DNA of 64,000 nucleotides, from assembly GCF_003752465.1 (NCBI RefSeq), contig NZ_RKHJ01000001.1, positions 2,294,001 through 2,358,000 on the forward strand, in the 5' to 3' direction. The notes below the pieces were generated by a model. It saw only the letters and a program-made list of their open reading frames with translations. It made no database searches and was not told the origin of the DNA. The first letter of the stretch is position 1; the number at the start of each line of letters is the position of its first letter. Made by a program: the position numbers and the translations under genes. This DNA is from Agrococcus jenensis. GTDB lineage: Bacteria > Actinomycetota > Actinomycetes > Actinomycetales > Microbacteriaceae. This document shows positions 1-64,000 of the stretch, one piece after another.

Positions 1-118
1 CGAAGCTGTCGAAGACGTAGCCGGCGCTCTGGTAGATCGGGGTGACGCGCGCGCCGGCCTCGGCGTCGACGATCGCGCCGGCGTGCACCTGCCGGGTCTC
101 GAAGCCGAGCCCGCTCAT
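1..118 (-). CDS. metY: O-acetylhomoserine sulfhydrylase (MetY-like), N-terminal fragment cut by window edge
   Basis: Only the first 39 codons lie in the window. They read MSGLGFETRQVHAG followed by a stretch ending TPIYQSAGYVFDSF, which is the typical N-terminus of the PLP-dependent O-acetylhomoserine/O-acetylserine sulfhydrylase family (direct sulfhydrylation step of methionine synthesis, cytosolic). The ATG overlaps the TGA of the upstream MalY-type lyase by 4 bases, so the two are probably translationally coupled in one sulfur amino-acid operon. The PLP lysine and the rest of the enzyme are outside the window, so activity cannot be judged. A cystathionine gamma-synthase relative is the main alternative. 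Confidence 0.8.
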   Translation of the reverse strand, partial: MSGLGFETRQVHAGAIVDAEAGARVTPIYQSAGYVFDSF

Positions 119-1314
119 CGCGCGACCCCCGCGGGCACGAGCGCCGTGGCGATGCGGTCGACCGCCTCCTCGAGCACGGGGGCGGGCGTCGCGAAGACGA
201 GCCGCACGTGGTCGTCGAAGCCGGCCCCGCAGAGCGCGCCGTCGGTGAGCGCCACGCCCGCGCGGTCGAGCAGCAGCGACGCGGGCGAGCCGGCGCCGCG
301 GCCGAGGTCGAGCGCACCGAGGTCGAGCCACGCGAGGTAGGTGGCCTCCGGCGGCCGCCACCGCACGGCGGGCAGCCGCTCGGCGACGAGCGCCGCGAGC
401 AGGTCGCGGCTGCGCTGCAGGTAGGCGATCGCGCCCTCGAGCCACGCGCCGCCGTCGCGGTAGGCGGCGGTCGCGGCGATGACGCCGAGGGTCGACGCGC
501 CGTGGACGACCGCGAAGCCGAAGCGGCGGTAGACGGCCTCGTCCGCGTCGTTCGAGGTGATGAGCTGCGCGGCCTTGAGGCCGGGCACGTTCCACGCCTT
601 CGAGGCGCTCGTGCCGGTGATGGTGTGCGAGGCGGCGGTCTCGGAGACGGAGGCGTACGGCACGTGCCCGCGACCGTCGAAGCGGATCGGGGCGTGGATC
701 TCGTCGGCGAAGACGCGCCCGCCGTGGCGCTCGACGAGCAGCGCGATCGCCTCGAGCTCCTCGCGCGGCAGCACCGTGCCGGTGGGGTTGTGCGGGTTGC
801 AGAGCACGAGCGTGCCGGCGCCGGCGGCGAACGCGCGGTCGATCCCGTCGAGGTCGTGCTGCCAGCGGCCGTCCACGACGACGCCGGGGACCTCCACGAC
901 CCGGCGGCCCAGCCGCTCGAGGTAGGTGAGGAACGGCATGTAGGCGGGCGTCGGCACGATCACGGCGGAGCCCGCGGGGGAGTACTCCTCGACGGCGACG
1001 CCGAGCGCGGCCATGACGTCGGAGACCGCGTGCACGCGCTCCGGGTCGACGAGCCACCCGTGCTCCCTCGCCTGCCACGCCGCGGCGGCCTCACCGAGCT
1101 CGGCGGCCGTCGAGGGGGAGAGGTAGCCCAGCACGTCGTCTGCGATCGCGCGGCCGAGCGCATCGCGCACGGCCGGGGCCGTGCCGAAGTCCATCTCGGC
1201 GACCCACGCGCCGATCGTGCCGGGGTGCAGGCTCCACTTGCGGCTCGACGGCCGCTCGAGGTCGACCCTGCGGATCGCGTCCCACGCGTGCTCGTCGCGA
1301 CCGTGCCCGTCCAT
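115..1314 (-). CDS. MalY/PatB-type PLP C-S lyase (cystathionine beta-lyase-like aminotransferase)
   Basis: The 399-residue protein has fold-type I aminotransferase landmarks: NPHNPTGTV, DEIHAPI and a Schiff-base lysine in the SASKAWN segment. These match the MalY/PatB branch, which cleaves cystathionine or other cysteine conjugates to homocysteine or thiols, pyruvate and ammonia. The ATG at 1314 was chosen because GGAGGGAG lies 6-8 nt upstream; a longer frame upstream lacks such a site. Its stop overlaps the metY start, fitting a joint role in methionine and sulfur metabolism. MalY-family members can also act as regulators, so the exact substrate is open. Confidence 0.85.
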   Translation of the reverse strand: MDGHGRDEHAWDAIRRVDLERPSSRKWSLHPGTIGAWVAEMDFGTAPAVRDALGRAIADDVLGYLSPSTAAELGEAAAAWQAREHGWLVDPERVHAVSDVMAALGVAVEEYSPAGSAVIVPTPAYMPFLTYLERLGRRVVEVPGVVVDGRWQHDLDGIDRAFAAGAGTLVLCNPHNPTGTVLPREELEAIALLVERHGGRVFADEIHAPIRFDGRGHVPYASVSETAASHTITGTSASKAWNVPGLKAAQLITSNDADEAVYRRFGFAVVHGASTLGVIAATAAYRDGGAWLEGAIAYLQRSRDLLAALVAERLPAVRWRPPEATYLAWLDLGALDLGRGAGSPASLLLDRAGVALTDGALCGAGFDDHVRLVFATPAPVLEEAVDRIATALVPAGVAR

Positions 1315-1401
1315 GCTGCTCCCTCCGTCGTGCTGACGGAGCCAGACAAGCAGGGGCGCGGGGCCGAAGCCCAGCACGCTGGTAACACGGCGACATGCGG
1401 G

Positions 1402-1902
1402 TCAGTCCCCGCGGCTCGCCCCCCGGCGGGCAGCCCACGCGATGACCCACAGCCCGACGACGGCCGCGGCGCACGCGATGCTCGCCCAGAGGCCGGCCGT
1501 GGCCGAGACGACGACCTCGAAGATGAAGCTCGTCACGCCGATGACGAGGATCGACACGACCGCGAGCGTCGCGATGAGCAGCACGTTGCAGAACCGCACG
1601 ATCTGCTGCTTCATGCTGCGCTGGAAGTGCAGGCGGTGCACGAGCACGGGCGTGAGCCCGAGCAGGGTCGCGAGCGCGGCGATCGCGACGAGCACGAGGT
1701 AGTGCTGGACCTCATCCGCGTCGAGGTCCTCGAACCGCGACTGGAAGGCGACTGCGAGCAGGAAGCCCGAGATGAGCTGCGTGCCGGTGAGCACGACCCG
1801 CAGCTCCTGCAGGATGTCCGAGAAGTTGCGGTCGGCGCGCTCCTCGGGCGTCTCATCGCGCCCGCGCTCGTCGCGCCCCGCTCCCTCGCTCACACGACGC
1901 AT
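1402..1902 (-). CDS. DUF6328 family membrane protein
   Basis: The 166-residue protein has a charged N-terminus, the segment NFSDILQELRVVLTGTQ, then about four hydrophobic helices. That arrangement is typical of the DUF6328 family, small actinobacterial membrane proteins of unknown role. It lies 13 nt behind the DUF7218 gene, and so is probably the last gene of the SDR-DUF7218-DUF6328 operon. GTG at 1893 is an alternative start. The operon context suggests envelope or general-stress function, which is inference. Confidence 0.75.
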   Translation of the reverse strand: MRRVSEGAGRDERGRDETPEERADRNFSDILQELRVVLTGTQLISGFLLAVAFQSRFEDLDADEVQHYLVLVAIAALATLLGLTPVLVHRLHFQRSMKQQIVRFCNVLLIATLAVVSILVIGVTSFIFEVVVSATAGLWASIACAAAVVGLWVIAWAARRGASRGD

Positions 1903-1915
1903 CCTGCCACGGCTC

Positions 1916-2173
1916 TCAGTGGTCGCGCAGGCGCTCGATGAGCTCCGCCTTCTTGAGCGTCGAGGTGCCCTCGATGCCGAGCTCCTTCGCGCGGTCGCGC
2001 AGCTCCGGCACCGTGCGGTCCTCGTAGCGCTCGGCGTCGCCGCCGCGCTCGCCGACCTTCGACCGGCCGTCCCTGGCCGCCGCGTTCGCGATGCGCGCCG
2101 CCTTCTCGGACGAGTTGCCCTCGCTCTTGAGCTTCTCGTAGAGCTCCTCGTCCTTAATGCTCGGGTTCGGCAT
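1916..2173 (-). CDS. DUF7218 / Rho-N-like small protein
   Basis: An 85-residue hydrophilic protein. Its N-terminal half (KSEGNSSEKAARIANAAA) resembles the DUF7218/ChaB-like stress proteins, and its C-terminal half (TVPELRDRAKELGIEG to the end) looks like a Rho termination factor N-terminal (SAP-like) helix-extended-helix, often a nucleic-acid binding fold. The ATG shares one base with the stop of the preceding SDR gene (TGATG), indicating coupling. Proteins of this kind frequently accompany SDR and Mn-catalase genes in actinobacterial stress loci; a precise function is unknown. Confidence 0.75.
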   Translation of the reverse strand: MPNPSIKDEELYEKLKSEGNSSEKAARIANAAARDGRSKVGERGGDAERYEDRTVPELRDRAKELGIEGTSTLKKAELIERLRDH

Positions 2174-3054
2174 CAGAAGCCCCGACCGCCGGTGACCGGC
2201 ACGACGGCGCCGGAGACGTACGAGGCCTCCTCGCTCGCGAGGTAGACGTAGGCGCCGGCGAGCTCGACGGGCTGCCCCGCACGGCCGAGCGGCGTGTCCT
2301 GGCCGAACTGCTCGACCTTCTCGTCGGGGAAGTCGGTGGCGGGGATGAGCGGCGTCCAGATCGGCCCCGGCGCGACGGCGTTCACGCGGATACCGCGCTC
2401 GCCCAGATCCTGCGCGAGCGCCTCGGTGTACGCGACGAGCGCGGCCTTCGTCATGGCGTAGTCCAGCAGGCCCGGGGAGGGCTCCTGCGCCTGGATCGAC
2501 GTCGTCGAGATGATGGATGCGCCGGGCCCCATGTGCGGGACGGCCTCGCGGGCCAGCACGATCGCGGCGACGAGGTTCGTGCGGAAGACGCGGTCGACCT
2601 CGGCGACCTGCATGTGCTCGATGCCGTCGCGCTGGCGCTGGTAGGCCGCGTTGTTCACGAGCACGTCGATCCCGCCGAGCTGCTCGACAGCACCGGCGAC
2701 GGCGTCGATGCAGGACTGCTCCTCGGTGAGGTCGAGGGCCATCGCGTGGAAGCGGCGACCGGCCTCCTCGACGAGCCTGCCCGTCTCGGCGGCGTCCTCC
2801 GCCTCCTCCGGCAGGTGGACGATCGCGACGTCGGCACCCTCGCGCGCGAAGGCGACCGCGACGGCGCGGCCGATGCCGCTGTCGCCGCCGGTGATGAGCG
2901 CACGGCGCCCCTGCAGGCGCCCGCGACCGGTCCAGCTCGACTCGCCGTGGTCGGGGGCGGGGTCCATCGGCTCGGTCAGGCCCGGCTGCTCGGGCTGCTG
3001 CTGCGTCGGGAACTCGTCAGCGTGGTGCTTCGTGCGGGGGTCCTGGTCGGTCAT
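2173..3054 (-). CDS. SDR family oxidoreductase (YghA/general-stress type)
   Basis: The 293-residue protein has a hydrophilic 45-residue N-terminal extension and then a Rossmann fold: cofactor motif TGGDSGIGRA, NNAAYQ, and catalytic YAMTK with the upstream serine. The long N-terminus and overall size match the YghA/YdaD-like SDRs often annotated as glucose-1-dehydrogenase-like general stress proteins. GGAGGAG sits 11 nt before the ATG. It heads an operon with DUF7218 and DUF6328. A GGGGTACAA box lies 41 nt upstream of the start, inside the 3' end of the EamA gene, and may be its stress promoter. Confidence 0.88.
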   Translation of the reverse strand: MTDQDPRTKHHADEFPTQQQPEQPGLTEPMDPAPDHGESSWTGRGRLQGRRALITGGDSGIGRAVAVAFAREGADVAIVHLPEEAEDAAETGRLVEEAGRRFHAMALDLTEEQSCIDAVAGAVEQLGGIDVLVNNAAYQRQRDGIEHMQVAEVDRVFRTNLVAAIVLAREAVPHMGPGASIISTTSIQAQEPSPGLLDYAMTKAALVAYTEALAQDLGERGIRVNAVAPGPIWTPLIPATDFPDEKVEQFGQDTPLGRAGQPVELAGAYVYLASEEASYVSGAVVPVTGGRGF

Positions 3055-4048
3055 GCTCTGACGCTCCTCCGTGAGTGGGTTCGGGTCGTGCCTGGTTGTA
3101 CCCCGAACCTACGCGCGGTCGGCTGAGCGTCACCTTCCGGCTGGGTGCGGGAACGGCGAGCAGCGCGATGCCGACCGCCACCACCGCGAGGCCCGTCCAG
3201 CCGACCGCCGTGGGTCGCTCACCGACCACGAGCACGGCCAGGAGCGTCGCGACCACGGGCTCCGCGAGCGCCAGGGTCGTCGCGCTCGACGACGTGAGCG
3301 CGCGCAGCGCGTAGCCGAACAGGAGGTAGGCGAGCGCCATCGGCACGAGCGCGAGGTAGGCGACCGTCGCGGCGCCCGGCAGCGAGACGAGCGGCCCGAG
3401 CCCGACGATCGCGAGCCACGCCAGGCACGCGAGCCCGCCGGTGAGGAAGAGTGCGCCCATCGCGCCGGTCGCGCTCGCTCCGCCGGCGATGAGCCGCGCG
3501 CCCGCGAAGGCGTAGAGCGCGTAGCCGAAGCCGGCCAGGAGCGCGAGGCCGACCCCGACGGGTGCAGCGGACGGATCCGCCGCGGCGCCGCCGTGCCCGC
3601 CGAGCGACAGCAGCACGATGCCGACGACGGCGACGCCCGTCGCGATCGCCCAGCGCGCGTCGGGCCGGCGGCGGTCGACCGCCCACTCGAGCAGTGCCGC
3701 GAAGATCGGGCCCGAGCCGAGCGCGACGACGTTGCCGACGGCGACGCCGGCGAGCGTCATCGACGGGTAGTAGGCCGACGGGTACAGCACGACACCGACC
3801 GCGCCGGCGAGTAGCCAGCCGAGGTGCGCGCGGCGGCGCAGCACCGCGAGCACCCGCCGCAGCGAGATGGCCGCGAGCACGAGGCCGCCGATGCCGAAGG
3901 TGGCGAGGCCGATCGCGAGCGGCGAGGCGCCGGCCGGCGCGAAGTGCGCGACGGTGCCGGTCGTGCCCCACAGCACGGCGGCGAGCAGCACGGCGATGGC
4001 GTGCGCCGGGCGCGCTGCGCCCGAGCTCGGGTCGGTGCGGGTCGGCAT
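3017..4048 (-). CDS. EamA/DMT family transporter
   Basis: The 343-residue protein has ten predicted membrane helices arranged as two EamA repeats (LLAAVLWGTTGTVAHF at the start of repeat 1; the second repeat begins after a loop near residue 150). Such proteins export metabolites or amino acids across the cytoplasmic membrane; the substrate is unknown. The last about 45 residues are hydrophilic and run over the SDR promoter region and its first 38 coding bases, so this tail is probably not functionally constrained. The gene is monocistronic and divergent from the EI24 gene. Confidence 0.85.
   Translation of the reverse strand: MPTRTDPSSGAARPAHAIAVLLAAVLWGTTGTVAHFAPAGASPLAIGLATFGIGGLVLAAISLRRVLAVLRRRAHLGWLLAGAVGVVLYPSAYYPSMTLAGVAVGNVVALGSGPIFAALLEWAVDRRRPDARWAIATGVAVVGIVLLSLGGHGGAAADPSAAPVGVGLALLAGFGYALYAFAGARLIAGGASATGAMGALFLTGGLACLAWLAIVGLGPLVSLPGAATVAYLALVPMALAYLLFGYALRALTSSSATTLALAEPVVATLLAVLVVGERPTAVGWTGLAVVAVGIALLAVPAPSRKVTLSRPRVGSGYNQARPEPTHGGASEHDRPGPPHEAPR
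3096..3104 (-). promoter_or_regulatory. GGGGTACAA box, candidate -10 of SDR operon
   Basis: On the minus strand GGGGTACAA ends 41 nt before the SDR start codon. The same octamer GGGGTACA precedes the Mn catalase, the 51499 membrane-protein gene and the Ser/Thr kinase at similar distances. It resembles the GGGTAT/C -10 of SigB/SigF-type promoters, but no convincing GTTT -35 is visible. Confidence 0.4.
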
Positions 4049-4114
4049 GGCTCGATCCTACGAACAGCGGTCGAGCCGGCGGACAGCGGCAGGAGTGCGT
4101 GCCAGCATGGCCGC

Positions 4115-4891
4115 ATGCGTCAACCCCTCTCGGAGCTGCTCGCCGGCGCGGGCATCCTGCTGCGCGGCTTCGCCACCTGGTCGCGCGACCCCCGCCTGAT
4201 GCTGCTCGGCGCCGTGCCGGCGCTGCTCGTCGGGCTCGTGATGCTCGGCGTGCTCATCCTGCTCGCCTTCCAGGTGGGCGGATGGGCGACGGCGCTCACC
4301 CCGTTCGCCGACGGCTGGGATCGGCTCTGGTCCGACGTGCTGCGCACGGCCCTCGCGCTCGGCCTGCTCGTCGGCGCCGTCGTGCTGTGCGTGCTGACCT
4401 TCGCGGCGATCACGCTCGCGGTGGGCGAGCCCTTCTACGAGCGCATCTCGCGATCGGTCGACGCGCGGCTCGGCGCGGCGCACGAGGCGCCCGACCTCGG
4501 CTTCTGGCCCTCGGTCGCCAAGGGGCTGCGCGACGCCGTGGTGCTCATCGGCATGGCCATCGGCACGGCGCTCGTCGTGTTCCTCGTCGGCCTCGTGCCG
4601 CTCATCGGCAGCGTGCTCGGCCTCGCCGTCGGCGCCGTGCTCGGCGGCAGGGCGCTCGCGCGCGAGCTGACGGGCATCGCGGGCGACGCGCGCGGCATGA
4701 CGCTCGCGGACCGCCGCGCGCTGCTCGCCGCCCATCGCTGGCGCTCGCTCGGCTTCGGGATGGTCGCCTACCTGCTGCTGCTCGTGCCGGGGCTCGCGGT
4801 CGTCGCGACCCCTGCGGCGATCGTCGGCGGCACGCTGCTCGTCCGCGACCTGCGCGGCGAGCCGACGGCCGCCCCCGAGACCGCGCCGTAG
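4115..4891 (+). CDS. EI24 domain-containing membrane protein (CysZ-like)
   Basis: The 258-residue protein begins with a short amphipathic segment and contains four to five long hydrophobic helices with the family-typical GEPFYERIS motif near residue 110. This identifies the EI24/CysZ superfamily. CysZ itself transports sulfate, but actinobacterial EI24 proteins are mostly uncharacterised, so sulfate uptake should not be assumed. The ATG at 4115 gives the family-typical N-terminus; an earlier ATG at 4107 is out of frame. It directly precedes the FemABX cluster on the same strand. Confidence 0.8.
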   Translation: MRQPLSELLAGAGILLRGFATWSRDPRLMLLGAVPALLVGLVMLGVLILLAFQVGGWATALTPFADGWDRLWSDVLRTALALGLLVGAVVLCVLTFAAITLAVGEPFYERISRSVDARLGAAHEAPDLGFWPSVAKGLRDAVVLIGMAIGTALVVFLVGLVPLIGSVLGLAVGAVLGGRALARELTGIAGDARGMTLADRRALLAAHRWRSLGFGMVAYLLLLVPGLAVVATPAAIVGGTLLVRDLRGEPTAAPETAP

Positions 4892-4923
4892 GCTGGACCC
4901 CGCCCGTCCGACCGAGAGGTTCC

Positions 4924-5994
4924 ATGCCCGCTCCAGCTGCCGTCCGACGCGCGTCCCCAGACGAGATCGCCGATTGGGACGCGCGCATCCTGGCCAACCC
5001 CGACGGCGGGCACATGGTGCAGTCGTCGGCGTTCGCCGAGACGAAGCGCATCGACGGCCTCGAGCCCGTCTTCCTCGTCATCGACGCGCCGACCGCCGAC
5101 GGCACCGAGCGCATCCACGTCCTCGCGCTCGAGGGCAGGGTGTCGCTCGGCCGCTACTGGTACGTGCCGATGGGCCCGACCGCCACCGAGATGGGCGCCG
5201 TCGTCGAGGGGCTGCGCGCGTTCGCGCGCCAGCAGCCCGGGCTGCTCGTCGTGAAGATCGAGCCGCACCTCGAGCGCAGCGATGCGCGCATCGCCGAGCT
5301 GCGAGCGCTCGGGCTCGAGCAGAGCCGCGACATGCAGGTGATGACGCACACGGTCGTGCTCGACCTCGCGCAGGGCGAGGAGGCGCTGTTCGCCTCGTTC
5401 TCGCAGATGATCCGGCGCCAGGTGCGCGGCGCCGTGAAGAAGGGCTACCGGGTCGAGCGCCCCGAGGCGACGCAGGAGACCTTCGACCGCATGCACGCGA
5501 TGATGCTCACCGTCCAGGGCGGCAAGGGCATGGCGGGCATGCGCGAGCGCGCCTACTACGACCGCTTCTGGAGCGCGTTCGCCGAGGCCGGCACCGGCCG
5601 CTTCTACTTCGGCTACGACGACGACGGCGACGAGCCGCAGGCCGGCATCTTCGTGACGACGGCCGGCCGCACCGCCGTCTACAAGGACGGGGGCTCGCGC
5701 CCCGACCGCAAGATCAACGGCGGCTCGGCGCTGCTGCTGTGGACGGCGATGCAGGACTGCATCGAGGAGGGCGCGCTCGCCTTCGACCTCGCGGGCACGC
5801 CGCCGTCGGACCGCGCCGACGACGAGACGCACCCGTTCTACGGGCTCGCCCAGTTCAAGCTGCGCTTCGGGCCGATCACCGACTTCCTGCCGTCGTTCGA
5901 CCTCGTGCTGCACCCGCTGCGGCACCGGCTGTGGGAGCGCGTCGTGCGCCGCGTCGAGTGGCGCATCCGCAAGGGTCCGGACACGCTGCGATGA
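4924..5994 (+). CDS. FemABX peptidoglycan bridge aminoacyltransferase, copy 1
   Basis: The 356-residue protein has the double-GNAT architecture of Fem ligases, which add amino acids from aminoacyl-tRNA to the lipid II peptide. Shared family landmarks include DWDARILANPDGGHMVQS near the N-terminus, a basic segment around QVRGAVKKGYRVER in the middle, and a final GNAT core with GGSALLLWTAMQD. It is the first of three consecutive paralogues that share this layout. Its TGA overlaps the next start (ATGA), so copies 1 and 2 are coupled. Which residue it adds is unknown. Confidence 0.88.
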   Translation: MPAPAAVRRASPDEIADWDARILANPDGGHMVQSSAFAETKRIDGLEPVFLVIDAPTADGTERIHVLALEGRVSLGRYWYVPMGPTATEMGAVVEGLRAFARQQPGLLVVKIEPHLERSDARIAELRALGLEQSRDMQVMTHTVVLDLAQGEEALFASFSQMIRRQVRGAVKKGYRVERPEATQETFDRMHAMMLTVQGGKGMAGMRERAYYDRFWSAFAEAGTGRFYFGYDDDGDEPQAGIFVTTAGRTAVYKDGGSRPDRKINGGSALLLWTAMQDCIEEGALAFDLAGTPPSDRADDETHPFYGLAQFKLRFGPITDFLPSFDLVLHPLRHRLWERVVRRVEWRIRKGPDTLR

Positions 5995-7043
5995 CCGAGA
6001 TGCGACTGCGCCCCGCCACGCCCGCGGAGCTGCGCGACTGGGACGCGCTGGTGCTCACCAACCCGGACGGCGGGCAGTTCACCCAGACGCTCGCGTTCGC
6101 CGAGCTGAAGCGCTGGGACGGCTTCCGCACGCACCACCTCGTGTTCGACGCCGAGGTCCCCGTCTACGCGCTCGCGCTCGAGCGGAACGGCTGGATCGGC
6201 CGGTTCTGGTACTTCCCGTGCGCGCCGCTGCACCCCGACATGCGCGCGGTCGTCGACGCGATCCGCGCCTTCGTGCGGCGCGAGCACCCCACCCTGATCT
6301 CGGTCAAGGTCGAGCCGCGGCTGCCGCGCACCCCAGAGGCGCTCGCGATGCTCGCGGATGCCGGCCTCATGCAGGCCGAGGACGTGCAGCTGCACACGCA
6401 CACGGTCGTCATCGACCTCGAGCGCACCGAGGAGGAGATCTTCGGGTCGTTCTCGAAGACGGCGCGCAAGCTCATCCGCCGCGCCGAGCGCGACGGCTTC
6501 ACGATCGAGCGCGTCGAGGGCGACGAGGCGCTGTTCGACCTCGCGTGGCAGCGGATGCAGACCATCCGCGGCGGCAAGGGCCTCGCCGGCATGCGCGACG
6601 AGGACTACTACAAGACGATCTGGCGCGCGTTCACGAGCCGCGGCCAGGCCGACTGGTGGCTCGGCCACGACGGCGGCGACGGACCGCAGACGGTGACCTT
6701 CACGATCCCGTTCGGCCGCACCGTGATCGACAAGGACGAGGGCTCGCGCCCGGACCGCCTCATCGAGGGCGGTGCGCACCTCGGCCGCTGGACGCGCGTG
6801 CGGCACTACCGCGAGCGCGGCTTCAGCGGCCTCGACATGATGGGCGCGCCGCCGACGTGGGCGAAGGACGACCCCGACCACTGGATGGCGGGGCTCGCGC
6901 GCTTCAAGCAGCAGTTCGGCGAGATCAGCGACTTCGCCCCGAGCCACGACGTGCTGCTGCGGCCTCGTGCCCAGCAGGTCTGGCGGAAGGCCGTGCGGCC
7001 GGTCGAGTGGCGCGTCAAGCGCCGCTACACGGGCCTCTGGTGA
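5991..7043 (+). CDS. FemABX peptidoglycan bridge aminoacyltransferase, copy 2
   Basis: The 350-residue paralogue of its neighbours carries DWDALVLTNPDGGQFTQ near the N-terminus, a mid-protein KTARKLIRRAERDGF segment and the C-terminal GNAT half ending in a conserved VEWRVKRR basic tail. It overlaps copy 1 by 4 bases. Fem proteins act at the inner face of the membrane on lipid II. Successive copies in other bacteria (FemX, FemA, FemB) add successive bridge residues, so this copy may add a different position or residue from copies 1 and 3; that is inference. Confidence 0.88.
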   Translation: MTEMRLRPATPAELRDWDALVLTNPDGGQFTQTLAFAELKRWDGFRTHHLVFDAEVPVYALALERNGWIGRFWYFPCAPLHPDMRAVVDAIRAFVRREHPTLISVKVEPRLPRTPEALAMLADAGLMQAEDVQLHTHTVVIDLERTEEEIFGSFSKTARKLIRRAERDGFTIERVEGDEALFDLAWQRMQTIRGGKGLAGMRDEDYYKTIWRAFTSRGQADWWLGHDGGDGPQTVTFTIPFGRTVIDKDEGSRPDRLIEGGAHLGRWTRVRHYRERGFSGLDMMGAPPTWAKDDPDHWMAGLARFKQQFGEISDFAPSHDVLLRPRAQQVWRKAVRPVEWRVKRRYTGLW

Positions 7044-7103
7044 CAGGGCTCCGGTGACGGGACTGTGGTGACGACGATGGATGGAGATGGGGGAGCGGTG
7101 AGC

Positions 7104-8171
7104 ATGGCGAGCACGCGCTGGACGCTGCGGGACGCGACCGCGGCGGAGATCGCGGACTGGGATGCGCTGGTGCTGCAGAACCCGGACGGCGGCCAGTGGA
7201 CGCAGAGCGCCGCCTACGCGACGCTCAAGCGCACCGAGCGGCTGCACCCGCGCCACCTCGTGCTCGAGGGCCCCGAGACGGTGCACGCGCTCGCGCTCGA
7301 GCACCGCTCGCTCGCCGGACGCTTCTGGTACTTCGCGACCGGGCCCGGCGCGTCGTTCGAGCAGCTCGGCGGCATCGCCGACGCCTTTCGCGCCGCTCGG
7401 GACGGTGCCGCGAAGGGCGTGTTCGCCGTCAAGGTGGAGCCGTTCGTCGTCGACACGCCCGAGCACCGCGCGGTGCTGAAGACGGCGGGCTACCGCGCCG
7501 CGAACGCGATCCAGCAGAACACGCACACCGTGCTCGTCGACCTCATGCCCGACGTCGAGACGATCTTCGCGGGCTTCAAGAAGAGCCTGCGCAACCACAT
7601 CCGCTACGCCGAGCGCAACGGCTACCGGGTCGAGAAGGTCGAGCCCGGCGAGGACACCTACCGCACGATGCACCAGCTCATGCAGACGGTGTCGGGCGGC
7701 AAGGGCGTCGAGGGCATGAAGCCCTACGAGTACTACCGCACGCTCTGGAGCGCCGCCGTCGCGCAGGGGAGCGGTCACTTCTGGTTCGGGTACGACGGCG
7801 CGCACGACGGGCCGCAGGCATCCGCCTTCATGATCCGGTTCGGCCGCTACGCGCTGGCGAAGGACGGCGGCTCGGTGCCCGACCGGGCGATCCGCGGCGG
7901 CGCGCACCTCATCCGCTGGCGCGCGATGCAGTGGTTCAAGGAGCAGGGCGCAGAGGTGTACGACGCCTACGCGACGCCGCCCTCGTGGCTCGCCGACGAC
8001 CCTTCGCACCGGCTGCACGGGCCGGGCGTCTTCAAGCGCGTGTTCGGCCCGATCGTCGACCACCTGCCGAGCCACGACCTCGTGCTCGACGCCCGCCGCT
8101 ACCGGCTGTTCCTGCGGCTGCTGCTGCCGATCGAGCGTCGCGTGCGCCGCCGGCCCTTCGGCATCTGGTAG
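7104..8171 (+). CDS. FemABX peptidoglycan bridge aminoacyltransferase, copy 3
   Basis: The 355-residue third paralogue starts MASTRWTLRDATAAEIADWD and repeats the NPDGGQWTQ, KKSLRNHIRYAERNGYR and basic C-terminal motifs of copies 1 and 2. ATG 7104 was preferred to GTG 7065 or ATG 7077 because GGGGGAG lies 8 nt upstream and the extra residues are not family-like. It follows copy 2 after 60 nt. The three genes form an apparent cell-wall operon that ends at a large inverted repeat. Confidence 0.87.
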   Translation: MASTRWTLRDATAAEIADWDALVLQNPDGGQWTQSAAYATLKRTERLHPRHLVLEGPETVHALALEHRSLAGRFWYFATGPGASFEQLGGIADAFRAARDGAAKGVFAVKVEPFVVDTPEHRAVLKTAGYRAANAIQQNTHTVLVDLMPDVETIFAGFKKSLRNHIRYAERNGYRVEKVEPGEDTYRTMHQLMQTVSGGKGVEGMKPYEYYRTLWSAAVAQGSGHFWFGYDGAHDGPQASAFMIRFGRYALAKDGGSVPDRAIRGGAHLIRWRAMQWFKEQGAEVYDAYATPPSWLADDPSHRLHGPGVFKRVFGPIVDHLPSHDLVLDARRYRLFLRLLLPIERRVRRRPFGIW

Positions 8172-8175
8172 CCGC

Positions 8176-8320
8176 CCCTCCACCTTCCGCGCCTCGCCTC
8201 GCGGCGGGCGCACAACGCAAGCCCGCCGACCGGCTTCCGCTTCGGCTGAGCCGCTCGAGCGACGCCGCCCGCTGGATGGGCGCCCCGAGCTTGCGTCGTG
8301 CGCAGGGCGCGGGTGGAGGG
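8176..8320. repeat. 145-bp imperfect palindrome between convergent genes
   Basis: Outer arms CCCTCCAC (8176-8183) and GTGGAGGG (8313-8320) are complementary. Inner arms GCGCACAACGCAAGC (8208-8222) and GCTTGCGTCGTGCGC (8289-8303) match in 14 of 15 positions. The region between them holds further small dyads. It fills the gap between the FemABX operon and the convergent HD gene and could act as a bidirectional terminator or be a small non-coding repeat element. Confidence 0.6.
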
Positions 8321-8329
8321 AACGCCGCC

Positions 8330-8791
8330 TCAGCTGACGGGGCGGCCGCAGATCTCGTCGAGGCTCGTGCCGAGCAGCTGGGCGGTCTCGCGGTACATCG
8401 CCACGAGGCGGTCGCGCGTCGCGCCGTCGAGCGCGTCGAGGCGCCACTCGAGCGCGTTGTCGCGCAGGTCGGCGACCTTGACGGTGGCCGCGAGCTCGCT
8501 GCCGCGCACGCGCTCCACGTGCTCGGCCGTCGACTCGCCGTGCCGCTTCGTGAGCGCGTCGACGGCGTCGACGATGCGCTTCGGGAACTTCGCGGCGTGG
8601 AACTGCCGCAGCGTCACGGTGCCCCACTCGAACACGTCGTGCAGCATCGCGACGGCCCGCTCGTCGTCGGTGTCGACGTCGAGCATCACGCGGATCGCGT
8701 GGGCGACGTAGGGCTGCCCCTGCCGGTCGACGCGGCCGTCGAACGCCCGCGCCGCGACCGCGATCGCGCGCTCCAGGTCCTCACTCGCCAT
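8330..8791 (-). CDS. HD-domain protein, RelA/SpoT hydrolase-like fragment-sized
   Basis: The 153-residue protein contains the phosphohydrolase motif MLHDVFEWG (HD) after YVAHAIRVM and a later VKVADLRDN, the arrangement of stand-alone HD domains similar to the hydrolase half of RelA/SpoT or Mesh1. There is no synthetase domain. It may hydrolyse (p)ppGpp or another nucleotide, but the substrate is not shown by sequence. It is monocistronic and divergent from the 8825 gene, sharing a gap of about 33 nt. Confidence 0.7.
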   Translation of the reverse strand: MASEDLERAIAVAARAFDGRVDRQGQPYVAHAIRVMLDVDTDDERAVAMLHDVFEWGTVTLRQFHAAKFPKRIVDAVDALTKRHGESTAEHVERVRGSELAATVKVADLRDNALEWRLDALDGATRDRLVAMYRETAQLLGTSLDEICGRPVS

Positions 8792-8824
8792 GACGCGAGC
8801 GTATCCGGTGGTTATCCTGGGGCC

Positions 8825-9340
8825 ATGTCACGCGTCGCTGATCCCGCTGAGCTGGCGCGCCTGCTGCGCGGCACGTGGGCGATCCGCGCGACCACGTTCC
8901 CGTACTGGACGCACCCGGAGCGCAAGAACCCGCGGCTCACGTTCGAGCTCGTGCGCAGCTCGCCGCTGCAGCTGCGCGAGGTGTACGAGTACCACCGTCC
9001 CGACAAGGGCGACCGCGAGGTGATCGCCGAGGCGGCGTGGGCCGGCCGGCACTTCTCGTGGCGCATGCTCGGCCGCTCGCGCCTGCTCTCGAGCGCCTAC
9101 GTGGTCTCCGACACCCCCGCGACCGCCGACATCCTGGCGATCCACTACGGCCGGTCGGCGGTGCTGCGGCAGAGCGCGGTGTCGATCCTCGCCCGGCCGC
9201 ACCTCGACCCCGACGCGGTGCGCCGCGCGGTCGCGGTCGACACGCACTCCTTCGAGCTCTCGGCCGACGAGTTCTGGCGGCTGCAGTGGCTGACGCCCTA
9301 CTCGCCCGCCCCGTCCGCCTCGAGCGACTCGCGCGCCTGA
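8825..9340 (+). CDS. Uncharacterised 171-residue protein, lipocalin-like size
   Basis: The protein has no signal peptide or membrane helix. It alternates polar and hydrophobic residues (LRGTWAIRATTFPYW, LREVYEYHRP, HFSWRMLGRSRLLSSAY), consistent with a small beta-rich, lipocalin-like fold, but I do not recognise the family. The ATG at 8825 is the first in frame after the divergent HD gene. The 3' end overlaps the convergent FUSC gene by 43 bp. Coding bias matches its neighbours. Confidence 0.6.
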   Translation: MSRVADPAELARLLRGTWAIRATTFPYWTHPERKNPRLTFELVRSSPLQLREVYEYHRPDKGDREVIAEAAWAGRHFSWRMLGRSRLLSSAYVVSDTPATADILAIHYGRSAVLRQSAVSILARPHLDPDAVRRAVAVDTHSFELSADEFWRLQWLTPYSPAPSASSDSRA

Positions 9341-10350
9341 CGCACGTCCTCCAGCAGGGCGCCGATGAGCACCCAGTGGGTGGGGTGCGGCTGCGGCACC
9401 GCGATCGGGGTCGTGAGCGCCGGCCCGTCGAGCGCGGGCATGGTCGTCGTGCGGCCGTCCTCGAGCGCGTGGCGGTCGACGAGCATCCGCACGCCGTGCG
9501 CGATGCGCCGCGCCTCGGTGCCGACCCGGTGCACGATCGGGTCGTCGGCGACGGATGCGTCGAACCGGTCGGCGACGGTGCGCGACATGCCGATCACCCG
9601 GTTCACGAGCACCGTGAGCGTCAGCAGCAGCCGCTCGTCGCGCGCGATCCGCTCGCGCAGCGCCCGCGCGCGCAGGTTGAGCCGCGTGGACTCCTCGAGC
9701 GCATCCATCGCCGCCCGGGTGCGCTGCACGTGCGCGCGCAGCGCTCTCGCGTCCGCGAGCAGCCGCTCGCCGTCGACGGCGTCGTGGGAGGCGAGCGCGG
9801 CGGCGACGCGATCGTAGGCGTCGGCGACCGCGTACGCCGTCTCGCGCATCGCCCGCTCGGCCGGCTCGTGCTGCACGGGCGGCACGACCACCAGGTTGAT
9901 GAGCAGCGCGCACGCCGCCCCGATGAGCGTCTCGACGACCCGCTCGAAGCCGAACAGCGGCCCCGCGCCCGCGCCGAGCGCGAGCAGGATCATCGCGCTG
10001 ATCGGCAGCTGGTTCGCGGCCATCGGCGCAAGCCGCAGCAGCCGCGCGACGAGCACCGCGACGAGCGTGACGGCGAGCACGACGAGCGGCCCGGTGGGCA
10101 GCGTGAGGCTCGCGAGCCACGCGAGCACGACGCCGCCGAGCACGCCGGCCGACCGCTCGAGCCCCTTGCCGATCGACTGGTGCACGCTCGGCGCGACGAC
10201 GAGCAGCGCGGCGATCGCGGCGAAGATGGGCAGCTCGGTGCCGAGCAGCAGCGAGCTCGCGACCCACGACACCACGATCGCGACGAGCATCTTCACGACC
10301 TGGAGCCACGGCGCCTGCTGCTCGACCATGAGCCGTCCCAGCCACCGCAT
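9298..10350 (-). CDS. FUSC / aromatic acid exporter family membrane protein
   Basis: The 350-residue protein starts MRWLGRLMVEQQAPWLQV and has about six membrane helices in its first 150 residues, including the PIFAAIAALLVVAPSVHQS segment typical of FUSC-like (ArAE) exporters. A cytoplasmic alpha-helical region follows, rich in Arg and Glu. It probably exports organic acids or similar small molecules; the substrate is unknown. The start at 10350 excludes a long upstream frame antisense to the APH gene. It overlaps the convergent gene ending at 9340. Confidence 0.78.
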   Translation of the reverse strand: MRWLGRLMVEQQAPWLQVVKMLVAIVVSWVASSLLLGTELPIFAAIAALLVVAPSVHQSIGKGLERSAGVLGGVVLAWLASLTLPTGPLVVLAVTLVAVLVARLLRLAPMAANQLPISAMILLALGAGAGPLFGFERVVETLIGAACALLINLVVVPPVQHEPAERAMRETAYAVADAYDRVAAALASHDAVDGERLLADARALRAHVQRTRAAMDALEESTRLNLRARALRERIARDERLLLTLTVLVNRVIGMSRTVADRFDASVADDPIVHRVGTEARRIAHGVRMLVDRHALEDGRTTTMPALDGPALTTPIAVPQPHPTHWVLIGALLEDVRQARESLEADGAGE

Positions 10351-10410
10351 GACCCAACGGTATCGCGCGCCTGGGCCGCTTCCCGGCTGCGGCGGTGTTG
10401 GATGGGAGGC

Positions 10411-11574
10411 ATGCTCGACAACGCTGCCGCGGTCCTCATGCGACTCGTCGCGGAGAGCGGGCGCGAGCTGGTCGACTTCGCGCAGAAGGACGTCGAGCCC
10501 GTGAACGAGGGCTTCATCGTCGGCTTCTCGTGCGGCGTCCGCACGCGCGACGACAGCATCGAGCGCGTCACGATCTACGTGAACACCTCGCCGAGCGCGC
10601 CGATGGACGAGCACACGGTCGAGCTCGTCGACGCGTCGGGCCGCCGGCTCACCGCGTGGGCGTACCCCCAGGACCCGGCGCTCCCGTCGCTGCCCGCCGT
10701 CTCCTACCCGGAGGCCGCCGGCGTCGTGCTCGCGAAGTTCGGCATCGCGGCCGAGGGCGCGAAGCTCCGCATGGAGGCGTACCGTCCTGGTAAGCGGGCG
10801 GTGCTGCGCGTCGAGACCGCGACCGACCGCTGGTTCGCGAAGGTCGTGCACCCGTCGCTCGCCTCGTCGATCCACGACCTGCACGAGCGCTTCCGCGCCG
10901 CCGGGGTGCCGGTGCCGCGCTCGCTCGGCTTCTCGGACGCCGGGCTCGTGCTGCTCGGCGAGCTCCCCGGCGTGCCCGCGATCGACGTCTTCGAGCGGAT
11001 CGATCGCGCGCGGTTCGCGCGCGGCCTCGACGAGCTCACCCAGCACATCGCGTCGGTGCCCGTCGCGATCGGCGCGCGCGAGTCGCTCGCGCGCCGCGTC
11101 GACTGGTACGCCGAGCGGATGCAGGAGACGGCGCCGCTCTTCGGCCGCCAGACGGCGCGGCTCGCCCAGCTCGTCGCGGAGCGCTACGCCGCGACGGTGC
11201 TGCCGCGCCCGGTGACGATCCACGGCGACCTGCACCTCGGGCAGATCTTCGTCGACGAGGCCGCGCCCTCGACGATCACCGGCATCCTCGACATCGACAC
11301 CGCGGGGCTCGGCGACCCCGCCGACGACCGCGGCGCGCTCTTCGGGCACGTCGTCGTCTCGGCGATCGAGCGGACGCCCGCGACCGAGGCCGGGGCAGCG
11401 CTCGCCGCGTTCGCCGACGAGCTGCAGTCCGGCTGGGCCGGCGACGCGCGCGTCGCCGCGATCGCCGCCACGCACCTCATGGGGCACGCCCTCGCGAACG
11501 CCGGCCGCGGCGACGACCGCAGCAGCGCCGCGGCCCAGCGGCTGCTCGAGCGGGCAGAGGCGCTGCTCGCCTGA
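10411..11574 (+). CDS. APH-fold phosphotransferase (kinase-like)
   Basis: The 387-residue protein has the aminoglycoside/choline-kinase fold: catalytic Brenner motif HGDLHLGQIF and metal-binding ILDIDTAGLGDP in the C-terminal half, with an N-lobe lysine region around RWFAKVVHP. The first about 110 residues are an extra alpha/beta region of unknown role. Substrates of this family range from antibiotics to sugars and maltose, so no resistance function is claimed. ATG 10411 is only 1 nt from GGAGG, so the true start may be the ATG at 10402 or a later codon. Confidence 0.75.
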   Translation: MLDNAAAVLMRLVAESGRELVDFAQKDVEPVNEGFIVGFSCGVRTRDDSIERVTIYVNTSPSAPMDEHTVELVDASGRRLTAWAYPQDPALPSLPAVSYPEAAGVVLAKFGIAAEGAKLRMEAYRPGKRAVLRVETATDRWFAKVVHPSLASSIHDLHERFRAAGVPVPRSLGFSDAGLVLLGELPGVPAIDVFERIDRARFARGLDELTQHIASVPVAIGARESLARRVDWYAERMQETAPLFGRQTARLAQLVAERYAATVLPRPVTIHGDLHLGQIFVDEAAPSTITGILDIDTAGLGDPADDRGALFGHVVVSAIERTPATEAGAALAAFADELQSGWAGDARVAAIAATHLMGHALANAGRGDDRSSAAAQRLLERAEALLA

Positions 11575-11608
11575 GCGCGGCCTGCGACGCGGTGTCAGCG
11601 CGAGGCGC

Positions 11609-12646
11609 TCACTCGCCGAGCAGCGCCCGCACCCGGGGCACGACCTCGGTGCCGAAGAGCTCGATCGTGCGCAGGTTGTCCTCGTGCAGGGTGCCCGAGT
11701 CGTACTTCAGGTCGAAGCGCTCGATGCCGAGCGTCTCGTGCGCCCAGACGATCTTCTGCGCGACCGTCTCGGGGCTGCCGACGAAGAGCGCGCCGTGCTC
11801 GGCGGCGTTCGCGTCGAACTCGCGCTCGGACGCCTCGCCCCAGCCGCGCTCGCGTCCCAGCCGGTTGCGGAAGACGAGCCACTGCGGCATGAGGATGCGC
11901 TTCGCCTCCGCGTCCGTCTCGGCGATCAGACCGGGGGAGTGCATGCCGACGCGGCCGGCGGTGTGGCCGAACTGCTCCATCGCCTTCCGGTAGAGCCCGG
12001 AGAAGGGCGCGAACTGCGCGGGGCTGCCGCCGATGATCGCGAGCATCATGTCGAACCCGTGTCGCGCGGTGCGGATGACCGACTCGGGGGAGCCGCCGAC
12101 GCCGACCCAGACCGGCATCCGGCCGCCGTGCTCCGCCGCGTGCGACCGCGGGTGCACCGACTGCTCGACGAGCGGGGAGCGCAGCTCGCCCGACCACGTG
12201 ACGGGCTCCTCGCGCACGAGCGCCGCCAGCAGCTCGAGGCGCTCCTCGAAGAGCGCCTGGTAGTCCTCGAGGCGGTACCCGAAGAGCGGGAACGACTCGG
12301 TGAACGAGCCGCGGCCCACGATGAGCTCCGCACGACCGCTCGAGATGCCGTCGAGGGTGGAGAACTGCTCGAACACCCGCACCGGGTCGTTCGACGACAG
12401 CACGGTGACGGCGGTGCCGAGGCGGATGCGCTCGGTGACGGTGGCGAGCGCGCCCAGCACGATCTCGGGGGCGCTGATCGCGAAGTCCTCGCGGTGGTGC
12501 TCGCCGGCGCCGAAGAAGGCGAGGCCGGCGCGCTCGGCCGCGATCCCCTCCTGCACGACGTCGCGCAGCACCTGCGCGGGGCTGAGCGGTGCGCCGTCGA
12601 CGACGGGGACGGCTGCGAACGTGTGGACACCGAATTCGAGGGGCAT
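11609..12646 (-). CDS. LLM class flavin-dependent oxidoreductase
   Basis: The 345-residue luciferase-like monooxygenase begins MPLEFGVHTFAAVPV. It carries ERAGLAFFGAGEHHRED, TAVTVLSSNDPVRVFEQFSTLD and GRGSFTESFPLFGY, all typical of the bacterial luciferase superfamily; cofactor FMN or F420 cannot be decided. The start at 12646 is preferred over an upstream in-frame ATG at 12679 because the extra codons lie inside the qcrB terminator hairpin. It is probably transcribed separately from the respiratory operon. Confidence 0.85.
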   Translation of the reverse strand: MPLEFGVHTFAAVPVVDGAPLSPAQVLRDVVQEGIAAERAGLAFFGAGEHHREDFAISAPEIVLGALATVTERIRLGTAVTVLSSNDPVRVFEQFSTLDGISSGRAELIVGRGSFTESFPLFGYRLEDYQALFEERLELLAALVREEPVTWSGELRSPLVEQSVHPRSHAAEHGGRMPVWVGVGGSPESVIRTARHGFDMMLAIIGGSPAQFAPFSGLYRKAMEQFGHTAGRVGMHSPGLIAETDAEAKRILMPQWLVFRNRLGRERGWGEASEREFDANAAEHGALFVGSPETVAQKIVWAHETLGIERFDLKYDSGTLHEDNLRTIELFGTEVVPRVRALLGE

Positions 12647-12663
12647 GCCCGAGCCAACAGCGA

Positions 12664-12689
12664 AGGGCCCGGGAATCATCCCGGGCCCT
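12664..12689 (-). terminator. Hairpin terminator after qcrB
   Basis: AGGGCCCGGGA and TCCCGGGCCCT form a perfect 11-bp stem with a 4-nt loop (ATCA), 12 nt downstream of the qcrB stop. No long U tract follows, as usual in high-GC actinobacteria. Confidence 0.8.
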
Positions 12690-12701
12690 CCGCGTCATGC
12701 G

Positions 12702-14291
12702 TCAGTGGTGGTCGTGCTTCGCTGCCTCGAGCTCGCCGCGGCTGACCGGGGCGATGCGGTCCTCGAAGAACCAGCGCGTGAGCGCGGCACGCGCGTGCGT
12801 CGCGGGCGTGATCTTGCCCTTGGCGTTCGGGCGCACCATGACCGGCTCGTAGGAGTCGAAGGCCTTGAGCTTCCACGACTCGTACTCGTCGAGCTGCTGG
12901 TGCACCTCGACGTACTCACCGCCCGGGAGCCGGCGGATGTTGCCCGACTCGTAGCCGTGCAGCAGGATCTCGCGATCCTTCTTCTGCAGGCCGAGCGCGA
13001 TCCGGCGGGTGAGCCAGAACGTGACGATCGGGCCGAGGATGAGCGTCGCCTGCAGCCACCAGGTGACCTGGAACACGTTGAGCTGGAAGTGCGTCGCGAT
13101 GAGGTCGGACGACGCGGCCGCCCACAGCACGGCGTAGAACAGGATGCCCGCGGCGCCGATGGCCGTGCGCGTCGGGTTGTTGCGCGGGCGCTCGGCGATG
13201 TGGTGCTCGCGCTTGTCGCCCGTGATCCACTGCTCGATGAACGGGTAGAACATGACGAGCACGATGAAGGCGCCGAGCACCGCCATCGGGATCAGGATGT
13301 TCCACGAGAGCGTCAGGCCGAAGATCTCGGACTCGAGGCCGGGGGCGAGCCGCAGCGCGCCGTCGGCGAAGCCGATGTACCAATCGGGCTGCGTGCCCGC
13401 CGACACGGGGGACGGGTCGTACGGTCCGTAGGCCCAGATCGGGTTGATCGTGAACGTCGATGCGATGAGCACGATCACGCCGAAGACGATGAAGAAGAAC
13501 GAGCCCGCCTTCGCCGCGAAGAGCGGCATGATCGGCGCGCCGACGACGTTGTCGTTCGTCTTGCCGGGGCCGGCGAACTGCGTGTGCTTGTTCACGATGA
13601 GCAGCACCATGTGCACGCCGATGAGCGCGATCACGATCGCGGGCAGCAGCATGATGTGCAGCACGAAGAGCCTCGACACGATGTCGTCGCCCGGGAACAG
13701 CCCGCCGAAGAACAGGTACGAGATCCAGGTGCCCACGATCGGGATGCCCTTGACCATGCCGTTGATGATCGCGAGGCCGTTGCCCGAGAGCAGGTCGTCG
13801 GGGAGCGAGTAGCCCGTGAAGCCCTCCGCCATCGCGAGGATGAAGAGGATGAAGCCGACGACCCAGTTGATCTCGCGCGGCTTGCGGAACGCACCGGTGA
13901 AGAAGACGCGCAGCATGTGCAGGCCGATGGCCGCCACGAACAGCAGCGCCGCCCAGTGGTGCACCTGGCGCATGAGCAGGCCGCCGCGGATGTCGAACGA
14001 GATGTCGAGCGACGACGCGTAGGCCGCCGACATCGCGATGCCCTTGAGGGGCACGTAGGAGCCCTCGTAGTGGACCTCGGTCATCGACGGGTCGAAGAAG
14101 AACGTCAGGAACGTGCCCGAGAGCAGGATCGCGACGAACGAGTACAGGATGACCTCGCCCAGCATGAACGACCAGTGGTCGGGGAAGACCTTGCGGCCGA
14201 GCGTCGCGACCATGGTCGAGATGCTGGTGCGCTCGTCGAGGTAGTTCGACGCCTGCGCGGTGAGGGTGGGGCGCGGTGCGGTGGAAGTCAT
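12702..14291 (-). CDS. qcrB: Cytochrome bc1 complex cytochrome b subunit
   Basis: The 529-residue membrane protein carries the diheme-ligating helices (RQVHHWAALLFVAAIGLHMLR and FVLHIMLLPAIVIALIGVH). The Qo-site motif usually PEWY appears here as TQPDWYIGFADG. The long C-terminal tail after residue about 450 is typical of actinobacterial QcrB. It oxidises menaquinol and passes electrons to QcrA and QcrC in the plasma membrane. It overlaps qcrA by 4 bases and is the last gene of the ctaE-qcrC-qcrA-qcrB operon. Confidence 0.97.
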   Translation of the reverse strand: MTSTAPRPTLTAQASNYLDERTSISTMVATLGRKVFPDHWSFMLGEVILYSFVAILLSGTFLTFFFDPSMTEVHYEGSYVPLKGIAMSAAYASSLDISFDIRGGLLMRQVHHWAALLFVAAIGLHMLRVFFTGAFRKPREINWVVGFILFILAMAEGFTGYSLPDDLLSGNGLAIINGMVKGIPIVGTWISYLFFGGLFPGDDIVSRLFVLHIMLLPAIVIALIGVHMVLLIVNKHTQFAGPGKTNDNVVGAPIMPLFAAKAGSFFFIVFGVIVLIASTFTINPIWAYGPYDPSPVSAGTQPDWYIGFADGALRLAPGLESEIFGLTLSWNILIPMAVLGAFIVLVMFYPFIEQWITGDKREHHIAERPRNNPTRTAIGAAGILFYAVLWAAASSDLIATHFQLNVFQVTWWLQATLILGPIVTFWLTRRIALGLQKKDREILLHGYESGNIRRLPGGEYVEVHQQLDEYESWKLKAFDSYEPVMVRPNAKGKITPATHARAALTRWFFEDRIAPVSRGELEAAKHDHH

Positions 14292-15403
14292 GCTCGGGTC
14301 TCCAGCTCAGCGGCCGAGAGCGGCACGTGCTCAGGGTCGACATGCCCGAGGCGCTCGAAGAACGAGGGGCCGATGGGCTCGGTGAAGTCGCTCTGCGCGA
14401 TGAGGAAGCCCTCGTCGTCGACCGTGATCGGCAGCTGCGGCAGCGGGCGCTTGGCAGGTCCGAAGATCACCTTGGCGTGGTTGGTCACGTCGAAGGTCGA
14501 CTGGTGGCAGGGGCAGAGCAGGTGGTGGGTCTGCTGCTCGTACAGCGCCACGGGGCAGCCGACGTGCGTGCAGATCTTCGAGTAGGCGACGATGCCGTCG
14601 TACGACCATCCGGCGCGTGCCGGCTGCTCGTTGAGGCGGTCGAGCGGCACGCGGACGAGCAGCACGGACGCCAGGGCCTTCTGATCGAGGTAGCCCTCAT
14701 CGTGACCGAGGTCCTTGAGCTCCTCCGGGATGACGTGGAAGGCCGACCCGATCGTGACGTCGGTCGCCCGGATGGGCGTGCCGGTGGGGTCGAGCGCGAG
14801 CCGGGAGCCCGCCTTCCACATCGTGTTCGAGATGGCCTCCACCGCGTCCTGCGCCGGGGCGAGGTCGCGGAAGAGGACGACTGCGGGCAGCGGCACGAGG
14901 GCGATCGCGCCGATGAGCGTGTTGCGGATGAGCGAGCGGCGCGAGAAGCCGGACTCCTCGTCGCCGAGCTGGAAGATCTCGACGGCGCGCGCGCGGGTCT
15001 TCTCCGAGCCGCGCGACAGGTGGCGCTCCTCGACGACCTCGTGCGAGCTCATGAGCTGACGGGCCCAGTGCATGCCGCCGAAGCCGACGCCGAGCAGCGC
15101 GAGCGCGATGCCGAGGCCGAGGAACAGGTTGTTGAAGCGGACCGTCCCCATGTCGCCCGACTCGATCGGCACGGCGACGTACGCGATGATCGCGAGCACC
15201 GAGCCGACCATCGAGAGCAGGAACCACCACACGACCTGGCGCTCGGCGCGACGCTCCTTGACGGGGTGGAGGTCGGTCTGGCGCGGGCGGTGCGGGGGCA
15301 GGCCCGGGTTCTCGAACGCGTCGGCCTGCACGACCGCTGCGCCGCGGTCGTAGACCGCGACCTCGTGCTGCTCCGCCGGAGCGGACTGGCCTTCAGCCGA
15401 CAT
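14288..15403 (-). CDS. qcrA: Cytochrome bc1 complex Rieske iron-sulfur subunit
   Basis: The 371-residue protein has three N-terminal membrane helices, as in actinobacterial QcrA, and the Rieske [2Fe-2S] boxes CTHVGC and CPCHQS in the C-terminal domain. The ATG at 15403 is chosen because AGGAAGGA lies 8 nt upstream. An ATG at 15433, just after the qcrC stop, would add ten residues but has a weak site. It forms the bc1 complex with QcrB and QcrC. Confidence 0.96.
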   Translation of the reverse strand: MSAEGQSAPAEQHEVAVYDRGAAVVQADAFENPGLPPHRPRQTDLHPVKERRAERQVVWWFLLSMVGSVLAIIAYVAVPIESGDMGTVRFNNLFLGLGIALALLGVGFGGMHWARQLMSSHEVVEERHLSRGSEKTRARAVEIFQLGDEESGFSRRSLIRNTLIGAIALVPLPAVVLFRDLAPAQDAVEAISNTMWKAGSRLALDPTGTPIRATDVTIGSAFHVIPEELKDLGHDEGYLDQKALASVLLVRVPLDRLNEQPARAGWSYDGIVAYSKICTHVGCPVALYEQQTHHLLCPCHQSTFDVTNHAKVIFGPAKRPLPQLPITVDDEGFLIAQSDFTEPIGPSFFERLGHVDPEHVPLSAAELETRA

Positions 15404-15435
15404 GCTGTCGGTCCTTCCTGTGTCCTGCGCCATGG

Positions 15436-16257
15436 TCAGTTCGGCCTCGAGGTCAGCCAGACCGTGATCGCGACGATGCCGCCGAGACCGAAGATCCAGA
15501 TGAACAGGCCCTCGGACACCGGTCCGAGCGCGCCCAGGTCGAAGCCGCCGACCGACGGGTTCTCGTCGAGGTAGTTCAGGTAAGCGATGATCTCGCGCTT
15601 CTCCTCGGGGCTGATGTTCGAGTCGTTGAACACCGGCATGTTCTGCGGGCCCGTGAGCATGGCCTCGTAGATGTGGTTGGCCGCGACGCCCTTGAGCGGC
15701 GGGGCGAACTTGCCCTCGGTGAGCGCGCCGCCGGCGCCGGCCACGTTGTGGCACATGGCGCAGTTGATGCGGAAGAGCTCGCCGCCGGCGGCGATGCCCT
15801 CGGCGTCGACCACGGAGGTGTCGAGCAGCTCCTCGGAGGGCACGTCCGGGCCCGGCGCGAGCGAGGCGATGTACGCAGCCATCGCGTCGGTGTCCTCCTG
15901 CGAGAACTGCGGCTCGCGCTGCAGCGCCTGCGGGCCGGACATCGCCATCGGCATGCGGCCGGTCATGACCTGGAAGTCGACCGATGCGGCGCCGACGCCG
16001 ATGAGGCTCGTGCCGTTCTCGGTGCCCTCGGCGTTGAGGCCGTGGCACGACGCGCAGTTGGCGCGGAAGAGCGCCTCGCCGTCGGCGGCCGTGAGCTGCT
16101 GGGAGTGCGGGGTCGTGGCCGGCTCGGCGTTCGCCACGGAGCCCACCGCGACCGACGCGCCGCCTGCGGCGACGAGTCCGATGATGAGCAGCGCCGCGCT
16201 GGCGAGCGGGTGCCTGCGACCGGTCTTCTTGCGTGATGCCAACGTTCTCAGTCCCAA
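15436..16257 (-). CDS. qcrC: Cytochrome bc1 complex diheme cytochrome c subunit
   Basis: The 273-residue protein has an N-terminal signal-anchor helix (ASAALLIIGLVAAGGASV), two CxxCH heme c sites (CASCH and CAMCH) and a C-terminal membrane helix. This is the diheme QcrC that replaces a soluble cytochrome c in actinobacterial bc1-aa3 supercomplexes. The start is a TTG at 16257, 7 nt after the ctaE stop; another TTG at 16242 is an alternative. Translational coupling to ctaE is likely. Confidence 0.95.
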   Translation of the reverse strand: MGLRTLASRKKTGRRHPLASAALLIIGLVAAGGASVAVGSVANAEPATTPHSQQLTAADGEALFRANCASCHGLNAEGTENGTSLIGVGAASVDFQVMTGRMPMAMSGPQALQREPQFSQEDTDAMAAYIASLAPGPDVPSEELLDTSVVDAEGIAAGGELFRINCAMCHNVAGAGGALTEGKFAPPLKGVAANHIYEAMLTGPQNMPVFNDSNISPEEKREIIAYLNYLDENPSVGGFDLGALGPVSEGLFIWIFGLGGIVAITVWLTSRPN

Positions 16258-16264
16258 CCGTTGC

Positions 16265-16900
16265 TTACTTGAGCCAGTAGATGACGAGGTACAGGCCGAT
16301 CCAGACCACGTCGACGAAGTGCCAGTAGTAGGAGATGACGTGCGCGCTCGTCGCCTCCTTGTGTGCGAAGCGCTTGACGGCGTACGCGCGGCCGATCACG
16401 AACAGGAAGGCGAAGAGTCCGCCGGTCACGTGGAGGCCGTGGAAGCCGGTCGTGAGGTAGAAGGCCGAGCCGTAGGAGCTCGACGACAGCGTCACCCCGT
16501 GGCTGATGAGCACGATGTACTCGAAGACCTGCAGGATGATGAAGACCGCGCCCATGGCGTAGGTGAGGTAGAACCACTCGACCATGCCCCACTTGGAGAG
16601 CTGGAACCTTCCGCCCGACCGGAACGCCTGGTGGTGCTCGGCTGCGTTCGCGCCCGCCTGGCACGTGAAGCTCGAGGCCAGCAGGATGATCGTGTTGATC
16701 GTGGCGAAGATCACGTTCAGCTTCTCTGCCTCGGTCGCGAAGAGATCTCCGGACATCGAGCGCAGCGTGAAGTAGATCGCGAACAGGCCGGCGAAGAACA
16801 TGACCTCGCTGCCGAGCCAGACGATGGTGCCGACCGCAACGGTGTTCGGCCGCCTGATCATCGGCGCCGACGGCGACGGGGAGAGCGCAGTAGTGGACAC
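16265..16900 (-). CDS. ctaE: Cytochrome c oxidase subunit III
   Basis: The 211-residue protein has five predicted membrane helices with the subunit III signatures [32 protein letters not shown] and the terminal [16 protein letters not shown]. It is part of the aa3 terminal oxidase. It starts with GTG at 16900 preceded by GGATGGGA and heads the operon ctaE-qcrC-qcrA-qcrB, the conserved actinobacterial order. The catalytic subunits CtaC and CtaD are not in the window. Confidence 0.96.
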
Positions 16901-16978
16901 GTTCCCATCCTAGTGACAGTTCACCCCCGGGGGGACGACCCGGCGGGCCCGCGTGCCGCCAACGCCTAGGCTGGACCT

Positions 16979-18031
16979 ATGGATCGCCTCTTGACCTGGC
17001 CAGTCGTGCTGGAGACGCTGCTCGAGGGGGAGGATCTCGCGATCCGACAGGCCGAGTGGGCCATGGCCGAGATCGTCTCCGGCCGTGCCACCGAGGCGCA
17101 GATGGGTGGCTTCCTCATCGCGCTGCGCAGCAAGGGCGTGGTGGCCGAGGAGCTCGTGGGCTTCCGGGACGCCGTGCTCGAGGCCGCCGTGCCGCTGCCC
17201 GGCGACACCCGCCTGGTCGACATCGTCGGCACCGGCGGCGACCGGCAGCACACCGTGAACATCTCGACGACCGCGAGCATCGTCGTGGCCGCCGCGGGCG
17301 TGCCCGTGCTCAAGCACGGCAACCGCGCCGTCTCGTCGTCCTCGGGTGCCTCCGACGTGCTCGAGGCGCTCGGTCTGGTGCCCGCCGACGAGGACCCCGC
17401 CGCCGTGCGCCGCATCCTCGAGGAGGCCGGCATCTCGTTCGCGTGGGCGACGCGCTTCCACCCCGGCTTCCGCCACGCCGGCCCGGTGCGCGCGCAGCTC
17501 GGCGTCCCGACCGTCTTCAACGTGCTCGGCCCGCTCGTCAACCCGGCGCGGCCGGAGGTGACGCTCGTCGGCGTCGCCGACAAGCGCGTCATCGAGCAGT
17601 TCGTCGGCGTCTTCGCGACCCGCGGCGCGACGGCGCTCGTCGTCCGTGGCGAGGACGGGCTCGACGAGCTCACGACGACCGGCCACTCGGAGCTCTGGGA
17701 GGTCGCGCGCGGCGACGTGGTCGAGCACGACATCGACCCGCGTGAGCTCGGCATCCCGCGGGCGCAGCTCGACGACCTCCGGGGCGGCTCCGCGGAGCAC
17801 AACGCCGAGGTGCTGCGCCGCACGCTCGCGGGCGAGCAGGGCGCGGTGCGCGACATCGTGCTGCTCAACGCCGCCGCCGCGCTCGTCGCCTGGCGGCTCG
17901 ACGGCGACGTGCGGCAGAAGGACCGCCCGCTCGTCGAGCGGCTGGCGGAGGAGCTGGAGGTCGCGCGCACGGCCATCGACTCCGGGGCAGCGACGCGCAC
18001 GCTCGACGCGTGGCGCGCCGCCGTGCGCTGA
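16979..18031 (+). CDS. trpD: Anthranilate phosphoribosyltransferase
   Basis: The 350-residue enzyme transfers phosphoribose from PRPP to anthranilate, the second committed step of tryptophan synthesis. The PRPP-binding glycine loop VGTGGDRQHTVNIST, HGNRAVSSSSGASDVLEALG and the late GEDGLDE are all present, and length is normal for the family. It is divergent from ctaE and separated from the next membrane-protein gene by only 4 nt. Other trp genes are absent, so trpD stands alone here, as it often does in this group. Confidence 0.95.
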   Translation: MDRLLTWPVVLETLLEGEDLAIRQAEWAMAEIVSGRATEAQMGGFLIALRSKGVVAEELVGFRDAVLEAAVPLPGDTRLVDIVGTGGDRQHTVNISTTASIVVAAAGVPVLKHGNRAVSSSSGASDVLEALGLVPADEDPAAVRRILEEAGISFAWATRFHPGFRHAGPVRAQLGVPTVFNVLGPLVNPARPEVTLVGVADKRVIEQFVGVFATRGATALVVRGEDGLDELTTTGHSELWEVARGDVVEHDIDPRELGIPRAQLDDLRGGSAEHNAEVLRRTLAGEQGAVRDIVLLNAAAALVAWRLDGDVRQKDRPLVERLAEELEVARTAIDSGAATRTLDAWRAAVR

Positions 18032-18035
18032 TCGC

Positions 18036-18989
18036 GTGAGCGCGCAGGTGGCCGAGCACCCGAGGGCGCAGCGGCAGTCGACGTGGTCGCGCGACGAGGT
18101 GTGGGGCAGCTGGCCGCTCTCGTGGGCCGACCGCGCCTCGCGCTCGCTGCTGCTCGTCGCGCTCGCGCTCGGCGGGCTGCTCGCCTGCTACGGCCTCACG
18201 CTGCTGCTGCACCGACCGCCATCGCTCACCCCGTCGGTGACGCTGCGCATCATCGGCGTGCTGCTGCTGCTGCTCGCAGCGCTCGTGGCGCCGGCGTCGC
18301 GCGGCTACCGCGTCGGCGCGCTCTACTGCCTCGTGCTGTTCGCGGGGGCGCAGACCGCGATCCTGCTCATGCAGACCACGTCGCTGCTCGGCGCGACGAC
18401 CTACGGCGCGCTCGACGCCGTCGAGTTCTGCGCCGGTGCCGCGCTGATCATCGCGTGGATGCTCGTGCGGATGCGGCATCCGCTCACGATCCTCATCGTG
18501 GCGCTCGGCTACGCGACCGCGGGCGCCGCGTTCTTCGCGCGGGCGATGCCCGCGCTGCGGGCGCGGCTCGCGAGCGACCCGTGGCAGGAGGCGCAGACCG
18601 CGTACGACGAGATCGTCGTGCGCGCCGTGCTGCTCGTGCTCGTGCTCGGGCTCGTGCTGCTCGCGTGGTGGCTCGACGGCTGGATGCGCGCGCTGCTGCC
18701 GGTCGCGAACGTCGCGGAGCCGCACGGCTCCGGTCGTGCGTCGCGCACGGGGGAGGCGCAGCGGCTGCGCTCGGCGGTCATCACGATGCTCGTGGCGCTC
18801 GACCCCATCGCGATCACCGTCGCCATCTCGGCGAAGCAGCCCGTCGCGCGCGGCCGGCTCTCGGCCGACGACGACTGGTGGGCGTCGATCGTGCTCGCCG
18901 TCTCGACGGCGCGCATGACGATGGTGGTCGTGGTGATCGCGGCCGCGGTGATCTGGCTCAGCGACCCGGTGTACCGAGCGCAGCTCTGA
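18036..18989 (+). CDS. Uncharacterised polytopic membrane protein
   Basis: The 317-residue protein has about eight hydrophobic helices, starting near residue 30, with a polar loop around residues 230-250. No family was recognised. It begins with GTG 4 nt after the trpD stop, so it is probably co-transcribed with trpD, although no functional link is evident. Transcription should end at the strong hairpin at 19030-19057. Confidence 0.75.
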   Translation: MSAQVAEHPRAQRQSTWSRDEVWGSWPLSWADRASRSLLLVALALGGLLACYGLTLLLHRPPSLTPSVTLRIIGVLLLLLAALVAPASRGYRVGALYCLVLFAGAQTAILLMQTTSLLGATTYGALDAVEFCAGAALIIAWMLVRMRHPLTILIVALGYATAGAAFFARAMPALRARLASDPWQEAQTAYDEIVVRAVLLVLVLGLVLLAWWLDGWMRALLPVANVAEPHGSGRASRTGEAQRLRSAVITMLVALDPIAITVAISAKQPVARGRLSADDDWWASIVLAVSTARMTMVVVVIAAAVIWLSDPVYRAQL

Positions 18990-19029
18990 CCGCGCCGCGC
19001 CGGCCGTTCCCGCTCGTCCCGGGCAGCAC

Positions 19030-19057
19030 GGAGGGGGCGGCCGCAGCCGCCCCCTCC
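19030..19057. terminator. Bidirectional hairpin between the 18036 gene and glpK
   Basis: GGAGGGGGCGGC and GCCGCCCCCTCC form a perfect 12-bp stem with a CGCA tetraloop, 40 nt after one gene and 29 nt after the convergent glpK stop. Confidence 0.82.
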
Positions 19058-19086
19058 GCCATGCCGTCGTACCTGGCGCTGGCGTG

Positions 19087-20598
19087 TCAGGCCACGTCGT
19101 CGTCGACCCAGTCGAGGGTCTTCTGCACGGCCTTCTTCCAGTTGCGGTAGGTGCGGTCGCGCGCCTCCTGCTCCATCTGCGGCTCCCAGCGGCGGTCCTC
19201 CTGCCACTGCTGGCGCAGCTCGTCGAGCGACGTCCAGAAGCCGACCGCGAGGCCGGCCGCGTAGGCGGCGCCGAGCGCCGTCGTCTCCGCGACGACCGGG
19301 CGGATGACGGGCACCCGCAGCATGTCGGCCTGGAACTGCATGAGCGTGTCGTTCGCGATCATGCCGCCGTCGACCTTGAGCTCGGTGAGGTCGACGCCGG
19401 AGTCGGCGTTCACCGCGTCGACCACCTCGGCGGTCTGGAACGCGGTCGCCTCGAGCGCGGCCCGCGCGATGTGGCCCTTGTTGACGTACCGCGTGAGGCC
19501 GACGAGCGCGCCGCGCGCATCCGGCCGCCAGTAGGGCGCGAAGAGGCCCGAGAACGCCGGCACGAAGTACGCACCGCCGTTGTCGTCGACCGACTTCGCG
19601 AGCTGCTCGACCGCCGGGGCGTCCGGGATGAGGCCCAGGTTGTCGCGCAGCCACTGGATGAGCGAGCCCGTGACGGCGATCGACCCCTCGAGCGCGTAGT
19701 GCGTGGGCTCGTCGCCGATCTTGTAGCCGACGGTGGTCAGCAGCCCGTTCTTCGAGTGGACGATCTCCTCGCCCGTGTTGAAGATGAGGAAGTTGCCGGT
19801 GCCGTAGGTGTTCTTCGCCTCGCCCTTGTCGAACGCCGCCTGGCCGAACGTCGCCGCCTGCTGGTCGCCGAGGATGCCCGTGATGGGCGTCTCGCGCAGC
19901 AGCGACTCGGAGGCCGCGACGCCGAACTCGCCGGACGACGACTTGATCTCGGGCAGCATCGAGCGCGGCACGCCGAAGTCGGCGAGGATCGCGTCGTCCC
20001 ACTCGAGCGACTCGAGGTCCATGAACAGCGTGCGGGACGCGTTCGTCACGTCGGTCGCGTGCACGCCGCCGTTGACGCCGCCCGTGAGGTTCCACAGCAC
20101 CCAGCAGTCGGTGGTGCCGAAGAGCAGGTCGCCCGCCTCCGCGGCCTCACGGGCCCCCTCGACGTTCTCGAGGATCCAGACGATCTTCGTGCCCGAGAAG
20201 TAGGTCGCGAGCGGCAGGCCCACCTTCTGCTTGTAGCGGTCGGTGTCGCCGTCGGCGAGCCGGTCGACGATCTTCTGCGTGCGGGTGTCCTGCCAGACGA
20301 TGGCGTTGTAGACGGGCTCGCCGGTCTGCTTGTTCCACACCACCGCCGTCTCGCGCTGGTTCGTGATGCCGATCGCCTTCACGTTGTGGCGGGTGACGTT
20401 GGCCTTCGAGAGCGCCTGGCCGATGACCTCGCGGGTGTTGTTCCAGATCTCCTTCGGGTCGTGCTCGACCCAGCCCGCCTGCGGGAAGATCTGCTCGTGC
20501 TCGAGCTGGCCCGTGGAGACGATGCTCCCCGAGTGGTCGAAGAGGATGGCGCGAGTCGAGGTCGTGCCCTGGTCGATCGCGATGACGTAGTCGTTCAC
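19087..20598 (-). CDS. glpK: Glycerol kinase
   Basis: The 503-residue FGGY-family kinase phosphorylates glycerol to glycerol 3-phosphate. It shows [18 protein letters not shown] at the N-terminus, [25 protein letters not shown] and the C-terminal [16 protein letters not shown] signature; length is typical. It starts with GTG preceded by AAGGAG. It lies downstream of glpF, separated by a hairpin that may reduce its expression relative to the channel. No HPr-phosphorylated histidine loop was checked in detail. Confidence 0.97.
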
Positions 20599-20662
20599 CG
20601 GAACTCCTTCGTTCTGTGATGGATGCCGTGCTGGTGTGGATGCGCCGCGGAGCCGCGACGAC

Positions 20663-20686
20663 GGAGGGGCCAGGGGAGGCCCCTCC
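20663..20686 (-). terminator. Intercistronic hairpin between glpF and glpK
   Basis: GGAGGGGCC and GGCCCCTCC form a perfect 9-bp stem with a 6-nt loop, 8 nt beyond the glpF stop. It may terminate part of the transcripts or stabilise the glpF end; glpK begins 64 nt further on. Confidence 0.65.
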
Positions 20687-20694
20687 GCGATGCG

Positions 20695-21474
20695 TCAGGC
20701 CGCGAAGCCCGTGATGCCGGCGATGGCCGTCGGCGCGAGGAGCCCGGCGAGGATGCCGCCGATGATGGGGCCGGCCACCGGGATCCAGGCGTAGCTCCAG
20801 TCGCTCGCGCCCTTGCCCTTGATGGGCAGCAGCGCGTGGGCGATGCGCGGGCCGAGGTCGCGGGCGGGGTTGATGGCGTAGCCGGTCGGTCCGCCGAGCG
20901 AGGCGCCGATGCCGACGACGAGGAGCGCGACAGGCAGCGCGCCGAGCGAGGCGAGCCCCGCGGGCACGTCGGCCTCGACGCCGTTCTGTGCGCTGAAGCC
21001 GATCACGACGAAGACGAGCACGAAGGTGCCGATGATCTCGGTGACGAGGTTCCAGCCGTTGTTGCGGATGCCGGGGCCGGTCGAGAAGGTGCCGAGCTTC
21101 GCGCCCGGGTCCTCCTCGATGTCGAAGTGCTGCTTGTAGGCGAGCCAGCACAGCACGGCGCCGAGGAAGGCGCCGATGAACTGCGCCGCGAGGTAGACGG
21201 GCAGCATCGCCCAGTTGTAGTCGACGCCGGTCGCGAGGTCGCGCGCGAGCAGGCCGAAGGTGACGGCGGGGTTCAGGTGCGCCCCCGAGTACGCCGAGAC
21301 GATCACGCCGGCGAAGACCGCGAGGCCCCAGCCGAAGTTGATCATCAGGAAGCCGCCGCCGTAGCCCTTGTTGCCCTTCAGCACGACGTTGGCCACGACG
21401 CCGCAGCCGAGCAGCACGAGCATCGCGGTGCCCACCAGCTCTGAGAGGAATACCAGTCCGAGATTGGGTTCCAT
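20695..21474 (-). CDS. glpF: Glycerol uptake facilitator (aquaglyceroporin)
   Basis: The 259-residue MIP channel has six membrane helices and both half-helix motifs, SGAHLNPAVTFG and YAINPARDLGPR; the residue pattern around the second (NPARD) marks the glycerol-conducting GlpF branch. It admits glycerol across the cytoplasmic membrane for GlpK. The ATG at 21474 follows AGGCAGGGA; longer in-frame extensions lie antisense to the divergent dhaK promoter region. A strong dyad lies 34 nt upstream. Confidence 0.95.
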   Translation of the reverse strand: MEPNLGLVFLSELVGTAMLVLLGCGVVANVVLKGNKGYGGGFLMINFGWGLAVFAGVIVSAYSGAHLNPAVTFGLLARDLATGVDYNWAMLPVYLAAQFIGAFLGAVLCWLAYKQHFDIEEDPGAKLGTFSTGPGIRNNGWNLVTEIIGTFVLVFVVIGFSAQNGVEADVPAGLASLGALPVALLVVGIGASLGGPTGYAINPARDLGPRIAHALLPIKGKGASDWSYAWIPVAGPIIGGILAGLLAPTAIAGITGFAA

Positions 21475-21507
21475 GGTCCCTGCCTTCTCGTCTACGGGCC
21501 GCATCGC

Positions 21508-21533
21508 CCGTACCGCCCACTCGGGTGGTACGG
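21508..21533. promoter_or_regulatory. Dyad in the glpF-dhaK divergent promoter region
   Basis: CCGTACCGCCC pairs with GGGTGGTACGG around an ACTC loop (11 pairs including one G-T). It lies 34 nt upstream of the glpF start in the 175-nt gap shared with dhaK. It could be a repressor operator or a leader hairpin for glpF. Confidence 0.45.
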
Positions 21534-21649
21534 CACACGATAGCCGGGGCCGGGCCGAAATCCGAGAGATCTTCGATCGAGGCCATCGAGATTCCAGGCG
21601 GCGGGGCGTAGCGTGAGCCCGACCGGCCAAGCTGAACGAGAGGCGCACC

Positions 21650-22654
<1,005 letters not shown>

Positions 22655-22661
22655 CGAGCGG

Positions 22662-23285
22662 ATGAGCGGGCTGGACGGCCGCTGGACCAGGCGCTGGATC
22701 GAGGCCGTCGCCGCGGAGGTCGCGCGGCGCAAGCTCGAGCTCACGGCGCTCGACCGCGCGATCGGTGACGCCGACCACGGCGAGAACCTCGACCGCGGGT
22801 TCCAGGCGGTGCTCGGCAGGCTCGAGGCGCTCGACGACGACGCGACCCCCGGCGCCGTGCTGAAGCTCGTCGCGACCACGCTCATCTCGACGGTGGGCGG
22901 TGCCGCGGGGCCGCTCTACGGCACCGCGTTCCTCAAGGGCTCGATGGCGGCGGGCGACCGCGCGGAGCTCGACGCCGCGGGGCTCGTCGAGGTGCTGACG
23001 GCCGCGCGCGACGGCATCGTGGCGCGGGGCAAGGCCGAGCCGGGCGACAAGACGATGGTGGATGCGTGGACGCCGGCCGTGGACGCGGCCGCGGCCGCGG
23101 GCGACGACGTGCGGGCCGCGCTCGAGGCGGCTGCCGCAGCCGCGGCGGAGGGCGCCGCCGCGACCGAGCCGCTCGTCGCCCACAAGGGGCGCGCGTCGTA
23201 CCTGGGGGAGCGCGCCATCGGCCACCGCGACCCGGGCAGCGAGTCCACCTCGCTCATGCTGCGCGCCGCGGCGGAGACCAGGTGA
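22662..23285 (+). CDS. dhaL: PTS-dependent dihydroxyacetone kinase, ADP-binding subunit DhaL
   Basis: The 207-residue subunit shows the DhaL metal-nucleotide site IGDADHGENLDRGF, the STVGGAAGPLYGTAFL loop and the C-terminal GRASYLGERAIGHRDPGS segment. DhaL holds ADP as a cofactor that is rephosphorylated by DhaM. It starts 7 nt after dhaK and overlaps dhaM by 4 bases. Confidence 0.95.
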   Translation: MSGLDGRWTRRWIEAVAAEVARRKLELTALDRAIGDADHGENLDRGFQAVLGRLEALDDDATPGAVLKLVATTLISTVGGAAGPLYGTAFLKGSMAAGDRAELDAAGLVEVLTAARDGIVARGKAEPGDKTMVDAWTPAVDAAAAAGDDVRAALEAAAAAAAEGAAATEPLVAHKGRASYLGERAIGHRDPGSESTSLMLRAAAETR

Positions 23286-23968
23286 GCGTCGGGCTCGTCA
23301 TCGTCTCGCACTCCGCCCGCATCGCCGAGGGGGTGGTCGAGCTCGCCGCGCAGATGGCGCCGACGGTGACGATCGTCGCCGCCGGCGGCACCGACGACGG
23401 CGGCATCGGCACGAGCTTCGACCGGGTGCAGGCTGCGCTCGGCGAGGCGGACTCCGGCGACGGGGTCGTCGTGCTGTGCGACCTGGGGTCGGCCGTGCTG
23501 ACGACGGAGACGGCGATCGACTTCGCCGCGGAGCCGGAGCGCATCCGCATCGCCGACGCGCCGATCGTCGAGGGCGCCGTCGCCGCGGCGGTCGCCGCCG
23601 AGGCGGGCGGCTCGATGGACGAGGTCGTCGCGGCCGCGGAGCCGGTCGCGCCCGAGCCCGAGCGGCGCGCGGATGCGGATGCCGGCCCTGGCGACGACGC
23701 CGCGTCGACGGCGGAGCCGGCCCGCCTCGAGATCGTGCTCGAGAACGAGCACGGGCTGCACGCGCGACCCGCGTCCGAGCTGGTGCGCACGGTGAGCGGC
23801 TTCGACGCCGCGGTGGCGGTCAACGGCGTCGACGCGAAGAGCATGCTGCGCGTGCTCGCGCTCGGCCTGGATCGCGGCTCGACGGTCGTCTTCGAGGCGA
23901 CCGGTCCGCAGGCGGCCGACGCGATCGACGCGGTCGGCGCGCTCGTGCGCGAGCGGTTCGGGGAGTAG
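23282..23968 (+). CDS. dhaM: PTS phosphocarrier DhaM with fused HPr domain
   Basis: The 228-residue protein has an EIIA-Man-like domain (residues about 1-125, active histidine in GLVIVSHSARIAEG), a linker rich in Ala, Pro and Glu, and an HPr domain with the phospho-histidine motif NEHGLHARPASELV followed by KSMLRVLALGL. It relays phosphate from PEP via enzyme I to DhaL. There is no enzyme I fragment as in E. coli DhaM. The GTG start overlaps dhaL by 4 bases. Confidence 0.93.
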   Translation: MSVGLVIVSHSARIAEGVVELAAQMAPTVTIVAAGGTDDGGIGTSFDRVQAALGEADSGDGVVVLCDLGSAVLTTETAIDFAAEPERIRIADAPIVEGAVAAAVAAEAGGSMDEVVAAAEPVAPEPERRADADAGPGDDAASTAEPARLEIVLENEHGLHARPASELVRTVSGFDAAVAVNGVDAKSMLRVLALGLDRGSTVVFEATGPQAADAIDAVGALVRERFGE

Positions 23969-24253
23969 CTAGCGCGCGACGTGCGCGGCGAACTCGTCCG
24001 CCGTCACCCGTGCGGCGACGAACGAGCACTGCGGGATGATCCGCCGGCCCTCGGCGATCGTCGCGCGCAGCGCCTCGTCGACGAGCGTCGAGCCGATGCC
24101 GCGGCCGCCGAACGCCGGGTCGACCTCGGTGTGGGGGAAGCCTCGCACGCCCTCGCCGTCGCGGTAGTCGGCGAAGCCGGCGAGCGCGCCATCGACGCGC
24201 GCCTCGAAGCGCTGGGCCTTCGGGTTGTCGACGATCTCGATCTGCTCGCTCAT
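23969..24253 (-). CDS. Small GNAT-fold acetyltransferase (YjdJ type)
   Basis: The 94-residue protein has FADYRDGEGVRGFPHTEVDPAFGGRGIGS, i.e. a compact GNAT with the acetyl-CoA loop GGRGIG and the final IPQCSFVAA strand. This is the minimal N-acetyltransferase family seen in YjdJ/GTLF-like proteins, with unknown substrate. Its TAG stop abuts the dhaM stop on the other strand with no gap, so the two transcripts converge. Confidence 0.8.
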   Translation of the reverse strand: MSEQIEIVDNPKAQRFEARVDGALAGFADYRDGEGVRGFPHTEVDPAFGGRGIGSTLVDEALRATIAEGRRIIPQCSFVAARVTADEFAAHVAR

Positions 24254-24314
24254 GGCTCCACGCTACGCCTCGAGCCTGGACGCCGCCCGCCGGGGATGCG
24301 GCATGCTTGGGGCC

Positions 24315-25211
24315 ATGCAGCTGGACCCGCGTCGCATCCTGATCTTCCGCACCGTCGCGCGCGAGGGATCGGTCTCCGGCGGCGCCCGGGCCCTCGGCTG
24401 GACGCAGCCCGCGGTGAGCCAGCACATCCGCCTGCTCGAGGAGGAGGTCGGTCAGGCGCTGCTGCTGCGATCGTCGACGGGCGTGACGCTCACCGAGGCG
24501 GGTGCGCGGCTGCTGCGGCACGCCGACGGCATCGCCGGGCTGCTCGGATCGGCCGAGGCGGAGCTGCGCTCGCTCGCCGAGGGCGCCGGCACGGTCACGA
24601 TCGCGGCGTTCCCCTCGGCGCTCGCCGACTTCGTGCCCCGCGCGATCGCGGCGGCCAGGCTCGCGGTGCCGGGGCTCACCGCGCGCGTCATCGAGCTCGA
24701 GCCGCCGGAGGCGATCGAGGCGGTGCTCGCGGGCGACGCCGACGTCGCGGTGGCGTTCGAGTACGACGAGCTGCACGACGACGTGCAGCTCGCCCGCATC
24801 GAGCTGGGGGAGGACCCGTCGTGCATCGTGCTGCCGCTCGACCACGAGCTGGCCGACGGGTCGCCGATCGAGCTCTCGGCGCTCGCCGGCGCGGACTGGG
24901 TGGGCGGGTGCGAGCGCTGCCGCAGGCACCTCCAGTCGCTCGCGGCCGACGCCGGCTTCGCCCCGACGATCCAGTTCGAGACCGACGACTTCGTCGCCGC
25001 CCAGTCGTTCGTCGCCGCGACCGGCTCGGTGACGCTGCTGCCCACGATGGCGCTGCGCGTGCTCACGCGCGACGACGTCGTGGTCGCGCCGCTCGCGGAC
25101 GGCTCAGGCCGGACGGTCTCGCTCCGCCACCGGCACGGCGCCGAGCGGGTGCCCGCCATCAGCACCGTCCTCGGCGCGATGCAGCAGCTGTGGGGCGAGC
25201 GCACCCGCTGA
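24315..25211 (+). CDS. LysR family transcriptional regulator
   Basis: The 298-residue protein has an N-terminal winged helix (FRTVAREGSVSGGARALGWTQPAVSQHIRLLEEEVG) and a C-terminal substrate-binding fold from about residue 90. A CERCRRH cluster near residue 200 is unusual and could bind metal or sense redox state. The target genes are unknown; the nearest divergent gene is the GNAT at 23969. The ATG at 24315 gives the normal N-terminus; ATG 24303 is possible. Its last 108 bases overlap the convergent racemase gene. Confidence 0.88.
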   Translation: MQLDPRRILIFRTVAREGSVSGGARALGWTQPAVSQHIRLLEEEVGQALLLRSSTGVTLTEAGARLLRHADGIAGLLGSAEAELRSLAEGAGTVTIAAFPSALADFVPRAIAAARLAVPGLTARVIELEPPEAIEAVLAGDADVAVAFEYDELHDDVQLARIELGEDPSCIVLPLDHELADGSPIELSALAGADWVGGCERCRRHLQSLAADAGFAPTIQFETDDFVAAQSFVAATGSVTLLPTMALRVLTRDDVVVAPLADGSGRTVSLRHRHGAERVPAISTVLGAMQQLWGERTR

Positions 25212-25916
25212 CCGCTGGCCGAGCGCGATCCGCGCGAGCGCGTCGGCATGCGCCGCGCACGAGTCGATGAGCGGCACGGCGGCGTCCTCGGCGTCGACGA
25301 GCAGCATGATCTCGGTGCACGCGAGCACGATCGCGTCGGCGCCCGCGGCCGCGAGCGCGGCGAAGGCGTCGCGGAAGGCGGCGCGCGACGCATCCGTCAC
25401 GACGCCCTGCGTGAGCTCGTCGAAGATGATCCGGTCGAGCTCGGGCTGGACGTCGGCCGGCGGCACGACGACGCCGATCCCGTGCTCGGCGAGCCGGTCG
25501 GCGTAGAACCGCTCCGACATCACCCACCGGGTACCGACGATGCCGAGCGTGCGGGCGCCGAGCGCGCCGGCCGCATGCGCGACGGCATCGGCGATGTGCA
25601 CGAGCGGGACGCCCACGGCGGCGGCGACGTCGTCGGCGACCCGGTGCATGAGGTTCGTGGCGATCGCGACCGAACCGGCCCCCGCCAGCTCGAGCGCGGC
25701 GGCCTCGCGGGCGAGCATCGCGCCGGCGGCGGCCCAGTCGCCGCGCACCTGGCAGTCGCGGACCTCGGCGAAGTCGACGCTCGCGAGCAGGATGCGCGCC
25801 GACGCGTGACCGCCGCGCGCTGCGGCGACCTGCTCGTTGATCGTGCGGTAGTACGCGGCGGTCGAGTGCCAGCTCATGCCGCCGAGGATGCCGAGGGTGC
25901 GGTCGCGCGAGTCCAT
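25104..25916 (-). CDS. Aspartate/glutamate racemase family protein
   Basis: The 270-residue protein starts MDSRDRTLGILGGMSWHSTAAYY and has the two catalytic cysteine regions of the family in altered form: the first position reads ATNLMHR (TNTMH-like, cysteine absent) and the second LACTEI (cysteine present). Amino-acid racemases with only one cysteine are known, but activity is uncertain. The final about 40 residues run antisense over the LysR gene and look non-conserved. Confidence 0.8.
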   Translation of the reverse strand: MDSRDRTLGILGGMSWHSTAAYYRTINEQVAAARGGHASARILLASVDFAEVRDCQVRGDWAAAGAMLAREAAALELAGAGSVAIATNLMHRVADDVAAAVGVPLVHIADAVAHAAGALGARTLGIVGTRWVMSERFYADRLAEHGIGVVVPPADVQPELDRIIFDELTQGVVTDASRAAFRDAFAALAAAGADAIVLACTEIMLLVDAEDAAVPLIDSCAAHADALARIALGQRSAGALAPQLLHRAEDGADGGHPLGAVPVAERDRPA

Positions 25917-25984
25917 GCGACGATCACACCAGCCGTGACGCCAGTAGTCCAGCCTGTGTTGGCTGTCGCTCATGCAGGCAGCGC

Positions 25985-26695
25985 TTATGTCTCGTCCTCG
26001 TCCGCGGCGGCGCCGAGCGCGAGGCGCTGCTGCAGGCTGACCGCCAGCAGCGCCTGCGCGCCCGCGTAGGTCGAGAGCACGACGATCGACCGCAGCGGAT
26101 CGGGGATCTCGAGCACGAAGAGGCCGAGGCCGAGCACGAGGTCGCTCACCATGAAGAGCAGCCCGCCGAGGAGCCCCGGCACGTCGATCGCGGCGAACGC
26201 CGCGACCGCGGCGATCACGAGCGCGTACAGGACGACGGGCAGGGCGAGCGGGCCCGCGCCGATCGCGATGATGGCCCCGGCGATGAGGCCGACGATCGCG
26301 TAGGCGATGCCGGCCGGCCCCCACGCGAGCGAGCGGCGGCGCGTGGGCCACAGGGCGACGAGGTACGCGACGTGGCCGAGCAGGAACATCCCCAGCAGCA
26401 CGATCGTGAGGTCGGTGGTGGCGCCGAGCCCGTCGCCGAGCCCGCAGAGCACCGCCGCGGCCACGTGCCAGCGGCCGACCGCGTGCCGGAGCGCGCCGAC
26501 CGCGATGAGCGCGAGCCAGATCGGCGGCAGCATCGCCCACATGAGCACGAGCCGCAGCTGCTCGAGCAGCCCGGCGTCGCCGAGGCCGAGCGCGAGCAGC
26601 GTGGCTGCGGCGAGGTTGACGGCGAGCAGCGCGCCCGCGATCCAGAAGCCCAGCCGCAGCGGCCTGGGCAGCGGCGTGGCGGACATGGGGCTCAT
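25985..26695 (-). CDS. YhhN/TMEM86 family protein (lysoplasmalogenase-like)
   Basis: The 236-residue protein is almost entirely hydrophobic with eight predicted helices and the YhhN-type ending SDLVLGLGLFVLEIPDPLR followed by STYAGAQALLA. Eukaryotic TMEM86B hydrolyses lysoplasmalogens; bacterial members are little studied. The first ATG (26695) is used; ATG 26686 is equally possible. It is divergent from the AAA ATPase gene. Confidence 0.75.
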   Translation of the reverse strand: MSPMSATPLPRPLRLGFWIAGALLAVNLAAATLLALGLGDAGLLEQLRLVLMWAMLPPIWLALIAVGALRHAVGRWHVAAAVLCGLGDGLGATTDLTIVLLGMFLLGHVAYLVALWPTRRRSLAWGPAGIAYAIVGLIAGAIIAIGAGPLALPVVLYALVIAAVAAFAAIDVPGLLGGLLFMVSDLVLGLGLFVLEIPDPLRSIVVLSTYAGAQALLAVSLQQRLALGAAADEDET

Positions 26696-26775
26696 CGTTC
26701 CACGAAGCGTCGGCCGCGGCGGGCGCGCCGGGCCGTGTCGCCGCGACGTCGGCGGTCGGTGCCAGAGTGGGCGAC

Positions 26776-27984
26776 GTGCACGACAACCCCTTCCGGCCCG
26801 GCTTCGGCATCTCGCCGCCGATGCTCGCGGGGCGCGACGCGCTGCTCGACGAGTGGCGCGAGGTGCTCGGGCTCGGCGCCTGGTCGCCGTACCGCGCCGC
26901 GCTCGTCACCGGCATGCGCGGCGTCGGCAAGACCGTGCTGCTCAACGCGCTCGAGGACGAGGCGCGCGCCCGCGACTGGACCGTCGTGCACGGCACGCTG
27001 CACGTCGGCCTCATCGAGGTGCTCGAGCACGACCGGCTGCCGGCGCTGCTCGAGGAGCAGGACCCCGAGGCGTTCTCGCGCGAGTGGACCGGCCTCACCC
27101 TGCCGCAGATCGGCGGCGCCACCACGCAGGTCGTGCAGCACTACCCGCGCGAGCCGCGGCTCGAGAGCATGCTCGAGCGGCTCGTCGAGCTCGCCGAGGC
27201 GCGCGGCGCGGGGCTGCTGGTCTCGCTCGACGAGGTGGCCGCGTCGTCGCTCGACGAGCTGCGCCGGATCGCCATCGCGGTGCAGCACCTGCAGCGCGAG
27301 GACCGCCGGATCGCGATCGTCGCCGCCGGTGTGCCGGCCTCGATCGCCGCGGCGCTCGACGCCGACGGCCTCACCTTCTTCCGCCGGGCGCAGCAGGTGC
27401 GCCTCGACACCCTCACGCTCGCCGAGGCCCGGGCCGCGATCGAGGTGCCGGTGCGCGAACGCGGCCGCACGATCGGCGAGGCGGCCCTCGACATGGCGGC
27501 GCGCGCGAGCGAGGGCTACCCGTTCCTCGTCCAGTCGATCGGTGCGCGCGCATGGGAGTACCAGCCGAGCGTCACCGAGATCGTGACGGACGCCGTGCAG
27601 CACGCGGTGCACGTCGCGCACGCCGCGATGGGCGAGAGCGTGATCGTGCCGGCGCTGCGCGGCCTCTCGGGCCGCGACCGCGACTACCTCATCGCGATGG
27701 CGGAGGACGACGGACCGGCGTCCACGATCGATGTCGCCGAGCGGATGGGCGCGACGTCCGGCAACGCCGGGCGCCAGCGGGCGCGCCTGCTCGACGCCGG
27801 CGTCATCGTGGCGCCGGAGCGCGGGCGCGTCGACTTCGCCATCCCGCGCATGCGCGAGCACCTGCGCGCGCATCCGCACGACGCACAGCTGGGACTGCCG
27901 ACCGCGGCGCGCGAGACGTTCCGCGACGGCGCCGGTGCGACCGAGCAGCCCGGCCGCGAGCTCGACGGACCGGCCGTCGGCTAG
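26776..27984 (+). CDS. AAA ATPase with C-terminal winged helix (Orc1/Cdc6-like)
   Basis: The roughly 402-residue protein begins MHDNPFRPGFGISPPMLAGRD. It has a P-loop GMRGVGKT, a Walker B LLVSLDEVA, and a C-terminal region (SGRDRDYLIAMAED onward) that looks like a winged helix, as in STAND/Orc-like AAA_16 proteins. Such proteins are common orphans in actinobacteria with no settled role. An alternative GTG at 26767 adds three residues. No toxin, effector or nuclease domain is attached and the neighbours are unrelated. Confidence 0.75.
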   Translation: MHDNPFRPGFGISPPMLAGRDALLDEWREVLGLGAWSPYRAALVTGMRGVGKTVLLNALEDEARARDWTVVHGTLHVGLIEVLEHDRLPALLEEQDPEAFSREWTGLTLPQIGGATTQVVQHYPREPRLESMLERLVELAEARGAGLLVSLDEVAASSLDELRRIAIAVQHLQREDRRIAIVAAGVPASIAAALDADGLTFFRRAQQVRLDTLTLAEARAAIEVPVRERGRTIGEAALDMAARASEGYPFLVQSIGARAWEYQPSVTEIVTDAVQHAVHVAHAAMGESVIVPALRGLSGRDRDYLIAMAEDDGPASTIDVAERMGATSGNAGRQRARLLDAGVIVAPERGRVDFAIPRMREHLRAHPHDAQLGLPTAARETFRDGAGATEQPGRELDGPAVG

Positions 27985-28117
27985 CATCGCCTCGTCAGGC
28001 GCCATGCGCGCCGGGTCTCGAGAAATGGGACCACGCGGCAGCGCGCGACACACATGGACCCGATCGACGAGGTTCCGTGCAGTGCCGCCGGGCCTCCCGT
28101 CTCCTCTGGAGCACCCC
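27985..28117 (+). promoter_or_regulatory. Structured leader upstream of the ThDP enzyme
   Basis: The 133-nt leader contains a GGTCTC/GGGACC hairpin (28014-28032), a second GGACC/GGTTCC pairing further on, and CTCC-TCT-GGAG immediately before the ATG, which would hide the Shine-Dalgarno GGAG at 28108-28111. This could be a translational regulator. I could not match it to a known riboswitch or T-box class. Confidence 0.35.
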
Positions 28118-29824
28118 ATGCCTGACGCCCCCGTCTCCGTCTCCGCCGCGATCGCGGCGGAGCTCGAGCTGCACGCCGCCGATGTCTTCGCCCTCATGGG
28201 CAACGGCAACGCGTGGTTCCTCGACGCCGTCGTGCGCCGAGGGGCCATGACGCTCACCGCGGTGCGGCACGAGGCCGCGACGATCGCTGCGGCCGACGCG
28301 TATCACCGCGCGAGCGGCAGGCTCGCGGTCGCCTCGGTCACCTACGGCCCCGGCTACACGAACGCCATCACGCCGCTCGCCGAGGCGGCGCTCGCCCGCA
28401 TCCCGCTCGTCGTGGTGGTCGGGGACCGGCCGACCGGCGGCGCGCGGCCGTTCGACGTCGACCAGGCCGGCATCGCGACAGCGGTCGGCGCGCCCACGAT
28501 CGTCGTGAGACGCGGCGACGCGCGGGCGGCCGCCCGGCGGGCCGTCGAGACGGCGCTCGCCGAGCGGCGCCCCGTCGTGCTGGCGATCCCGTACGACCTG
28601 AGCCACGCCGACATCGAGGGCGACGGCGAGGCGGCGACGGAGCACGCGTCGGTGACGCCGTTCGTCGCGCTCGACGGCGAGCAGCTCGCCGGCGTCGCCG
28701 AGCGGCTCGTCGGCGCGCGGCGCCCGCTGCTGCTCGCCGGCCGCGGCGCCCACCTCGCCGGCGCCGAGGACGCGCTGCGCGAGCTCGCCGCGCGGCTGGG
28801 CGCCCGCACGGCATCGAGCGCGCTCGGCAGCGGCATCTTCGCTGACGCATCCCGCCACCTCGGCATCTGCGGCGGCTTCGCCTCGGAGCGTGCCGCCGAG
28901 GCGATCGAGCACGCCGACGCGGTGCTCGTCGTCGGCGCGAGCCTCAACGCCTTCCAGACGCGCTTCGGCGACGCCTTCGCCCCCGGCGCCCACGTGATGC
29001 AGGTCGACGTCCTCGACGCGCCGTCGAACCCCCGCGTCGACGAGCTCGTGCGCGGCGACGCCCGCCTCGTGGCGCAGGCGCTGGTCGCGCTCATCGGCGC
29101 GGGGGAGACCGGCGACGAGCGCGGAGCCGATGCCGCTGCCGCGGGCGACGCCGGCTGGAGCGAGGCGGGCTTCGCCGAGGTCGCCGGCATCGGCGCCGAG
29201 CGCGAGGCCGGCGACGAGCTCGCCGCCGACGGCCGCCTCGACCCGCGCAGTCTGTTCCACGCGCTCGAGCGGGTGCTGCCCGAGGACCGCGTGATCGTGC
29301 AGGACGGCGGCCACTTCATCGGCTGGGCGCCGACGCACCTCTCGGTCGCCGACCCCGAGCGGCTGCTCATGGTCGGCACCGCGTTCCAGACGATCGGGCT
29401 GGGGCTGCCGAGCGCCGTCGGTGCGGGTGCCGCGCGGCCGGAGTCGACCATCGTGCTCGTGACCGGCGACGGCGGCGCCCTCATGGGGCTCGCCGACCTC
29501 GACTCGGTCGTGCGCACGGTGCGGCGCGGCATCGTGGTCGTCTGCAACGACGCCGCCTACGGCGCCGAGGTGCACCAGTACGCCGTGCGCGGCGTCGCCG
29601 AGGAGCCGATGCTCATCGAGCAGGTCGACTTCGCCGCGCTCGGCCGCGCGCTCGGCGCGGAGGCGGCGGTCATCGAGCGGCTCGAGGACCTCGCGCAGCT
29701 CGAGGCGTGGCTCGCGACCGGCGCCGAGGGCGTCTTCGTCGCCGACTGCAGGATCAGCCAGCAGGTCGTCGCCCCCTACATCATCGAGGTGCGCGAGGCG
29801 GCGATGCGGGCAGCCACCCGCTGA
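28118..29824 (+). CDS. Thiamine diphosphate-dependent enzyme (acetolactate synthase-like)
   Basis: The 568-residue protein has the three-domain ThDP fold: the PYR domain with catalytic glutamate in AVRHEAATIAAADAY, a central domain, and a PP domain with the ThDP motif GDGGALMGLADLDSVVRT. It resembles acetolactate synthase and benzoylformate decarboxylase relatives, but no regulatory IlvN partner is present, so a branched-chain role is not claimed. The start ATG 28118 follows GGAG by 6 nt, and this site may be masked by a leader hairpin. Confidence 0.83.
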   Translation: MPDAPVSVSAAIAAELELHAADVFALMGNGNAWFLDAVVRRGAMTLTAVRHEAATIAAADAYHRASGRLAVASVTYGPGYTNAITPLAEAALARIPLVVVVGDRPTGGARPFDVDQAGIATAVGAPTIVVRRGDARAAARRAVETALAERRPVVLAIPYDLSHADIEGDGEAATEHASVTPFVALDGEQLAGVAERLVGARRPLLLAGRGAHLAGAEDALRELAARLGARTASSALGSGIFADASRHLGICGGFASERAAEAIEHADAVLVVGASLNAFQTRFGDAFAPGAHVMQVDVLDAPSNPRVDELVRGDARLVAQALVALIGAGETGDERGADAAAAGDAGWSEAGFAEVAGIGAEREAGDELAADGRLDPRSLFHALERVLPEDRVIVQDGGHFIGWAPTHLSVADPERLLMVGTAFQTIGLGLPSAVGAGAARPESTIVLVTGDGGALMGLADLDSVVRTVRRGIVVVCNDAAYGAEVHQYAVRGVAEEPMLIEQVDFAALGRALGAEAAVIERLEDLAQLEAWLATGAEGVFVADCRISQQVVAPYIIEVREAAMRAATR

Positions 29825-29876
29825 CGCCGGCGCGCAGCGCGCGGTGCCCGCGCCGCCCTCGCCGGTGGCGCTGGCG

Positions 29877-30056
29877 CGGTCCGCCCGCCGAGTGTCGGGT
29901 TCGTGCGCGAGCGTCGCGACACTGCCGCAACGAGCCGACACTCGTCGGCGGTGCCCGGGCGGTCCGCCGGCCGAGTGTCGGGGGCGTGCGCGAGTGTCGC
30001 GACACTGCCGCAGGGAGTCGACACTCGTCGGAGGTGCAGGGGCGGTCGGCCGGCCG
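29877..30056. repeat. 83-bp tandem repeat, two full copies plus a partial third
   Basis: Units start at 29877, 29960 and 30043 (the last about 14 nt), exactly 83 bp apart, with roughly nine differences between the two complete copies. Each unit has four copies of the heptamer AGTGTCG or its complement CGACACT (one variant AGCGTCG), giving eight half-sites. The second unit contains the perfect palindrome AGTGTCGCGACACT. The element fills the gap between convergent genes, with no credible ORF. Confidence 0.85.
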
Positions 30057-30069
30057 GGGCCGGGCGCGC

Positions 30070-32229
30070 TCAGCGCTCGGGCGCGTCGCCCAGCTCGAGC
30101 AGCCGGCGGAAGAGCGACAGCACCTCGTCGGGCAGCAGCGGCTCGGCGACCGTCACGTCGCAGCGCGTCTCGACGGTCACGCGCCAGGTCGGCGCATCCG
30201 GCAGCGCCTGGCCGTCGAGCTCGGCGAGCCGTCCGGAGGCGACGAGCGTGTCGAGGTGGTCGCGGTCGTCGCCGGGGATCACCTCGAGCTCGAGCACCGC
30301 CGCGCGCGTGCGCCCGAGCATGCCACCGGTGCGCGCGACCCGGATGGCCTCCTCGGGCGATGCCTCGTCGGCCGGCGCCTCGCCCACGCCCACGGCGGCC
30401 CACGCGTCGCGGACCGCGCGCGTCTCGGCCGCGTCGTCGCCGAAGCGGGCGATGGCCGCGTCGACGGTCGCCGTCGCGAAGGCGGCGAAGTCGGCCGTCG
30501 CCGAGAGGCCGCCGGTGAGCGCGTCCATCCAGATGCGGCCCGGCGCCTCCCACGCGTGCCCGCCGATCGCGGTCGCCGCGAGGTGGAACGCCTTGTTGGG
30601 GATGCCGGAGTTGATGTGGACGCCGCCGAGGTCGTCGGTCGTCACGACGAAGTCGCGCATGTGGCCAGGCTGCGGGTCCTTGCCGAGCACCGGGTCGTCG
30701 TAGGCGGTGCCGGGCTCGGCCATCGAGCGGAGCGCGACGCCCTGCACCTGCTCGGTGAAGACGCCGGCGCCGATGAGCCAGTCCGCCTCGTCGGCCGTCT
30801 GGCCGAGCGCGTGCTGCTTCACGAGCGCGCCGAGCACGTCGGCGATCGACTCGTTGAGCGCGCCGGGCTGGTCGCGGTAGACGAGGTCGGCGGTCGACGA
30901 GATCACCCCGTGGCCCAGCTCGTGACCGATGACGTCGACCGCCTGCGTGAAGCCCGCGAACACCACTCCGTCGCCGTCCCCGAAGACCATCCGCTCACCG
31001 TCCCAGAACGCGTTGTCGTAGCGGGTGCCGTAGTGCACGGTCGCGAGCAGCGGCATGCCGGCGTCGTCGAGCGAGTCGCGGCCGAACGCGTCGTGCAGCA
31101 TCCCCCAGGCGAGCCCCAGCCCGTCGAAGGCGTCGTCGGCCGCAGCATCGCCGGTCGGCGCGTCGCCCTCGCCGCGCACGGCCGTGCCCGGCAGCGTGGT
31201 CGTGCCCTTCGCGTCGCTCACCGTGCGGTCGGGCGCCGCCTCGTCGGGCACGAGCGTCGGGCGCTGCTGGGCTCCGGCCGGGCGCGCCGTCGCAGCGCGC
31301 TCGGCGCGGACGCCTCGCTCGACGCGGATGCCGCCGTCGAGCCGCAGGGTGCGCTCGGCGACCGCGGCCGCGGCTGTCGGCGCCGCAGCGATCCGCTCGA
31401 GCAGGAATGGCGGCACGATGCCGTGCCGCACGCGCGGTGCGGCGATCGCGTCGTCGATGACCGGCGCGATGAGGCTCGACCAGACGAAGTAGCCGGCGGC
31501 GGACGGGTGGAAGCCGTCGGCTGCGTGCAGCGAGGGCTCGAGGATGGCCGGCGTCGGGAGGTGGATCGTGCGCGGCACGTCGGCGGCCACGCGCTGCAGG
31601 GCGTCGTCGAGGCTGCGGGCGTGGCCGCCGATCAGCGCGCGGATGGGCTGCGGCAGCCACTCGAACGTGTCGATCTGCGGCGCGCCGGCGAGCCCGATGA
31701 CGCCGCCGGGGGCGACGTGCCGCTCGAGCCCGGCGACGATGGCGCGCACGCTGCGCTGGAACGCGCCGCGTCGCACGAGCTGCAGCGCGTCGTTCGCGCC
31801 GACGAGCAGCAGCACGACATCCCAGGGGCCGTCGTCGACCGCGGGCAGGTGCCGCTCGAGCACCTGCGCGGCGTTCGAGCCCTCGAGGCCCTCGATGCGC
31901 CACTCGACGCGCTGCCCGCGGCGGCCGGCGAGGCGGCGAGCCGTCTGCACCGCGAGCGTCTCGTCGAGCTGCTCGGCGCCCACGCCCGTCGCCGTGGAGT
32001 CGCCGATCGCGAGCAGCCGCAGCGGGTCGCCGTCGCCCTCGCCGACGACGCCCGAGCGCGTGCCCTGCGGCTCCGGCAGCCAGACGAGCTCCGACTGCAG
32101 CGCCTTGCCCTGCCGCAGCAGCACGGGCGCGAGTGCGAAGGCCGCCGGGCGCGCGAGTCGGTGGATGGTGCGCTCGGCGCGCCTCGACGCCGAGGCCGCG
32201 GTCGCCCCGATCCATGCTGCGATGCCCAT
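30070..32229 (-). CDS. SGNH hydrolase / protealysin-like M4 metallopeptidase / emfourin-like fusion
   Basis: One uninterrupted 719-codon frame with GGAGGT 5 nt before the ATG. Residues about 70-262 are an SGNH/GDSL hydrolase (LLAIGDSTATG with Ser78, GANDAL, and DGFHPS with Asp239 and His241). Residues 267-620 are an M4 peptidase: the protealysin-type propeptide VRHGIVPPFLLERI, zinc site HELGH (436-440), third ligand Glu460 in ALNESIAD, and catalytic His538 in GGVHINSGIPNKAF. Residues about 626-710 (IRVARTGGMLG to LSLFRRLLE) resemble emfourin, the protealysin inhibitor family. No signal peptide is obvious. A GTG at 31431 could start the M4 part alone but lacks a ribosome site. A lost stop codon or assembly error is the alternative. 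Confidence 0.85.
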   Translation of the reverse strand: MGIAAWIGATAASASRRAERTIHRLARPAAFALAPVLLRQGKALQSELVWLPEPQGTRSGVVGEGDGDPLRLLAIGDSTATGVGAEQLDETLAVQTARRLAGRRGQRVEWRIEGLEGSNAAQVLERHLPAVDDGPWDVVLLLVGANDALQLVRRGAFQRSVRAIVAGLERHVAPGGVIGLAGAPQIDTFEWLPQPIRALIGGHARSLDDALQRVAADVPRTIHLPTPAILEPSLHAADGFHPSAAGYFVWSSLIAPVIDDAIAAPRVRHGIVPPFLLERIAAAPTAAAAVAERTLRLDGGIRVERGVRAERAATARPAGAQQRPTLVPDEAAPDRTVSDAKGTTTLPGTAVRGEGDAPTGDAAADDAFDGLGLAWGMLHDAFGRDSLDDAGMPLLATVHYGTRYDNAFWDGERMVFGDGDGVVFAGFTQAVDVIGHELGHGVISSTADLVYRDQPGALNESIADVLGALVKQHALGQTADEADWLIGAGVFTEQVQGVALRSMAEPGTAYDDPVLGKDPQPGHMRDFVVTTDDLGGVHINSGIPNKAFHLAATAIGGHAWEAPGRIWMDALTGGLSATADFAAFATATVDAAIARFGDDAAETRAVRDAWAAVGVGEAPADEASPEEAIRVARTGGMLGRTRAAVLELEVIPGDDRDHLDTLVASGRLAELDGQALPDAPTWRVTVETRCDVTVAEPLLPDEVLSLFRRLLELGDAPER

Positions 32230-32339
32230 CCGCGACCTCCGCTCGTGCGATGCCTGTCGTGCCCCATCGTGCCCCGAGCCGGAGCGCCGGAGCGTGGTGG
32301 CCGATCGTACTCGCGGCCGCTGACCGGAGCCGATGCGCG

Positions 32340-32627
32340 TCAGCGGCCGAGCCGCATCCGCACGTCCATGGCGTCGCCGACACCGATGCCCTCCGCGCGC
32401 TGCACCGCGACCTTGAGCGGCAGCAGGTAGCCGCCGTCGCGGGGGAAGAGCGAGGTCGTGAACGTCGTGGTGCCGATGGTGGCCTCCACCGGGATGACGC
32501 CCCACCCGTAGGTGAGCTCGCTCGCGCTGTCTTGGATGAGCTCGGACTCGTCCGGCGGCACCGGCACGAAGACGAAGGGCGCGGGACCGCGCCACTCGAT
32601 TGCGACGGCCGAGAAGTCGAGCTCCAT
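32340..32627 (-). CDS. DUF1905 domain protein
   Basis: The 95-residue protein (MELDFSAVAIEWRGPAPFVFVPVP at its start, FPRDGGYLLPLKVAVQRAEGI later) has the pattern of DUF1905, a small beta-barrel family of unknown function sometimes paired with YdeI-type proteins. It is cytosolic with no membrane segment. It lies 110 nt upstream of the fusion gene on the same strand and is divergent from the DsbA-like gene. Confidence 0.78.
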   Translation of the reverse strand: MELDFSAVAIEWRGPAPFVFVPVPPDESELIQDSASELTYGWGVIPVEATIGTTTFTTSLFPRDGGYLLPLKVAVQRAEGIGVGDAMDVRMRLGR

Positions 32628-32694
32628 GCCCGCACGCTACCGCCCGCGGACCGCGCCGGGATCGGCCCGCCCTCGGCGCCGATAGCCTGGATCG

Positions 32695-33345
32695 ATGCAG
32701 AAGCAGGCCGTCATCAGCATCGCGACCGTCGTCGGCGCGCTCCTCCTCATCGTCGCGGTCGCCCTCGCGGTCGTGCGTCCGTGGGAGCGCCCCGAGCCCG
32801 TTGCGGAGGCCGCGAGCGTGCCGGTGCTCGACGAGAGCACGCACATCCTCGAGGACGCGGGGGAGGGTGCGCCCGTGCTGGTCGAGTTCCTCGACTACGA
32901 GTGCCCGTCCTGCGGGCAGTTCCACCCGATCGTCGAGGACCTGCGCGAGCGCTACGCCGGCGAGGTCACCTTCGCGGTGCGGTACTTCCCGCTCGCGATG
33001 CACCCGAACGCCGTGCCCGCGGCCCTCGCCGCGGAGGCGGCCGCGCAGCAGGGATCGTTCGAGGCCATGCACACGATGCTCTTCGACCGGCAGCAGGAGT
33101 GGGCGGGCACCGACGGCGCCGCTGCCGCGCTCCGCGGCTACGCCGAGGAGCTCGGCCTCGACCTCGACGCGTACGACGCCGCGATCGCCGATCCCGCGAC
33201 CCTCGAGCGCGTCCAGCTCGACGCGGACGCCGCCGCGGCGCTCGGCGCGCCCTCGACGCCGACGTTCTTCGTGGACGGCGAGATGCTCGAGCTGCAGCGC
33301 TACGAGGACGTCGAGGCGGCCCTGCAGGCGGCGCTCGAGGGGTAG
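32695..33345 (+). CDS. Membrane-anchored DsbA-like thiol-disulfide oxidoreductase
   Basis: The 216-residue protein has one N-terminal membrane helix (residues about 5-27) and a thioredoxin-fold domain with the redox site CPSC (Cys70, Cys73) in FLDYECPSCGQFHP and a cis-proline loop APSTPTFFVDG. It faces outside and probably introduces or isomerises disulfides in secreted proteins. Length and layout match actinobacterial DsbA/BdbD-like proteins. It is monocistronic. Confidence 0.9.
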   Translation: MQKQAVISIATVVGALLLIVAVALAVVRPWERPEPVAEAASVPVLDESTHILEDAGEGAPVLVEFLDYECPSCGQFHPIVEDLRERYAGEVTFAVRYFPLAMHPNAVPAALAAEAAAQQGSFEAMHTMLFDRQQEWAGTDGAAAALRGYAEELGLDLDAYDAAIADPATLERVQLDADAAAALGAPSTPTFFVDGEMLELQRYEDVEAALQAALEG

Positions 33346-33361
33346 CCGCCGCAGCGCTCGC

Positions 33362-33739
33362 TCATCCGGGCGTGACGATGAGCGACAGCTCGTGCGCGCG
33401 CTCGCCGACCACGGTCCGCAGCACGGCGTCGGGGAACCGGGCGTACTTGCGCCGATACTCCGCGTCGACGAGCTCCTGGTCGAAGTGGTCGCCGGGCTGG
33501 AACACGGCATCGTGGTCGACGCCGCCCGCGCTGATCCGACCGCGCCCTCGCCGCAGCGCCCGCCGGTACCAGCCGTTGTCGGCGCCGTAGGCCGAGCGCA
33601 CCACCACCACGCCGTGGAGCGCGACCGACCAGATCGTGACAGGCGGGCTCAGCGTGCCGTCCGAGCGGCGGGAGGCGATGCGGAGCTCGTCGGCCGCGGC
33701 GATCGCCGCGAGGTGGTCGGGGTCCCAGGGCGCGCTCAT
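33362..33739 (-). CDS. DUF2255 family protein
   Basis: The 125-residue protein starts MSAPWDPDHLAAIAAADELRI and carries PPVTIWSVALHGVVVVRSAYG, WYRRALRRGRGRISAGGV and AEYRRKYARF, the diagnostic blocks of DUF2255. These are split-barrel flavoprotein-like folds of unknown function. The ATG at 33739 was chosen over a longer frame that overlaps the promoter region of the divergent lipoprotein gene. Confidence 0.8.
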   Translation of the reverse strand: MSAPWDPDHLAAIAAADELRIASRRSDGTLSPPVTIWSVALHGVVVVRSAYGADNGWYRRALRRGRGRISAGGVDHDAVFQPGDHFDQELVDAEYRRKYARFPDAVLRTVVGERAHELSLIVTPG

Positions 33740-33816
33740 GGCCACATCATGGCCCCGCCCGGTCGTGCACGACAGTGGTGATCGCGCCCCTCCCACGCCG
33801 GTGCCAGGATGGCGGC

Positions 33817-34746
33817 GTGCGACGACGTGCGGGTGTGTCGAGGACGCGCGCGGTGCCGTCGTCGGTGCCCGCCGCGCTGAGCGTCGTGCTGTGCGCCGTG
33901 CTGGGCGTCGCCGGCTGCGCGACCGCGCCCGCCGAGCCGGATCCGGTGCCCGAGACCACCGTGCCCCAGACCACCGCGCCCGAGGCCACCGTGCCGGTGC
34001 TGCTCGAGATCGTGCAGCTGCGCGGCGACGTCGCGGGCGGCTTCGTCGAGCTGCGGGTCACGAACGAGGGGACGGACGAGCTCGTCATCGAGCGCGCCGC
34101 CTACGACTCGAGCGCGTGGAGCACGACGATGACCCGCGTCGACGAGGCGCGCATCCCGGCCGGCGCGCGTCGCAACCTGCGCCTGCAGCTGCCCGAGCCC
34201 ACGTGCGAGCCGGGCCCGGTCGAGCACCGCGCGACGCTCGAGCTCGCCGACGGCAGCGTCGTCGAGGGCGAGCCCCAGGATCCGCTCGGCCAGCTCGACG
34301 CGCTCGACGACCGCGTGTGCGACGTGCGGGCGTTCGCGCGCGACGTCGCAGGACTCGCCTGGCTCGCCCCGGACATCCCCGCAGACGGCTCGCGCGCGGC
34401 CGTGCTGCGGCTCGAGGTGTCGCCCGCACCGGGCGGTGGCGAGCGGCTCGGCAGCATCGACGACGTGGCCGCGACGGTGCTGCTCACGCCGACGGATGCG
34501 CGGGGCGGTCGCCTCGAGGCCCTGCCGGTCGCGCTCGAGATCGTCGCGGGCGCCGCACCGACGGTGATCGAGGTGCCGCTCGCGCCCGGCCGCTGCGACC
34601 TGCACGCCGTGGCGGAGGACAAGCAGGGCACCATCTTCCGCATCCGAGCGACCGCCGCCGGCGAGCCCGTCGACCTCCTGGTGCCCGTGCCCGACGACCA
34701 GCGCGACGCGCTGCTCGGGTGGGTCGTCGCGCGCTGCGCGGGCTGA
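33817..34746 (+). CDS. Secreted lipoprotein of unknown function
   Basis: The 309-residue protein starts with GTG and has an Arg-rich N-terminus, a hydrophobic core and the lipobox VAGC at about residues 31-34, followed by a Thr/Pro/Glu linker. Two beta-rich domains follow (LLEIVQLRGDVAGGFVELRV is the start of the first), with conserved-looking cysteine pairs. It is probably anchored on the outer face of the membrane. No family was recognised. AGGAT lies 7 nt before the start codon. Confidence 0.72.
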   Translation: MRRRAGVSRTRAVPSSVPAALSVVLCAVLGVAGCATAPAEPDPVPETTVPQTTAPEATVPVLLEIVQLRGDVAGGFVELRVTNEGTDELVIERAAYDSSAWSTTMTRVDEARIPAGARRNLRLQLPEPTCEPGPVEHRATLELADGSVVEGEPQDPLGQLDALDDRVCDVRAFARDVAGLAWLAPDIPADGSRAAVLRLEVSPAPGGGERLGSIDDVAATVLLTPTDARGGRLEALPVALEIVAGAAPTVIEVPLAPGRCDLHAVAEDKQGTIFRIRATAAGEPVDLLVPVPDDQRDALLGWVVARCAG

Positions 34747-34847
34747 CGACGCGCACCTGTCGCGCGCGCGTGCTGCGGCGTACCGTCCCGAGTGGAGCGC
34801 GCACGGCTGAGCGGCTCGAGCTCATGCGCGCGAGAGTGGGGGCGACC

Positions 34848-36026
34848 ATGGCTGGGGCATCCGGCAGCGGCGAGGAGATGCAGACCGGCCGCGTCAACCG
34901 CGCCGAGGGGCGCACGATCGTGTGGGCGCAGGTCGAGCCCGACGAGGCGGACTTCGACGGCCCTGCGATCCTCATCGCCGAGGTGGCGGGCGACGCGGAG
35001 GACCCGGACGACTACGAGGACGGCGCGAGCTTCATCCCGTCCAACGCGTTCCACGGCGTGCTCGCGACCGGCAAGAGCGCCTCCGGCTTCGGAGGGTCGC
35101 CGCCGGCGCACGGCGTCATCGGCCGCGGCGGACGCAAGTCGGGCACCGGTGTCGTCGGGCTCGGCGGCGGCGTGCCCGAGCCGGATTCGGCAGGGGAGGG
35201 CGGCATCGGCGTCCACGGCCTCGGCGGGTCGCAGGCGGTCAGCTTCCCGGATCCCGACAACCCTCCCGGTGCGGGCGTCGTCGGCCAGGGCGGCAGGCAG
35301 TCGGAGCGCGAGAACACCGCGCGGTCGCTGCACGCGGCGGGGGTCATCGGGCTGGGCGGCGGCACGGGACCCTCGCACGACGATCTGCCCGCGCATCCGC
35401 TCGCCGAGACGGGTGGCACCGGCGTCTACGGCAAGGGTGCGGACGCGACGGTCGTGCAGGTGCAGACCTTCGACGAGACCGGCACGGCCGGACCCGTCGT
35501 GGCCAGCGGCCCGGCGGTGCCGGGCACCGGCGTCGTCGGCCGCGGCGGCGTGAGCGACGAGCCGAGGATGCCTGCGGCGGCGGGCGTCGTCGGGGTCTCC
35601 GGCGCGTCACCGGTGCCGCCGATCTCGGCGACCGGCGACGTCGGCGTGGTCGGTCAGGGCGCGAGCGGGGCGGGCGAGCGCTCGACCGGCGTGCTGGGCC
35701 GCAGCGGCGACGGTCCCGGTGTGCGCGGCACGTCGTCCGACAGCCGCGGCGGGGTCTTCGAGTCGGCACGGGCAGCCCAGCTGCGGCTCGTGCCCCACCA
35801 GGCGGGCCGCGTCTTCGGGCCGACGACCGCGTCGTCGCCGCGCGAGCTGCTGGCAGAGCGCGAGGGCGAGCTGCACCTGCCCAAGCGGGGCGCAGCCGGC
35901 GACATCATCGCGGTCGTCGACGACGACGGTGCATGCGCGTACTGGTGCTGCGTGCGCGGCGACGGCGCGGGGCCCGCGCGCTGGGCGCAGGTGCTGCTGG
36001 GCGCGCCGTTCGACGGCGACAGCTGA
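34848..36026 (+). CDS. GVxGxGG repeat protein, predicted fibrous surface or structural protein
   Basis: The 392-residue protein has a short N-terminal domain and then about eleven irregular repeats of the form GVxGxGG or GVxGxS (GVIGRGG, GVVGLGG, GVHGLGG, GVVGQGG, GVYGKGA, GVLGRSG and so on). A C-terminal domain begins RGGVFESARAAQLRL and ends DIIAVVDDDGACAYWCCVRG with WAQVLL. The repeats suggest a beta-helix or fibre as in tail-fibre and related actinobacterial repeat proteins. There is no signal peptide and no phage gene nearby. The ATG at 34848 follows GTGGGGG. Confidence 0.7.
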   Translation: MAGASGSGEEMQTGRVNRAEGRTIVWAQVEPDEADFDGPAILIAEVAGDAEDPDDYEDGASFIPSNAFHGVLATGKSASGFGGSPPAHGVIGRGGRKSGTGVVGLGGGVPEPDSAGEGGIGVHGLGGSQAVSFPDPDNPPGAGVVGQGGRQSERENTARSLHAAGVIGLGGGTGPSHDDLPAHPLAETGGTGVYGKGADATVVQVQTFDETGTAGPVVASGPAVPGTGVVGRGGVSDEPRMPAAAGVVGVSGASPVPPISATGDVGVVGQGASGAGERSTGVLGRSGDGPGVRGTSSDSRGGVFESARAAQLRLVPHQAGRVFGPTTASSPRELLAEREGELHLPKRGAAGDIIAVVDDDGACAYWCCVRGDGAGPARWAQVLLGAPFDGDS

Positions 36027-36041
36027 GGAGGCCGCGGCGGC

Positions 36042-36827
36042 TCAGGCGCGCGGGCTGGGTCGCACGGTGAGCGTCTGCATCGCGTGGCCGACGTGCCCGC
36101 GCTCGTCGTGCAGCGCGGCGCCGGTGATGCCCTGGCCGCTCGGTCCGAAGGCGACGGTGGTGTCGAGGCCCACCCAGCGGCCCTCCGGCTGCCGCAGCAG
36201 GTGCACGGTGAGGTCGAGGTTGGGGAACATCCACGCATCCGGGGTCGCGCGCACGGCGACGCCGTTGACCACGTCGACGAGGCCGAGCCAGCGGGCGAGC
36301 GGGCTCGCCGCCTCGCCGTCGAGGAGCTCGAGCGGGCTCGACACCCACGCGGTGCTCCTGCCCGGCACCGCGTCGCCCGACTGGCGCAGGTCGAGCGACC
36401 GCACGAACCCGCCGCCCCAGGCGGGATCGAACGCGGCAGGACGCGCCAGCTCCGGCGACGGCAGCGGCGCAGCCGACCCGCCCTCGACCGCGCCGGTGTC
36501 GCCGACGACGCTGTGCCAGGCGCGCGCGACCGCCACGTCGCGGCCTGCGATGGATGCGGTGGCCTCGGTGAGCTCGATCGTGCGTCCTGGCCGGCGGGTC
36601 TGGACGCGCACCGCGATCTCGTCGAGCGCGAGGAAGCCGAGGATGTCGAACGCGATGCGGCTCAGCACGAGCGGCGCTCCGCCCGAGGAGGCGCGATGCC
36701 GCTCGATCGCGTGCGTCAGCAGCCCACCGAGCGGCGCGAAGTGCAGCTCGCCCGGCTGCCACGCGCCGCCCGCGTGCTCGCTCGGCAGGTAGCGGTCGCC
36801 GCCGAGGGCGGTGAGGTAGGCGGTCAT
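36042..36827 (-). CDS. TesB-like acyl-CoA thioesterase family protein
   Basis: The 261-residue protein has a double hot-dog layout: FAPLGGLLTHAIERH and DILGFLALDEIAVRVQTRRPGRTIELTEA in the first half, WMFPNLDLTVHLLRQPEGRWVGLDT in the second, as in the 4HBT_3/TesB-like family. It probably hydrolyses acyl-CoA thioesters; the substrate is unknown. The ATG overlaps the stop of the upstream gene by 4 bases, so the pair is co-transcribed. Confidence 0.8.
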   Translation of the reverse strand: MTAYLTALGGDRYLPSEHAGGAWQPGELHFAPLGGLLTHAIERHRASSGGAPLVLSRIAFDILGFLALDEIAVRVQTRRPGRTIELTEATASIAGRDVAVARAWHSVVGDTGAVEGGSAAPLPSPELARPAAFDPAWGGGFVRSLDLRQSGDAVPGRSTAWVSSPLELLDGEAASPLARWLGLVDVVNGVAVRATPDAWMFPNLDLTVHLLRQPEGRWVGLDTTVAFGPSGQGITGAALHDERGHVGHAMQTLTVRPSPRA

Positions 36828-37384
36828 GCGCCCTCCGGGGGATGCAGCAGCAGGTCGGCGAGGTCGTCGAGGTAGCGCTCGAGGGGGAGCGGGGCATCCG
36901 ATCCCCAGCGCACCCACGCCCGGCCGTCGCGCACCACGAGCGGTCCGGAGCCGTCGACGAGCGACTCGTCGAGCGGGATCGGCTCGATGCCGTGGTTCAC
37001 GGTCTCGCCCATCGGGAAGCCGCCCTGGAGCGCCGCGGCGCGCCAGGCGCGGCGCTGCTCGACGGATGCGGTGTGGTGCTGCGGGCGGCCGGGCTCGGTC
37101 ACGCGGGTCGAGACGCCTGTGCGCCAGACCGAGCCGTCCGCCTGCACGAGCAGCGCACCGAGCCGCCAGGCGCGGCCGAGCGACCGCATCCGCGGCCGCC
37201 GGGGGATGCCGAGCACCGGCTTCGGCTCGACGTGCTCCGCCAGCGCCTCATCGCGCGCGTGCGCGGCCGCGAGCCGCTCCGCGACCGCCCGCAGCGCCGT
37301 GCGCGCGAGCTCGATCGCCGCCGGGTCGTCGGGGTGCACTGCCACCGTCGCATCGTACGGGGAGCGCTCCAGCCGGGCCTCCAC
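36824..37384 (-). CDS. Uncharacterised protein, coupled to the thioesterase
   Basis: The 186-residue protein has no membrane segment. It is rich in Arg and Ala, with RMRSLGRAWRLGALLVQADGS in the middle and a C-terminal YLDDLADLLLHPPEG. I do not recognise the family. It starts with GTG at 37384 (GTG 37348 is possible) and overlaps the thioesterase start by 4 bases, so its role may be linked to that gene. Confidence 0.65.
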   Translation of the reverse strand: MEARLERSPYDATVAVHPDDPAAIELARTALRAVAERLAAAHARDEALAEHVEPKPVLGIPRRPRMRSLGRAWRLGALLVQADGSVWRTGVSTRVTEPGRPQHHTASVEQRRAWRAAALQGGFPMGETVNHGIEPIPLDESLVDGSGPLVVRDGRAWVRWGSDAPLPLERYLDDLADLLLHPPEGA

Positions 37385-37473
37385 GCCCGGGCCCGTGGGC
37401 TAGCGTGCTGCGTGCGCCGCCCTGGCGGCACGAGGAAGGGGATCCCGATGCTGGAACGACGGGAGGCTTCGGC

Positions 37474-38697
37474 ATGAGCCAGGAGCGCGAGCTCGACCTG
37501 ACCCTCTTCGGCGCGACCGGCTTCGTCGGCCGGCTCGTCGCCGAGCACCTCGCGGACGCGGCACCCGGCGGCACGCGGATCGCGCTCGCCGGTCGCTCAC
37601 GAGCGCGGCTCGAGGCCGTGCGCGACGGGCTCGGGCCTGCAGCCGCCGACTGGCCGCTGCTCGAGGCCGACAGCGCGGACCCGGAGAGCCTCCGGGAGCT
37701 CGCGCGGCGCACGCGCGTCGTCGTCAGCACCGTCGGTCCCTATCAGCGGCACGGGCTGCCGCTCGTCGAGGCGTGCGCGGCCGCCGGCACCGACTACGCC
37801 GACCTGACCGGCGAGGTGCTCTTCGTGCGCGAGCTCATCGAGCGCTGGCACGAGCCGGCGCGTGCGAGCGGTGCCCGGATCGTCGTGTCGTGCGGATTCG
37901 ACTCGGTGCCGTCCGATCTCGCGGTGCACCTGCTCCACCGGCGCGCGACAGCGGACGGCGCGGGCGGCCTCACAGACACGACGCTGCGGGTGCGACGGCT
38001 CTCGGGCGGCATCAGCGGCGGCACGATCGACTCGATGCGGCTGCAGCTCGCCCGCGCGCGGGACGACGCCTCGCTCCGCCGGGTGCTCGCGGATCCCGCC
38101 GCGCTCAGCGCTGGAGCCCGGGTCGCCCCGGGCCAGCCCGACGTGCACGCGCCGTTCCTCGACGCCGCGACGGGAGAGTGGGATGCGCCGTTCGTGATGG
38201 CCGGCTACAACACCCGGCTCGTGCGCCGCTCCGACGCCCTGCTCGGCGGCGCGTACGGCGAGCGCTTCCGCTACCGCGAGGTGCTGCCGACCGGTCGTGG
38301 GCTCGCCGGCCGCGCCCGCGCGACGGCGATCGCGGCCGGGATGGGGGCGCTCGTCGTCGGCATGGCGACGCCCGGGGTGCGCAGCCTCATCGACGTGGCG
38401 CTGCCGTCGCCGGGCGACGGCCCGTCGGAGGAGCGCCGCCGTGCCGGATCGTTCGCGCTGGAGACGACGACGCGCACCGAGGACGGGCGACGCGTCACCG
38501 CCACGGTCGCGGCGCAGGGCGATCCGGGCTACGCCGCCACGTCGGTGATGCTCGGCGAGGCCGGCCTCGCGCTCGCGGTCGACGGCGAGCGATGCAGCGC
38601 GGAGGGCGGCATCCTCACCCCGGCCGTCGCGATGGGCGACGTGCTCGTCGAGCGGCTGCGCGGGCAGGGGTTCACGCTCGAGGTGCGCGTGGCGTGA
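37474..38697 (+). CDS. Saccharopine dehydrogenase-like / trans-acting enoyl reductase family protein
   Basis: The 407-residue protein has an N-terminal NADP-binding Rossmann fold (DLTLFGATGFVGRLVAEHL, VVSTVGPYQRHGLPLVEAC) and the segment CGFDSVPSDLAVHLL with the family-typical GGISGGTIDSM. This is the group that includes mycobacterial trans-acting enoyl reductase Rv2953, usually annotated saccharopine dehydrogenase NADP-binding. A lipid or polyketide reduction role is possible but not shown. GGGAGG lies 7 nt before the ATG. Confidence 0.85.
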   Translation: MSQERELDLTLFGATGFVGRLVAEHLADAAPGGTRIALAGRSRARLEAVRDGLGPAAADWPLLEADSADPESLRELARRTRVVVSTVGPYQRHGLPLVEACAAAGTDYADLTGEVLFVRELIERWHEPARASGARIVVSCGFDSVPSDLAVHLLHRRATADGAGGLTDTTLRVRRLSGGISGGTIDSMRLQLARARDDASLRRVLADPAALSAGARVAPGQPDVHAPFLDAATGEWDAPFVMAGYNTRLVRRSDALLGGAYGERFRYREVLPTGRGLAGRARATAIAAGMGALVVGMATPGVRSLIDVALPSPGDGPSEERRRAGSFALETTTRTEDGRRVTATVAAQGDPGYAATSVMLGEAGLALAVDGERCSAEGGILTPAVAMGDVLVERLRGQGFTLEVRVA

Positions 38698-38706
38698 GCG
38701 GGGATC

Positions 38707-38722
38707 CCGGCCGGACGGCCGG
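38707..38722 (+). terminator. Short hairpin after the saccharopine-dehydrogenase-like gene
   Basis: CCGGCC and GGCCGG form a 6-bp stem with a GGAC loop, 9 nt beyond the stop codon. It is a weak terminator candidate. Confidence 0.4.
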
Positions 38723-38741
38723 ATGCCCCTAGTCTGCGCTG

Positions 38742-39968
38742 GTGGAGGACCGCTCGGCCGACGTGCTCGCGCAGCTGCTCGTCGAGCCGGACGCGGCGCT
38801 GCGCGCTGCGCGTCGAGCGCTCGTCCATCGCGTGCGGTGGCAGGGCGACCCGGTGCTGCGCCGCGAGCTGGCCGAGCACTACCGCGCGCTCGGCGCCCTC
38901 GACCAGGCGGCCAGGTGGGGGATCGTCGAGCCCGGCTGGGCGAGGGTGAGCGAGCTGAGGGCGCTGCGCTTGACGCTGATCGCGGAAGGGCCCGCCGCGG
39001 TCCGCGGGTATCTGGGCCTGCGCAGGGAGGATCCCGTGCCTCCGGCGGTCGCGGACCTCGCGCTGCCGCCGCAGGATGCCGACCGCAGTGACGCTGACGG
39101 GTGCCTGTCGCTCGTGATGGCGCTCATCGCGGGCGCCTGGGTGCTCGGCAGCCTCCTCATGGCACTGCTCGACCTCGCGCGCGGCGATCGTCCGCAGACC
39201 TGGATGCTGGTGAGCGGGCTCGTGGCGGCCGCCTGCTGCGCGCTCGCGGTGTGGGGCATCGTGCGCGCGGAGACCCGTTTCACGACGGCACGCGACGCCG
39301 CGATCTCGGACGCCGATCGGGCGTCGATCGAGCGACTCCAGGGGCGGGAGCGTAGGACCGCCGAGCGTGCCGCGGTCGGCACCGCGATGTGGGCGGGCGG
39401 TCCGCTCGGCGACGCGGCTCGATCCCGGCAGTGGCTCGTCGACGAGGCGCGCCGGTGGGGCGACCGGGCTGGCGCTGCGCGCTGGGGGCTCCTCGTGGAG
39501 GGCCTGTCGACCGGTCCCGAGCGCGATGCGCTCGTCGCGGTGCTGCGCCGCGTCGACGACCCCGTCGAGGCGCTGGCGCGGTTGAGCCGCAGGTCCTGGG
39601 ATCTGCCCTTCTCGCGCGCCGAGCTCGACGTGCTGCGGCGGGCCGGCGCGGATGAGATCCGCATCGCCGCGTTCCACACCATCGACGCACCGCATGCGCG
39701 CATCCGCTGGCTCGGCCGGTGCAGCGCGCCGCTCGCGATCGCTGCCCTCGCGCTGCCGCTGGCCGCCGTCGTGCTCGGAGCCCTCGTCGACGACCCGGTC
39801 GCCGCAGTGGCCGCGCGTCCCGCGCTCGTGGCGGTGCCGACGCTGCTCTCGGCCGCGCTGGTCTGCGCACTCGCGGGGGACGGTCAGATCTCCCGGCGTG
39901 CGATGCTCGGCCTCACAGGAGCCGGGGTCGGGCTCTCCGCGATCGTGGCAGTCAGCCTCGCACCCTGA
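38742..39968 (+). CDS. Uncharacterised membrane protein with N-terminal DUF6584-like region
   Basis: The 408-residue protein starts with GTG. Its N-terminal part (RRELAEHYRALGALDQAARWGIVEPG) resembles the helical repeat of DUF6584 proteins. Two hydrophobic helices follow near residues 125-170, then a charged helical region, then three more helices near the C-terminus. The function is unknown. It may be a membrane-attached scaffold; no operon partner is visible. Confidence 0.65.
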   Translation: MEDRSADVLAQLLVEPDAALRAARRALVHRVRWQGDPVLRRELAEHYRALGALDQAARWGIVEPGWARVSELRALRLTLIAEGPAAVRGYLGLRREDPVPPAVADLALPPQDADRSDADGCLSLVMALIAGAWVLGSLLMALLDLARGDRPQTWMLVSGLVAAACCALAVWGIVRAETRFTTARDAAISDADRASIERLQGRERRTAERAAVGTAMWAGGPLGDAARSRQWLVDEARRWGDRAGAARWGLLVEGLSTGPERDALVAVLRRVDDPVEALARLSRRSWDLPFSRAELDVLRRAGADEIRIAAFHTIDAPHARIRWLGRCSAPLAIAALALPLAAVVLGALVDDPVAAVAARPALVAVPTLLSAALVCALAGDGQISRRAMLGLTGAGVGLSAIVAVSLAP

Positions 39969-39993
39969 CCGCCGATGCGTGAGCCCGCGCCGC

Positions 39994-40476
39994 CTACAGC
40001 GGGACGATGCCGGTGTCGCCCAGGTCCGGCTCACCGTCGGTGACGAGCCCCTTGACGAGGTTGACGGCCGTCGCGACCTTGCCGGGGGAGTCCCAGTACT
40101 CGGCGGTCGACGCGGTCACCTCGAGCAGGCCGTTGTCGGGGTCGTCGGGCGTGCCGGACATGAAGATGCCGGCCGACGCATCCCACAGCTCCTTGAGCTT
40201 CGCGCGGTCGTCGACGTAGCGGGCGGTGCCGGCGAGCGACACCCAGCCGCTCTTGCTCGCGTAGTGCACGTTGACGCGCGGGTCGGCCTCGATCGCGGCG
40301 ACCTTGGAGGTGCTGCGCTCGGTGATGAACCAGACGGTGCCCGGCTCGGTGAAGTCCTGCGTGCCCATCGGCGTCGACACGAGCCCGCCGTCCATCGAGA
40401 CGTAGGCGAGGGAGGCGATGCGCGTGGAGCGCATGATGTCGGCGATGGTCTTGAGCTGCTCGTCGTATGCGGTCAT
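39994..40476 (-). CDS. Pyridoxamine 5'-phosphate oxidase family (general stress FMN-binding) protein
   Basis: The 160-residue split-barrel protein shows IASLAYVSMDGGLVSTPMGT, VWFITERSTSKVAAIEADPRVNVHYAS and a final LEVTASTAEYWDSPGK, matching the general stress protein 26-like PPOX family that binds FMN or FAD. The start ATG 40476 gives the family N-terminus MTAYDEQLKTIADIM. It is divergent from a GNAT gene. Confidence 0.88.
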   Translation of the reverse strand: MTAYDEQLKTIADIMRSTRIASLAYVSMDGGLVSTPMGTQDFTEPGTVWFITERSTSKVAAIEADPRVNVHYASKSGWVSLAGTARYVDDRAKLKELWDASAGIFMSGTPDDPDNGLLEVTASTAEYWDSPGKVATAVNLVKGLVTDGEPDLGDTGIVPL

Positions 40477-40555
40477 GGGGCTCAACCTGTCACGAGCGGC
40501 TGGGCGAACGCCGTGCCCACCCGGCTCTGAGCGAGCCGCGGCTAGGGTGCTCCGC

Positions 40556-40966
40556 ATGACCACCTTCGAGGACCGCGTGCCCACCGTCGAGGAGCAGCGC
40601 GCGGTCGCCGATGCGGTCGGCTGGCTCGACCACTTCGACTGGGCGACGATCGGCGGCTCGCTCGACCGCTCGCTGCACGGCGTGGTCGCGCGGCAGGGCG
40701 ACGCCGTCGTGGGCGTCGGCAGGCTCGTGGGCGACGGGGTGCGCTACTGCTACGTGCAGGACGTCATGGTCGACCCGGCCGCGTCGGAGCAGGGGATCGC
40801 GACCCAGATCGTCGAGCGGTTGCTCGACTGGGTGCGCGCCGCGGCGCCGGCGGAGGCGGTCGTCGGCCTGTTCGCGAGCCCCGAGGCGGTCTCGGTCTAC
40901 GAGGGGCTCGGCTTCCGGGCGGCGGACGGCGACCCGCTCGGCATGACGCTCAGCGTGCGCGGCTGA
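40556..40966 (+). CDS. GNAT family N-acetyltransferase
   Basis: The 136-residue protein has YCYVQDVMVDPAASEQGIATQIVERLL (acetyl-CoA binding loop in variant form) and a late YEGLGFRAAD, both usual GNAT landmarks. The substrate is unknown. The 3' end overlaps the convergent SDR gene by 17 bp. Confidence 0.85.
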   Translation: MTTFEDRVPTVEEQRAVADAVGWLDHFDWATIGGSLDRSLHGVVARQGDAVVGVGRLVGDGVRYCYVQDVMVDPAASEQGIATQIVERLLDWVRAAAPAEAVVGLFASPEAVSVYEGLGFRAADGDPLGMTLSVRG

Positions 40967-41789
40967 GCATCGCCTCGCTGCGCTCCCACAGCAGGTCGAC
41001 GAGCATGTCGGCGTGCACGAGCGGATTCGTCTGGTCGGGTGTCGCCGGATACCGCTCGGTGTAGAACCTGCCCGGCTCCCACGTCGTGCCGGGGCTCCCG
41101 TCGGCGAAGAACGTCAGGTTCTCGCCGCCCTGCTCCGGCGAGATGAGCAGCAGGCGGGCGAGCGGCGTGCGGTAGACGAAGCGCAGGATGCTCGTGCTGC
41201 CGGTGGCGAAGCTCGTGCGCACGTTGCCGGGGTCGAAGGCGACCGCGCTGATGCCTGCATTCCCGTACCTCGCCTGCAGCCCGCGGGCGTGCAGGATGTT
41301 CGCGAGCTTCGCGTTGCCGTAGGCGCGGTTGGGGCCGAACGAGCGCTCGCCCTCGAGGTCGTCGATGTCGAAGCGCGCGAGCCGGCGTGCCGCCGAGCTG
41401 GCGGTGTTCACGACGATGCCCTCGCCTGCCTGCAGCGCGGGCAGCAGCAGCTGCGTGAGCAGGAAGGGCGCGAGGTGGTTGACCTGGAAGGTCTGCTCGT
41501 GCCCGTCGACCGTGAGCGCTCGCCGGCCGAGGATCGCACCCGCGTTGTTGGCGAGCACGTCGACGCGCTCGGTCGTCGCGAGGAGGTCGCGGGCGAGCGC
41601 GCGCACGTCGTCGAGCCTCGCGAAGTCCACGACGAAGTGCTCGGCGCCGAGCGCCTGCGCGACCGCTGCCGTCTTCTCGGCGGAGCGTCCGACGAGCAGC
41701 AGGCGGTGCCCGCGCTCCGCGAGCTGTCGGGCGGCGGCTGCGCCGATGCCGTCGGAGGCACCGGTGAGGACGATCGTGCGGGAGGGCAT
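40950..41789 (-). CDS. SDR family oxidoreductase (retinol dehydrogenase-like)
   Basis: The 279-residue protein has the cofactor motif TGASDGIGAA, NNAGAILG and the catalytic YGNAKLAN, typical of the SDR group often labelled retinol dehydrogenase-like or protochlorophyllide-reductase-like. The substrate is unknown. GGGAGGGC directly before the ATG at 41789 supports that start. It is divergent from the Mn catalase gene. Confidence 0.87.
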   Translation of the reverse strand: MPSRTIVLTGASDGIGAAAARQLAERGHRLLLVGRSAEKTAAVAQALGAEHFVVDFARLDDVRALARDLLATTERVDVLANNAGAILGRRALTVDGHEQTFQVNHLAPFLLTQLLLPALQAGEGIVVNTASSAARRLARFDIDDLEGERSFGPNRAYGNAKLANILHARGLQARYGNAGISAVAFDPGNVRTSFATGSTSILRFVYRTPLARLLLISPEQGGENLTFFADGSPGTTWEPGRFYTERYPATPDQTNPLVHADMLVDLLWERSEAMLSRAR

Positions 41790-41868
41790 GGCGGTCACCC
41801 TACGGCGCTCGGCTGGGCGCGCCTGGCTGAGCATCCGGTGTGCGTCGCGACGGCTCGCTAGAGCGGTT

Positions 41869-41877
41869 GGGGTACAA
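41869..41877 (+). promoter_or_regulatory. GGGGTACAA box upstream of Mn catalase
   Basis: GGGGTACAA ends 37 nt before the ATG of the Mn catalase gene. It is the same box as at 3096, 51444 and 47091 and may be the -10 of a stress sigma promoter. Confidence 0.45.
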
Positions 41878-41914
41878 GGAGTAGCGTCGCGACTCCCCAT
41901 CGATCGGAGACGAC

Positions 41915-42871
41915 ATGTACTTCCACCTGCAGCAGCTGATCAACCCCATCGAGCAGGACGAGCCGGATCCCGCCGCCGCGAACGCCCTGCAGGAGGGCCT
42001 GGGCGGGCAGTTCGGCGAGATGCGCACGATGATGCAGTACCTCTTCCAGAGCATCAACTTCCGCGGCCCCTCCGGCAAGCCGTACAAGGACCTCATCCAG
42101 GGCATCGGGACCGAGGAGATCTCGCACGTCGAGCTCATCGGCACGACCATCTCGCGCCTGCTCGACGGCTCGCCGCGCTACCAGGGCAAGCCCACGGATC
42201 CGGTCGACGAGCCCGGCAAGCGCGGGGCGACGCCGCTCAGCATCGCCGTCGACCACAGCAACATCCACCACTACCTCGTCGGGGCGCAGGGCGCGATGCC
42301 GGTCGACGCGGCCGGCAACCCGTGGCTCGGCAGCTACGTCTACAACTCGGGCAACCTCGTGCTCGACCTGCTCTACAACCTGATGCTCGAGTCGACCGGT
42401 CGGCTGCAGAAGTGCCGGCTGTACGAGATGACGGCGAACAAGACCGCCCGCTCGACGATCTCGTACCTGATCGTGCGCGACCAGGCCCACGAGAACGCCT
42501 ACGCGAAGGCGCTCGAGACGCTCGGGGTGAACTGGCGCACCTCGCTGCCGATCCCGAAGACCAACGCCGAGCAGTTCCCGGAGGTCAAGCGACTGCTCGA
42601 CCTCGGGCTGCAGAGCAAGCAGTACTCCTTCGACCTCGGCGACCAGTCGGAGGCCGGCAAGATCTTCCAGGGCATGTCGCCCTCGAACGACGGCACCGAG
42701 CTCGACGCGTCGCAGCAGGCGCCGCAGGGTGCGCCCCTCGACATCGCGCCGGAGCGGCTCGAAGAGTTCGCGCCGGGAGCCGACAAGGAGCTGCGCGCGC
42801 TCATCGAGGCGACGGCGGCGATGGAGATGGCGCAGATCGACATGGACTTCGGCCCGATGAAGTCGTCCTGA
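41915..42871 (+). CDS. Manganese catalase
   Basis: The 318-residue non-heme catalase disproportionates hydrogen peroxide at a dimanganese centre. Ligand regions are visible: QFGEMRTMMQY, IGTEEISHVELIG and VRDQAHENAYAKAL, with the acidic and histidine residues in family positions. Length is typical. The ATG follows CGGAGACG. It is monocistronic, with a GGGGTACAA promoter-like box upstream and a 13-bp hairpin terminator downstream. Confidence 0.95.
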   Translation: MYFHLQQLINPIEQDEPDPAAANALQEGLGGQFGEMRTMMQYLFQSINFRGPSGKPYKDLIQGIGTEEISHVELIGTTISRLLDGSPRYQGKPTDPVDEPGKRGATPLSIAVDHSNIHHYLVGAQGAMPVDAAGNPWLGSYVYNSGNLVLDLLYNLMLESTGRLQKCRLYEMTANKTARSTISYLIVRDQAHENAYAKALETLGVNWRTSLPIPKTNAEQFPEVKRLLDLGLQSKQYSFDLGDQSEAGKIFQGMSPSNDGTELDASQQAPQGAPLDIAPERLEEFAPGADKELRALIEATAAMEMAQIDMDFGPMKSS

Positions 42872-42879
42872 CGCTCGCG

Positions 42880-42910
42880 GACGGCCGCGGCGTGGCGCGC
42901 CGCGGCCGTC
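42880..42910 (+). terminator. Hairpin terminator after Mn catalase
   Basis: GACGGCCGCGGCG and CGCCGCGGCCGTC form a perfect 13-bp stem with a TGGCG loop, 8 nt after the stop codon. Confidence 0.82.
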
Positions 42911-42962
42911 GCGCGTCCCGCCGCTAGCGTGAGCGCATGTCACGCGCCGCAGCAGTGCGCGC

Positions 42963-43718
42963 GTGAGGCGCACGCGCACCCGCCTCGCGCGCCGGATCGA
43001 CATCGGCGACCTCGCGTTCCGCGTCATCACGGAGGCCCGCGCCGATGCGGCCGACCTCCCGACGATCGTGCTCGTCCACGGCATCGGGATGTCGAGTCGG
43101 TACTTCGCGCGGCTGCACGATGCGCTGCGACCGCACAGCCGGGTCGTCTCGCTCGACCTGCCCGGGTTCGGCGCGATGCCCAGGCCGGCGAGGGCCGTCG
43201 ACGTCGAGACGATGGCGGCCGCGCTGGCCGAGGTCGTCGCCTCGCTCGACGCGGGGCCGGCCGTGCTCGTCGGGCACTCGATGGGCACCCAGTGGGTGGT
43301 GGAGCTCGGCCGCCAGCGGCCCGACCTGGTGTCGCGCGTGGTCGCGATCGGCCCGGTCGCGGACGTGGCCCACCGCTCCGCCGCCGCACAGGCGCGCGCC
43401 CTCGCCGTCGACACCTTCCTCGAGTCTCCAGCCACGAACTGGATCGTGTCGACCGACTACCTCCGCTGCGGCGTGCCCTGGTACGTCGCCCAGCTGCAGC
43501 CGATGCTGACGTACCCGATCGAGGAGCGGGTGCGGGAGCTCACGATGCCGCTGCTCGTCATCCGCGGCGAGCACGACCCCATCGCGAGCGCGCGGTGGTG
43601 CCGGCTCCTGCGCGACAGCGCCCCCGTCGCATCGCTCGTGCACATCCCGGGCGGGCCGCACAACGCGCAGCGGGCGGCGCCGCGAGCGGTCGCGGCGGCC
43701 ATCCTCGCCCACGGCTGA
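42963..43718 (+). CDS. Alpha/beta hydrolase
   Basis: The 251-residue protein has an oxyanion region VLVHGIGMSS, the nucleophile elbow GHSMGTQ, an acid in RGEHDPIA and a final histidine in GGPHNAQ, forming a complete Ser-Asp-His triad. The substrate is unknown. The start is GTG at 42963. It is followed after 32 nt by the ASCH gene on the same strand. Confidence 0.87.
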   Translation: MRRTRTRLARRIDIGDLAFRVITEARADAADLPTIVLVHGIGMSSRYFARLHDALRPHSRVVSLDLPGFGAMPRPARAVDVETMAAALAEVVASLDAGPAVLVGHSMGTQWVVELGRQRPDLVSRVVAIGPVADVAHRSAAAQARALAVDTFLESPATNWIVSTDYLRCGVPWYVAQLQPMLTYPIEERVRELTMPLLVIRGEHDPIASARWCRLLRDSAPVASLVHIPGGPHNAQRAAPRAVAAAILAHG

Positions 43719-43750
43719 CCGCGGCGAGCGCGTCTGGCACGATCGATCGG

Positions 43751-44269
43751 GTGAGCGCCCCCGGATCGTCCCAGCCCGTCGCCCCGCCCGATCTCGAGGC
43801 AGCCGCCGAGCTGTGGCGGGCCTACGCCGCCGCTCGGCCGGAGGCGGTCGCGGCGTCGCCCGAGCACACCGTCGAGCACTTCGGCGACTCGGAGCGGCTC
43901 GCCGATGCGCTGCTCGACATCGTGCTCCGCGGCCGCAAGCGGGCGACGGCAGAGCTCGTGGCCGACTTCCTCGCCCGCGGGGACGACGTGCCGCGGATCG
44001 GATCGCACTGGATCGCGTGCGACGGCCGCGGTGTGCCGACCATCATCATCCGCAGCGTCGAGCTGCGCGTCGGGCCGTTCGGGAGCGCGGATGCCGCGTT
44101 CGCCGCCGACGAGGGCGAGGACGACGGCTCGCTCGGGAGCTGGCGGCGCGAGCACCGCCGCTACTGGCAGCGCACCGCTGCCGCCCGCGGCGCCGAGTGG
44201 TCGGAGGACGACGAGATCGTGTTCGAGCGGTTCCGCGTGGTCTGGCCGCCCGAGCACGCGGACGCCTAG
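43751..44269 (+). CDS. ASCH domain protein
   Basis: The 172-residue protein shows HFGDSERLADALLDIVLRGRK followed by RIGSHWIACDGRG and EGEDDGSLGSWRREHRRYW, the pattern of the RNA-binding-like ASCH/PUA superfamily. Some ASCH proteins have amidohydrolase or RNase activity, so function is undecided. GTG start. It overlaps the convergent aminotransferase gene by 4 bases. Confidence 0.85.
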   Translation: MSAPGSSQPVAPPDLEAAAELWRAYAAARPEAVAASPEHTVEHFGDSERLADALLDIVLRGRKRATAELVADFLARGDDVPRIGSHWIACDGRGVPTIIIRSVELRVGPFGSADAAFAADEGEDDGSLGSWRREHRRYWQRTAAARGAEWSEDDEIVFERFRVVWPPEHADA

Positions 44270-45468
44270 CCGACGAAGTCGGTGAGCGCCTCCAGCAGCC
44301 GGTCGACCTCGCGGTCGTCGTTGTACGCGGCGAGCCCGACGCGCAGGCCGCCGTCGACCTCGAGGCCCAGCGCCCGGAAGGGCTCGTAGGCGTAGAACGA
44401 GCCGGCGGGCGCGAGGATGTCGCGCGTCGCGAGGGTGCGGTAGGCGTCGGTCGCGTCGCGGCCGCGGAAGGTCAGGAAGAGCGTGGGGGTGCGCTCGCTC
44501 GCGATCGAGTGCAGCGTGACCCGCTCCCCGAGCGCGGCGAGGCCGTCCTCGATCCGTCCGCGGAGCCGGCGCTCGTGCTCGTCGATCGCGTGGTGCGCTG
44601 CGAGGATCCGCGCGCGGCGCGAGCCTGCGTCCGGCGCGAGGCCGGCGATGAAGTCGACCGCGGCTGTCGCGCCCGCCATCAGCTCGTAGGGCAGCGTGCC
44701 GAGCTCGAAGCGCTCCGGCACGGCGTTCGTCGACGGCAGCAGCTTGTCGGGCGCGAGCGTCTCGAGCAGCGCGGGCGATGCCACGAGTGCGGCGCAGTGC
44801 GGACCGAAGAACTTGTACGGGGAGCAGACGAAGAGGTCTGCGCCGAGCTCCGCCACGTCGACGGCGGCGTGCGCGGCGAGGTGCACGCCGTCGACGTGGA
44901 CGAGGGCGCCGACCTCGTGCGCGCGACGCGCGATGCGGGCCACATCGGGCTTCGTGCCCAGCAGGTTGGAGGCACCGGTGACGGCGACGAGGCGGGTGCG
45001 GTCGGTGATGACGTCGTCGAGCGCATCCAGGTCGAGGTCGGCGGTCGCCGGGTCGAGCTCGAGCCAGCGCACGGTCGCGCCCACGGCCTCCGCCGCCTGG
45101 ATCCACGGGCGCACGTTGGCGTCGTGGTCGAGCCGCGAGACGACGACCTCGTCGCCCGGGCGCCAGGTCTTCGCCAGGTGGCGGGAGAAGTCGTAGGTCA
45201 GCTGGGTCGCGCTGCGCCCGTACACCACGCCACAGGGGTCGGCGGCGAGCAGATCGCCGATCGCCGCGCGGAAGGCGGCGACGGCGTCGCCGGCGTTGCG
45301 CTCGCTCGCGGTCACGGTGCCGCGGTTCGACAGCGGCGCGGTCAGCGTGCGCGCGATTGCCTCGCCGACCACGGCGGGCGTCTGCGTGCCGCCCGGGCCG
45401 TCGAAGTGGGCGATCCCGGATGCGAGCGAGGGGAACTGCGCGCGGAGCGCGGCGACGTCGAAGGGCAT
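44266..45468 (-). CDS. Class V aminotransferase (cysteine desulfurase-like)
   Basis: The 400-residue PLP enzyme has YGRSATQLTYDFSR, VTGASNLLGT, a DGVHLAAH aspartate and the Schiff-base lysine in VCSPYKFFGPH. It belongs to the cysteine desulfurase-like SelA/NifS relatives that lack the partner genes of iron-sulfur assembly, so its substrate is open. GAGGAG lies 4 nt before the ATG at 45468. Confidence 0.87.
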   Translation of the reverse strand: MPFDVAALRAQFPSLASGIAHFDGPGGTQTPAVVGEAIARTLTAPLSNRGTVTASERNAGDAVAAFRAAIGDLLAADPCGVVYGRSATQLTYDFSRHLAKTWRPGDEVVVSRLDHDANVRPWIQAAEAVGATVRWLELDPATADLDLDALDDVITDRTRLVAVTGASNLLGTKPDVARIARRAHEVGALVHVDGVHLAAHAAVDVAELGADLFVCSPYKFFGPHCAALVASPALLETLAPDKLLPSTNAVPERFELGTLPYELMAGATAAVDFIAGLAPDAGSRRARILAAHHAIDEHERRLRGRIEDGLAALGERVTLHSIASERTPTLFLTFRGRDATDAYRTLATRDILAPAGSFYAYEPFRALGLEVDGGLRVGLAAYNDDREVDRLLEALTDFVG

Positions 45469-45582
45469 GGGACTCCTCGGGGCGGGGCGGTGGACCACGG
45501 CCAGGCTATGCGACGAGCGATGGGTGCTCCGGCCGCGTCGCGAGCGACGCGATCGTGCACCCCGCAGCGGTCGAGCGGGCGC

Positions 45583-47046
45583 TCAGCCGTTCCCGTTGCC
45601 GCCGTTCCCGTTGCCGCCGCCGCCGTTGCCGCCGCCGCCGTTGCCGCCGCCGCCGTTGCCCGAGCCGCCCCCGCCGCCGCCGCCGGAGCCAGCCCCGCTG
45701 CCGCCGCCCCCGTTGCCGCTGCCCGAGCCGCCGTTGCCGGCACCGCCGTTGCCGTTCCCGTTGTTGCCGGTGTTGGTGGCGGGCTCGTTCACGACCGGCT
45801 CCTCGACCGGCTGCTCCACGACCGGCTGCTGGACGACGGGCTGCTCGACGACGGGCTGCTCGACGACCGGATCCACCACCACCGGCTCCGAGGTCGCGGG
45901 CGGCGGCGTCACCGCGACTGCCGGCACGGACGAGTCCGTCGGCGCCACCGCTGCCGGCGTGGTCGGCAGTCCCTGGAGCGTGAACGCCACCACCGCCCCG
46001 ACGATCGCGACGGCCGCGGCGACGCCGCCGACGAGCATCCACGGCCGTCGGCGCGGACGTCTGCTCGCCTGCGCCGGCGCTGTGTCGGCGGTGGTGGTGG
46101 CCGATCCGGTCGCCCCGGCGTGAGCGGGCAGCGCTGCCGTCGGCGCCGGGCTCGGCGCCATCGCGGCGGCCGTCGCGGCCGCGGCACCGACGAGCAGGGG
46201 CGCCCCGCCGGCCACATCGGCGAGCCGGTCGAGCACCGCAGCGGCGGTGGGGCGCGCTGCCGGGTCACGCGCGGTCATGGCGGTGAGCAGCGACTTCCAC
46301 TCGTAGCCGACGGACCCGGGGATGACCGGGTCGCGAGTGAGCCTGGCGCTGAGCGACTCGATCATGGTGCCGGGGAACTCGCGCTGGCCGGTGAGCGACT
46401 CCAGCAGCACCAGCCCCAGCGAGTAGACGTCCGACGACGGGCCGACGCGTGCGCCGGTCGCCTGCTCGGGGCTGAGGTAGGCCGCGGTGCCGAGCACCAT
46501 GCCCGTGGCGGTGAGCCGCGCGGCGTCGACGAGCGAGGCGATGCCGAAGTCCGCGAGCTTGGCGTCGAACTCGCGTCCGGGCAGCGGCGAGGGCGCGAGC
46601 AGGATGTTCGCCGGCTTGAGGTCGCGGTGCACGACGCCACTCGCGTGGACGACGACGAGCGCCTCCGCGAGGTCGCGCGCCATCCGGGCGACGTCGGGCT
46701 CGGGAGGCGGCCCGAGGGCGAGCCGCGCGGCGAGCGTCGGCCCGTCGACGAGCTCCATCACCAGGTAGGTGATGTCGCGGCCGTCGAGCGTCGTGCTGCC
46801 CGCGTCGAAGAGCGTGACGAGCGCCCGATGGCTCAGCGTGGCGAGCAGGTCGATCTCCGACCGGACGCGCTGCAGCTCGGTCGAATCCGAGGTCGTGGGC
46901 ACGAGCACCTTGAGCGCGACCTCGCGGCGCAGCACCTCGTCGGTGGCGCGATGGACGAACGCCATCCCGCCGGAGCCGAGCAGCGCGCCGAGCCGATACC
47001 GTCCGACGAGCACGCTCCCTGGCTGGAGCGGATCCACTGCCTGCAT
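45583..47046 (-). CDS. Transmembrane Ser/Thr protein kinase with Gly/Asn-rich outer tail
   Basis: The 487-residue Hanks-type kinase has the glycine loop GSGGMAFV, Lys46, HRD at 140-142, DFG at 166-168 and an activation segment ending GTAAYLSPEQA. A membrane helix spans about 336-358. The outer part has PVVEQ-type repeats (about 388-420) and a low-complexity Gly/Asn/Ser tail (424-487) instead of PASTA domains. The start is preceded by GGTGGAGG. It is monocistronic with a GGGGTACA box upstream. The ligand or partner of the tail is unknown. Confidence 0.92.
   Translation of the reverse strand: MQAVDPLQPGSVLVGRYRLGALLGSGGMAFVHRATDEVLRREVALKVLVPTTSDSTELQRVRSEIDLLATLSHRALVTLFDAGSTTLDGRDITYLVMELVDGPTLAARLALGPPPEPDVARMARDLAEALVVVHASGVVHRDLKPANILLAPSPLPGREFDAKLADFGIASLVDAARLTATGMVLGTAAYLSPEQATGARVGPSSDVYSLGLVLLESLTGQREFPGTMIESLSARLTRDPVIPGSVGYEWKSLLTAMTARDPAARPTAAAVLDRLADVAGGAPLLVGAAAATAAAMAPSPAPTAALPAHAGATGSATTTADTAPAQASRRPRRRPWMLVGGVAAAVAIVGAVVAFTLQGLPTTPAAVAPTDSSVPAVAVTPPPATSEPVVVDPVVEQPVVEQPVVQQPVVEQPVEEPVVNEPATNTGNNGNGNGGAGNGGSGSGNGGGGSGAGSGGGGGGGSGNGGGGNGGGGNGGGGNGNGGNGNG
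45586..45770. repeat. Simple-sequence tract coding the Gly/Asn tail of the kinase
   Basis: On the plus strand the tract is built from GTTGCCGCCGCCGCC-like 15-bp units and shorter GTTGCC/GTTCCC variants. It encodes GGGGN and GNGNG. Such tracts can change length by slippage. Confidence 0.75.
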
Positions 47047-47090
47047 GGTGCCTCCACCGTCGCCCCAATCGTACCTGCGGAGGGCTGAGA

Positions 47091-47098
47091 TGTACCCC
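47091..47098 (-). promoter_or_regulatory. GGGGTACA box upstream of the Ser/Thr kinase
   Basis: On the minus strand GGGGTACA ends 44 nt before the kinase start codon, matching boxes at 3096, 41869 and 51444. Confidence 0.4.
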
Positions 47099-47122
47099 AG
47101 TGGTGCGCGCCGTCGGTGACGG

Positions 47123-47878
47123 CTAGGCCAGGCCCGCGATCCGCTTCGCGATGCGCATCCGGTCGGAGTCGTCGCCGCGGATCCTCCCGATGCGCACGGC
47201 CTCGTCGACCGTCGCGATCAGCTGCGCGCGTCGAGCCGGGTCGAGCGCCGCGGAGCCGACGGCGGCCTCTGCCGAGCGCAGCGCCTGGAGCTGCTCGACG
47301 TCGGATGCGGCGTGCAGGATCGCGCGCTCGAGCACCGGGAGCGACGCGGCCTCCGGCCGACCCTGGATGAGCGCGAGCGCGGTGAGCCGGTTGCCCGCGC
47401 CGGGCGTGTCGAACAGGAGCTCGATCGTCTCGGGAGCGACGTCGTCGGCCGCCGCACGGCGGCGCGCCGCCTCGACCGCGCGCTCGTCCAGGGCCTGCGG
47501 GTGCTCCCGGCTGCCCGGGCGCAGGCTGCGGACCCGCTCGTACTCGGCGGCGAGCGGGCTCAAGCTCGCGACGAGGGCGGTCGCCCGCTCGCTGAGCCGC
47601 GCCGCGCGGTCGCTGTCGCCGCGCTCGACCGCCGCGGCGATCTCGGCCTGGGTCCGCACGAGCTCGAGCTGCAGCTCGACCGGCCCGGCCCGGAGCGAGA
47701 CGATGCGCTCGAGGAGCACGCCGAACGCCAGCAGCGCAGCGCCGACGACGACGAGCGCGGCGGAGCCCGCGTCGTTCGAGCTCACGAACACCGCGGTCGC
47801 GCCGCTCGCGAGCGCGATCGTGCCGAAGGCGAACAGCACGGCCTTGATCGCCCGGTAGGGCTTCGGGGCGGCGTCCAT
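47123..47878 (-). CDS. Uncharacterised membrane protein with coiled-coil region
   Basis: The 251-residue protein has two N-terminal membrane helices (about residues 10-60), then a helical region likely to form a coiled coil (LELVRTQAEIAAAVERGDSDRAA) and a C-terminal helical domain. It was not recognised. It lies upstream of the kinase gene on the same strand with a 76-nt gap containing the kinase promoter box, so it is probably a separate transcript. Confidence 0.68.
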   Translation of the reverse strand: MDAAPKPYRAIKAVLFAFGTIALASGATAVFVSSNDAGSAALVVVGAALLAFGVLLERIVSLRAGPVELQLELVRTQAEIAAAVERGDSDRAARLSERATALVASLSPLAAEYERVRSLRPGSREHPQALDERAVEAARRRAAADDVAPETIELLFDTPGAGNRLTALALIQGRPEAASLPVLERAILHAASDVEQLQALRSAEAAVGSAALDPARRAQLIATVDEAVRIGRIRGDDSDRMRIAKRIAGLA

Positions 47879-47894
47879 GGCTGGACGATAGCCC

Positions 47895-48413
47895 TCAGCG
47901 CGGTGTCGGGACCAGCGTCACCGAGTGCAGGCGACCGCCGTCGACGACGGCCGTCATCACCGTGCCGACCGGCTGCCGACGCCGATCGGTCGGGGAGCCC
48001 GGGTTCAGGAGCCGGAGGCCGCCGGGGGTGGTGGAGTCCCAGGGGATGTGGGAGTGCCCGAAGACGAGCACGTCGCACGGGTCGTCGGCGCGGGGCCCGA
48101 AGCGCTCGTCGCAGCGCCGCTCCCTGCCGGCGGCCGAACCGGTCTCGTGGACGACCGCGATGCGCACGCCCTCGACGTCGACCCGCGCGACCTCGCCGAG
48201 CCGATCCCAGAGCGCCGCGCCGTCGTTGTTGCCCGCGACGCCGATCAGCCGGCGCGCGCGCCCCTCGAGCTCGTCGAGCAGCCCGATGTCGACCCAGTCG
48301 CCGGCGTGGATGACGACGTCCGCCTCGTCGACGAGCTGCCAGACCTGCCCCTGCACGGCCCTCGCCCGCTTCGGCACGTGCGTGTCGCTCAGCAGCAGCA
48401 GGCGCGTCGTCAC
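47895..48413 (-). CDS. YfcE/MJ0936-type metallophosphoesterase
   Basis: The 172-residue protein has all calcineurin-like motifs: LLSDTHVPKR, VIHAGDW, GVAGNNDG, and FGHSHIPW. This set marks the small phosphodiesterase family MJ0936/YfcE, acting on phosphodiesters with divalent metals; the physiological substrate is unknown. It starts with GTG at 48413. Confidence 0.9.
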   Translation of the reverse strand: MTTRLLLLSDTHVPKRARAVQGQVWQLVDEADVVIHAGDWVDIGLLDELEGRARRLIGVAGNNDGAALWDRLGEVARVDVEGVRIAVVHETGSAAGRERRCDERFGPRADDPCDVLVFGHSHIPWDSTTPGGLRLLNPGSPTDRRRQPVGTVMTAVVDGGRLHSVTLVPTPR

Positions 48414-48459
48414 GCCGTCAGCCTGCGGAGGGGGAGCGGCGGGGCGCTGGCATGCGGGG

Positions 48460-48942
48460 TCAGGCGGTGACCTCGACCTGGCCGCTCATGCTCGACACGT
48501 GCGGGTCGCACACGAAGAGGTAGGTGCCGGGCTCGAGCGTGATCTCGACGGTCGACTCGTCGACGCCGGCGAGGTCGGTGGCGACGTCGACACCCCCCGG
48601 TCCGGTGAGGTGGAAGTTGTGCGCGGCGGAGCGGTCGGCGAACGTGAGCGTGTAGTCGCCGGCCGGCAGGGTGGTGACCGGGGCGCCGCTCTCGTCGGTC
48701 AGCGCGATCTCGTACGCATCCGGATCGTCGGCGGTGCCGACCATGCCGATGAGCGCGGTGGCAGTCGTGCCCTCGCTCGGTGCGGCCGTCTCGCTCGCGC
48801 CGGACGACGCGCTCGGCGCGGTCGACGCGCTGGGCTCGACGGGCTCGGATGAGGGGGCGGCGCCGGTGCCGCCGCTGCATGCGGCCAGCGCCAGGCCCAT
48901 CGCGGCGATCAGTGCTGCTGCGGTCGTGCGTCTGCGGGTCAT
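48460..48942 (-). CDS. Cupredoxin-domain lipoprotein
   Basis: The 160-residue protein has a lipoprotein signal with Cys22 (LALAAC), a Ser/Glu/Thr linker, and a plastocyanin-like domain with ligand candidates His in AAHNFHLTGP and Cys, His, Met in FVCDPHVSSMSG. It probably binds type-1 copper on the outer face of the membrane. The ATG at 48942 has GGAGAT 7 nt upstream; an ATG at 48954 would lose this site. The redox partner is not in the window. Confidence 0.87.
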   Translation of the reverse strand: MTRRRTTAAALIAAMGLALAACSGGTGAAPSSEPVEPSASTAPSASSGASETAAPSEGTTATALIGMVGTADDPDAYEIALTDESGAPVTTLPAGDYTLTFADRSAAHNFHLTGPGGVDVATDLAGVDESTVEITLEPGTYLFVCDPHVSSMSGQVEVTA

Positions 48943-49025
48943 CGTGATCTCCATCGGTCGGGCCGTGGCGCCGAGCGTAGCGTCGCCCGTTATGGGTCGC
49001 CTGTGCGAGGCGCCGGGGGCCCGGC

Positions 49026-49931
49026 TCACGTCGAGGGGGCGTCCGCCTGGCGCAGCCGCGCGAGCCGCTCGCGCGCCCAGTCCTGGGCCCGCTTGCCCTC
49101 GCCCGACGCGAGCGCTCGGCCGGCGATCGCGAGCACGATGCGCGTGCCCGTCACGACGGGGAGCGGCGAGCGGCGCAGGCCGAGCAGGCGCCGGTAGGGG
49201 CGCGGGATCGTCGCGACCGCGCCCTCGAAGAGCAGCCGGTAGCCGATGCCGGCGGCGCCGGGCAGCATCGGGCGTCGCAGGAACGAGACGACCTCGCGCA
49301 CGCGCTCGTCCCCGCGCAGCTCGCCGCGCTCGAGGTAGCCGCGCAGCCGCCGGCGCAGCTCGGCCTCGGTCGTCGGCGGCTCGGCGACGCGCATGAGCCT
49401 GCCCGCGCGCGACCACTCCTCGACGTAGGCATCCGGGCCGCCGGGGATGGGCTCGCCCCACACCTGCTGGCAGGTGAGGAACGCATCCGTGAACGCCAGG
49501 TGCACCCACTCCGCGAGCGCCGGATCGCCGGCGCTGTAGCTGCGCTCCGCGCCCGTCCCGTCGACGTACGCGCCCTCGACGCGGCGGTGGAACCGCGCGA
49601 CCCGTGCCGTCTCGCGGTCGGCCTGCGCCGTCGAGCCGTAGGTCACGCAGACGACCCAGCGCACGGTGCCCGACAGGCGCCCGAGGGGGTCCTGCCGATA
49701 CGTCGACCAGTCATGGACGCCCGCCATCGCGCCCGGGTGGAGCGCCTGGAGGAGCAGTGCGCGGATGCCGGCGACGAGCGTCGCCATGCTGCCGTGCACG
49801 GTCCACGCGGCGCCGCCCGCGGCGAAGTGACCGGCGTCGTCGCCCTCGGCGAGCTCGCGGATCCATGCCGGCGACCCGCCGGGATCGCCCGACAGCGCCG
49901 TCAGCAGCCGAGCCCGGAGCGTCTGCACCAT
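49026..49931 (-). CDS. Oxygenase MpaB family (DUF2236) protein
   Basis: The 301-residue protein has LLLQALHPGAMAGVHDWSTY, GRLSGTVRWVVCVTYGS and WVHLAFTDAFL, the blocks of the MpaB/latex-clearing protein (DUF2236) family with presumed heme-ligand histidines. Some relatives oxidatively cleave isoprenoids, but the natural substrate here is unknown. Start ATG 49931. Confidence 0.85.
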   Translation of the reverse strand: MVQTLRARLLTALSGDPGGSPAWIRELAEGDDAGHFAAGGAAWTVHGSMATLVAGIRALLLQALHPGAMAGVHDWSTYRQDPLGRLSGTVRWVVCVTYGSTAQADRETARVARFHRRVEGAYVDGTGAERSYSAGDPALAEWVHLAFTDAFLTCQQVWGEPIPGGPDAYVEEWSRAGRLMRVAEPPTTEAELRRRLRGYLERGELRGDERVREVVSFLRRPMLPGAAGIGYRLLFEGAVATIPRPYRRLLGLRRSPLPVVTGTRIVLAIAGRALASGEGKRAQDWARERLARLRQADAPST

Positions 49932-49964
49932 GGGGTCCAGCCTGTCAGGCGCCGCCTGGGTGCG

Positions 49965-50861
49965 TCATGCGCTCGCGGTCGGAGACGGCTCGATGCCGGC
50001 CCGCTCCACCGGGAGCCACAGCTCGCACGTCGCCGTGCTGAAGTCGGCCGCGCGGTCGAGGACCGCCACGATCGACGGACCCGGGCGCAGCCGCCACGGA
50101 TTGGAGGGGAACCAGTCGCTCGCCGTCGCCGCCCAGACGGACTGGAGCGCCGCCGGATGCGGTCCCTCGCTGCGGAAGACCGCCCACGTGCCGGCCGGCA
50201 CCTCGATGGCGTCCAGGTCGTCGGCCACGGGGGCCCCCTCGGCGACGGCGACGCCGTGGAGGTACGTGAGCTCGCGGCCCTCGGTGTAGTCGGGGTCGAC
50301 GTCGGCGCTGACCTGCAGCAGTCCGGCGGGCTGCTCGCTGCTGAGCGCCTTCAGCCGAGCGTGCTCGTCGGCCGGCAGCGCCGCGATGTGCGCCTGGATG
50401 TGCGGGTTGACGCCCTGGTGGATGAGCGGCACGCGGGCGGCGTGGCCGATGAGCCGGAATGCCGGACGCTCTGCGATGCGGGTGTCCATGGTGGTGCTCC
50501 CTTCGACGCTCAGGCGGAACCTGAGCTGCGGTTGTGTGCGAAGGGGGCCGCCATCGCGGCGCACGGCAGCCGGGCTCGCGCCGTGCACCGCCCGGAACGC
50601 GCGGCCGAACGCCTCGGTCGAGCCGTACCCGTAGCGCACCGCGATCCCGAGCAGGTCGCCGTCCCCGAGCAGCTCGGCAGCGGCGACCGTCATGCGGCGG
50701 CGCCGCACGTAGTCCGAGAGCGGCATCCCGGCGAGTGAGGAGAACATCCGGCGCACGTGGTACTCCGTCGTGCCGCGCTCCCGCGCGAGGCGGGCGACGT
50801 CGATCTCGCCCTCGAGGTGCTCCTCGACGAGCTCGACGAGCCGGTTGAGCGCTGCGATCAC
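49965..50861 (-). CDS. AraC-type regulator with GyrI-like effector domain
   Basis: The 298-residue protein has two N-terminal helix-turn-helix motifs (LARERGTTEYHVRRMFSSL and LLGIAVRYGYGSTEAFGRAF) and a C-terminal GyrI/Rob-type small-molecule binding domain (MDTRIAERPAFRLIGHAARV onward). Such regulators respond to drugs or other hydrophobic ligands. The start is GTG at 50861 with GGGGGA just upstream. It is divergent from the PPOX gene, a possible target. Confidence 0.88.
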   Translation of the reverse strand: MIAALNRLVELVEEHLEGEIDVARLARERGTTEYHVRRMFSSLAGMPLSDYVRRRRMTVAAAELLGDGDLLGIAVRYGYGSTEAFGRAFRAVHGASPAAVRRDGGPLRTQPQLRFRLSVEGSTTMDTRIAERPAFRLIGHAARVPLIHQGVNPHIQAHIAALPADEHARLKALSSEQPAGLLQVSADVDPDYTEGRELTYLHGVAVAEGAPVADDLDAIEVPAGTWAVFRSEGPHPAALQSVWAATASDWFPSNPWRLRPGPSIVAVLDRAADFSTATCELWLPVERAGIEPSPTASA

Positions 50862-51002
50862 GGTTCCCCCTTCGACATCGAGTCTGCGCGAGCGTGCGGC
50901 CGCACGCCCGATCATCGCGGTCCGGTGCGATCCGCGCCGCTGGGTCCCGGCGGGGCGTGCCATTCGGGTCGGCTCGCCACCTACGCTCGCATGGGAGGGC
51001 AC

Positions 51003-51389
51003 ATGGAGCAGATCGACTTCGAGCAGTTCTGGCGGGAGTACCGGCTGTGCATGCTGGCGTCGCCGCGCCCGGACGGCACGATCCACCAGGTGCCCGTCGG
51101 CGCGACGTTCGACGCCGAGCGGCAGCTCGTGCGGGTCATCACGTCGGGCTCGAGCTACAAGGCCCGCAACCTGCGCAGGCATCCCGGCAGCCGGGTCGCC
51201 GTCTCGCAGGTGGAGGGCCGCTGGTGGAGCACCGTCGAGGGCCGCGCCACGGTCTCTGCGGAGCCCGAGCGCGTCGCCGAGGCAGTGCGCCGGTACGCCG
51301 AGCGCTACCGCCAGCCGCGACCGAACCCCGAGCGCGTGGTGATCGAGATCGAGGTCGAGCGGCTGCTCGGCAACGTGCAGCCGGGCTGA
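51003..51389 (+). CDS. PPOX class F420-dependent oxidoreductase
   Basis: The 128-residue split-barrel protein begins MEQIDFEQFWREYRLCMLAS and has VRVITSGSSYKARNLRRHPGS followed by the VSQVEGRWWSTVEG strand, typical of F420 or FMN-binding TIGR03618-like proteins. The substrate is unknown. GGGAGGG lies 4 nt before ATG 51003. Confidence 0.85.
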   Translation: MEQIDFEQFWREYRLCMLASPRPDGTIHQVPVGATFDAERQLVRVITSGSSYKARNLRRHPGSRVAVSQVEGRWWSTVEGRATVSAEPERVAEAVRRYAERYRQPRPNPERVVIEIEVERLLGNVQPG

Positions 51390-51443
51390 CGGTCCACAGC
51401 TGCCGCGGGGCGAGGGAAGGCTGGACGTTCGCCTGTTGTCGTC

Positions 51444-51452
51444 GGGGTACAA
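51444..51452 (+). promoter_or_regulatory. GGGGTACAA box upstream of the 51499 gene
   Basis: GGGGTACAA ends 46 nt before the ATG. A GTTC at 51427-51430 is 14 nt before GGGTAC and may be a -35. Confidence 0.45.
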
Positions 51453-51498
51453 ACGGTGCACGGTGTGGGCACGACGTCATCCCACCATCGGAGTCACC

Positions 51499-52068
51499 AT
51501 GTACACGAACCTCATCGCCCGCTCGGTCCACGACCTCACCGCCGCCGCCTGGTTCGGCGGCTCGCTCATGGGAGCCATCGGCCTCAACGGCGCCACCGCC
51601 GAGGCGAAGGACCCCCGGGAGCGCACGCGACTGTCGAGCGCGGGATGGATGCGCTGGGCACCCGTGCAGACGGGAGCGTTCGCGGCGCACCTGGCGTCGC
51701 TCGTCCCCATCCTGTGGAAGAACAAGGCTCGCTACGCCGGCCAGGACGGCGTCATGCGGTGGACCTGGATCAAGGCGGGCGTGACCGTCACGGGGGCCGC
51801 CGTCACCCTCTACTCGAGCATCCTCGGCAAGAAGGTGGAGGCGCTCGCCGAGGAGGGCGCCGAGGGCGCCACCGAGCCGTCCGCGACGGCGTCGCCCGAG
51901 CTGCAGTCGGCGCAGCAGCAGCTCAAGGTCCTGCAGTGGGTCATCCCGGTCTTCGCTGGCACCGTCATCGTGCTCGGGGCGAAGCACGGCGAGATGCAGC
52001 GGCCGCAGAACGTGAAGAAGGGGATGCTGGAGTCGCTCCCGTTCGTCGGCAAGGCGGTCCGTCGCTGA
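51499..52068 (+). CDS. Uncharacterised membrane protein with stress-type promoter
   Basis: The 189-residue protein (MYTNLIARSVHDLTAAAWFGG at its start) has three to four hydrophobic helices, a polar loop with acidic residues near 115-130, and a basic C-terminus. I do not assign a family. A GGGGTACAA box upstream groups it with Mn catalase and the SDR operon. It is convergent with the DUF2231 gene. Confidence 0.75.
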   Translation: MYTNLIARSVHDLTAAAWFGGSLMGAIGLNGATAEAKDPRERTRLSSAGWMRWAPVQTGAFAAHLASLVPILWKNKARYAGQDGVMRWTWIKAGVTVTGAAVTLYSSILGKKVEALAEEGAEGATEPSATASPELQSAQQQLKVLQWVIPVFAGTVIVLGAKHGEMQRPQNVKKGMLESLPFVGKAVRR

Positions 52069-52140
52069 CGCGAGGCCGGCAGCGCGTGGGGCGCGCCGTC
52101 GACCGGGCCCTCCGCGACGGCCCGCGCGGCTGACGCGCCG

Positions 52141-52650
52141 TCAGCCGGCGGTGCCGACGAACCCGCCCCAGACGGCGCGCGCACCCGAGTCGCCGATCAG
52201 CGCCACCATGCCGACGCTGCCCGCCGCGACGCCGATCGCCAGCACGGCGAGCACCGCCGGGATCGCCCGAGCGCCGCGGCGGGGCGGCGCGAGGTGCTCC
52301 GCCGCGCCCCAGCGGAACCACGCCCACTGCGCCGCGGCGACGACGAACATCCCGATCACCCACGGCAGCAGCATCCGTCCGTACCCCTCATGGGTCTGCA
52401 CGGCCGGGGCCGCGCCGACGAGCGCCGCCAGCGCCTCTCCGGCAGCGACGGTGACAGGCACGAGGGCCACGAGCAGCAGCGCCGCGAGCGGTGTGACGAT
52501 GCCGAGCCGCCTGCGCGCGGCAGGCCAGAGGCTGCCCAGCACCATCGCGAGCGCCGTCAGCGGCACGAGCACGACGACGGCGTGGACGAGGAGCGGGTGC
52601 AGCGGGAGGCCGGTGATCTCGAAGGCGCCGGAGGCGGGAAGCAGGTCCAT
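52141..52650 (-). CDS. DUF2231 family membrane protein
   Basis: The 169-residue protein has four to five helices and the conserved GLPLHPLLVHAVVVLVPLTALA near the N-terminus with a later VQTHEGYGRMLLPW, the hallmark of DUF2231. The histidines may bind heme or metal. The ATG at 52650 lies only 7 nt after a promoter-like CGTCGTGTC, so its mRNA may have almost no leader. It shares a symmetric promoter region with the ECF sigma operon and is a likely member of its regulon. Confidence 0.83.
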   Translation of the reverse strand: MDLLPASGAFEITGLPLHPLLVHAVVVLVPLTALAMVLGSLWPAARRRLGIVTPLAALLLVALVPVTVAAGEALAALVGAAPAVQTHEGYGRMLLPWVIGMFVVAAAQWAWFRWGAAEHLAPPRRGARAIPAVLAVLAIGVAAGSVGMVALIGDSGARAVWGGFVGTAG

Positions 52651-52657
52651 ACTCTGG

Positions 52658-52687
52658 GACACGACGCGTGGGCCCGTCAGGTTCATC
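52658..52687 (-). promoter_or_regulatory. ECF-type promoter of the DUF2231 gene
   Basis: On the minus strand GATGAACC (-35) is followed by CGTCGTGTC (-10) with GAACC-N16-CGTGT spacing, identical in layout to the divergent promoter at 52688-52717. Confidence 0.65.
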
Positions 52688-52694
52688 GATGAAC
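52681..52694. promoter_or_regulatory. Perfect palindrome GTTCATCGATGAAC between divergent -35 elements
   Basis: The 14-bp palindrome supplies the GATGAAC part of the -35 on both strands, so both ECF-type promoters are fused back-to-back. Confidence 0.75.
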
Positions 52695-52717
52695 CTGGGA
52701 GCGCCCGCCGTCGTGTC
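52688..52717 (+). promoter_or_regulatory. ECF-type promoter of the sigma factor operon
   Basis: GATGAACC followed by CGTCGTGTC with GAACC-N16-CGTGT spacing lies directly upstream of the sigma factor gene and implies positive autoregulation. Confidence 0.65.
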
Positions 52718-52738
52718 ATGGGGGAGGAGGTGCATGCG

Positions 52739-53242
52739 GTGCCACCCGATGACGCGAGCCGGCTCGGTGCGCTCTACGACGCGCACGCCGCGCCGGTATG
52801 GCGCTACGTCGTCCACCTGACCGGTGACCGGGCCGGCGCGGACGACGTCGTCCAGGAGACGCTGCTGCGCGCATGGCGCACGCCGAAGATCCTCGAGGAC
52901 CCGGCGACGGCGCGCTCCTGGATGCTGACGGTCGCGCGCCACCTCGTGATCGACGAGACCCGCAGCGCGCGGCGGCGGCACGAGGTGCTGCTGCCGGAGA
53001 CGCCGGAGCGGGAGTCGCCCGACGCCACCGACGCGCTGTTCGAGGCCATGCTCATCGAGGAGGCGCTCGCGCTGCTGAGCCTCGAGCACCGCAGCGTCAT
53101 CGTGCGCGCCTACTACGGCGGGCGCTCGATCGCCGCCATCGCCGACGAGCTCGGCATCCCGGAGGGAACCGTGAAGTCGCGCCTCCACTACGGCCTGCGC
53201 GCGCTGCGCCTGGCGCTGCAGGAGAAGGGGGTCACTCGATGA
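52739..53242 (+). CDS. ECF subfamily RNA polymerase sigma factor
   Basis: The roughly 167-residue protein has sigma2 (LYDAHAAPVWRYVVHLTGD, ADDVVQETLLRAW) and sigma4 (LLSLEHRSVIVRAYYGG, GIPEGTVKSRLHYGLRALR) regions and no extra domain. GTG 52739 is preferred because GGAGGAGG lies 8 nt upstream and the predicted transcript begins near 52718-52722; an ATG at 52718 would add seven residues. The stop overlaps the anti-sigma start (ATGA). The upstream promoter resembles those of DUF2231 and the lipoprotein, suggesting autoregulation. Confidence 0.92.
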   Translation: MPPDDASRLGALYDAHAAPVWRYVVHLTGDRAGADDVVQETLLRAWRTPKILEDPATARSWMLTVARHLVIDETRSARRRHEVLLPETPERESPDATDALFEAMLIEEALALLSLEHRSVIVRAYYGGRSIAAIADELGIPEGTVKSRLHYGLRALRLALQEKGVTR

Positions 53243-53943
53243 GCCGCGAGCACGCGGACTTCGCGGACTGGGATGCCGCCTACCTGCTGGGCGCGCTCAG
53301 CCTGCCGGATCGCCGCGCCTTCGAGGAGCACCTCGAGTCGTGCGAGCGCTGCGCGCGCGCGGTCGCCGAGATCGCGCCGACGCTGGGGCTGCTGGCGCGG
53401 GTCGATCCGGTGCACGCGGCGTCGCTGCTCGAGCGCGAGCACGTCGAGCCGCCGCTCAGCCCGGCGATGGGCGGCCGCGCGGAGCTGCTCGCCCGCGCCG
53501 CGCGCGAGCGCTGGCGCACCCGGCTGCGGTGGACCGGCGGAGCGGCGGCCGCGGCGGCCATCCTCGCCGCGGTGGTGGTGTCGGCGAGCGCCCTGCTCGC
53601 TCCGGCCCCGCGCGAGGCGCTGGCGGTGGAGCTCGTCTCGGTGGTGGACGCGCCGCTGGCGGCGAGCGTCGACCTCGTCTCGGTCGGATGGGGCACGCGC
53701 ATGGAGCTCGAGTGCAGCTACGGCGGCGAGCGCGTGGACGACGCGTACGGCGTGCCGTACGCGCTCGTCGTGGAGGACGTCGACGGCAACACGAGCGAGG
53801 TCTCGAGCTGGCGGGCCGAGCCCGGCGCGACGGCGCGGCTCACCGCTGCGTCGGCGCTCGACGTCGACCGGATCGCGGCCATCGAGATCCGCCTCGAGGA
53901 GAGCGGTGAGGTGCTCATGCGTGCAGACCTTGCGGACGGGTGA
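53239..53943 (+). CDS. Zinc-finger anti-sigma factor (RskA-like)
   Basis: The 234-residue protein has an N-terminal ZAS motif HLESCERC (His31, Cys35, Cys38, HxxxCxxC), one membrane helix at about 98-120, and an extracellular C-terminal domain like RskA. It should hold the ECF sigma at the membrane until a signal triggers release. It overlaps the sigma gene by 4 bases and ends inside the next promoter. Confidence 0.92.
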   Translation: MSREHADFADWDAAYLLGALSLPDRRAFEEHLESCERCARAVAEIAPTLGLLARVDPVHAASLLEREHVEPPLSPAMGGRAELLARAARERWRTRLRWTGGAAAAAAILAAVVVSASALLAPAPREALAVELVSVVDAPLAASVDLVSVGWGTRMELECSYGGERVDDAYGVPYALVVEDVDGNTSEVSSWRAEPGATARLTAASALDVDRIAAIEIRLEESGEVLMRADLADG

Positions 53944-53968
53944 ACCCGCCGGGCCGCTGCAGCGTGTT
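53942..53968 (+). promoter_or_regulatory. ECF-type promoter of the YxFxxD lipoprotein gene
   Basis: GAACC, then 16 nt, then CGTGT lies in the 67-nt gap before the lipoprotein, with the same spacing as the two promoters at 52.7 kb. GAACC overlaps the anti-sigma stop codon. Confidence 0.55.
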
Positions 53969-54010
53969 CCCCATGACCGCATCCGCGGCCGCTCACGAAG
54001 GGACGCTCTC

Positions 54011-54517
54011 ATGACTTCGAGGACCACCACGGCGGCACTGGCCGCCGGACTGCTCGTCATCGCGCTCGCCGGCTGCGCGAGCCCGTCGACCGACTCCAGC
54101 TCGCCGCCGCCTGTGTCGCCCTCCGAGGAGGCGCCGTCGAGCTCCTCCGAGGAGCCCAGCACCTCGGCGATGCTCATGGTCGCCGACTCCGACGTGGGCG
54201 AGATCGTCGTCGACGGCGACGGCATGACCGTCTACATGTTCGACAACGACACCCAGGGCGCCGGCGCGAGCGTGTGCGAGGGGGACTGCGCGACCAATTG
54301 GCCCGCGGTCACCACCGAGTCGGAGGCCCCTGAGGTCGAGGGCGTCACCGGCGAGGTGGGCACGATCGAGGGCGTCGACGGCGCCACGCAGGTGACGCTG
54401 AACGGCTGGCCGCTCTACTCCTTCGCAGGCGACAGCGCCGCGGGCGACGTCGCGGGCCAGGGCGTCGGCGGCGTCTGGTGGGTGCTGTCAACGGCGGGGG
54501 AGCGCATGGCCGAGTGA
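54011..54517 (+). CDS. COG4315-type lipoprotein with YxFxxD repeats
   Basis: The 168-residue protein has a lipobox with Cys22 (IALAGC), a Ser/Pro/Glu linker, and two repeats of the secreted-repeat family: GMTVYMFDNDTQG with CEGDCATNWPAV and GWPLYSFAGDSAAGD with GVGGVWWVL. Its function is unknown, but this family often sits beside ECF sigma and anti-sigma pairs in actinobacteria. It lies on the outer membrane face and may sense or respond to envelope or redox stress. Confidence 0.9.
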   Translation: MTSRTTTAALAAGLLVIALAGCASPSTDSSSPPPVSPSEEAPSSSSEEPSTSAMLMVADSDVGEIVVDGDGMTVYMFDNDTQGAGASVCEGDCATNWPAVTTESEAPEVEGVTGEVGTIEGVDGATQVTLNGWPLYSFAGDSAAGDVAGQGVGGVWWVLSTAGERMAE

Positions 54518-54600
54518 CCGCGTCGGGACGCGCATCCATCCCGGCGCCGCCGATCGATGGACTGGCGGGGCGGAGGGACTGCGGTCATAGACTCCGGCCC

Positions 54601-55308
54601 ATGGACATGCTGGGGGGCGGGCAGATCGCCGCGGCCGGACTCATCGATTGGCGCAAGCTCGCGCAGGGCCTGCACGCCCGCTACGTCATCGACGAGTTCG
54701 CGACGGGTGCGCGCTTCATCACGGCGGTGGGGGAGGCGGGCGACGCGATCGGCCACCACCCCATCGTCTCGATGGGCAGCGGGTACATCGACCTCGAGCT
54801 CATCAGCGACGATGCGATCTACCGCGACGGCGAGGGCACCGAGCACGTCGTCGGCTGGGTCACCCAGCAGGACATCGACCTCGCGCGCAGCATCTCGGAG
54901 GTCGCCGCCGACCACGGGCTCCAGGCCGATCCGGCGTCCGTGAGCCACATCGAGCTCGGCCTCGACACGGCCGGCTCCTCGACCATCGCGCCGGTGTGGG
55001 CCGCGCTGCTCACCGGAAGCGCCGACTCGCAGGGCCGAGGGTCGCCCACCGACGAGATCCGCGACGCCACCGGGCGGGTGCCGAACCTGTGGTTCGGCGA
55101 CGCCGGCGAGGGGTCGGCCTCGCGCCAGCGCTTCCACGTCGAGGTCTACGTCGCCCCCGAGGTGCGCGAGCAGCGGATCGCCGCAGCCGTCGCCGCCGGC
55201 GGGACTGTCGTCGACGACAGCCAGGCGCCCTCGCTGACCGTGATCGCCGATCAGGACGGCAACACGGGCGTCCTCTGCGTCGACGTGTCGGCGGCACCGC
55301 AGAGCTGA
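54601..55308 (+). CDS. Pterin-4a-carbinolamine dehydratase-like / glyoxalase-like (VOC) fusion
   Basis: The 235-residue protein has an N-terminal PCD-type domain (about 15-105: LHARYVIDEFATGARFITAV, GHHPIVSMGSGYIDLEL, TQQDIDLARSISEVA) and a C-terminal VOC-like domain (about 120-230, with WFGDAGEG and FHVEVYVAPE). PCDs dehydrate the pterin carbinolamine, with the His pair GHH acting as catalytic residues. The fused form is seen in actinobacteria but its substrate is unknown. Start ATG 54601. Confidence 0.82.
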   Translation: MDMLGGGQIAAAGLIDWRKLAQGLHARYVIDEFATGARFITAVGEAGDAIGHHPIVSMGSGYIDLELISDDAIYRDGEGTEHVVGWVTQQDIDLARSISEVAADHGLQADPASVSHIELGLDTAGSSTIAPVWAALLTGSADSQGRGSPTDEIRDATGRVPNLWFGDAGEGSASRQRFHVEVYVAPEVREQRIAAAVAAGGTVVDDSQAPSLTVIADQDGNTGVLCVDVSAAPQS

Positions 55309-55341
55309 CGGCGCCGCCGGCCAGCGCGCGGGCGGCGTGGG

Positions 55342-55494
55342 TCAGTCGTCGCGCCCCGTCGCGACGAGCGCGAAGGCACCGAGGAGCGCGAGGATCGACC
55401 CCGTCACGCCGACGGCCGCGACGATGATCGCCAGCATGAACGGGTTGTCCAGCGCGACGCCCGCGTCGTGCGCGGCGGTGGTGATGGTGTGCAT
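55342..55494 (-). CDS. Small single-pass membrane protein
   Basis: The 50-residue protein (MHTITTAAHDAGVALDN at its start) has one hydrophobic helix (about 20-45) and ends RDD. The GAGGGCAG site 3 nt before the ATG makes expression plausible. It was not recognised and stands alone. Confidence 0.5.
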   Translation of the reverse strand: MHTITTAAHDAGVALDNPFMLAIIVAAVGVTGSILALLGAFALVATGRDD

Positions 55495-55575
55495 GGTCTG
55501 CCCTCCAGAGGATCCGACGGAGCGGCAGGTCGACCGCGCCATGTGCTCAGCCTGCCAGCGACCCGGCGCCGCGAC

Positions 55576-57324
55576 CTACTCGACGAGCTTGCCAGCCACC
55601 GAGTCGTCGACGCCCGCCTCCGCGAGCGCCCGGAAGCTCTCCGGGGCCGGCGCGAGGGGCTCGAAGCTGACGCCCCCGCTCGGCGACCACACGAAGTTGC
55701 CCTGCAGGGTCACATCCGTCTCGGGGAAGTCGGCCCGGTTGTGGCAGCCGCGCGTCTCGCGCCGCTCCAACGCGCACTCCAGCGTGGCGCGAGCCGCGAG
55801 CAGCGAGCCGAGCAGGTCGAAGGCATGCGCGAGGTCGTCGAAGCCGGCGATGTCGGGATGCGCGGTGACGTGCTGGGCGCGCTCCTCGAGCACCGCGAGC
55901 GACTCCAGCCCGGCGCGCAGGCCCTGCTCGGTGCGCACGACGCCCGCATGCTCGGACATGAGATCGCGGACGGCGCGCTGCAGCCGGCGCGCGGACTCGT
56001 CGCCGCCATCGCGCAGCAGCGCCGTCATCTCCTGACGAGCGAGCTCGACCGCTGCGGGATCGCGGCGCACCTCGGTGCGCGCGGCGACGTAGGCCGCGGC
56101 GTGCTCGCCGGTGATGCGTCCGTAGACGAGCAGCTCGATGAGCGAGTTGCCGCCGAGGCGGTTCGCGCCGTGCAGTCCCGACGATGCCTCGCCGATCGCG
56201 TAGAGCCCGTCGACGCCGGTGCTGTGGTCGTCGGCCGCGACCCACACGCCGCCCATCGAGTAGTGCGCGGTCGGCGCGATCTCCATCTTCGTCGTGGTGA
56301 TGTCGAGCATCTGCAGGTCGATGAGCGTGCGGTACACCCTCGGCAGCTGCTGCAGGATGCGCTCGCGCGGGAGGTGCGACACGTCGAGGTAGACGCCGCC
56401 CTTCTCGGTGCCGCGCCCCTCCGCGATCTCCGTGAAGCTCGCGAGGGCCACGCGGTCGCGGGTCGACAGCTCCATCCGCTCGGGGTCGTAGCGCTCCATG
56501 TAGCGCTCCCCGAGGGCGTTCGTGAGGATCCCGCCCTCGCCGCGCGCGGCCTCTGACACCAGGGTCCCGGCCGCGTCGTCGGGCTCGAGCAGGCCGGACG
56601 GGTGGAACTGCACGAGCTCGGCGTCGCGGATCCGCGCCCCGGCGAGGGCGGCCAGCCGGAAGGTGTCGCCGGTGTTCTCGTCCCGGCGCGACGACGTGTG
56701 CCGCCAGATGCGCGTGTGCCCGCCTGCGGCCAGGATCACGGCATCCGCGTGGATCTGCACGGGCGTGCCGTCCACGATGTCGAAGCCATAGGCGCCGAAG
56801 ATCGTGCCGTCGGCGACCAGGAGGCGCGTGATGTAGATCGTGTCGATGATCTGCACCTGCAGGGCGGCGGCACGGCGCATCAGCGTGCGCTGCAGCTCGA
56901 GGCCGGTGTAGTCGCCGGCGTAGGCCGTGCGGCGGTAGGTGTGGGCGCCGAAGAAGCGCTGCGAGATGCGGCCGTCCTCCTCGCGCGCGAACGGCATGCC
57001 CCACTCCTCGAGCTCCGCGATCGCGCGTGCGGCGCCCTGCGCGACGGTCTCGACGATGGCCGGGTCGGCGAGGAAGTACGACTCGCGCAGCGTGTCGGCG
57101 GCGTGCTGCTGCCAGGTGTCCTCGTGATCCATCGTCGCGAGGGCGGCGTTCATCCCGCCCGCGGCGAGCGTCGTGTGGGCGTCGTGCTTGCGTCGCTTGC
57201 CGACGGCGAGCACCTGGACGCCCTGCTGCGCGAGCTCGATGGAGGCGCGCAGCCCGGCGCCGCCGGTGCCGATGACGAGGACGGAGGTCGAGAGGATGCG
57301 CTCGGACGTGTGCGGTGCGGTCAT
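55576..57324 (-). CDS. FAD-dependent oxidoreductase, SdhA/FrdA-like flavoprotein without partner subunits
   Basis: The 582-residue protein has an N-terminal FAD site (VLVIGTGGAGLRASIEL), the flavoprotein motifs VILAAGGHTRIW, VQFHPSGLLEP and IAPTAHYSMGGV of succinate dehydrogenase/fumarate reductase/L-aspartate oxidase, and a C-terminal RRETRGCHNRADF helical domain. No iron-sulfur or membrane subunits are nearby, so it may act as an orphan fumarate reductase-like or L-aspartate oxidase-like enzyme. A divergent LysR gene probably regulates it. Confidence 0.88.
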   Translation of the reverse strand: MTAPHTSERILSTSVLVIGTGGAGLRASIELAQQGVQVLAVGKRRKHDAHTTLAAGGMNAALATMDHEDTWQQHAADTLRESYFLADPAIVETVAQGAARAIAELEEWGMPFAREEDGRISQRFFGAHTYRRTAYAGDYTGLELQRTLMRRAAALQVQIIDTIYITRLLVADGTIFGAYGFDIVDGTPVQIHADAVILAAGGHTRIWRHTSSRRDENTGDTFRLAALAGARIRDAELVQFHPSGLLEPDDAAGTLVSEAARGEGGILTNALGERYMERYDPERMELSTRDRVALASFTEIAEGRGTEKGGVYLDVSHLPRERILQQLPRVYRTLIDLQMLDITTTKMEIAPTAHYSMGGVWVAADDHSTGVDGLYAIGEASSGLHGANRLGGNSLIELLVYGRITGEHAAAYVAARTEVRRDPAAVELARQEMTALLRDGGDESARRLQRAVRDLMSEHAGVVRTEQGLRAGLESLAVLEERAQHVTAHPDIAGFDDLAHAFDLLGSLLAARATLECALERRETRGCHNRADFPETDVTLQGNFVWSPSGGVSFEPLAPAPESFRALAEAGVDDSVAGKLVE

Positions 57325-57350
57325 GTCTCCACGGTACGAAGGCGGACGTG

Positions 57351-57365
57351 ATGCGTCCAATGCAT
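57351..57365. promoter_or_regulatory. LysR-type binding box between flavoprotein and LysR genes
   Basis: ATGCGTCCAATGCAT contains a T-N11-A palindrome (TGC-N7-GCA), the usual LysR recognition form, in the 76-nt divergent gap. Confidence 0.5.
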
Positions 57366-57400
57366 AGTTTGGGTCAGGCTCATGCGGATACGCTATGGGC

Positions 57401-58369
57401 ATGAAGATCGAGCAGCTCCGTTCCTTCGAGGCCGTCGCTCGCATCGGCAGCTTCACGAGAGCGGCTGAGGAGCTCTTCCTCGCACAGCCGTCGTTGAGCA
57501 GGCAGATCGCCGCGCTGGAGGACGAGGCCGGCACCCCGCTGCTCCACCGGGCGCCCGCAGGCGTGACGCTCACGCCGGCGGGGGAGGTGCTGCTGCCGAT
57601 CGCGCGCCGCATGCTCGCCGACGCGAGCGCCGCTCGTGAGCAGCTCGACGAGCTCGCCGGGCTCCGCCGCGGCAGCGTGCGCCTCGGCGCCCCGCCGACG
57701 CTGTGCGTGTCGCTCGTGGCCGACGTGCTGGCGGCGTATCGCGCAGCGCATCCCGACATCGAGCTGCACATCACCGAAGGCGGCTCCCGCTCGCTCGTGC
57801 AGGCGATGGACGAGGGAGCGCTCGACCTCGCGCTCGTGGTGACGCGCGGTGCGGGGGCGATGGCGCCGGGCACGGAGCTCGTGCCGCTGCTGTCGGAGGA
57901 GCTGGTGGTGATCTCGTCGGCCGCGCGAGGGAGCGCGGGGGAGGGGCTGCTCCCGGCGCGCCGCGGGGTCACGCTGGCGCAGCTCGCGACGATGCCGCAG
58001 GTGGCGTTCAACCGCAGCTACGACCTCCGCGTCGCGACCGACGCCGCGTTCGCGTCGGCCGGGCTCACGCCGACGATCGCGGTGGAGGGCGCCGAGATGG
58101 ATGCGGTGCTGCGGTTCGTCGAGCGCGGGATCGGGGTGGCGGTCGTGCCCGCGATGGTCGTCATCGATCGTCCCGGGCTGCGGAGCATGAGGCTCCTGCG
58201 CCCGCAGCTCTCGCGCACCGTGAACCTCGCCCGCCGCACGGGCGTCGGCCCGTCCGCGGCGGCCGCCGCGATGCAGGACGTCATCTTCGAGATGGTCGCC
58301 CGCGTCGCGGCGCCCGGCACGGAGCTCGCGGACCGCGTCGACGTCGCGCCGCGTGGCGAGCGCGACTGA
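57401..58369 (+). CDS. LysR family transcriptional regulator
   Basis: The 322-residue protein has the N-terminal winged helix (MKIEQLRSFEAVARIGSFTRAAEELFLAQPS and SRQIAALEDE, read separately) and a periplasmic-binding-like effector domain from about residue 90. It is divergent from the flavoprotein gene and a LysR-type box lies between them, so autoregulation and control of that gene are likely. An ATG at 57395 adds two residues. Confidence 0.9.
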   Translation: MKIEQLRSFEAVARIGSFTRAAEELFLAQPSLSRQIAALEDEAGTPLLHRAPAGVTLTPAGEVLLPIARRMLADASAAREQLDELAGLRRGSVRLGAPPTLCVSLVADVLAAYRAAHPDIELHITEGGSRSLVQAMDEGALDLALVVTRGAGAMAPGTELVPLLSEELVVISSAARGSAGEGLLPARRGVTLAQLATMPQVAFNRSYDLRVATDAAFASAGLTPTIAVEGAEMDAVLRFVERGIGVAVVPAMVVIDRPGLRSMRLLRPQLSRTVNLARRTGVGPSAAAAAMQDVIFEMVARVAAPGTELADRVDVAPRGERD

Positions 58370-58448
58370 GCCTCCGAAGACGCGGGTGCGCAGGACGACC
58401 AGGTAGCCGATCGGCGGCAGCAGCACCGCGTGCTGCACCCATCCGCGC

Positions 58449-58835
58449 TCAGCCGCGGAAGTCGCCGACCTGCTGCTCGACCGGAACCGTGCCCTCCACG
58501 ACGACGCTGCCGGTGTGCGCGGTCGTGACGGTCTCGACCAGCACGATGTGCACCTCCTCGTCGGCGATCGGGTTGTGCTGCATCCCGCGGGGCACCACGT
58601 ACAGCTGGCCGGGGCCGAGCACCACCTCACGGTCGTCGGGGAGCTGGATGCGAAGGCGGCCCGAGATCACGAGGAACATCTCGTCCTCGTGCTCGTGCGC
58701 ATGCCAGACGAGCTCGCCGAGCAGCTTCGCGACCTTCACGTACTGGTCGTTCACTCGAGCGATCACACGGGGTGTCCAGTGCGCGTCAACCGCTTCCAGC
58801 TCGGCGGACAGGTCGACTCCGGGGATCTGCGTCAT
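58449..58835 (-). CDS. Cupin domain protein
   Basis: The 128-residue single-domain cupin has [17 protein letters not shown] (metal-ligand His and Glu) and a second motif in [14 protein letters not shown]. The metal and substrate are unknown. Start ATG 58835, preceded by AGGATGGTG. It is monocistronic between the LysR gene and the CrtI gene. Confidence 0.88.
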
Positions 58836-58923
58836 GGCACCATCCTGCGTGGTCGCCCATGGCGACAGCGGCACGGCGCTCGATCTCTTCGGACGACGTA
58901 GGGGACCGGCTGACAGGTGTGGC

Positions 58924-60336
58924 TCACGCCGGATGGCGCGCCAAGAGCTTCGAGACCCCGATCATCGCACCGCCGAGCACCGCCGGGATCCCGCCGCCGG
59001 GATGCACGGATGCGCCCACCCGCCAGAGCCACGGCGTGCGGACATCGTGGTGCGGCGGCCGGTGCAGCGGCCCGCTCATCCAGAGCGGTCGGGCCGCGCC
59101 GTAGAGGGCGCCGTGAGGCTCGCCGAACGATCCGAAGTACCTCGGATCGAGCACGGTGCTGTCGACCATCCCGTCGGTCACCGGGGCGTCGAGACCCATC
59201 GCCGCCGAGATGCGATCGACCTCCCGGCGCACGAACGGATGCTCTGCCGTGTACTCCCGCCCGTCTGCAGGAGCCGTGAGCAGGACGGCGAGCGTGCTGC
59301 GCCCGTTCGGGTACACCTCACCCGCGCGGTAGTGGTTGACGAACGCCATGGTGTCGGCCGGCTCATCGCCGGCAGCCAGGCTGCGGTGCAGCGCAGCGGG
59401 CTCCCGGGGCAGGACGATGCTGTGCGCGGCGAGCCCCTCTGGGAGCGGCTCGCGGAGCACGCCGTAGATGGCGACGGCAGAGCAAGAGAGCGTGCGCGGT
59501 CGGCGCGGCGCCCGGTCGCGACCGAGCAGCGCGTCGACCCGCTCCGCGTCGAGGGCGCTGACCACGAGGTCGGCGCGATGCTCTGCGTCGGTGGTGCTGA
59601 CCCAGCCTCGTCGGATGCGGGTGACCGTCTCACCCGTCCGCACCTCCACGCCTGCGGCCTCCGCCAGCCGCCGCAGCGCGAGCGCGATCTCGAAGACGCC
59701 GCCGCGGGGCACCCAGACGCCCGACTGGGCCATGACCGCCGGCATGCTCGCGTACAGCGCCGGCGTGCGCGCGGGGGAGACGCCCGCGTTCAGGGTGTGG
59801 ATGGCGATGATCTCGCGCAGCCCGTCGGGCAGCCAGGGGAGGCTGTCGAGGTAGGCGCGCGTGCTGAGCCGCGTGCCGTAGACGCCGAGCAGCCGCCGCA
59901 GCGCCGGCAGCGAGGCTCGGTCGAGGGGATCGGCGACGAGCAGGGCGGTGACGTCGTCGGTGAGCGGCGCGTGGACGTCGCTGAAGCGCTGCCAGGCGGG
60001 GAACCACGGATGGTCGGGCTCGACCGGCAGCGTCGTCGTGTGGCCGTCGTAGTAGTAGCGACCGACCTCGGGCAGTCGCTGCAGCTCGAGCTCGCCGGCG
60101 TCGGCGACCGCTCGCGGTCCCGAGTCCAGTCGGCGGAGCAGCCGCTCCCAGACGCCCGGGAAGGTGACGAGCGACGGACCGGTGTCGATGCGCTCGCCGT
60201 CGATCTCGATGCGGCGGCTCTTGCCGCCGACCGTCTCCGCGGCCTCCAGCAGCGTCACCCGGTGCCCGGCGTGCGCGAGCAGCGCGGCCGCGGCGAGACC
60301 TCCGAGCCCGGCTCCGACGACGACGACGCGGCTCAC
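58924..60336 (-). CDS. CrtI-type phytoene desaturase / carotenoid FAD oxidoreductase
   Basis: The 470-residue FAD enzyme has the N-terminal dinucleotide motif [21 protein letters not shown], the CrtI-type [15 protein letters not shown] segment, and a C-terminal [19 protein letters not shown]. It acts on carotenoid precursors in or at the membrane. The GTG start overlaps the UbiA stop by 4 bases. No crtB or crtE is present in the window, so its exact step is unassigned. Confidence 0.85.
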
Positions 60337-61142
60337 GGGTACATCCCGAAGAACATGGCGGCGAGCAGGATGCCGCTGGCGACGGAGCCCGCGATGTAGG
60401 GGAACGCGACCGACAGCGGGTAGAGGCGGTGCCCGGTCGCGGGGGTCGGTCGCCGCAGCAGCAGGACGACGAGCGCGCCGGCGATGACGAGGTTGACGGC
60501 GGCGACGGGCAGGCTCACGGTGGCGAAGAGCACCGTCGACGCGAGCCACCACGCACCGCTCCACACGGCGGTGCCGCGGGCGCCGAGCAGCACGGCCGTG
60601 GTCGTGATCCCGACCTGGCGGTCCTCCTCGATGTCCTGCACGGCGTCGAACGCGTGCTTGGCGACGCTCCAGGCGAGCAGCCCCGCGACCGCCGGCCACA
60701 CGGGCTGCGCGTCGAGCGCGAGCGGCATGAACAGCAGCGGCAGCCCGTAGGCGGCGTTGCTGAGCGAGTCGACGAAGGGCCGCTGCTTGAAGCGCAGCGG
60801 GGGAGCGGAGTAGCAGACGAAGACGCCCGCGTAGAGCGCGATCACCGCGATGGCGGCGGGCGGCAGCGCGACCGCGAAGTAGGCGAGGAAGGGCAGGTTC
60901 GACGCCACGACGCCCCACGCGATGAGGCGCACCTCGCGGGGCTCGATGCGCGCGCCCTCGATCGATCCCTTCCGCGGGTTCAAGGCGTCGGTGTCCTGGT
61001 CGAAGATGTCGTTGACGCCGTAGATCAGCAGGTTGAAGGGGAGCGTCAGCCACAGGATGAGCGGGATCGCCGCGACGTCGAGCAGCTGTCCCGTGAGCCA
61101 CATGCCGAGCAGGCCGCCGCCGACGGTGTTGATCCACAGCAC
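60333..61142 (-). CDS. UbiA family prenyltransferase (lycopene elongase-like), start uncertain
   Basis: The 269-residue protein, counted from GTG 61142, has seven to eight membrane helices and two Asp-rich motifs, NDIFDQDTD (first) and DIEEDRQVG (second), as in UbiA/CrtEb-type prenyltransferases. Paired with a CrtI-type gene it may make C50 carotenoids. The codons upstream of 61142 in the same frame read LGRLVQISRP, which looks like the native N-terminus, yet the frame is open to 61490 with no ATG, GTG or TTG. A noncanonical start, frameshift or sequence error is possible. Confidence 0.8.
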   Translation of the reverse strand: MLWINTVGGGLLGMWLTGQLLDVAAIPLILWLTLPFNLLIYGVNDIFDQDTDALNPRKGSIEGARIEPREVRLIAWGVVASNLPFLAYFAVALPPAAIAVIALYAGVFVCYSAPPLRFKQRPFVDSLSNAAYGLPLLFMPLALDAQPVWPAVAGLLAWSVAKHAFDAVQDIEEDRQVGITTTAVLLGARGTAVWSGAWWLASTVLFATVSLPVAAVNLVIAGALVVLLLRRPTPATGHRLYPLSVAFPYIAGSVASGILLAAMFFGMYP

Positions 61143-61563
61143 GGGCCGCGAGATCTGGACGAGGCGGCCGAGCCTCGACCGCGCCTCGGACGAACCCGTC
61201 CGGGGCCGAGCCTGCTCAGCGATGGCGGCGCTCGAGGCGTGTGCGGGCTGCCGCAGCGCGGTGATCGTCGATGGCGGTGCTCCTCGGACGGGACGAGGGC
61301 GTGAGCTGCTCCCGTCTGCCGCGATCGTAGCGCCGCCTTCCGGGCGCGACGCCTGCGTCGGGCGCGTCGCCGCTCCGTCGAGCTCGCTAAGGGATGCCTC
61401 GGCGGCGGCAAAGGGCTCTGCCGCTGAGACGGGGGTGTGGTCCGGGGAGCCGCGTCGCCGTCCGAGGATCGCGGCTGGGTATCGGGGATATCAACGTAGG
61501 TGGCGAACTCGTGCATCGCGCCGTACCTGCATCGCGAGCGGGGTCGTGAGCTAGCGTCGGCAT
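61143..61563. other. 421-nt gap between UbiA and GNAT genes
   Basis: This holds the start-less upstream extension of the UbiA frame (61143-61490, minus) and the presumed promoters of UbiA and the plus-strand GNAT gene. No RNA gene, terminator or conserved protein was recognised in the rest. Confidence 0.55.
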
Positions 61564-62220
61564 GTGCTGTCGTACCCTCCGCTGAACGTTCGCGTCACGA
61601 CGCCGAGGATCCAGTTGGCGGGAGCCACCGACGAGCTGCTTGCCGAGCTGCAGCAAGTGGTGCACGACGGGAAGGCGACGGCAGATCCGGCACCGTATGA
61701 CGATCCCATGTCGCTCTACGAGGCGGATCCAGACGTCCGCGTGCGCAAGTGGCTGCAGGCCATCTGGCGTGGCCGCGGCTCCGTCACGCCTGACTTCTGG
61801 CGCCTGCAGTTCGTCGTCGTCGTCGACGGACGCCCGGTCGGCATGCAGGACCTGATCGGCGATCGCTTCAGTACCTATGGCACTGCGGTGTCGTTCTCGT
61901 GGCTCTCCAGCGATGAACGGCGACGCGGAATCGGCGTCGAGATGCGCCAGGCGATCCTCCATCTGGCCTTCGACGGGTTCGGTGCATCGGAGGCGACCAC
62001 GGAAGCATTCCTCGACAACGCCGGATCGGACGGCGTGTCTCGGTCCGTCGGGTACGAGCCCAATGGACTGGTGTGGGCGAGCCGTCGCGGCGAACCTGGC
62101 CTGATGCAACGGTGGCGTTTGACACGCGAGGCCTGGCTCGAGAGACGACGTGACGACATCGACCTGCGCGGTGTTGAGGACTGCAAGGCGACCCTCGGGT
62201 TGACCGCCATGAACACGTGA
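61564..62220 (+). CDS. RimJ/RimL-like GNAT acetyltransferase, compositionally different
   Basis: The 218-residue protein has FVVVVDGRPVGMQDLIGD followed by WLSSDERRRGIGVEMRQAIL, the acetyl-CoA binding loop and flanking strands of RimJ/RimL-type GNATs. Codon choice is less GC-biased than in surrounding genes (for example CAA, TTG and ACG/ATC mixes), suggesting recent acquisition. The start is GTG at 61564. The substrate is unknown. Confidence 0.8.
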   Translation: MLSYPPLNVRVTTPRIQLAGATDELLAELQQVVHDGKATADPAPYDDPMSLYEADPDVRVRKWLQAIWRGRGSVTPDFWRLQFVVVVDGRPVGMQDLIGDRFSTYGTAVSFSWLSSDERRRGIGVEMRQAILHLAFDGFGASEATTEAFLDNAGSDGVSRSVGYEPNGLVWASRRGEPGLMQRWRLTREAWLERRRDDIDLRGVEDCKATLGLTAMNT

Positions 62221-62313
62221 ACAGGGCGCCATGGACGGCGAGCGTCTCGCGCGGCCCAGGATGACCAGGTCGAGAGACCTCACGAACGGGGGTACCGCTC
62301 ACTGCAATCCGAC

Positions 62314-62327
62314 ATAATGTGCATTAT
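62314..62327. promoter_or_regulatory. AT-rich inverted repeat ATAATG-TG-CATTAT
   Basis: ATAATG and CATTAT are exact complements separated by two bases. The AT-rich stretch stands out in this GC-rich window and could be an operator; it lies 51 nt from the stop-side of the GNAT gene 62378-62878. Confidence 0.4.
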
Positions 62328-62377
62328 CGGCGATGCGCAACGAGCCGGATCGCAGTGCTCAGCACACTTGGCTGGTC

Positions 62378-62878
62378 TCAGCCCGCGGCGAGCTGCTCGA
62401 GCACGTCGCCCGTGAGCCGCTGCGTCGTCCACTCGTCGAGCGGCGCCGCGCCGATCGCGCGGTAGAAGCCGATCGACGGCTCGTTCCAGTCGAGCACCGT
62501 CCACTCGAAGCGTCGGTAGCCGCGCTCGACGCACACGGCGGCCAGCGCCGCCATGAGCGCTCGCCCGTAGCCGCGGCCGCGCTGCGACTCGTCGACGTAC
62601 AGGTCCTCGAGCCAGACGCCGTGCGTGCCGGTCCACGTCGAGTATGTGAGGAACCAGATCGCGATGCCGACGAGCGTGCCGTCGCGCTCGACGACGTGCG
62701 CGAAGGCGCGCGGCTCGTCCCCGAAGAGCGTCTGCGTGAGCAGCTCGGCCGTGTTCTCGACGGCGTCGGGCTCCCGCTCGTAGACCGCGAGCTCGTGGAT
62801 CAGGGCCAGGATGCCCGGCTCGTCGCCGGGGCGCGCGGTGCGCAGCAGGGCGCCGTCGGGCAGGGTTCGGGAGGTCAC
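62378..62878 (-). CDS. GNAT acetyltransferase (diamine acetyltransferase-like)
   Basis: The 166-residue protein has ALLRTARPGDEPGILALIHELAVYE, the acetyl-CoA segment LEDLYVDESQRGRGYGRALM and a final YRAIGAAPLDEW, the layout of spermidine/spermine or thialysine acetyltransferases. The polyamine substrate is inferred only by family. It starts with GTG at 62878, divergent from the M20 peptidase. Confidence 0.87.
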   Translation of the reverse strand: MTSRTLPDGALLRTARPGDEPGILALIHELAVYEREPDAVENTAELLTQTLFGDEPRAFAHVVERDGTLVGIAIWFLTYSTWTGTHGVWLEDLYVDESQRGRGYGRALMAALAAVCVERGYRRFEWTVLDWNEPSIGFYRAIGAAPLDEWTTQRLTGDVLEQLAAG

Positions 62879-62961
62879 TCCGGGATCCTACGGCTCGGCG
62901 TCCGCGCACCTCGCGGCCCTCCGGCTGGGCGGATTACGATGTGCGGCCAGAGGAGGCGACG

Positions 62962-64000
62962 ATGCCGAGGCGCGATGACGGGATCCGGGCGTTCGTGGAC
63001 GCCCACGAGGACGACATGGTCGCCGAGCTCTCGGCGTGGGTGCGCATCCCCTCGGTCGCGGGTGTGCCGGAGCGCGAGCGGCATCTGCGCAGGTCGGCGT
63101 CGTGGCTCGCGGGCGCGCTGCGCGACCTCGGCTTCCCGATCACGGAGATCTGGCCGGGCGAGACCGGACCCGCGGTGTACGCGGAGTGGTGCGAGGCACC
63201 GGGAGCGCCGACCGTCCTTGTCTGCAGCCACCACGACGTCCGCGCCGTCAAGGACGAGAACTGGGACGAGACCGCGCCGTTCGAGCCCGTGGTGCGCGGC
63301 GGCCGCCTCTACGGCCGCGGCAGCTCGGATGCGAAGGGCCAGGTGCTCGCGCACCTGTGGGCGGTCCGCGCGCACCTGGCGGGCGGCAGGTCGGCGCCGG
63401 CGGTCAACCTGAAGCTGCTCGTCGAGGGCGAGGAGGAGGCCGGCTCCCCGAGCCTCGCCGGCATGCTCGACGAGCAGCGCGCGCGCCTCGACGCGGACGT
63501 GATCCTCTTCTCGGACACGCTCCTGTGGCGCGCGGACCACCCCGCCCTCTGCACGAGCATCCGCGGCATGATCGGCGCGCACCTGGAGGTCTACGGGCCG
63601 CTCACCGACATCCACAGCGGCGCCGTCTCGGGATCCGCGCCGAACCCTGCGATCGAGCTCGGCCGGCTGCTCGGCGAGCTGCAAGACGGCGAGGGCAGGA
63701 TCACGCTGCCCGGCTTCTACGACGACGTCGAGCCCATGTCGGACGGCAGGCGTGGCGAGCTCGCCGCGCTGCCGTACTCCGACGAGGACTGGCTCACGCG
63801 ATCCCACACCCGCAGCATCCGGGGCGAGACGGGCTTCACCGTGCTCGAGCGGCTGTGGGAGCGGCCGGCGCTCGAGGTGATCGCGCTCGCCGCCGGCGAC
63901 CCGGTCGGGGTGAAGCGCGCGGCCGTGCCGTCGATGGCGGCGGCCGACCTCAGCATCCGGCTCGTGGCCGGCCAGCGCGTCGAGGTCGTCGCCGAGCAGC
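62962..64000 (+). CDS. M20/M25 family dipeptidase, truncated by window end
   Basis: The frame runs from ATG 62962 to the last base with no stop (346 codons visible). It has the M20 metal-binding motifs SHHDV, SSDAKGQ, EGEEEAGSP and later residues of the lid domain, matching cytosolic dinuclear zinc dipeptidases and carnosinase-like enzymes. The C-terminus is outside. AGAGGAGG lies 5 nt before the ATG. Confidence 0.9.
   Translation, partial: MPRRDDGIRAFVDAHEDDMVAELSAWVRIPSVAGVPERERHLRRSASWLAGALRDLGFPITEIWPGETGPAVYAEWCEAPGAPTVLVCSHHDVRAVKDENWDETAPFEPVVRGGRLYGRGSSDAKGQVLAHLWAVRAHLAGGRSAPAVNLKLLVEGEEEAGSPSLAGMLDEQRARLDADVILFSDTLLWRADHPALCTSIRGMIGAHLEVYGPLTDIHSGAVSGSAPNPAIELGRLLGELQDGEGRITLPGFYDDVEPMSDGRRGELAALPYSDEDWLTRSHTRSIRGETGFTVLERLWERPALEVIALAAGDPVGVKRAAVPSMAAADLSIRLVAGQRVEVVAEQ

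What the first reader, a model, noticed from the sequence alone, without database searches (positions are those of the whole stretch)
30070..32229. SGNH hydrolase fused to a protealysin-like protease and an emfourin-like inhibitor domain
A single open frame joins an SGNH hydrolase (Ser78, Asp239, His241), a complete M4 peptidase (HELGH, Glu460, His538) that keeps the protealysin propeptide motif at residues 267-280, and a C-terminal domain similar to emfourin. Emfourin is known as a separate protein made next to protealysin; a protease carrying its own inhibitor together with an esterase-type domain is unusual. It suggests a latent enzyme that is released by cleavage.
Basis: partly seen in the sequence, partly recalled or inferred. 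Interest (0 to 1): 0.72.

Follow-up and report, generated by a model that had tools for sequence, protein, structure and literature searches.

The report
Esterase fused to self-inhibited protease precursor
In Agrococcus bacteria a single gene makes one long protein that joins an esterase-type enzyme, a dormant protein-cutting enzyme and that enzyme's own inhibitor, and the join sits where a related protease is known to cut itself, so the chain probably splits itself into separate enzymes.

Summary
The frame is on the minus strand (32229 to 30070, 719 aa); Pfam finds SGNH hydrolase, M4 peptidase and emfourin, each above its curated cut-off. It is not a missed stop: 14 of 24 Agrococcus genomes, this one included, are fused in one frame, with dN/dS well below 1. 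The protease-inhibitor half is not new: of 96 relatives without SGNH listed, 91 carry emfourin in the same chain. The SGNH part was seen fused to it only in Agrococcus or unlabelled proteins. Two relatives have the two genes overlapping by ATGA; a third has them 1.3 Mb apart. New point: the join is the protealysin autoprocessing site. Serratia protealysin sheds its leader inside the cell at R-S|V-I just before the PPL motif (PMC6778150); here that place is G270|I271-V-P-P, the same five residues in 25 of 25 fused proteins, seven residues after the last SGNH helix. Best reading: a self-splitting polyprotein, SGNH released in the cell, protease kept latent by propeptide and tethered inhibitor. 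Cleavage and inhibition are inferred, not shown. New variant of a known kind.

The parts
30070..32229 (-). SGNH hydrolase - protealysin-like M4 protease - emfourin fusion gene, 719 aa
   Evidence: translation, Pfam, 24 full-length relatives, fused in 14 of 24 Agrococcus genomes
31441..32028 (-). SGNH hydrolase domain, residues 68-263
31996..31998 (-). Ser78, SGNH nucleophile (GDST)
   Evidence: invariant in 28 sequences; role from family knowledge (recalled)
31789..31800 (-). GAND block, residues 144-147 (Asn146 oxyanion hole)
   Evidence: invariant in 28 sequences; role from family knowledge (recalled)
31507..31518 (-). DGFH, residues 238-241 (Asp238, His241 of the triad)
   Evidence: invariant in 28 sequences; role from family knowledge (recalled)
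31405..31428 (-). Predicted self-cleavage site and PPL motif, R-H-G270|I271-V-P-P-F (residues 268-275)
   Evidence: G-I-V-P-P in 25 of 25 fused proteins; position of the Serratia site R-S|V-I upstream of the PPL motif (PMC6778150)
31255..31419 (-). Protealysin-type propeptide, residues 271 to about 325 (end inferred)
31249..31287 (-). Low-confidence stretch 315-327, likely second processing region (inferred)
   Evidence: pLDDT under 50; lies where 2vqx residues 38-51 were not modelled (passage of PMC12772997)
30385..31227 (-). M4 protease domain, residues 335-615
   Evidence: PF01447 and PF02868; 2vqx E 9.5e-101
30910..30924 (-). HELGH zinc motif, residues 436-440
   Evidence: H436, E437, H440 invariant in 94 sequences
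30850..30852 (-). Glu460, third zinc ligand
   Evidence: invariant in 94 sequences; role recalled
30616..30618 (-). His538, catalytic His
   Evidence: invariant in 94 sequences; role recalled
30340..30384 (-). Linker 616-630 between protease and emfourin
   Evidence: between Pfam domains; mean pLDDT 60 for 621-630
30100..30339 (-). Emfourin domain, residues 631-710
   Evidence: PF20242, 40.8 bits against a cut-off of 27; the only match over the cut-off in this genome

Best explanation
A genuine, selected three-part fusion, so far seen only in Agrococcus, that most likely works as a self-splitting polyprotein. Shown here: one frame with complete active-site residues in both enzymes, an emfourin domain, a protealysin-type propeptide, and relatives in which the two halves are overlapping or separate genes. 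Inferred: (1) the pro-protease cuts after Gly270, the counterpart of protealysin's first, intracellular autoprocessing site, and releases the SGNH hydrolase (residues 1-270) as a separate enzyme; (2) what remains, residues 271-719, is an ordinary latent protealysin held inactive by its roughly 55-residue propeptide and by the tethered emfourin, one inhibitor per enzyme; (3) full activation (second cut near 315-327, loss of emfourin) happens when the cell lyses, as for Serratia protealysin. The fusion was tolerated because everything upstream of the cut is normally discarded. The SGNH substrate is unknown; its fold neighbours suggest a cytosolic esterase or thioesterase of the TesA/lysophospholipase L1 kind.
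Against: No cleavage was observed. G/S/T-I-V-P-P is also usual in unfused relatives, so its conservation is not independent proof that the fused chain is cut. In the full-length model (pTM 0.51) domain placement is uncertain; VIA-align matched only residues 329-616 to 2vqx and Foldseek's longer alignment has rmsd 9.1, so a docked propeptide behind an intact SGNH domain was not reproduced. PF16485 finds no propeptide in the isolated segment. Whether the tethered emfourin reaches the active site could not be read from the models (pTM 0.79 for residues 263-719). In 5 of 14 fused genes a start codon with a 4-nt ribosome-site match lies near the join, so some may make the protease separately by internal starts.
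Confidence: 0.55

Rival explanations
1. Permanent bifunctional enzyme: the chain stays whole and the SGNH hydrolase and the protease act on one substrate or at one site, for example on acylated proteins or envelope material at lysis.
For: Fusion is kept in 14 of 24 genomes and both enzymes are under purifying selection. A fused state may have arisen more than once: the 14 fused rows as one clade against 5 others are rejected, p-AU 0.002, G003 left out.
Against: The linker varies in length (27-50 residues from FHPS to the cut in 25 proteins) and the join lies on a known autoprocessing site. Separate-gene relatives exist in the same genus.
Confidence: 0.22
2. Neutral fusion: an indel in a coupled operon joined two genes with no functional link; products may or may not separate.
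For: G004 and G020 have SGNH and M4-emfourin overlapping by ATGA with AAGGAG or AGGAG 10 nt before the protease start; fused G002 still carries a likely relic start GTG-AGC-GAA-CCG with AGGA 9 nt upstream. G003 has lost the linkage.
Against: The fused state is found in 14 of the 17 genomes that have both halves and spans sequences down to 69% identity.
Confidence: 0.13
3. Separate protease made by an internal start: ribosomes also begin just before the PPL motif, so fused chain and free protease coexist without cleavage at the join.
For: In 5 of 14 fused genes (G002, G009, G016, G021, G023) a GTG near the join has a 4-nt ribosome-site match upstream; in G002 it is the likely relic of the old start.
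Against: None was found in the other 9, the window gene included; 4-nt matches are frequent by chance in GC-rich DNA (no control was run).
Confidence: 0.05
4. The SGNH domain is a cap or carrier for the pro-protease: sitting next to the propeptide it blocks or targets the protease.
For: Only 7 residues separate the last SGNH helix (263) from the cut (270) in the window protein.
Against: SGNH catalytic residues are all conserved, which a cap would not need; linker length is not conserved.
Confidence: 0.04
5. Assembly or sequencing artefact (missing stop or frameshift near residue 262-267).
For: None found; the two-gene state exists in close relatives, so the question was fair.
Against: 13 other genomes and 24 database proteins show the fusion; the two sets overlap, but they hold several separately named species.
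Confidence: 0.01

Closest known systems
Protealysin (M4 family) and emfourin of Serratia proteamaculans
   Same: M4 domain 55% identical to 2vqx over 286 aligned residues, PPL propeptide, emfourin encoded with the protease, leader cut upstream of the PPL motif (PMC6778150).
   Different: In Serratia inhibitor and protease are two genes of one operon (PMC9505478, passages) and the removed leader is seven residues; here all is one chain and the 'leader' is a 270-residue SGNH enzyme.
Actinobacterial M4-emfourin fusion proteins, named 'protealysin inhibitor emfourin' by NCBI (for example P0045, P0056, P0118)
   Same: Same protease-plus-inhibitor chain; rows P0028-P0122 are 49-79% identical over the part aligned.
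   Different: No SGNH domain; short leader before the PPL motif (median 11 residues over 96 rows, by a loose pattern).
TesA / lysophospholipase L1-like SGNH esterases (PF13472)
   Same: GDS, GxND and DxxH blocks and fold.
   Different: Stand-alone homologues in the family are 27-43% identical; in 23 same-genome SGNH/M4 pairs, 12 lie on one contig and none within 5 kb, the rest on different contigs.

Membership tests
Protealysin-like protease (M4 subgroup) | M4 catalytic domain with HExxH, Glu and His | tested here: met
   PF01447 and PF02868 above cut-off; residues invariant in 94 sequences; 2vqx best solved relative
Protealysin-like protease (M4 subgroup) | Short propeptide with PPL motif folded as in the protealysin precursor | tested here: met
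Protealysin-like protease (M4 subgroup) | Pfam PLN_propep (PF16485) match | tested here: inconclusive
   No match in the isolated segment; unfused relatives are also under the cut-off of 28.1 (P0028 13.3, P0035 16.8, P0040 24.4 bits; none in P0030, P0034), so the model is weak for this clade
Protealysin-like protease (M4 subgroup) | Autocatalytic processing and latency until lysis | not testable with these tools
   needs protein
Emfourin inhibitor family (PF20242) | Sequence match over the curated cut-off | tested here: met
   37.7 bits and 40.8 bits against 27
Emfourin inhibitor family (PF20242) | Inhibits the M4 protease, one to one, at the active site | not testable with these tools
   activity stated for Serratia (passages of PMC9505478); not tested for this chain
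SGNH/GDSL hydrolase (PF13472) | Family match and S, N, H blocks | tested here: met
SGNH/GDSL hydrolase (PF13472) | Esterase, thioesterase or lysophospholipase activity | not testable with these tools
   substrate unknown

The most novel reading that the evidence does not exclude
A bacterial self-splitting polyprotein that arose, perhaps more than once, by gene fusion at an existing autoprocessing site: cutting off the zymogen's leader, a routine step inside living cells, was turned into the release of a second, unrelated enzyme, while a tethered inhibitor keeps the protease safe until lysis. Agrococcus then holds the stages side by side: protease alone, coupled operon, operon relic inside a fusion, full fusion, and a fusion or operon broken again.
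Probability: 0.45. Interest if true: 0.68.

Novelty: new variant of a known kind. Interest (0 to 1): 0.5.

Why it matters
Bacterial polyproteins that split themselves into unrelated enzymes are uncommon (recalled; one literature search gave nothing on it). This case gives a plain reason why such a fusion can be tolerated: the join lies where the zymogen discards its leader. One genus holds the intermediate stages, so the path from operon to fusion can be read and tested. It also gives a naturally tethered protease-inhibitor pair for studying how protealysin-like enzymes are kept harmless in the cell and what releases them.

Tried and rejected
Assembly artefact: rejected by 13 other fused genomes. 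A separate emfourin elsewhere in this genome: none over the cut-off; one weak match, 13.8 bits, E 0.17. Solved emfourin structure by sequence: nothing credible, best E 0.021 to an unrelated enzyme. PF16485 in the isolated propeptide: no match. Emfourin fold among the structure matches: not listed, because the M4 and SGNH domains fill the lists; this shows nothing. Literature: 'emfourin' gave 2 papers, 'protealysin' 32 (30 listed), 'protealysin-like' with 'inhibitor' 0, 'Agrococcus' with 'metalloprotease' 3, 'M4 family/fused/inhibitor domain/metallopeptidase' 1, and a polyprotein search with five of six terms 6; judged by title and the start of the abstract, and by passages for four of them (PMC9505478, PMC6778150, PMC7311988, PMC12772997; of PMC6778150 also section 5), none describes this fusion. 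The library lacks most subscription papers, the original emfourin paper among them as far as I recall. The 2010 protealysin precursor paper (PMC2804358) is not held. NCBIfam gave only two matches far below their cut-offs.

Own errors: one search used the wrong-strand translation as query and is disregarded; one search's rpoB tree mixed strands and was replaced; one search stopped half-way and was completed.

Full report
What is there. The frame runs on the minus strand from ATG at 32229 to the stop ending at 30070, 719 residues, no interruption. Pfam gives Lipase_GDSL_2 (74-247), Peptidase_M4 (344-443), Peptidase_M4_C (447-615) and Emfourin (631-710), each over its curated cut-off. The nearest solved protein is the protealysin precursor 2vqx, E 9.5e-101. 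Zinc-site residues are invariant in 94 aligned proteins and SGNH residues in 28; the triad Asp is 238, not 239. No strong hydrophobic stretch is seen at the N-terminus (best 19-residue Kyte-Doolittle mean 0.79 for windows starting before residue 45), in line with a cytosolic protein; no signal-peptide predictor was available.

Not an artefact. In 24 Agrococcus genomes the state at this locus is: SGNH and M4-emfourin in one frame, 14; adjacent genes in different frames, 2 (G004, G020); in separate places, 1 (G003); M4-emfourin alone, 3 (G007, G008, G013); only a piece at a contig end, 1 (G017); no M4-emfourin found, 3 (G005, complete by the table; G011 and G022, 78% and 86% complete). The protein search lists 24 full-length relatives, 69-97% identical over the aligned part; those with a name are Agrococcus, apart from P0011, labelled only Actinomycetes. 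dN/dS in four pairs of fused genomes is 0.23-0.35 (SGNH), 0.12-0.22 (M4-emfourin), 0.16-0.39 (emfourin) and 0-0.41 (propeptide).

How unusual. Of the 120 rows listed (of 1834 found), 24 have the SGNH domain; of the other 96, 91 carry emfourin in the same chain by the precomputed Pfam column, so protease plus inhibitor in one chain is ordinary among these relatives (the query itself held emfourin, which favours such rows). Within the family, 34 non-Agrococcus genomes have both an M4 match (150 genomes sampled) and an emfourin match (120 sampled): in 33 the two lie within 1.3 kb on one strand in different frames, and in 1 (G024) in the same frame. SGNH homologues at E 1e-12 or better were found in 34 non-Agrococcus genomes, 18 of them with M4; of 23 same-genome pairs 12 are on one contig, none within 5 kb, and the rest on different contigs. 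At most 7 candidates were scored per genome. A search that scored only the SGNH part against proteins of fused length gave 26 rows: the 24 fusions, one partial protein (P0027) and one protein with another second domain (P0123). A scan of one genome for each of 84,980 species with two SGNH peptide patterns gave 10 loci, all Agrococcus. These searches reach close relatives only, so more distant SGNH-protease fusions are not excluded.

How it arose. The order TPP enzyme, M4-emfourin, SGNH, DUF1905, DsbA-like is found in 16 of 16 genomes in which SGNH and M4-emfourin are fused or adjacent, with the AAA gene also seen in 11. In the three M4-alone genomes the protease lies beside DsbA and DUF1905 with no SGNH. 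In G004 and G020 the SGNH stop and the protease start overlap as ATGA, with AAGGAG or AGGAG 10 nt upstream. In fused G002 the linker still holds GTG-AGC-GAA-CCG with AGGA 9 nt upstream, alike to G004's start ATG-AGC-GAG-CCG. G003 has AAA-TPP-M4E at 2.3 Mb and DsbA-DUF1905-SGNH at 0.98 Mb: a rearrangement with its break between the two. On a tree of M4-emfourin, SGNH and rpoB (rpoB missing for G019 and G020), G004 and G020 branch first in one clade whose inner members are fused, while the remaining lineages are fused apart from G003; the 14 fused rows as one clade are rejected (p-AU 0.002, G003 left out) and the fewest changes are 2, or 3 with G003 counted. The branch that sets G020 with the fused rows has support 84/71 there and 95/91 and 98/96 in the protein trees. 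Two fusions from an ATGA operon is the simplest account; one fusion followed by fissions is not excluded.

What speaks against it. No cleavage was seen. The site is usual in unfused relatives too: of 85 others (P0035-P0122 less three Agrococcus ones) 77 fitted the pattern, P1 Gly 35, Ser 25, Thr 12, so conservation alone proves nothing. In the full-length model (pTM 0.51) the propeptide was not docked as in 2vqx (VIA-align 329-616 only, Foldseek rmsd 9.1). PF16485 does not match. Emfourin's placing is unresolved (pTM 0.79). In 5 of 14 fused genes a start codon with a 4-nt ribosome-site match lies near the join, so a separate protease by internal initiation is possible there; on checking I added this as a rival (0.05) and took its share from two others.

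Verdict. Observation confirmed; interpretation partly supported; the protease-inhibitor pair is known, the SGNH fusion at the autoprocessing site is a new variant, widespread in one genus, with a clear and testable mechanism.

Noticed in passing
window 29858-30023: Two tandem 83-bp units with palindromic arms (CGAGTGTCG ... CGACACTCG), 84% alike, between the convergent fusion and TPP-enzyme genes; related copies at about eleven other places in the genome. REP-like, perhaps a terminator or mobile repeat.
   Followed up: partly
P0035-P0122 (less P0038, P0041, P0044), residue P2 before the PPL motif: In 52 of the 77 proteins that fit the pattern (of 85 examined) the P2 residue of the processing site is Cys (C-x|I-V-P-P); the 25 Agrococcus-type fusions have His, Arg or Gln. 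A cysteine-switch-like zinc ligand is conceivable.
   Followed up: no
L042 and L043 (G003): A chromosomal rearrangement whose break lies between SGNH and M4-emfourin, leaving both as open genes 1.3 Mb apart.
   Followed up: partly
G039, contig C1 705464-706852: Emfourin lies upstream of the M4 gene on the same strand here, unlike the downstream order of Serratia and of the neighbours listed beside it.
   Followed up: no
window 29707-32430, + strand: The antisense strand of the fusion is also open for 907 codons; it reflects GC-rich codon use and misled one of my own queries.
   Followed up: yes
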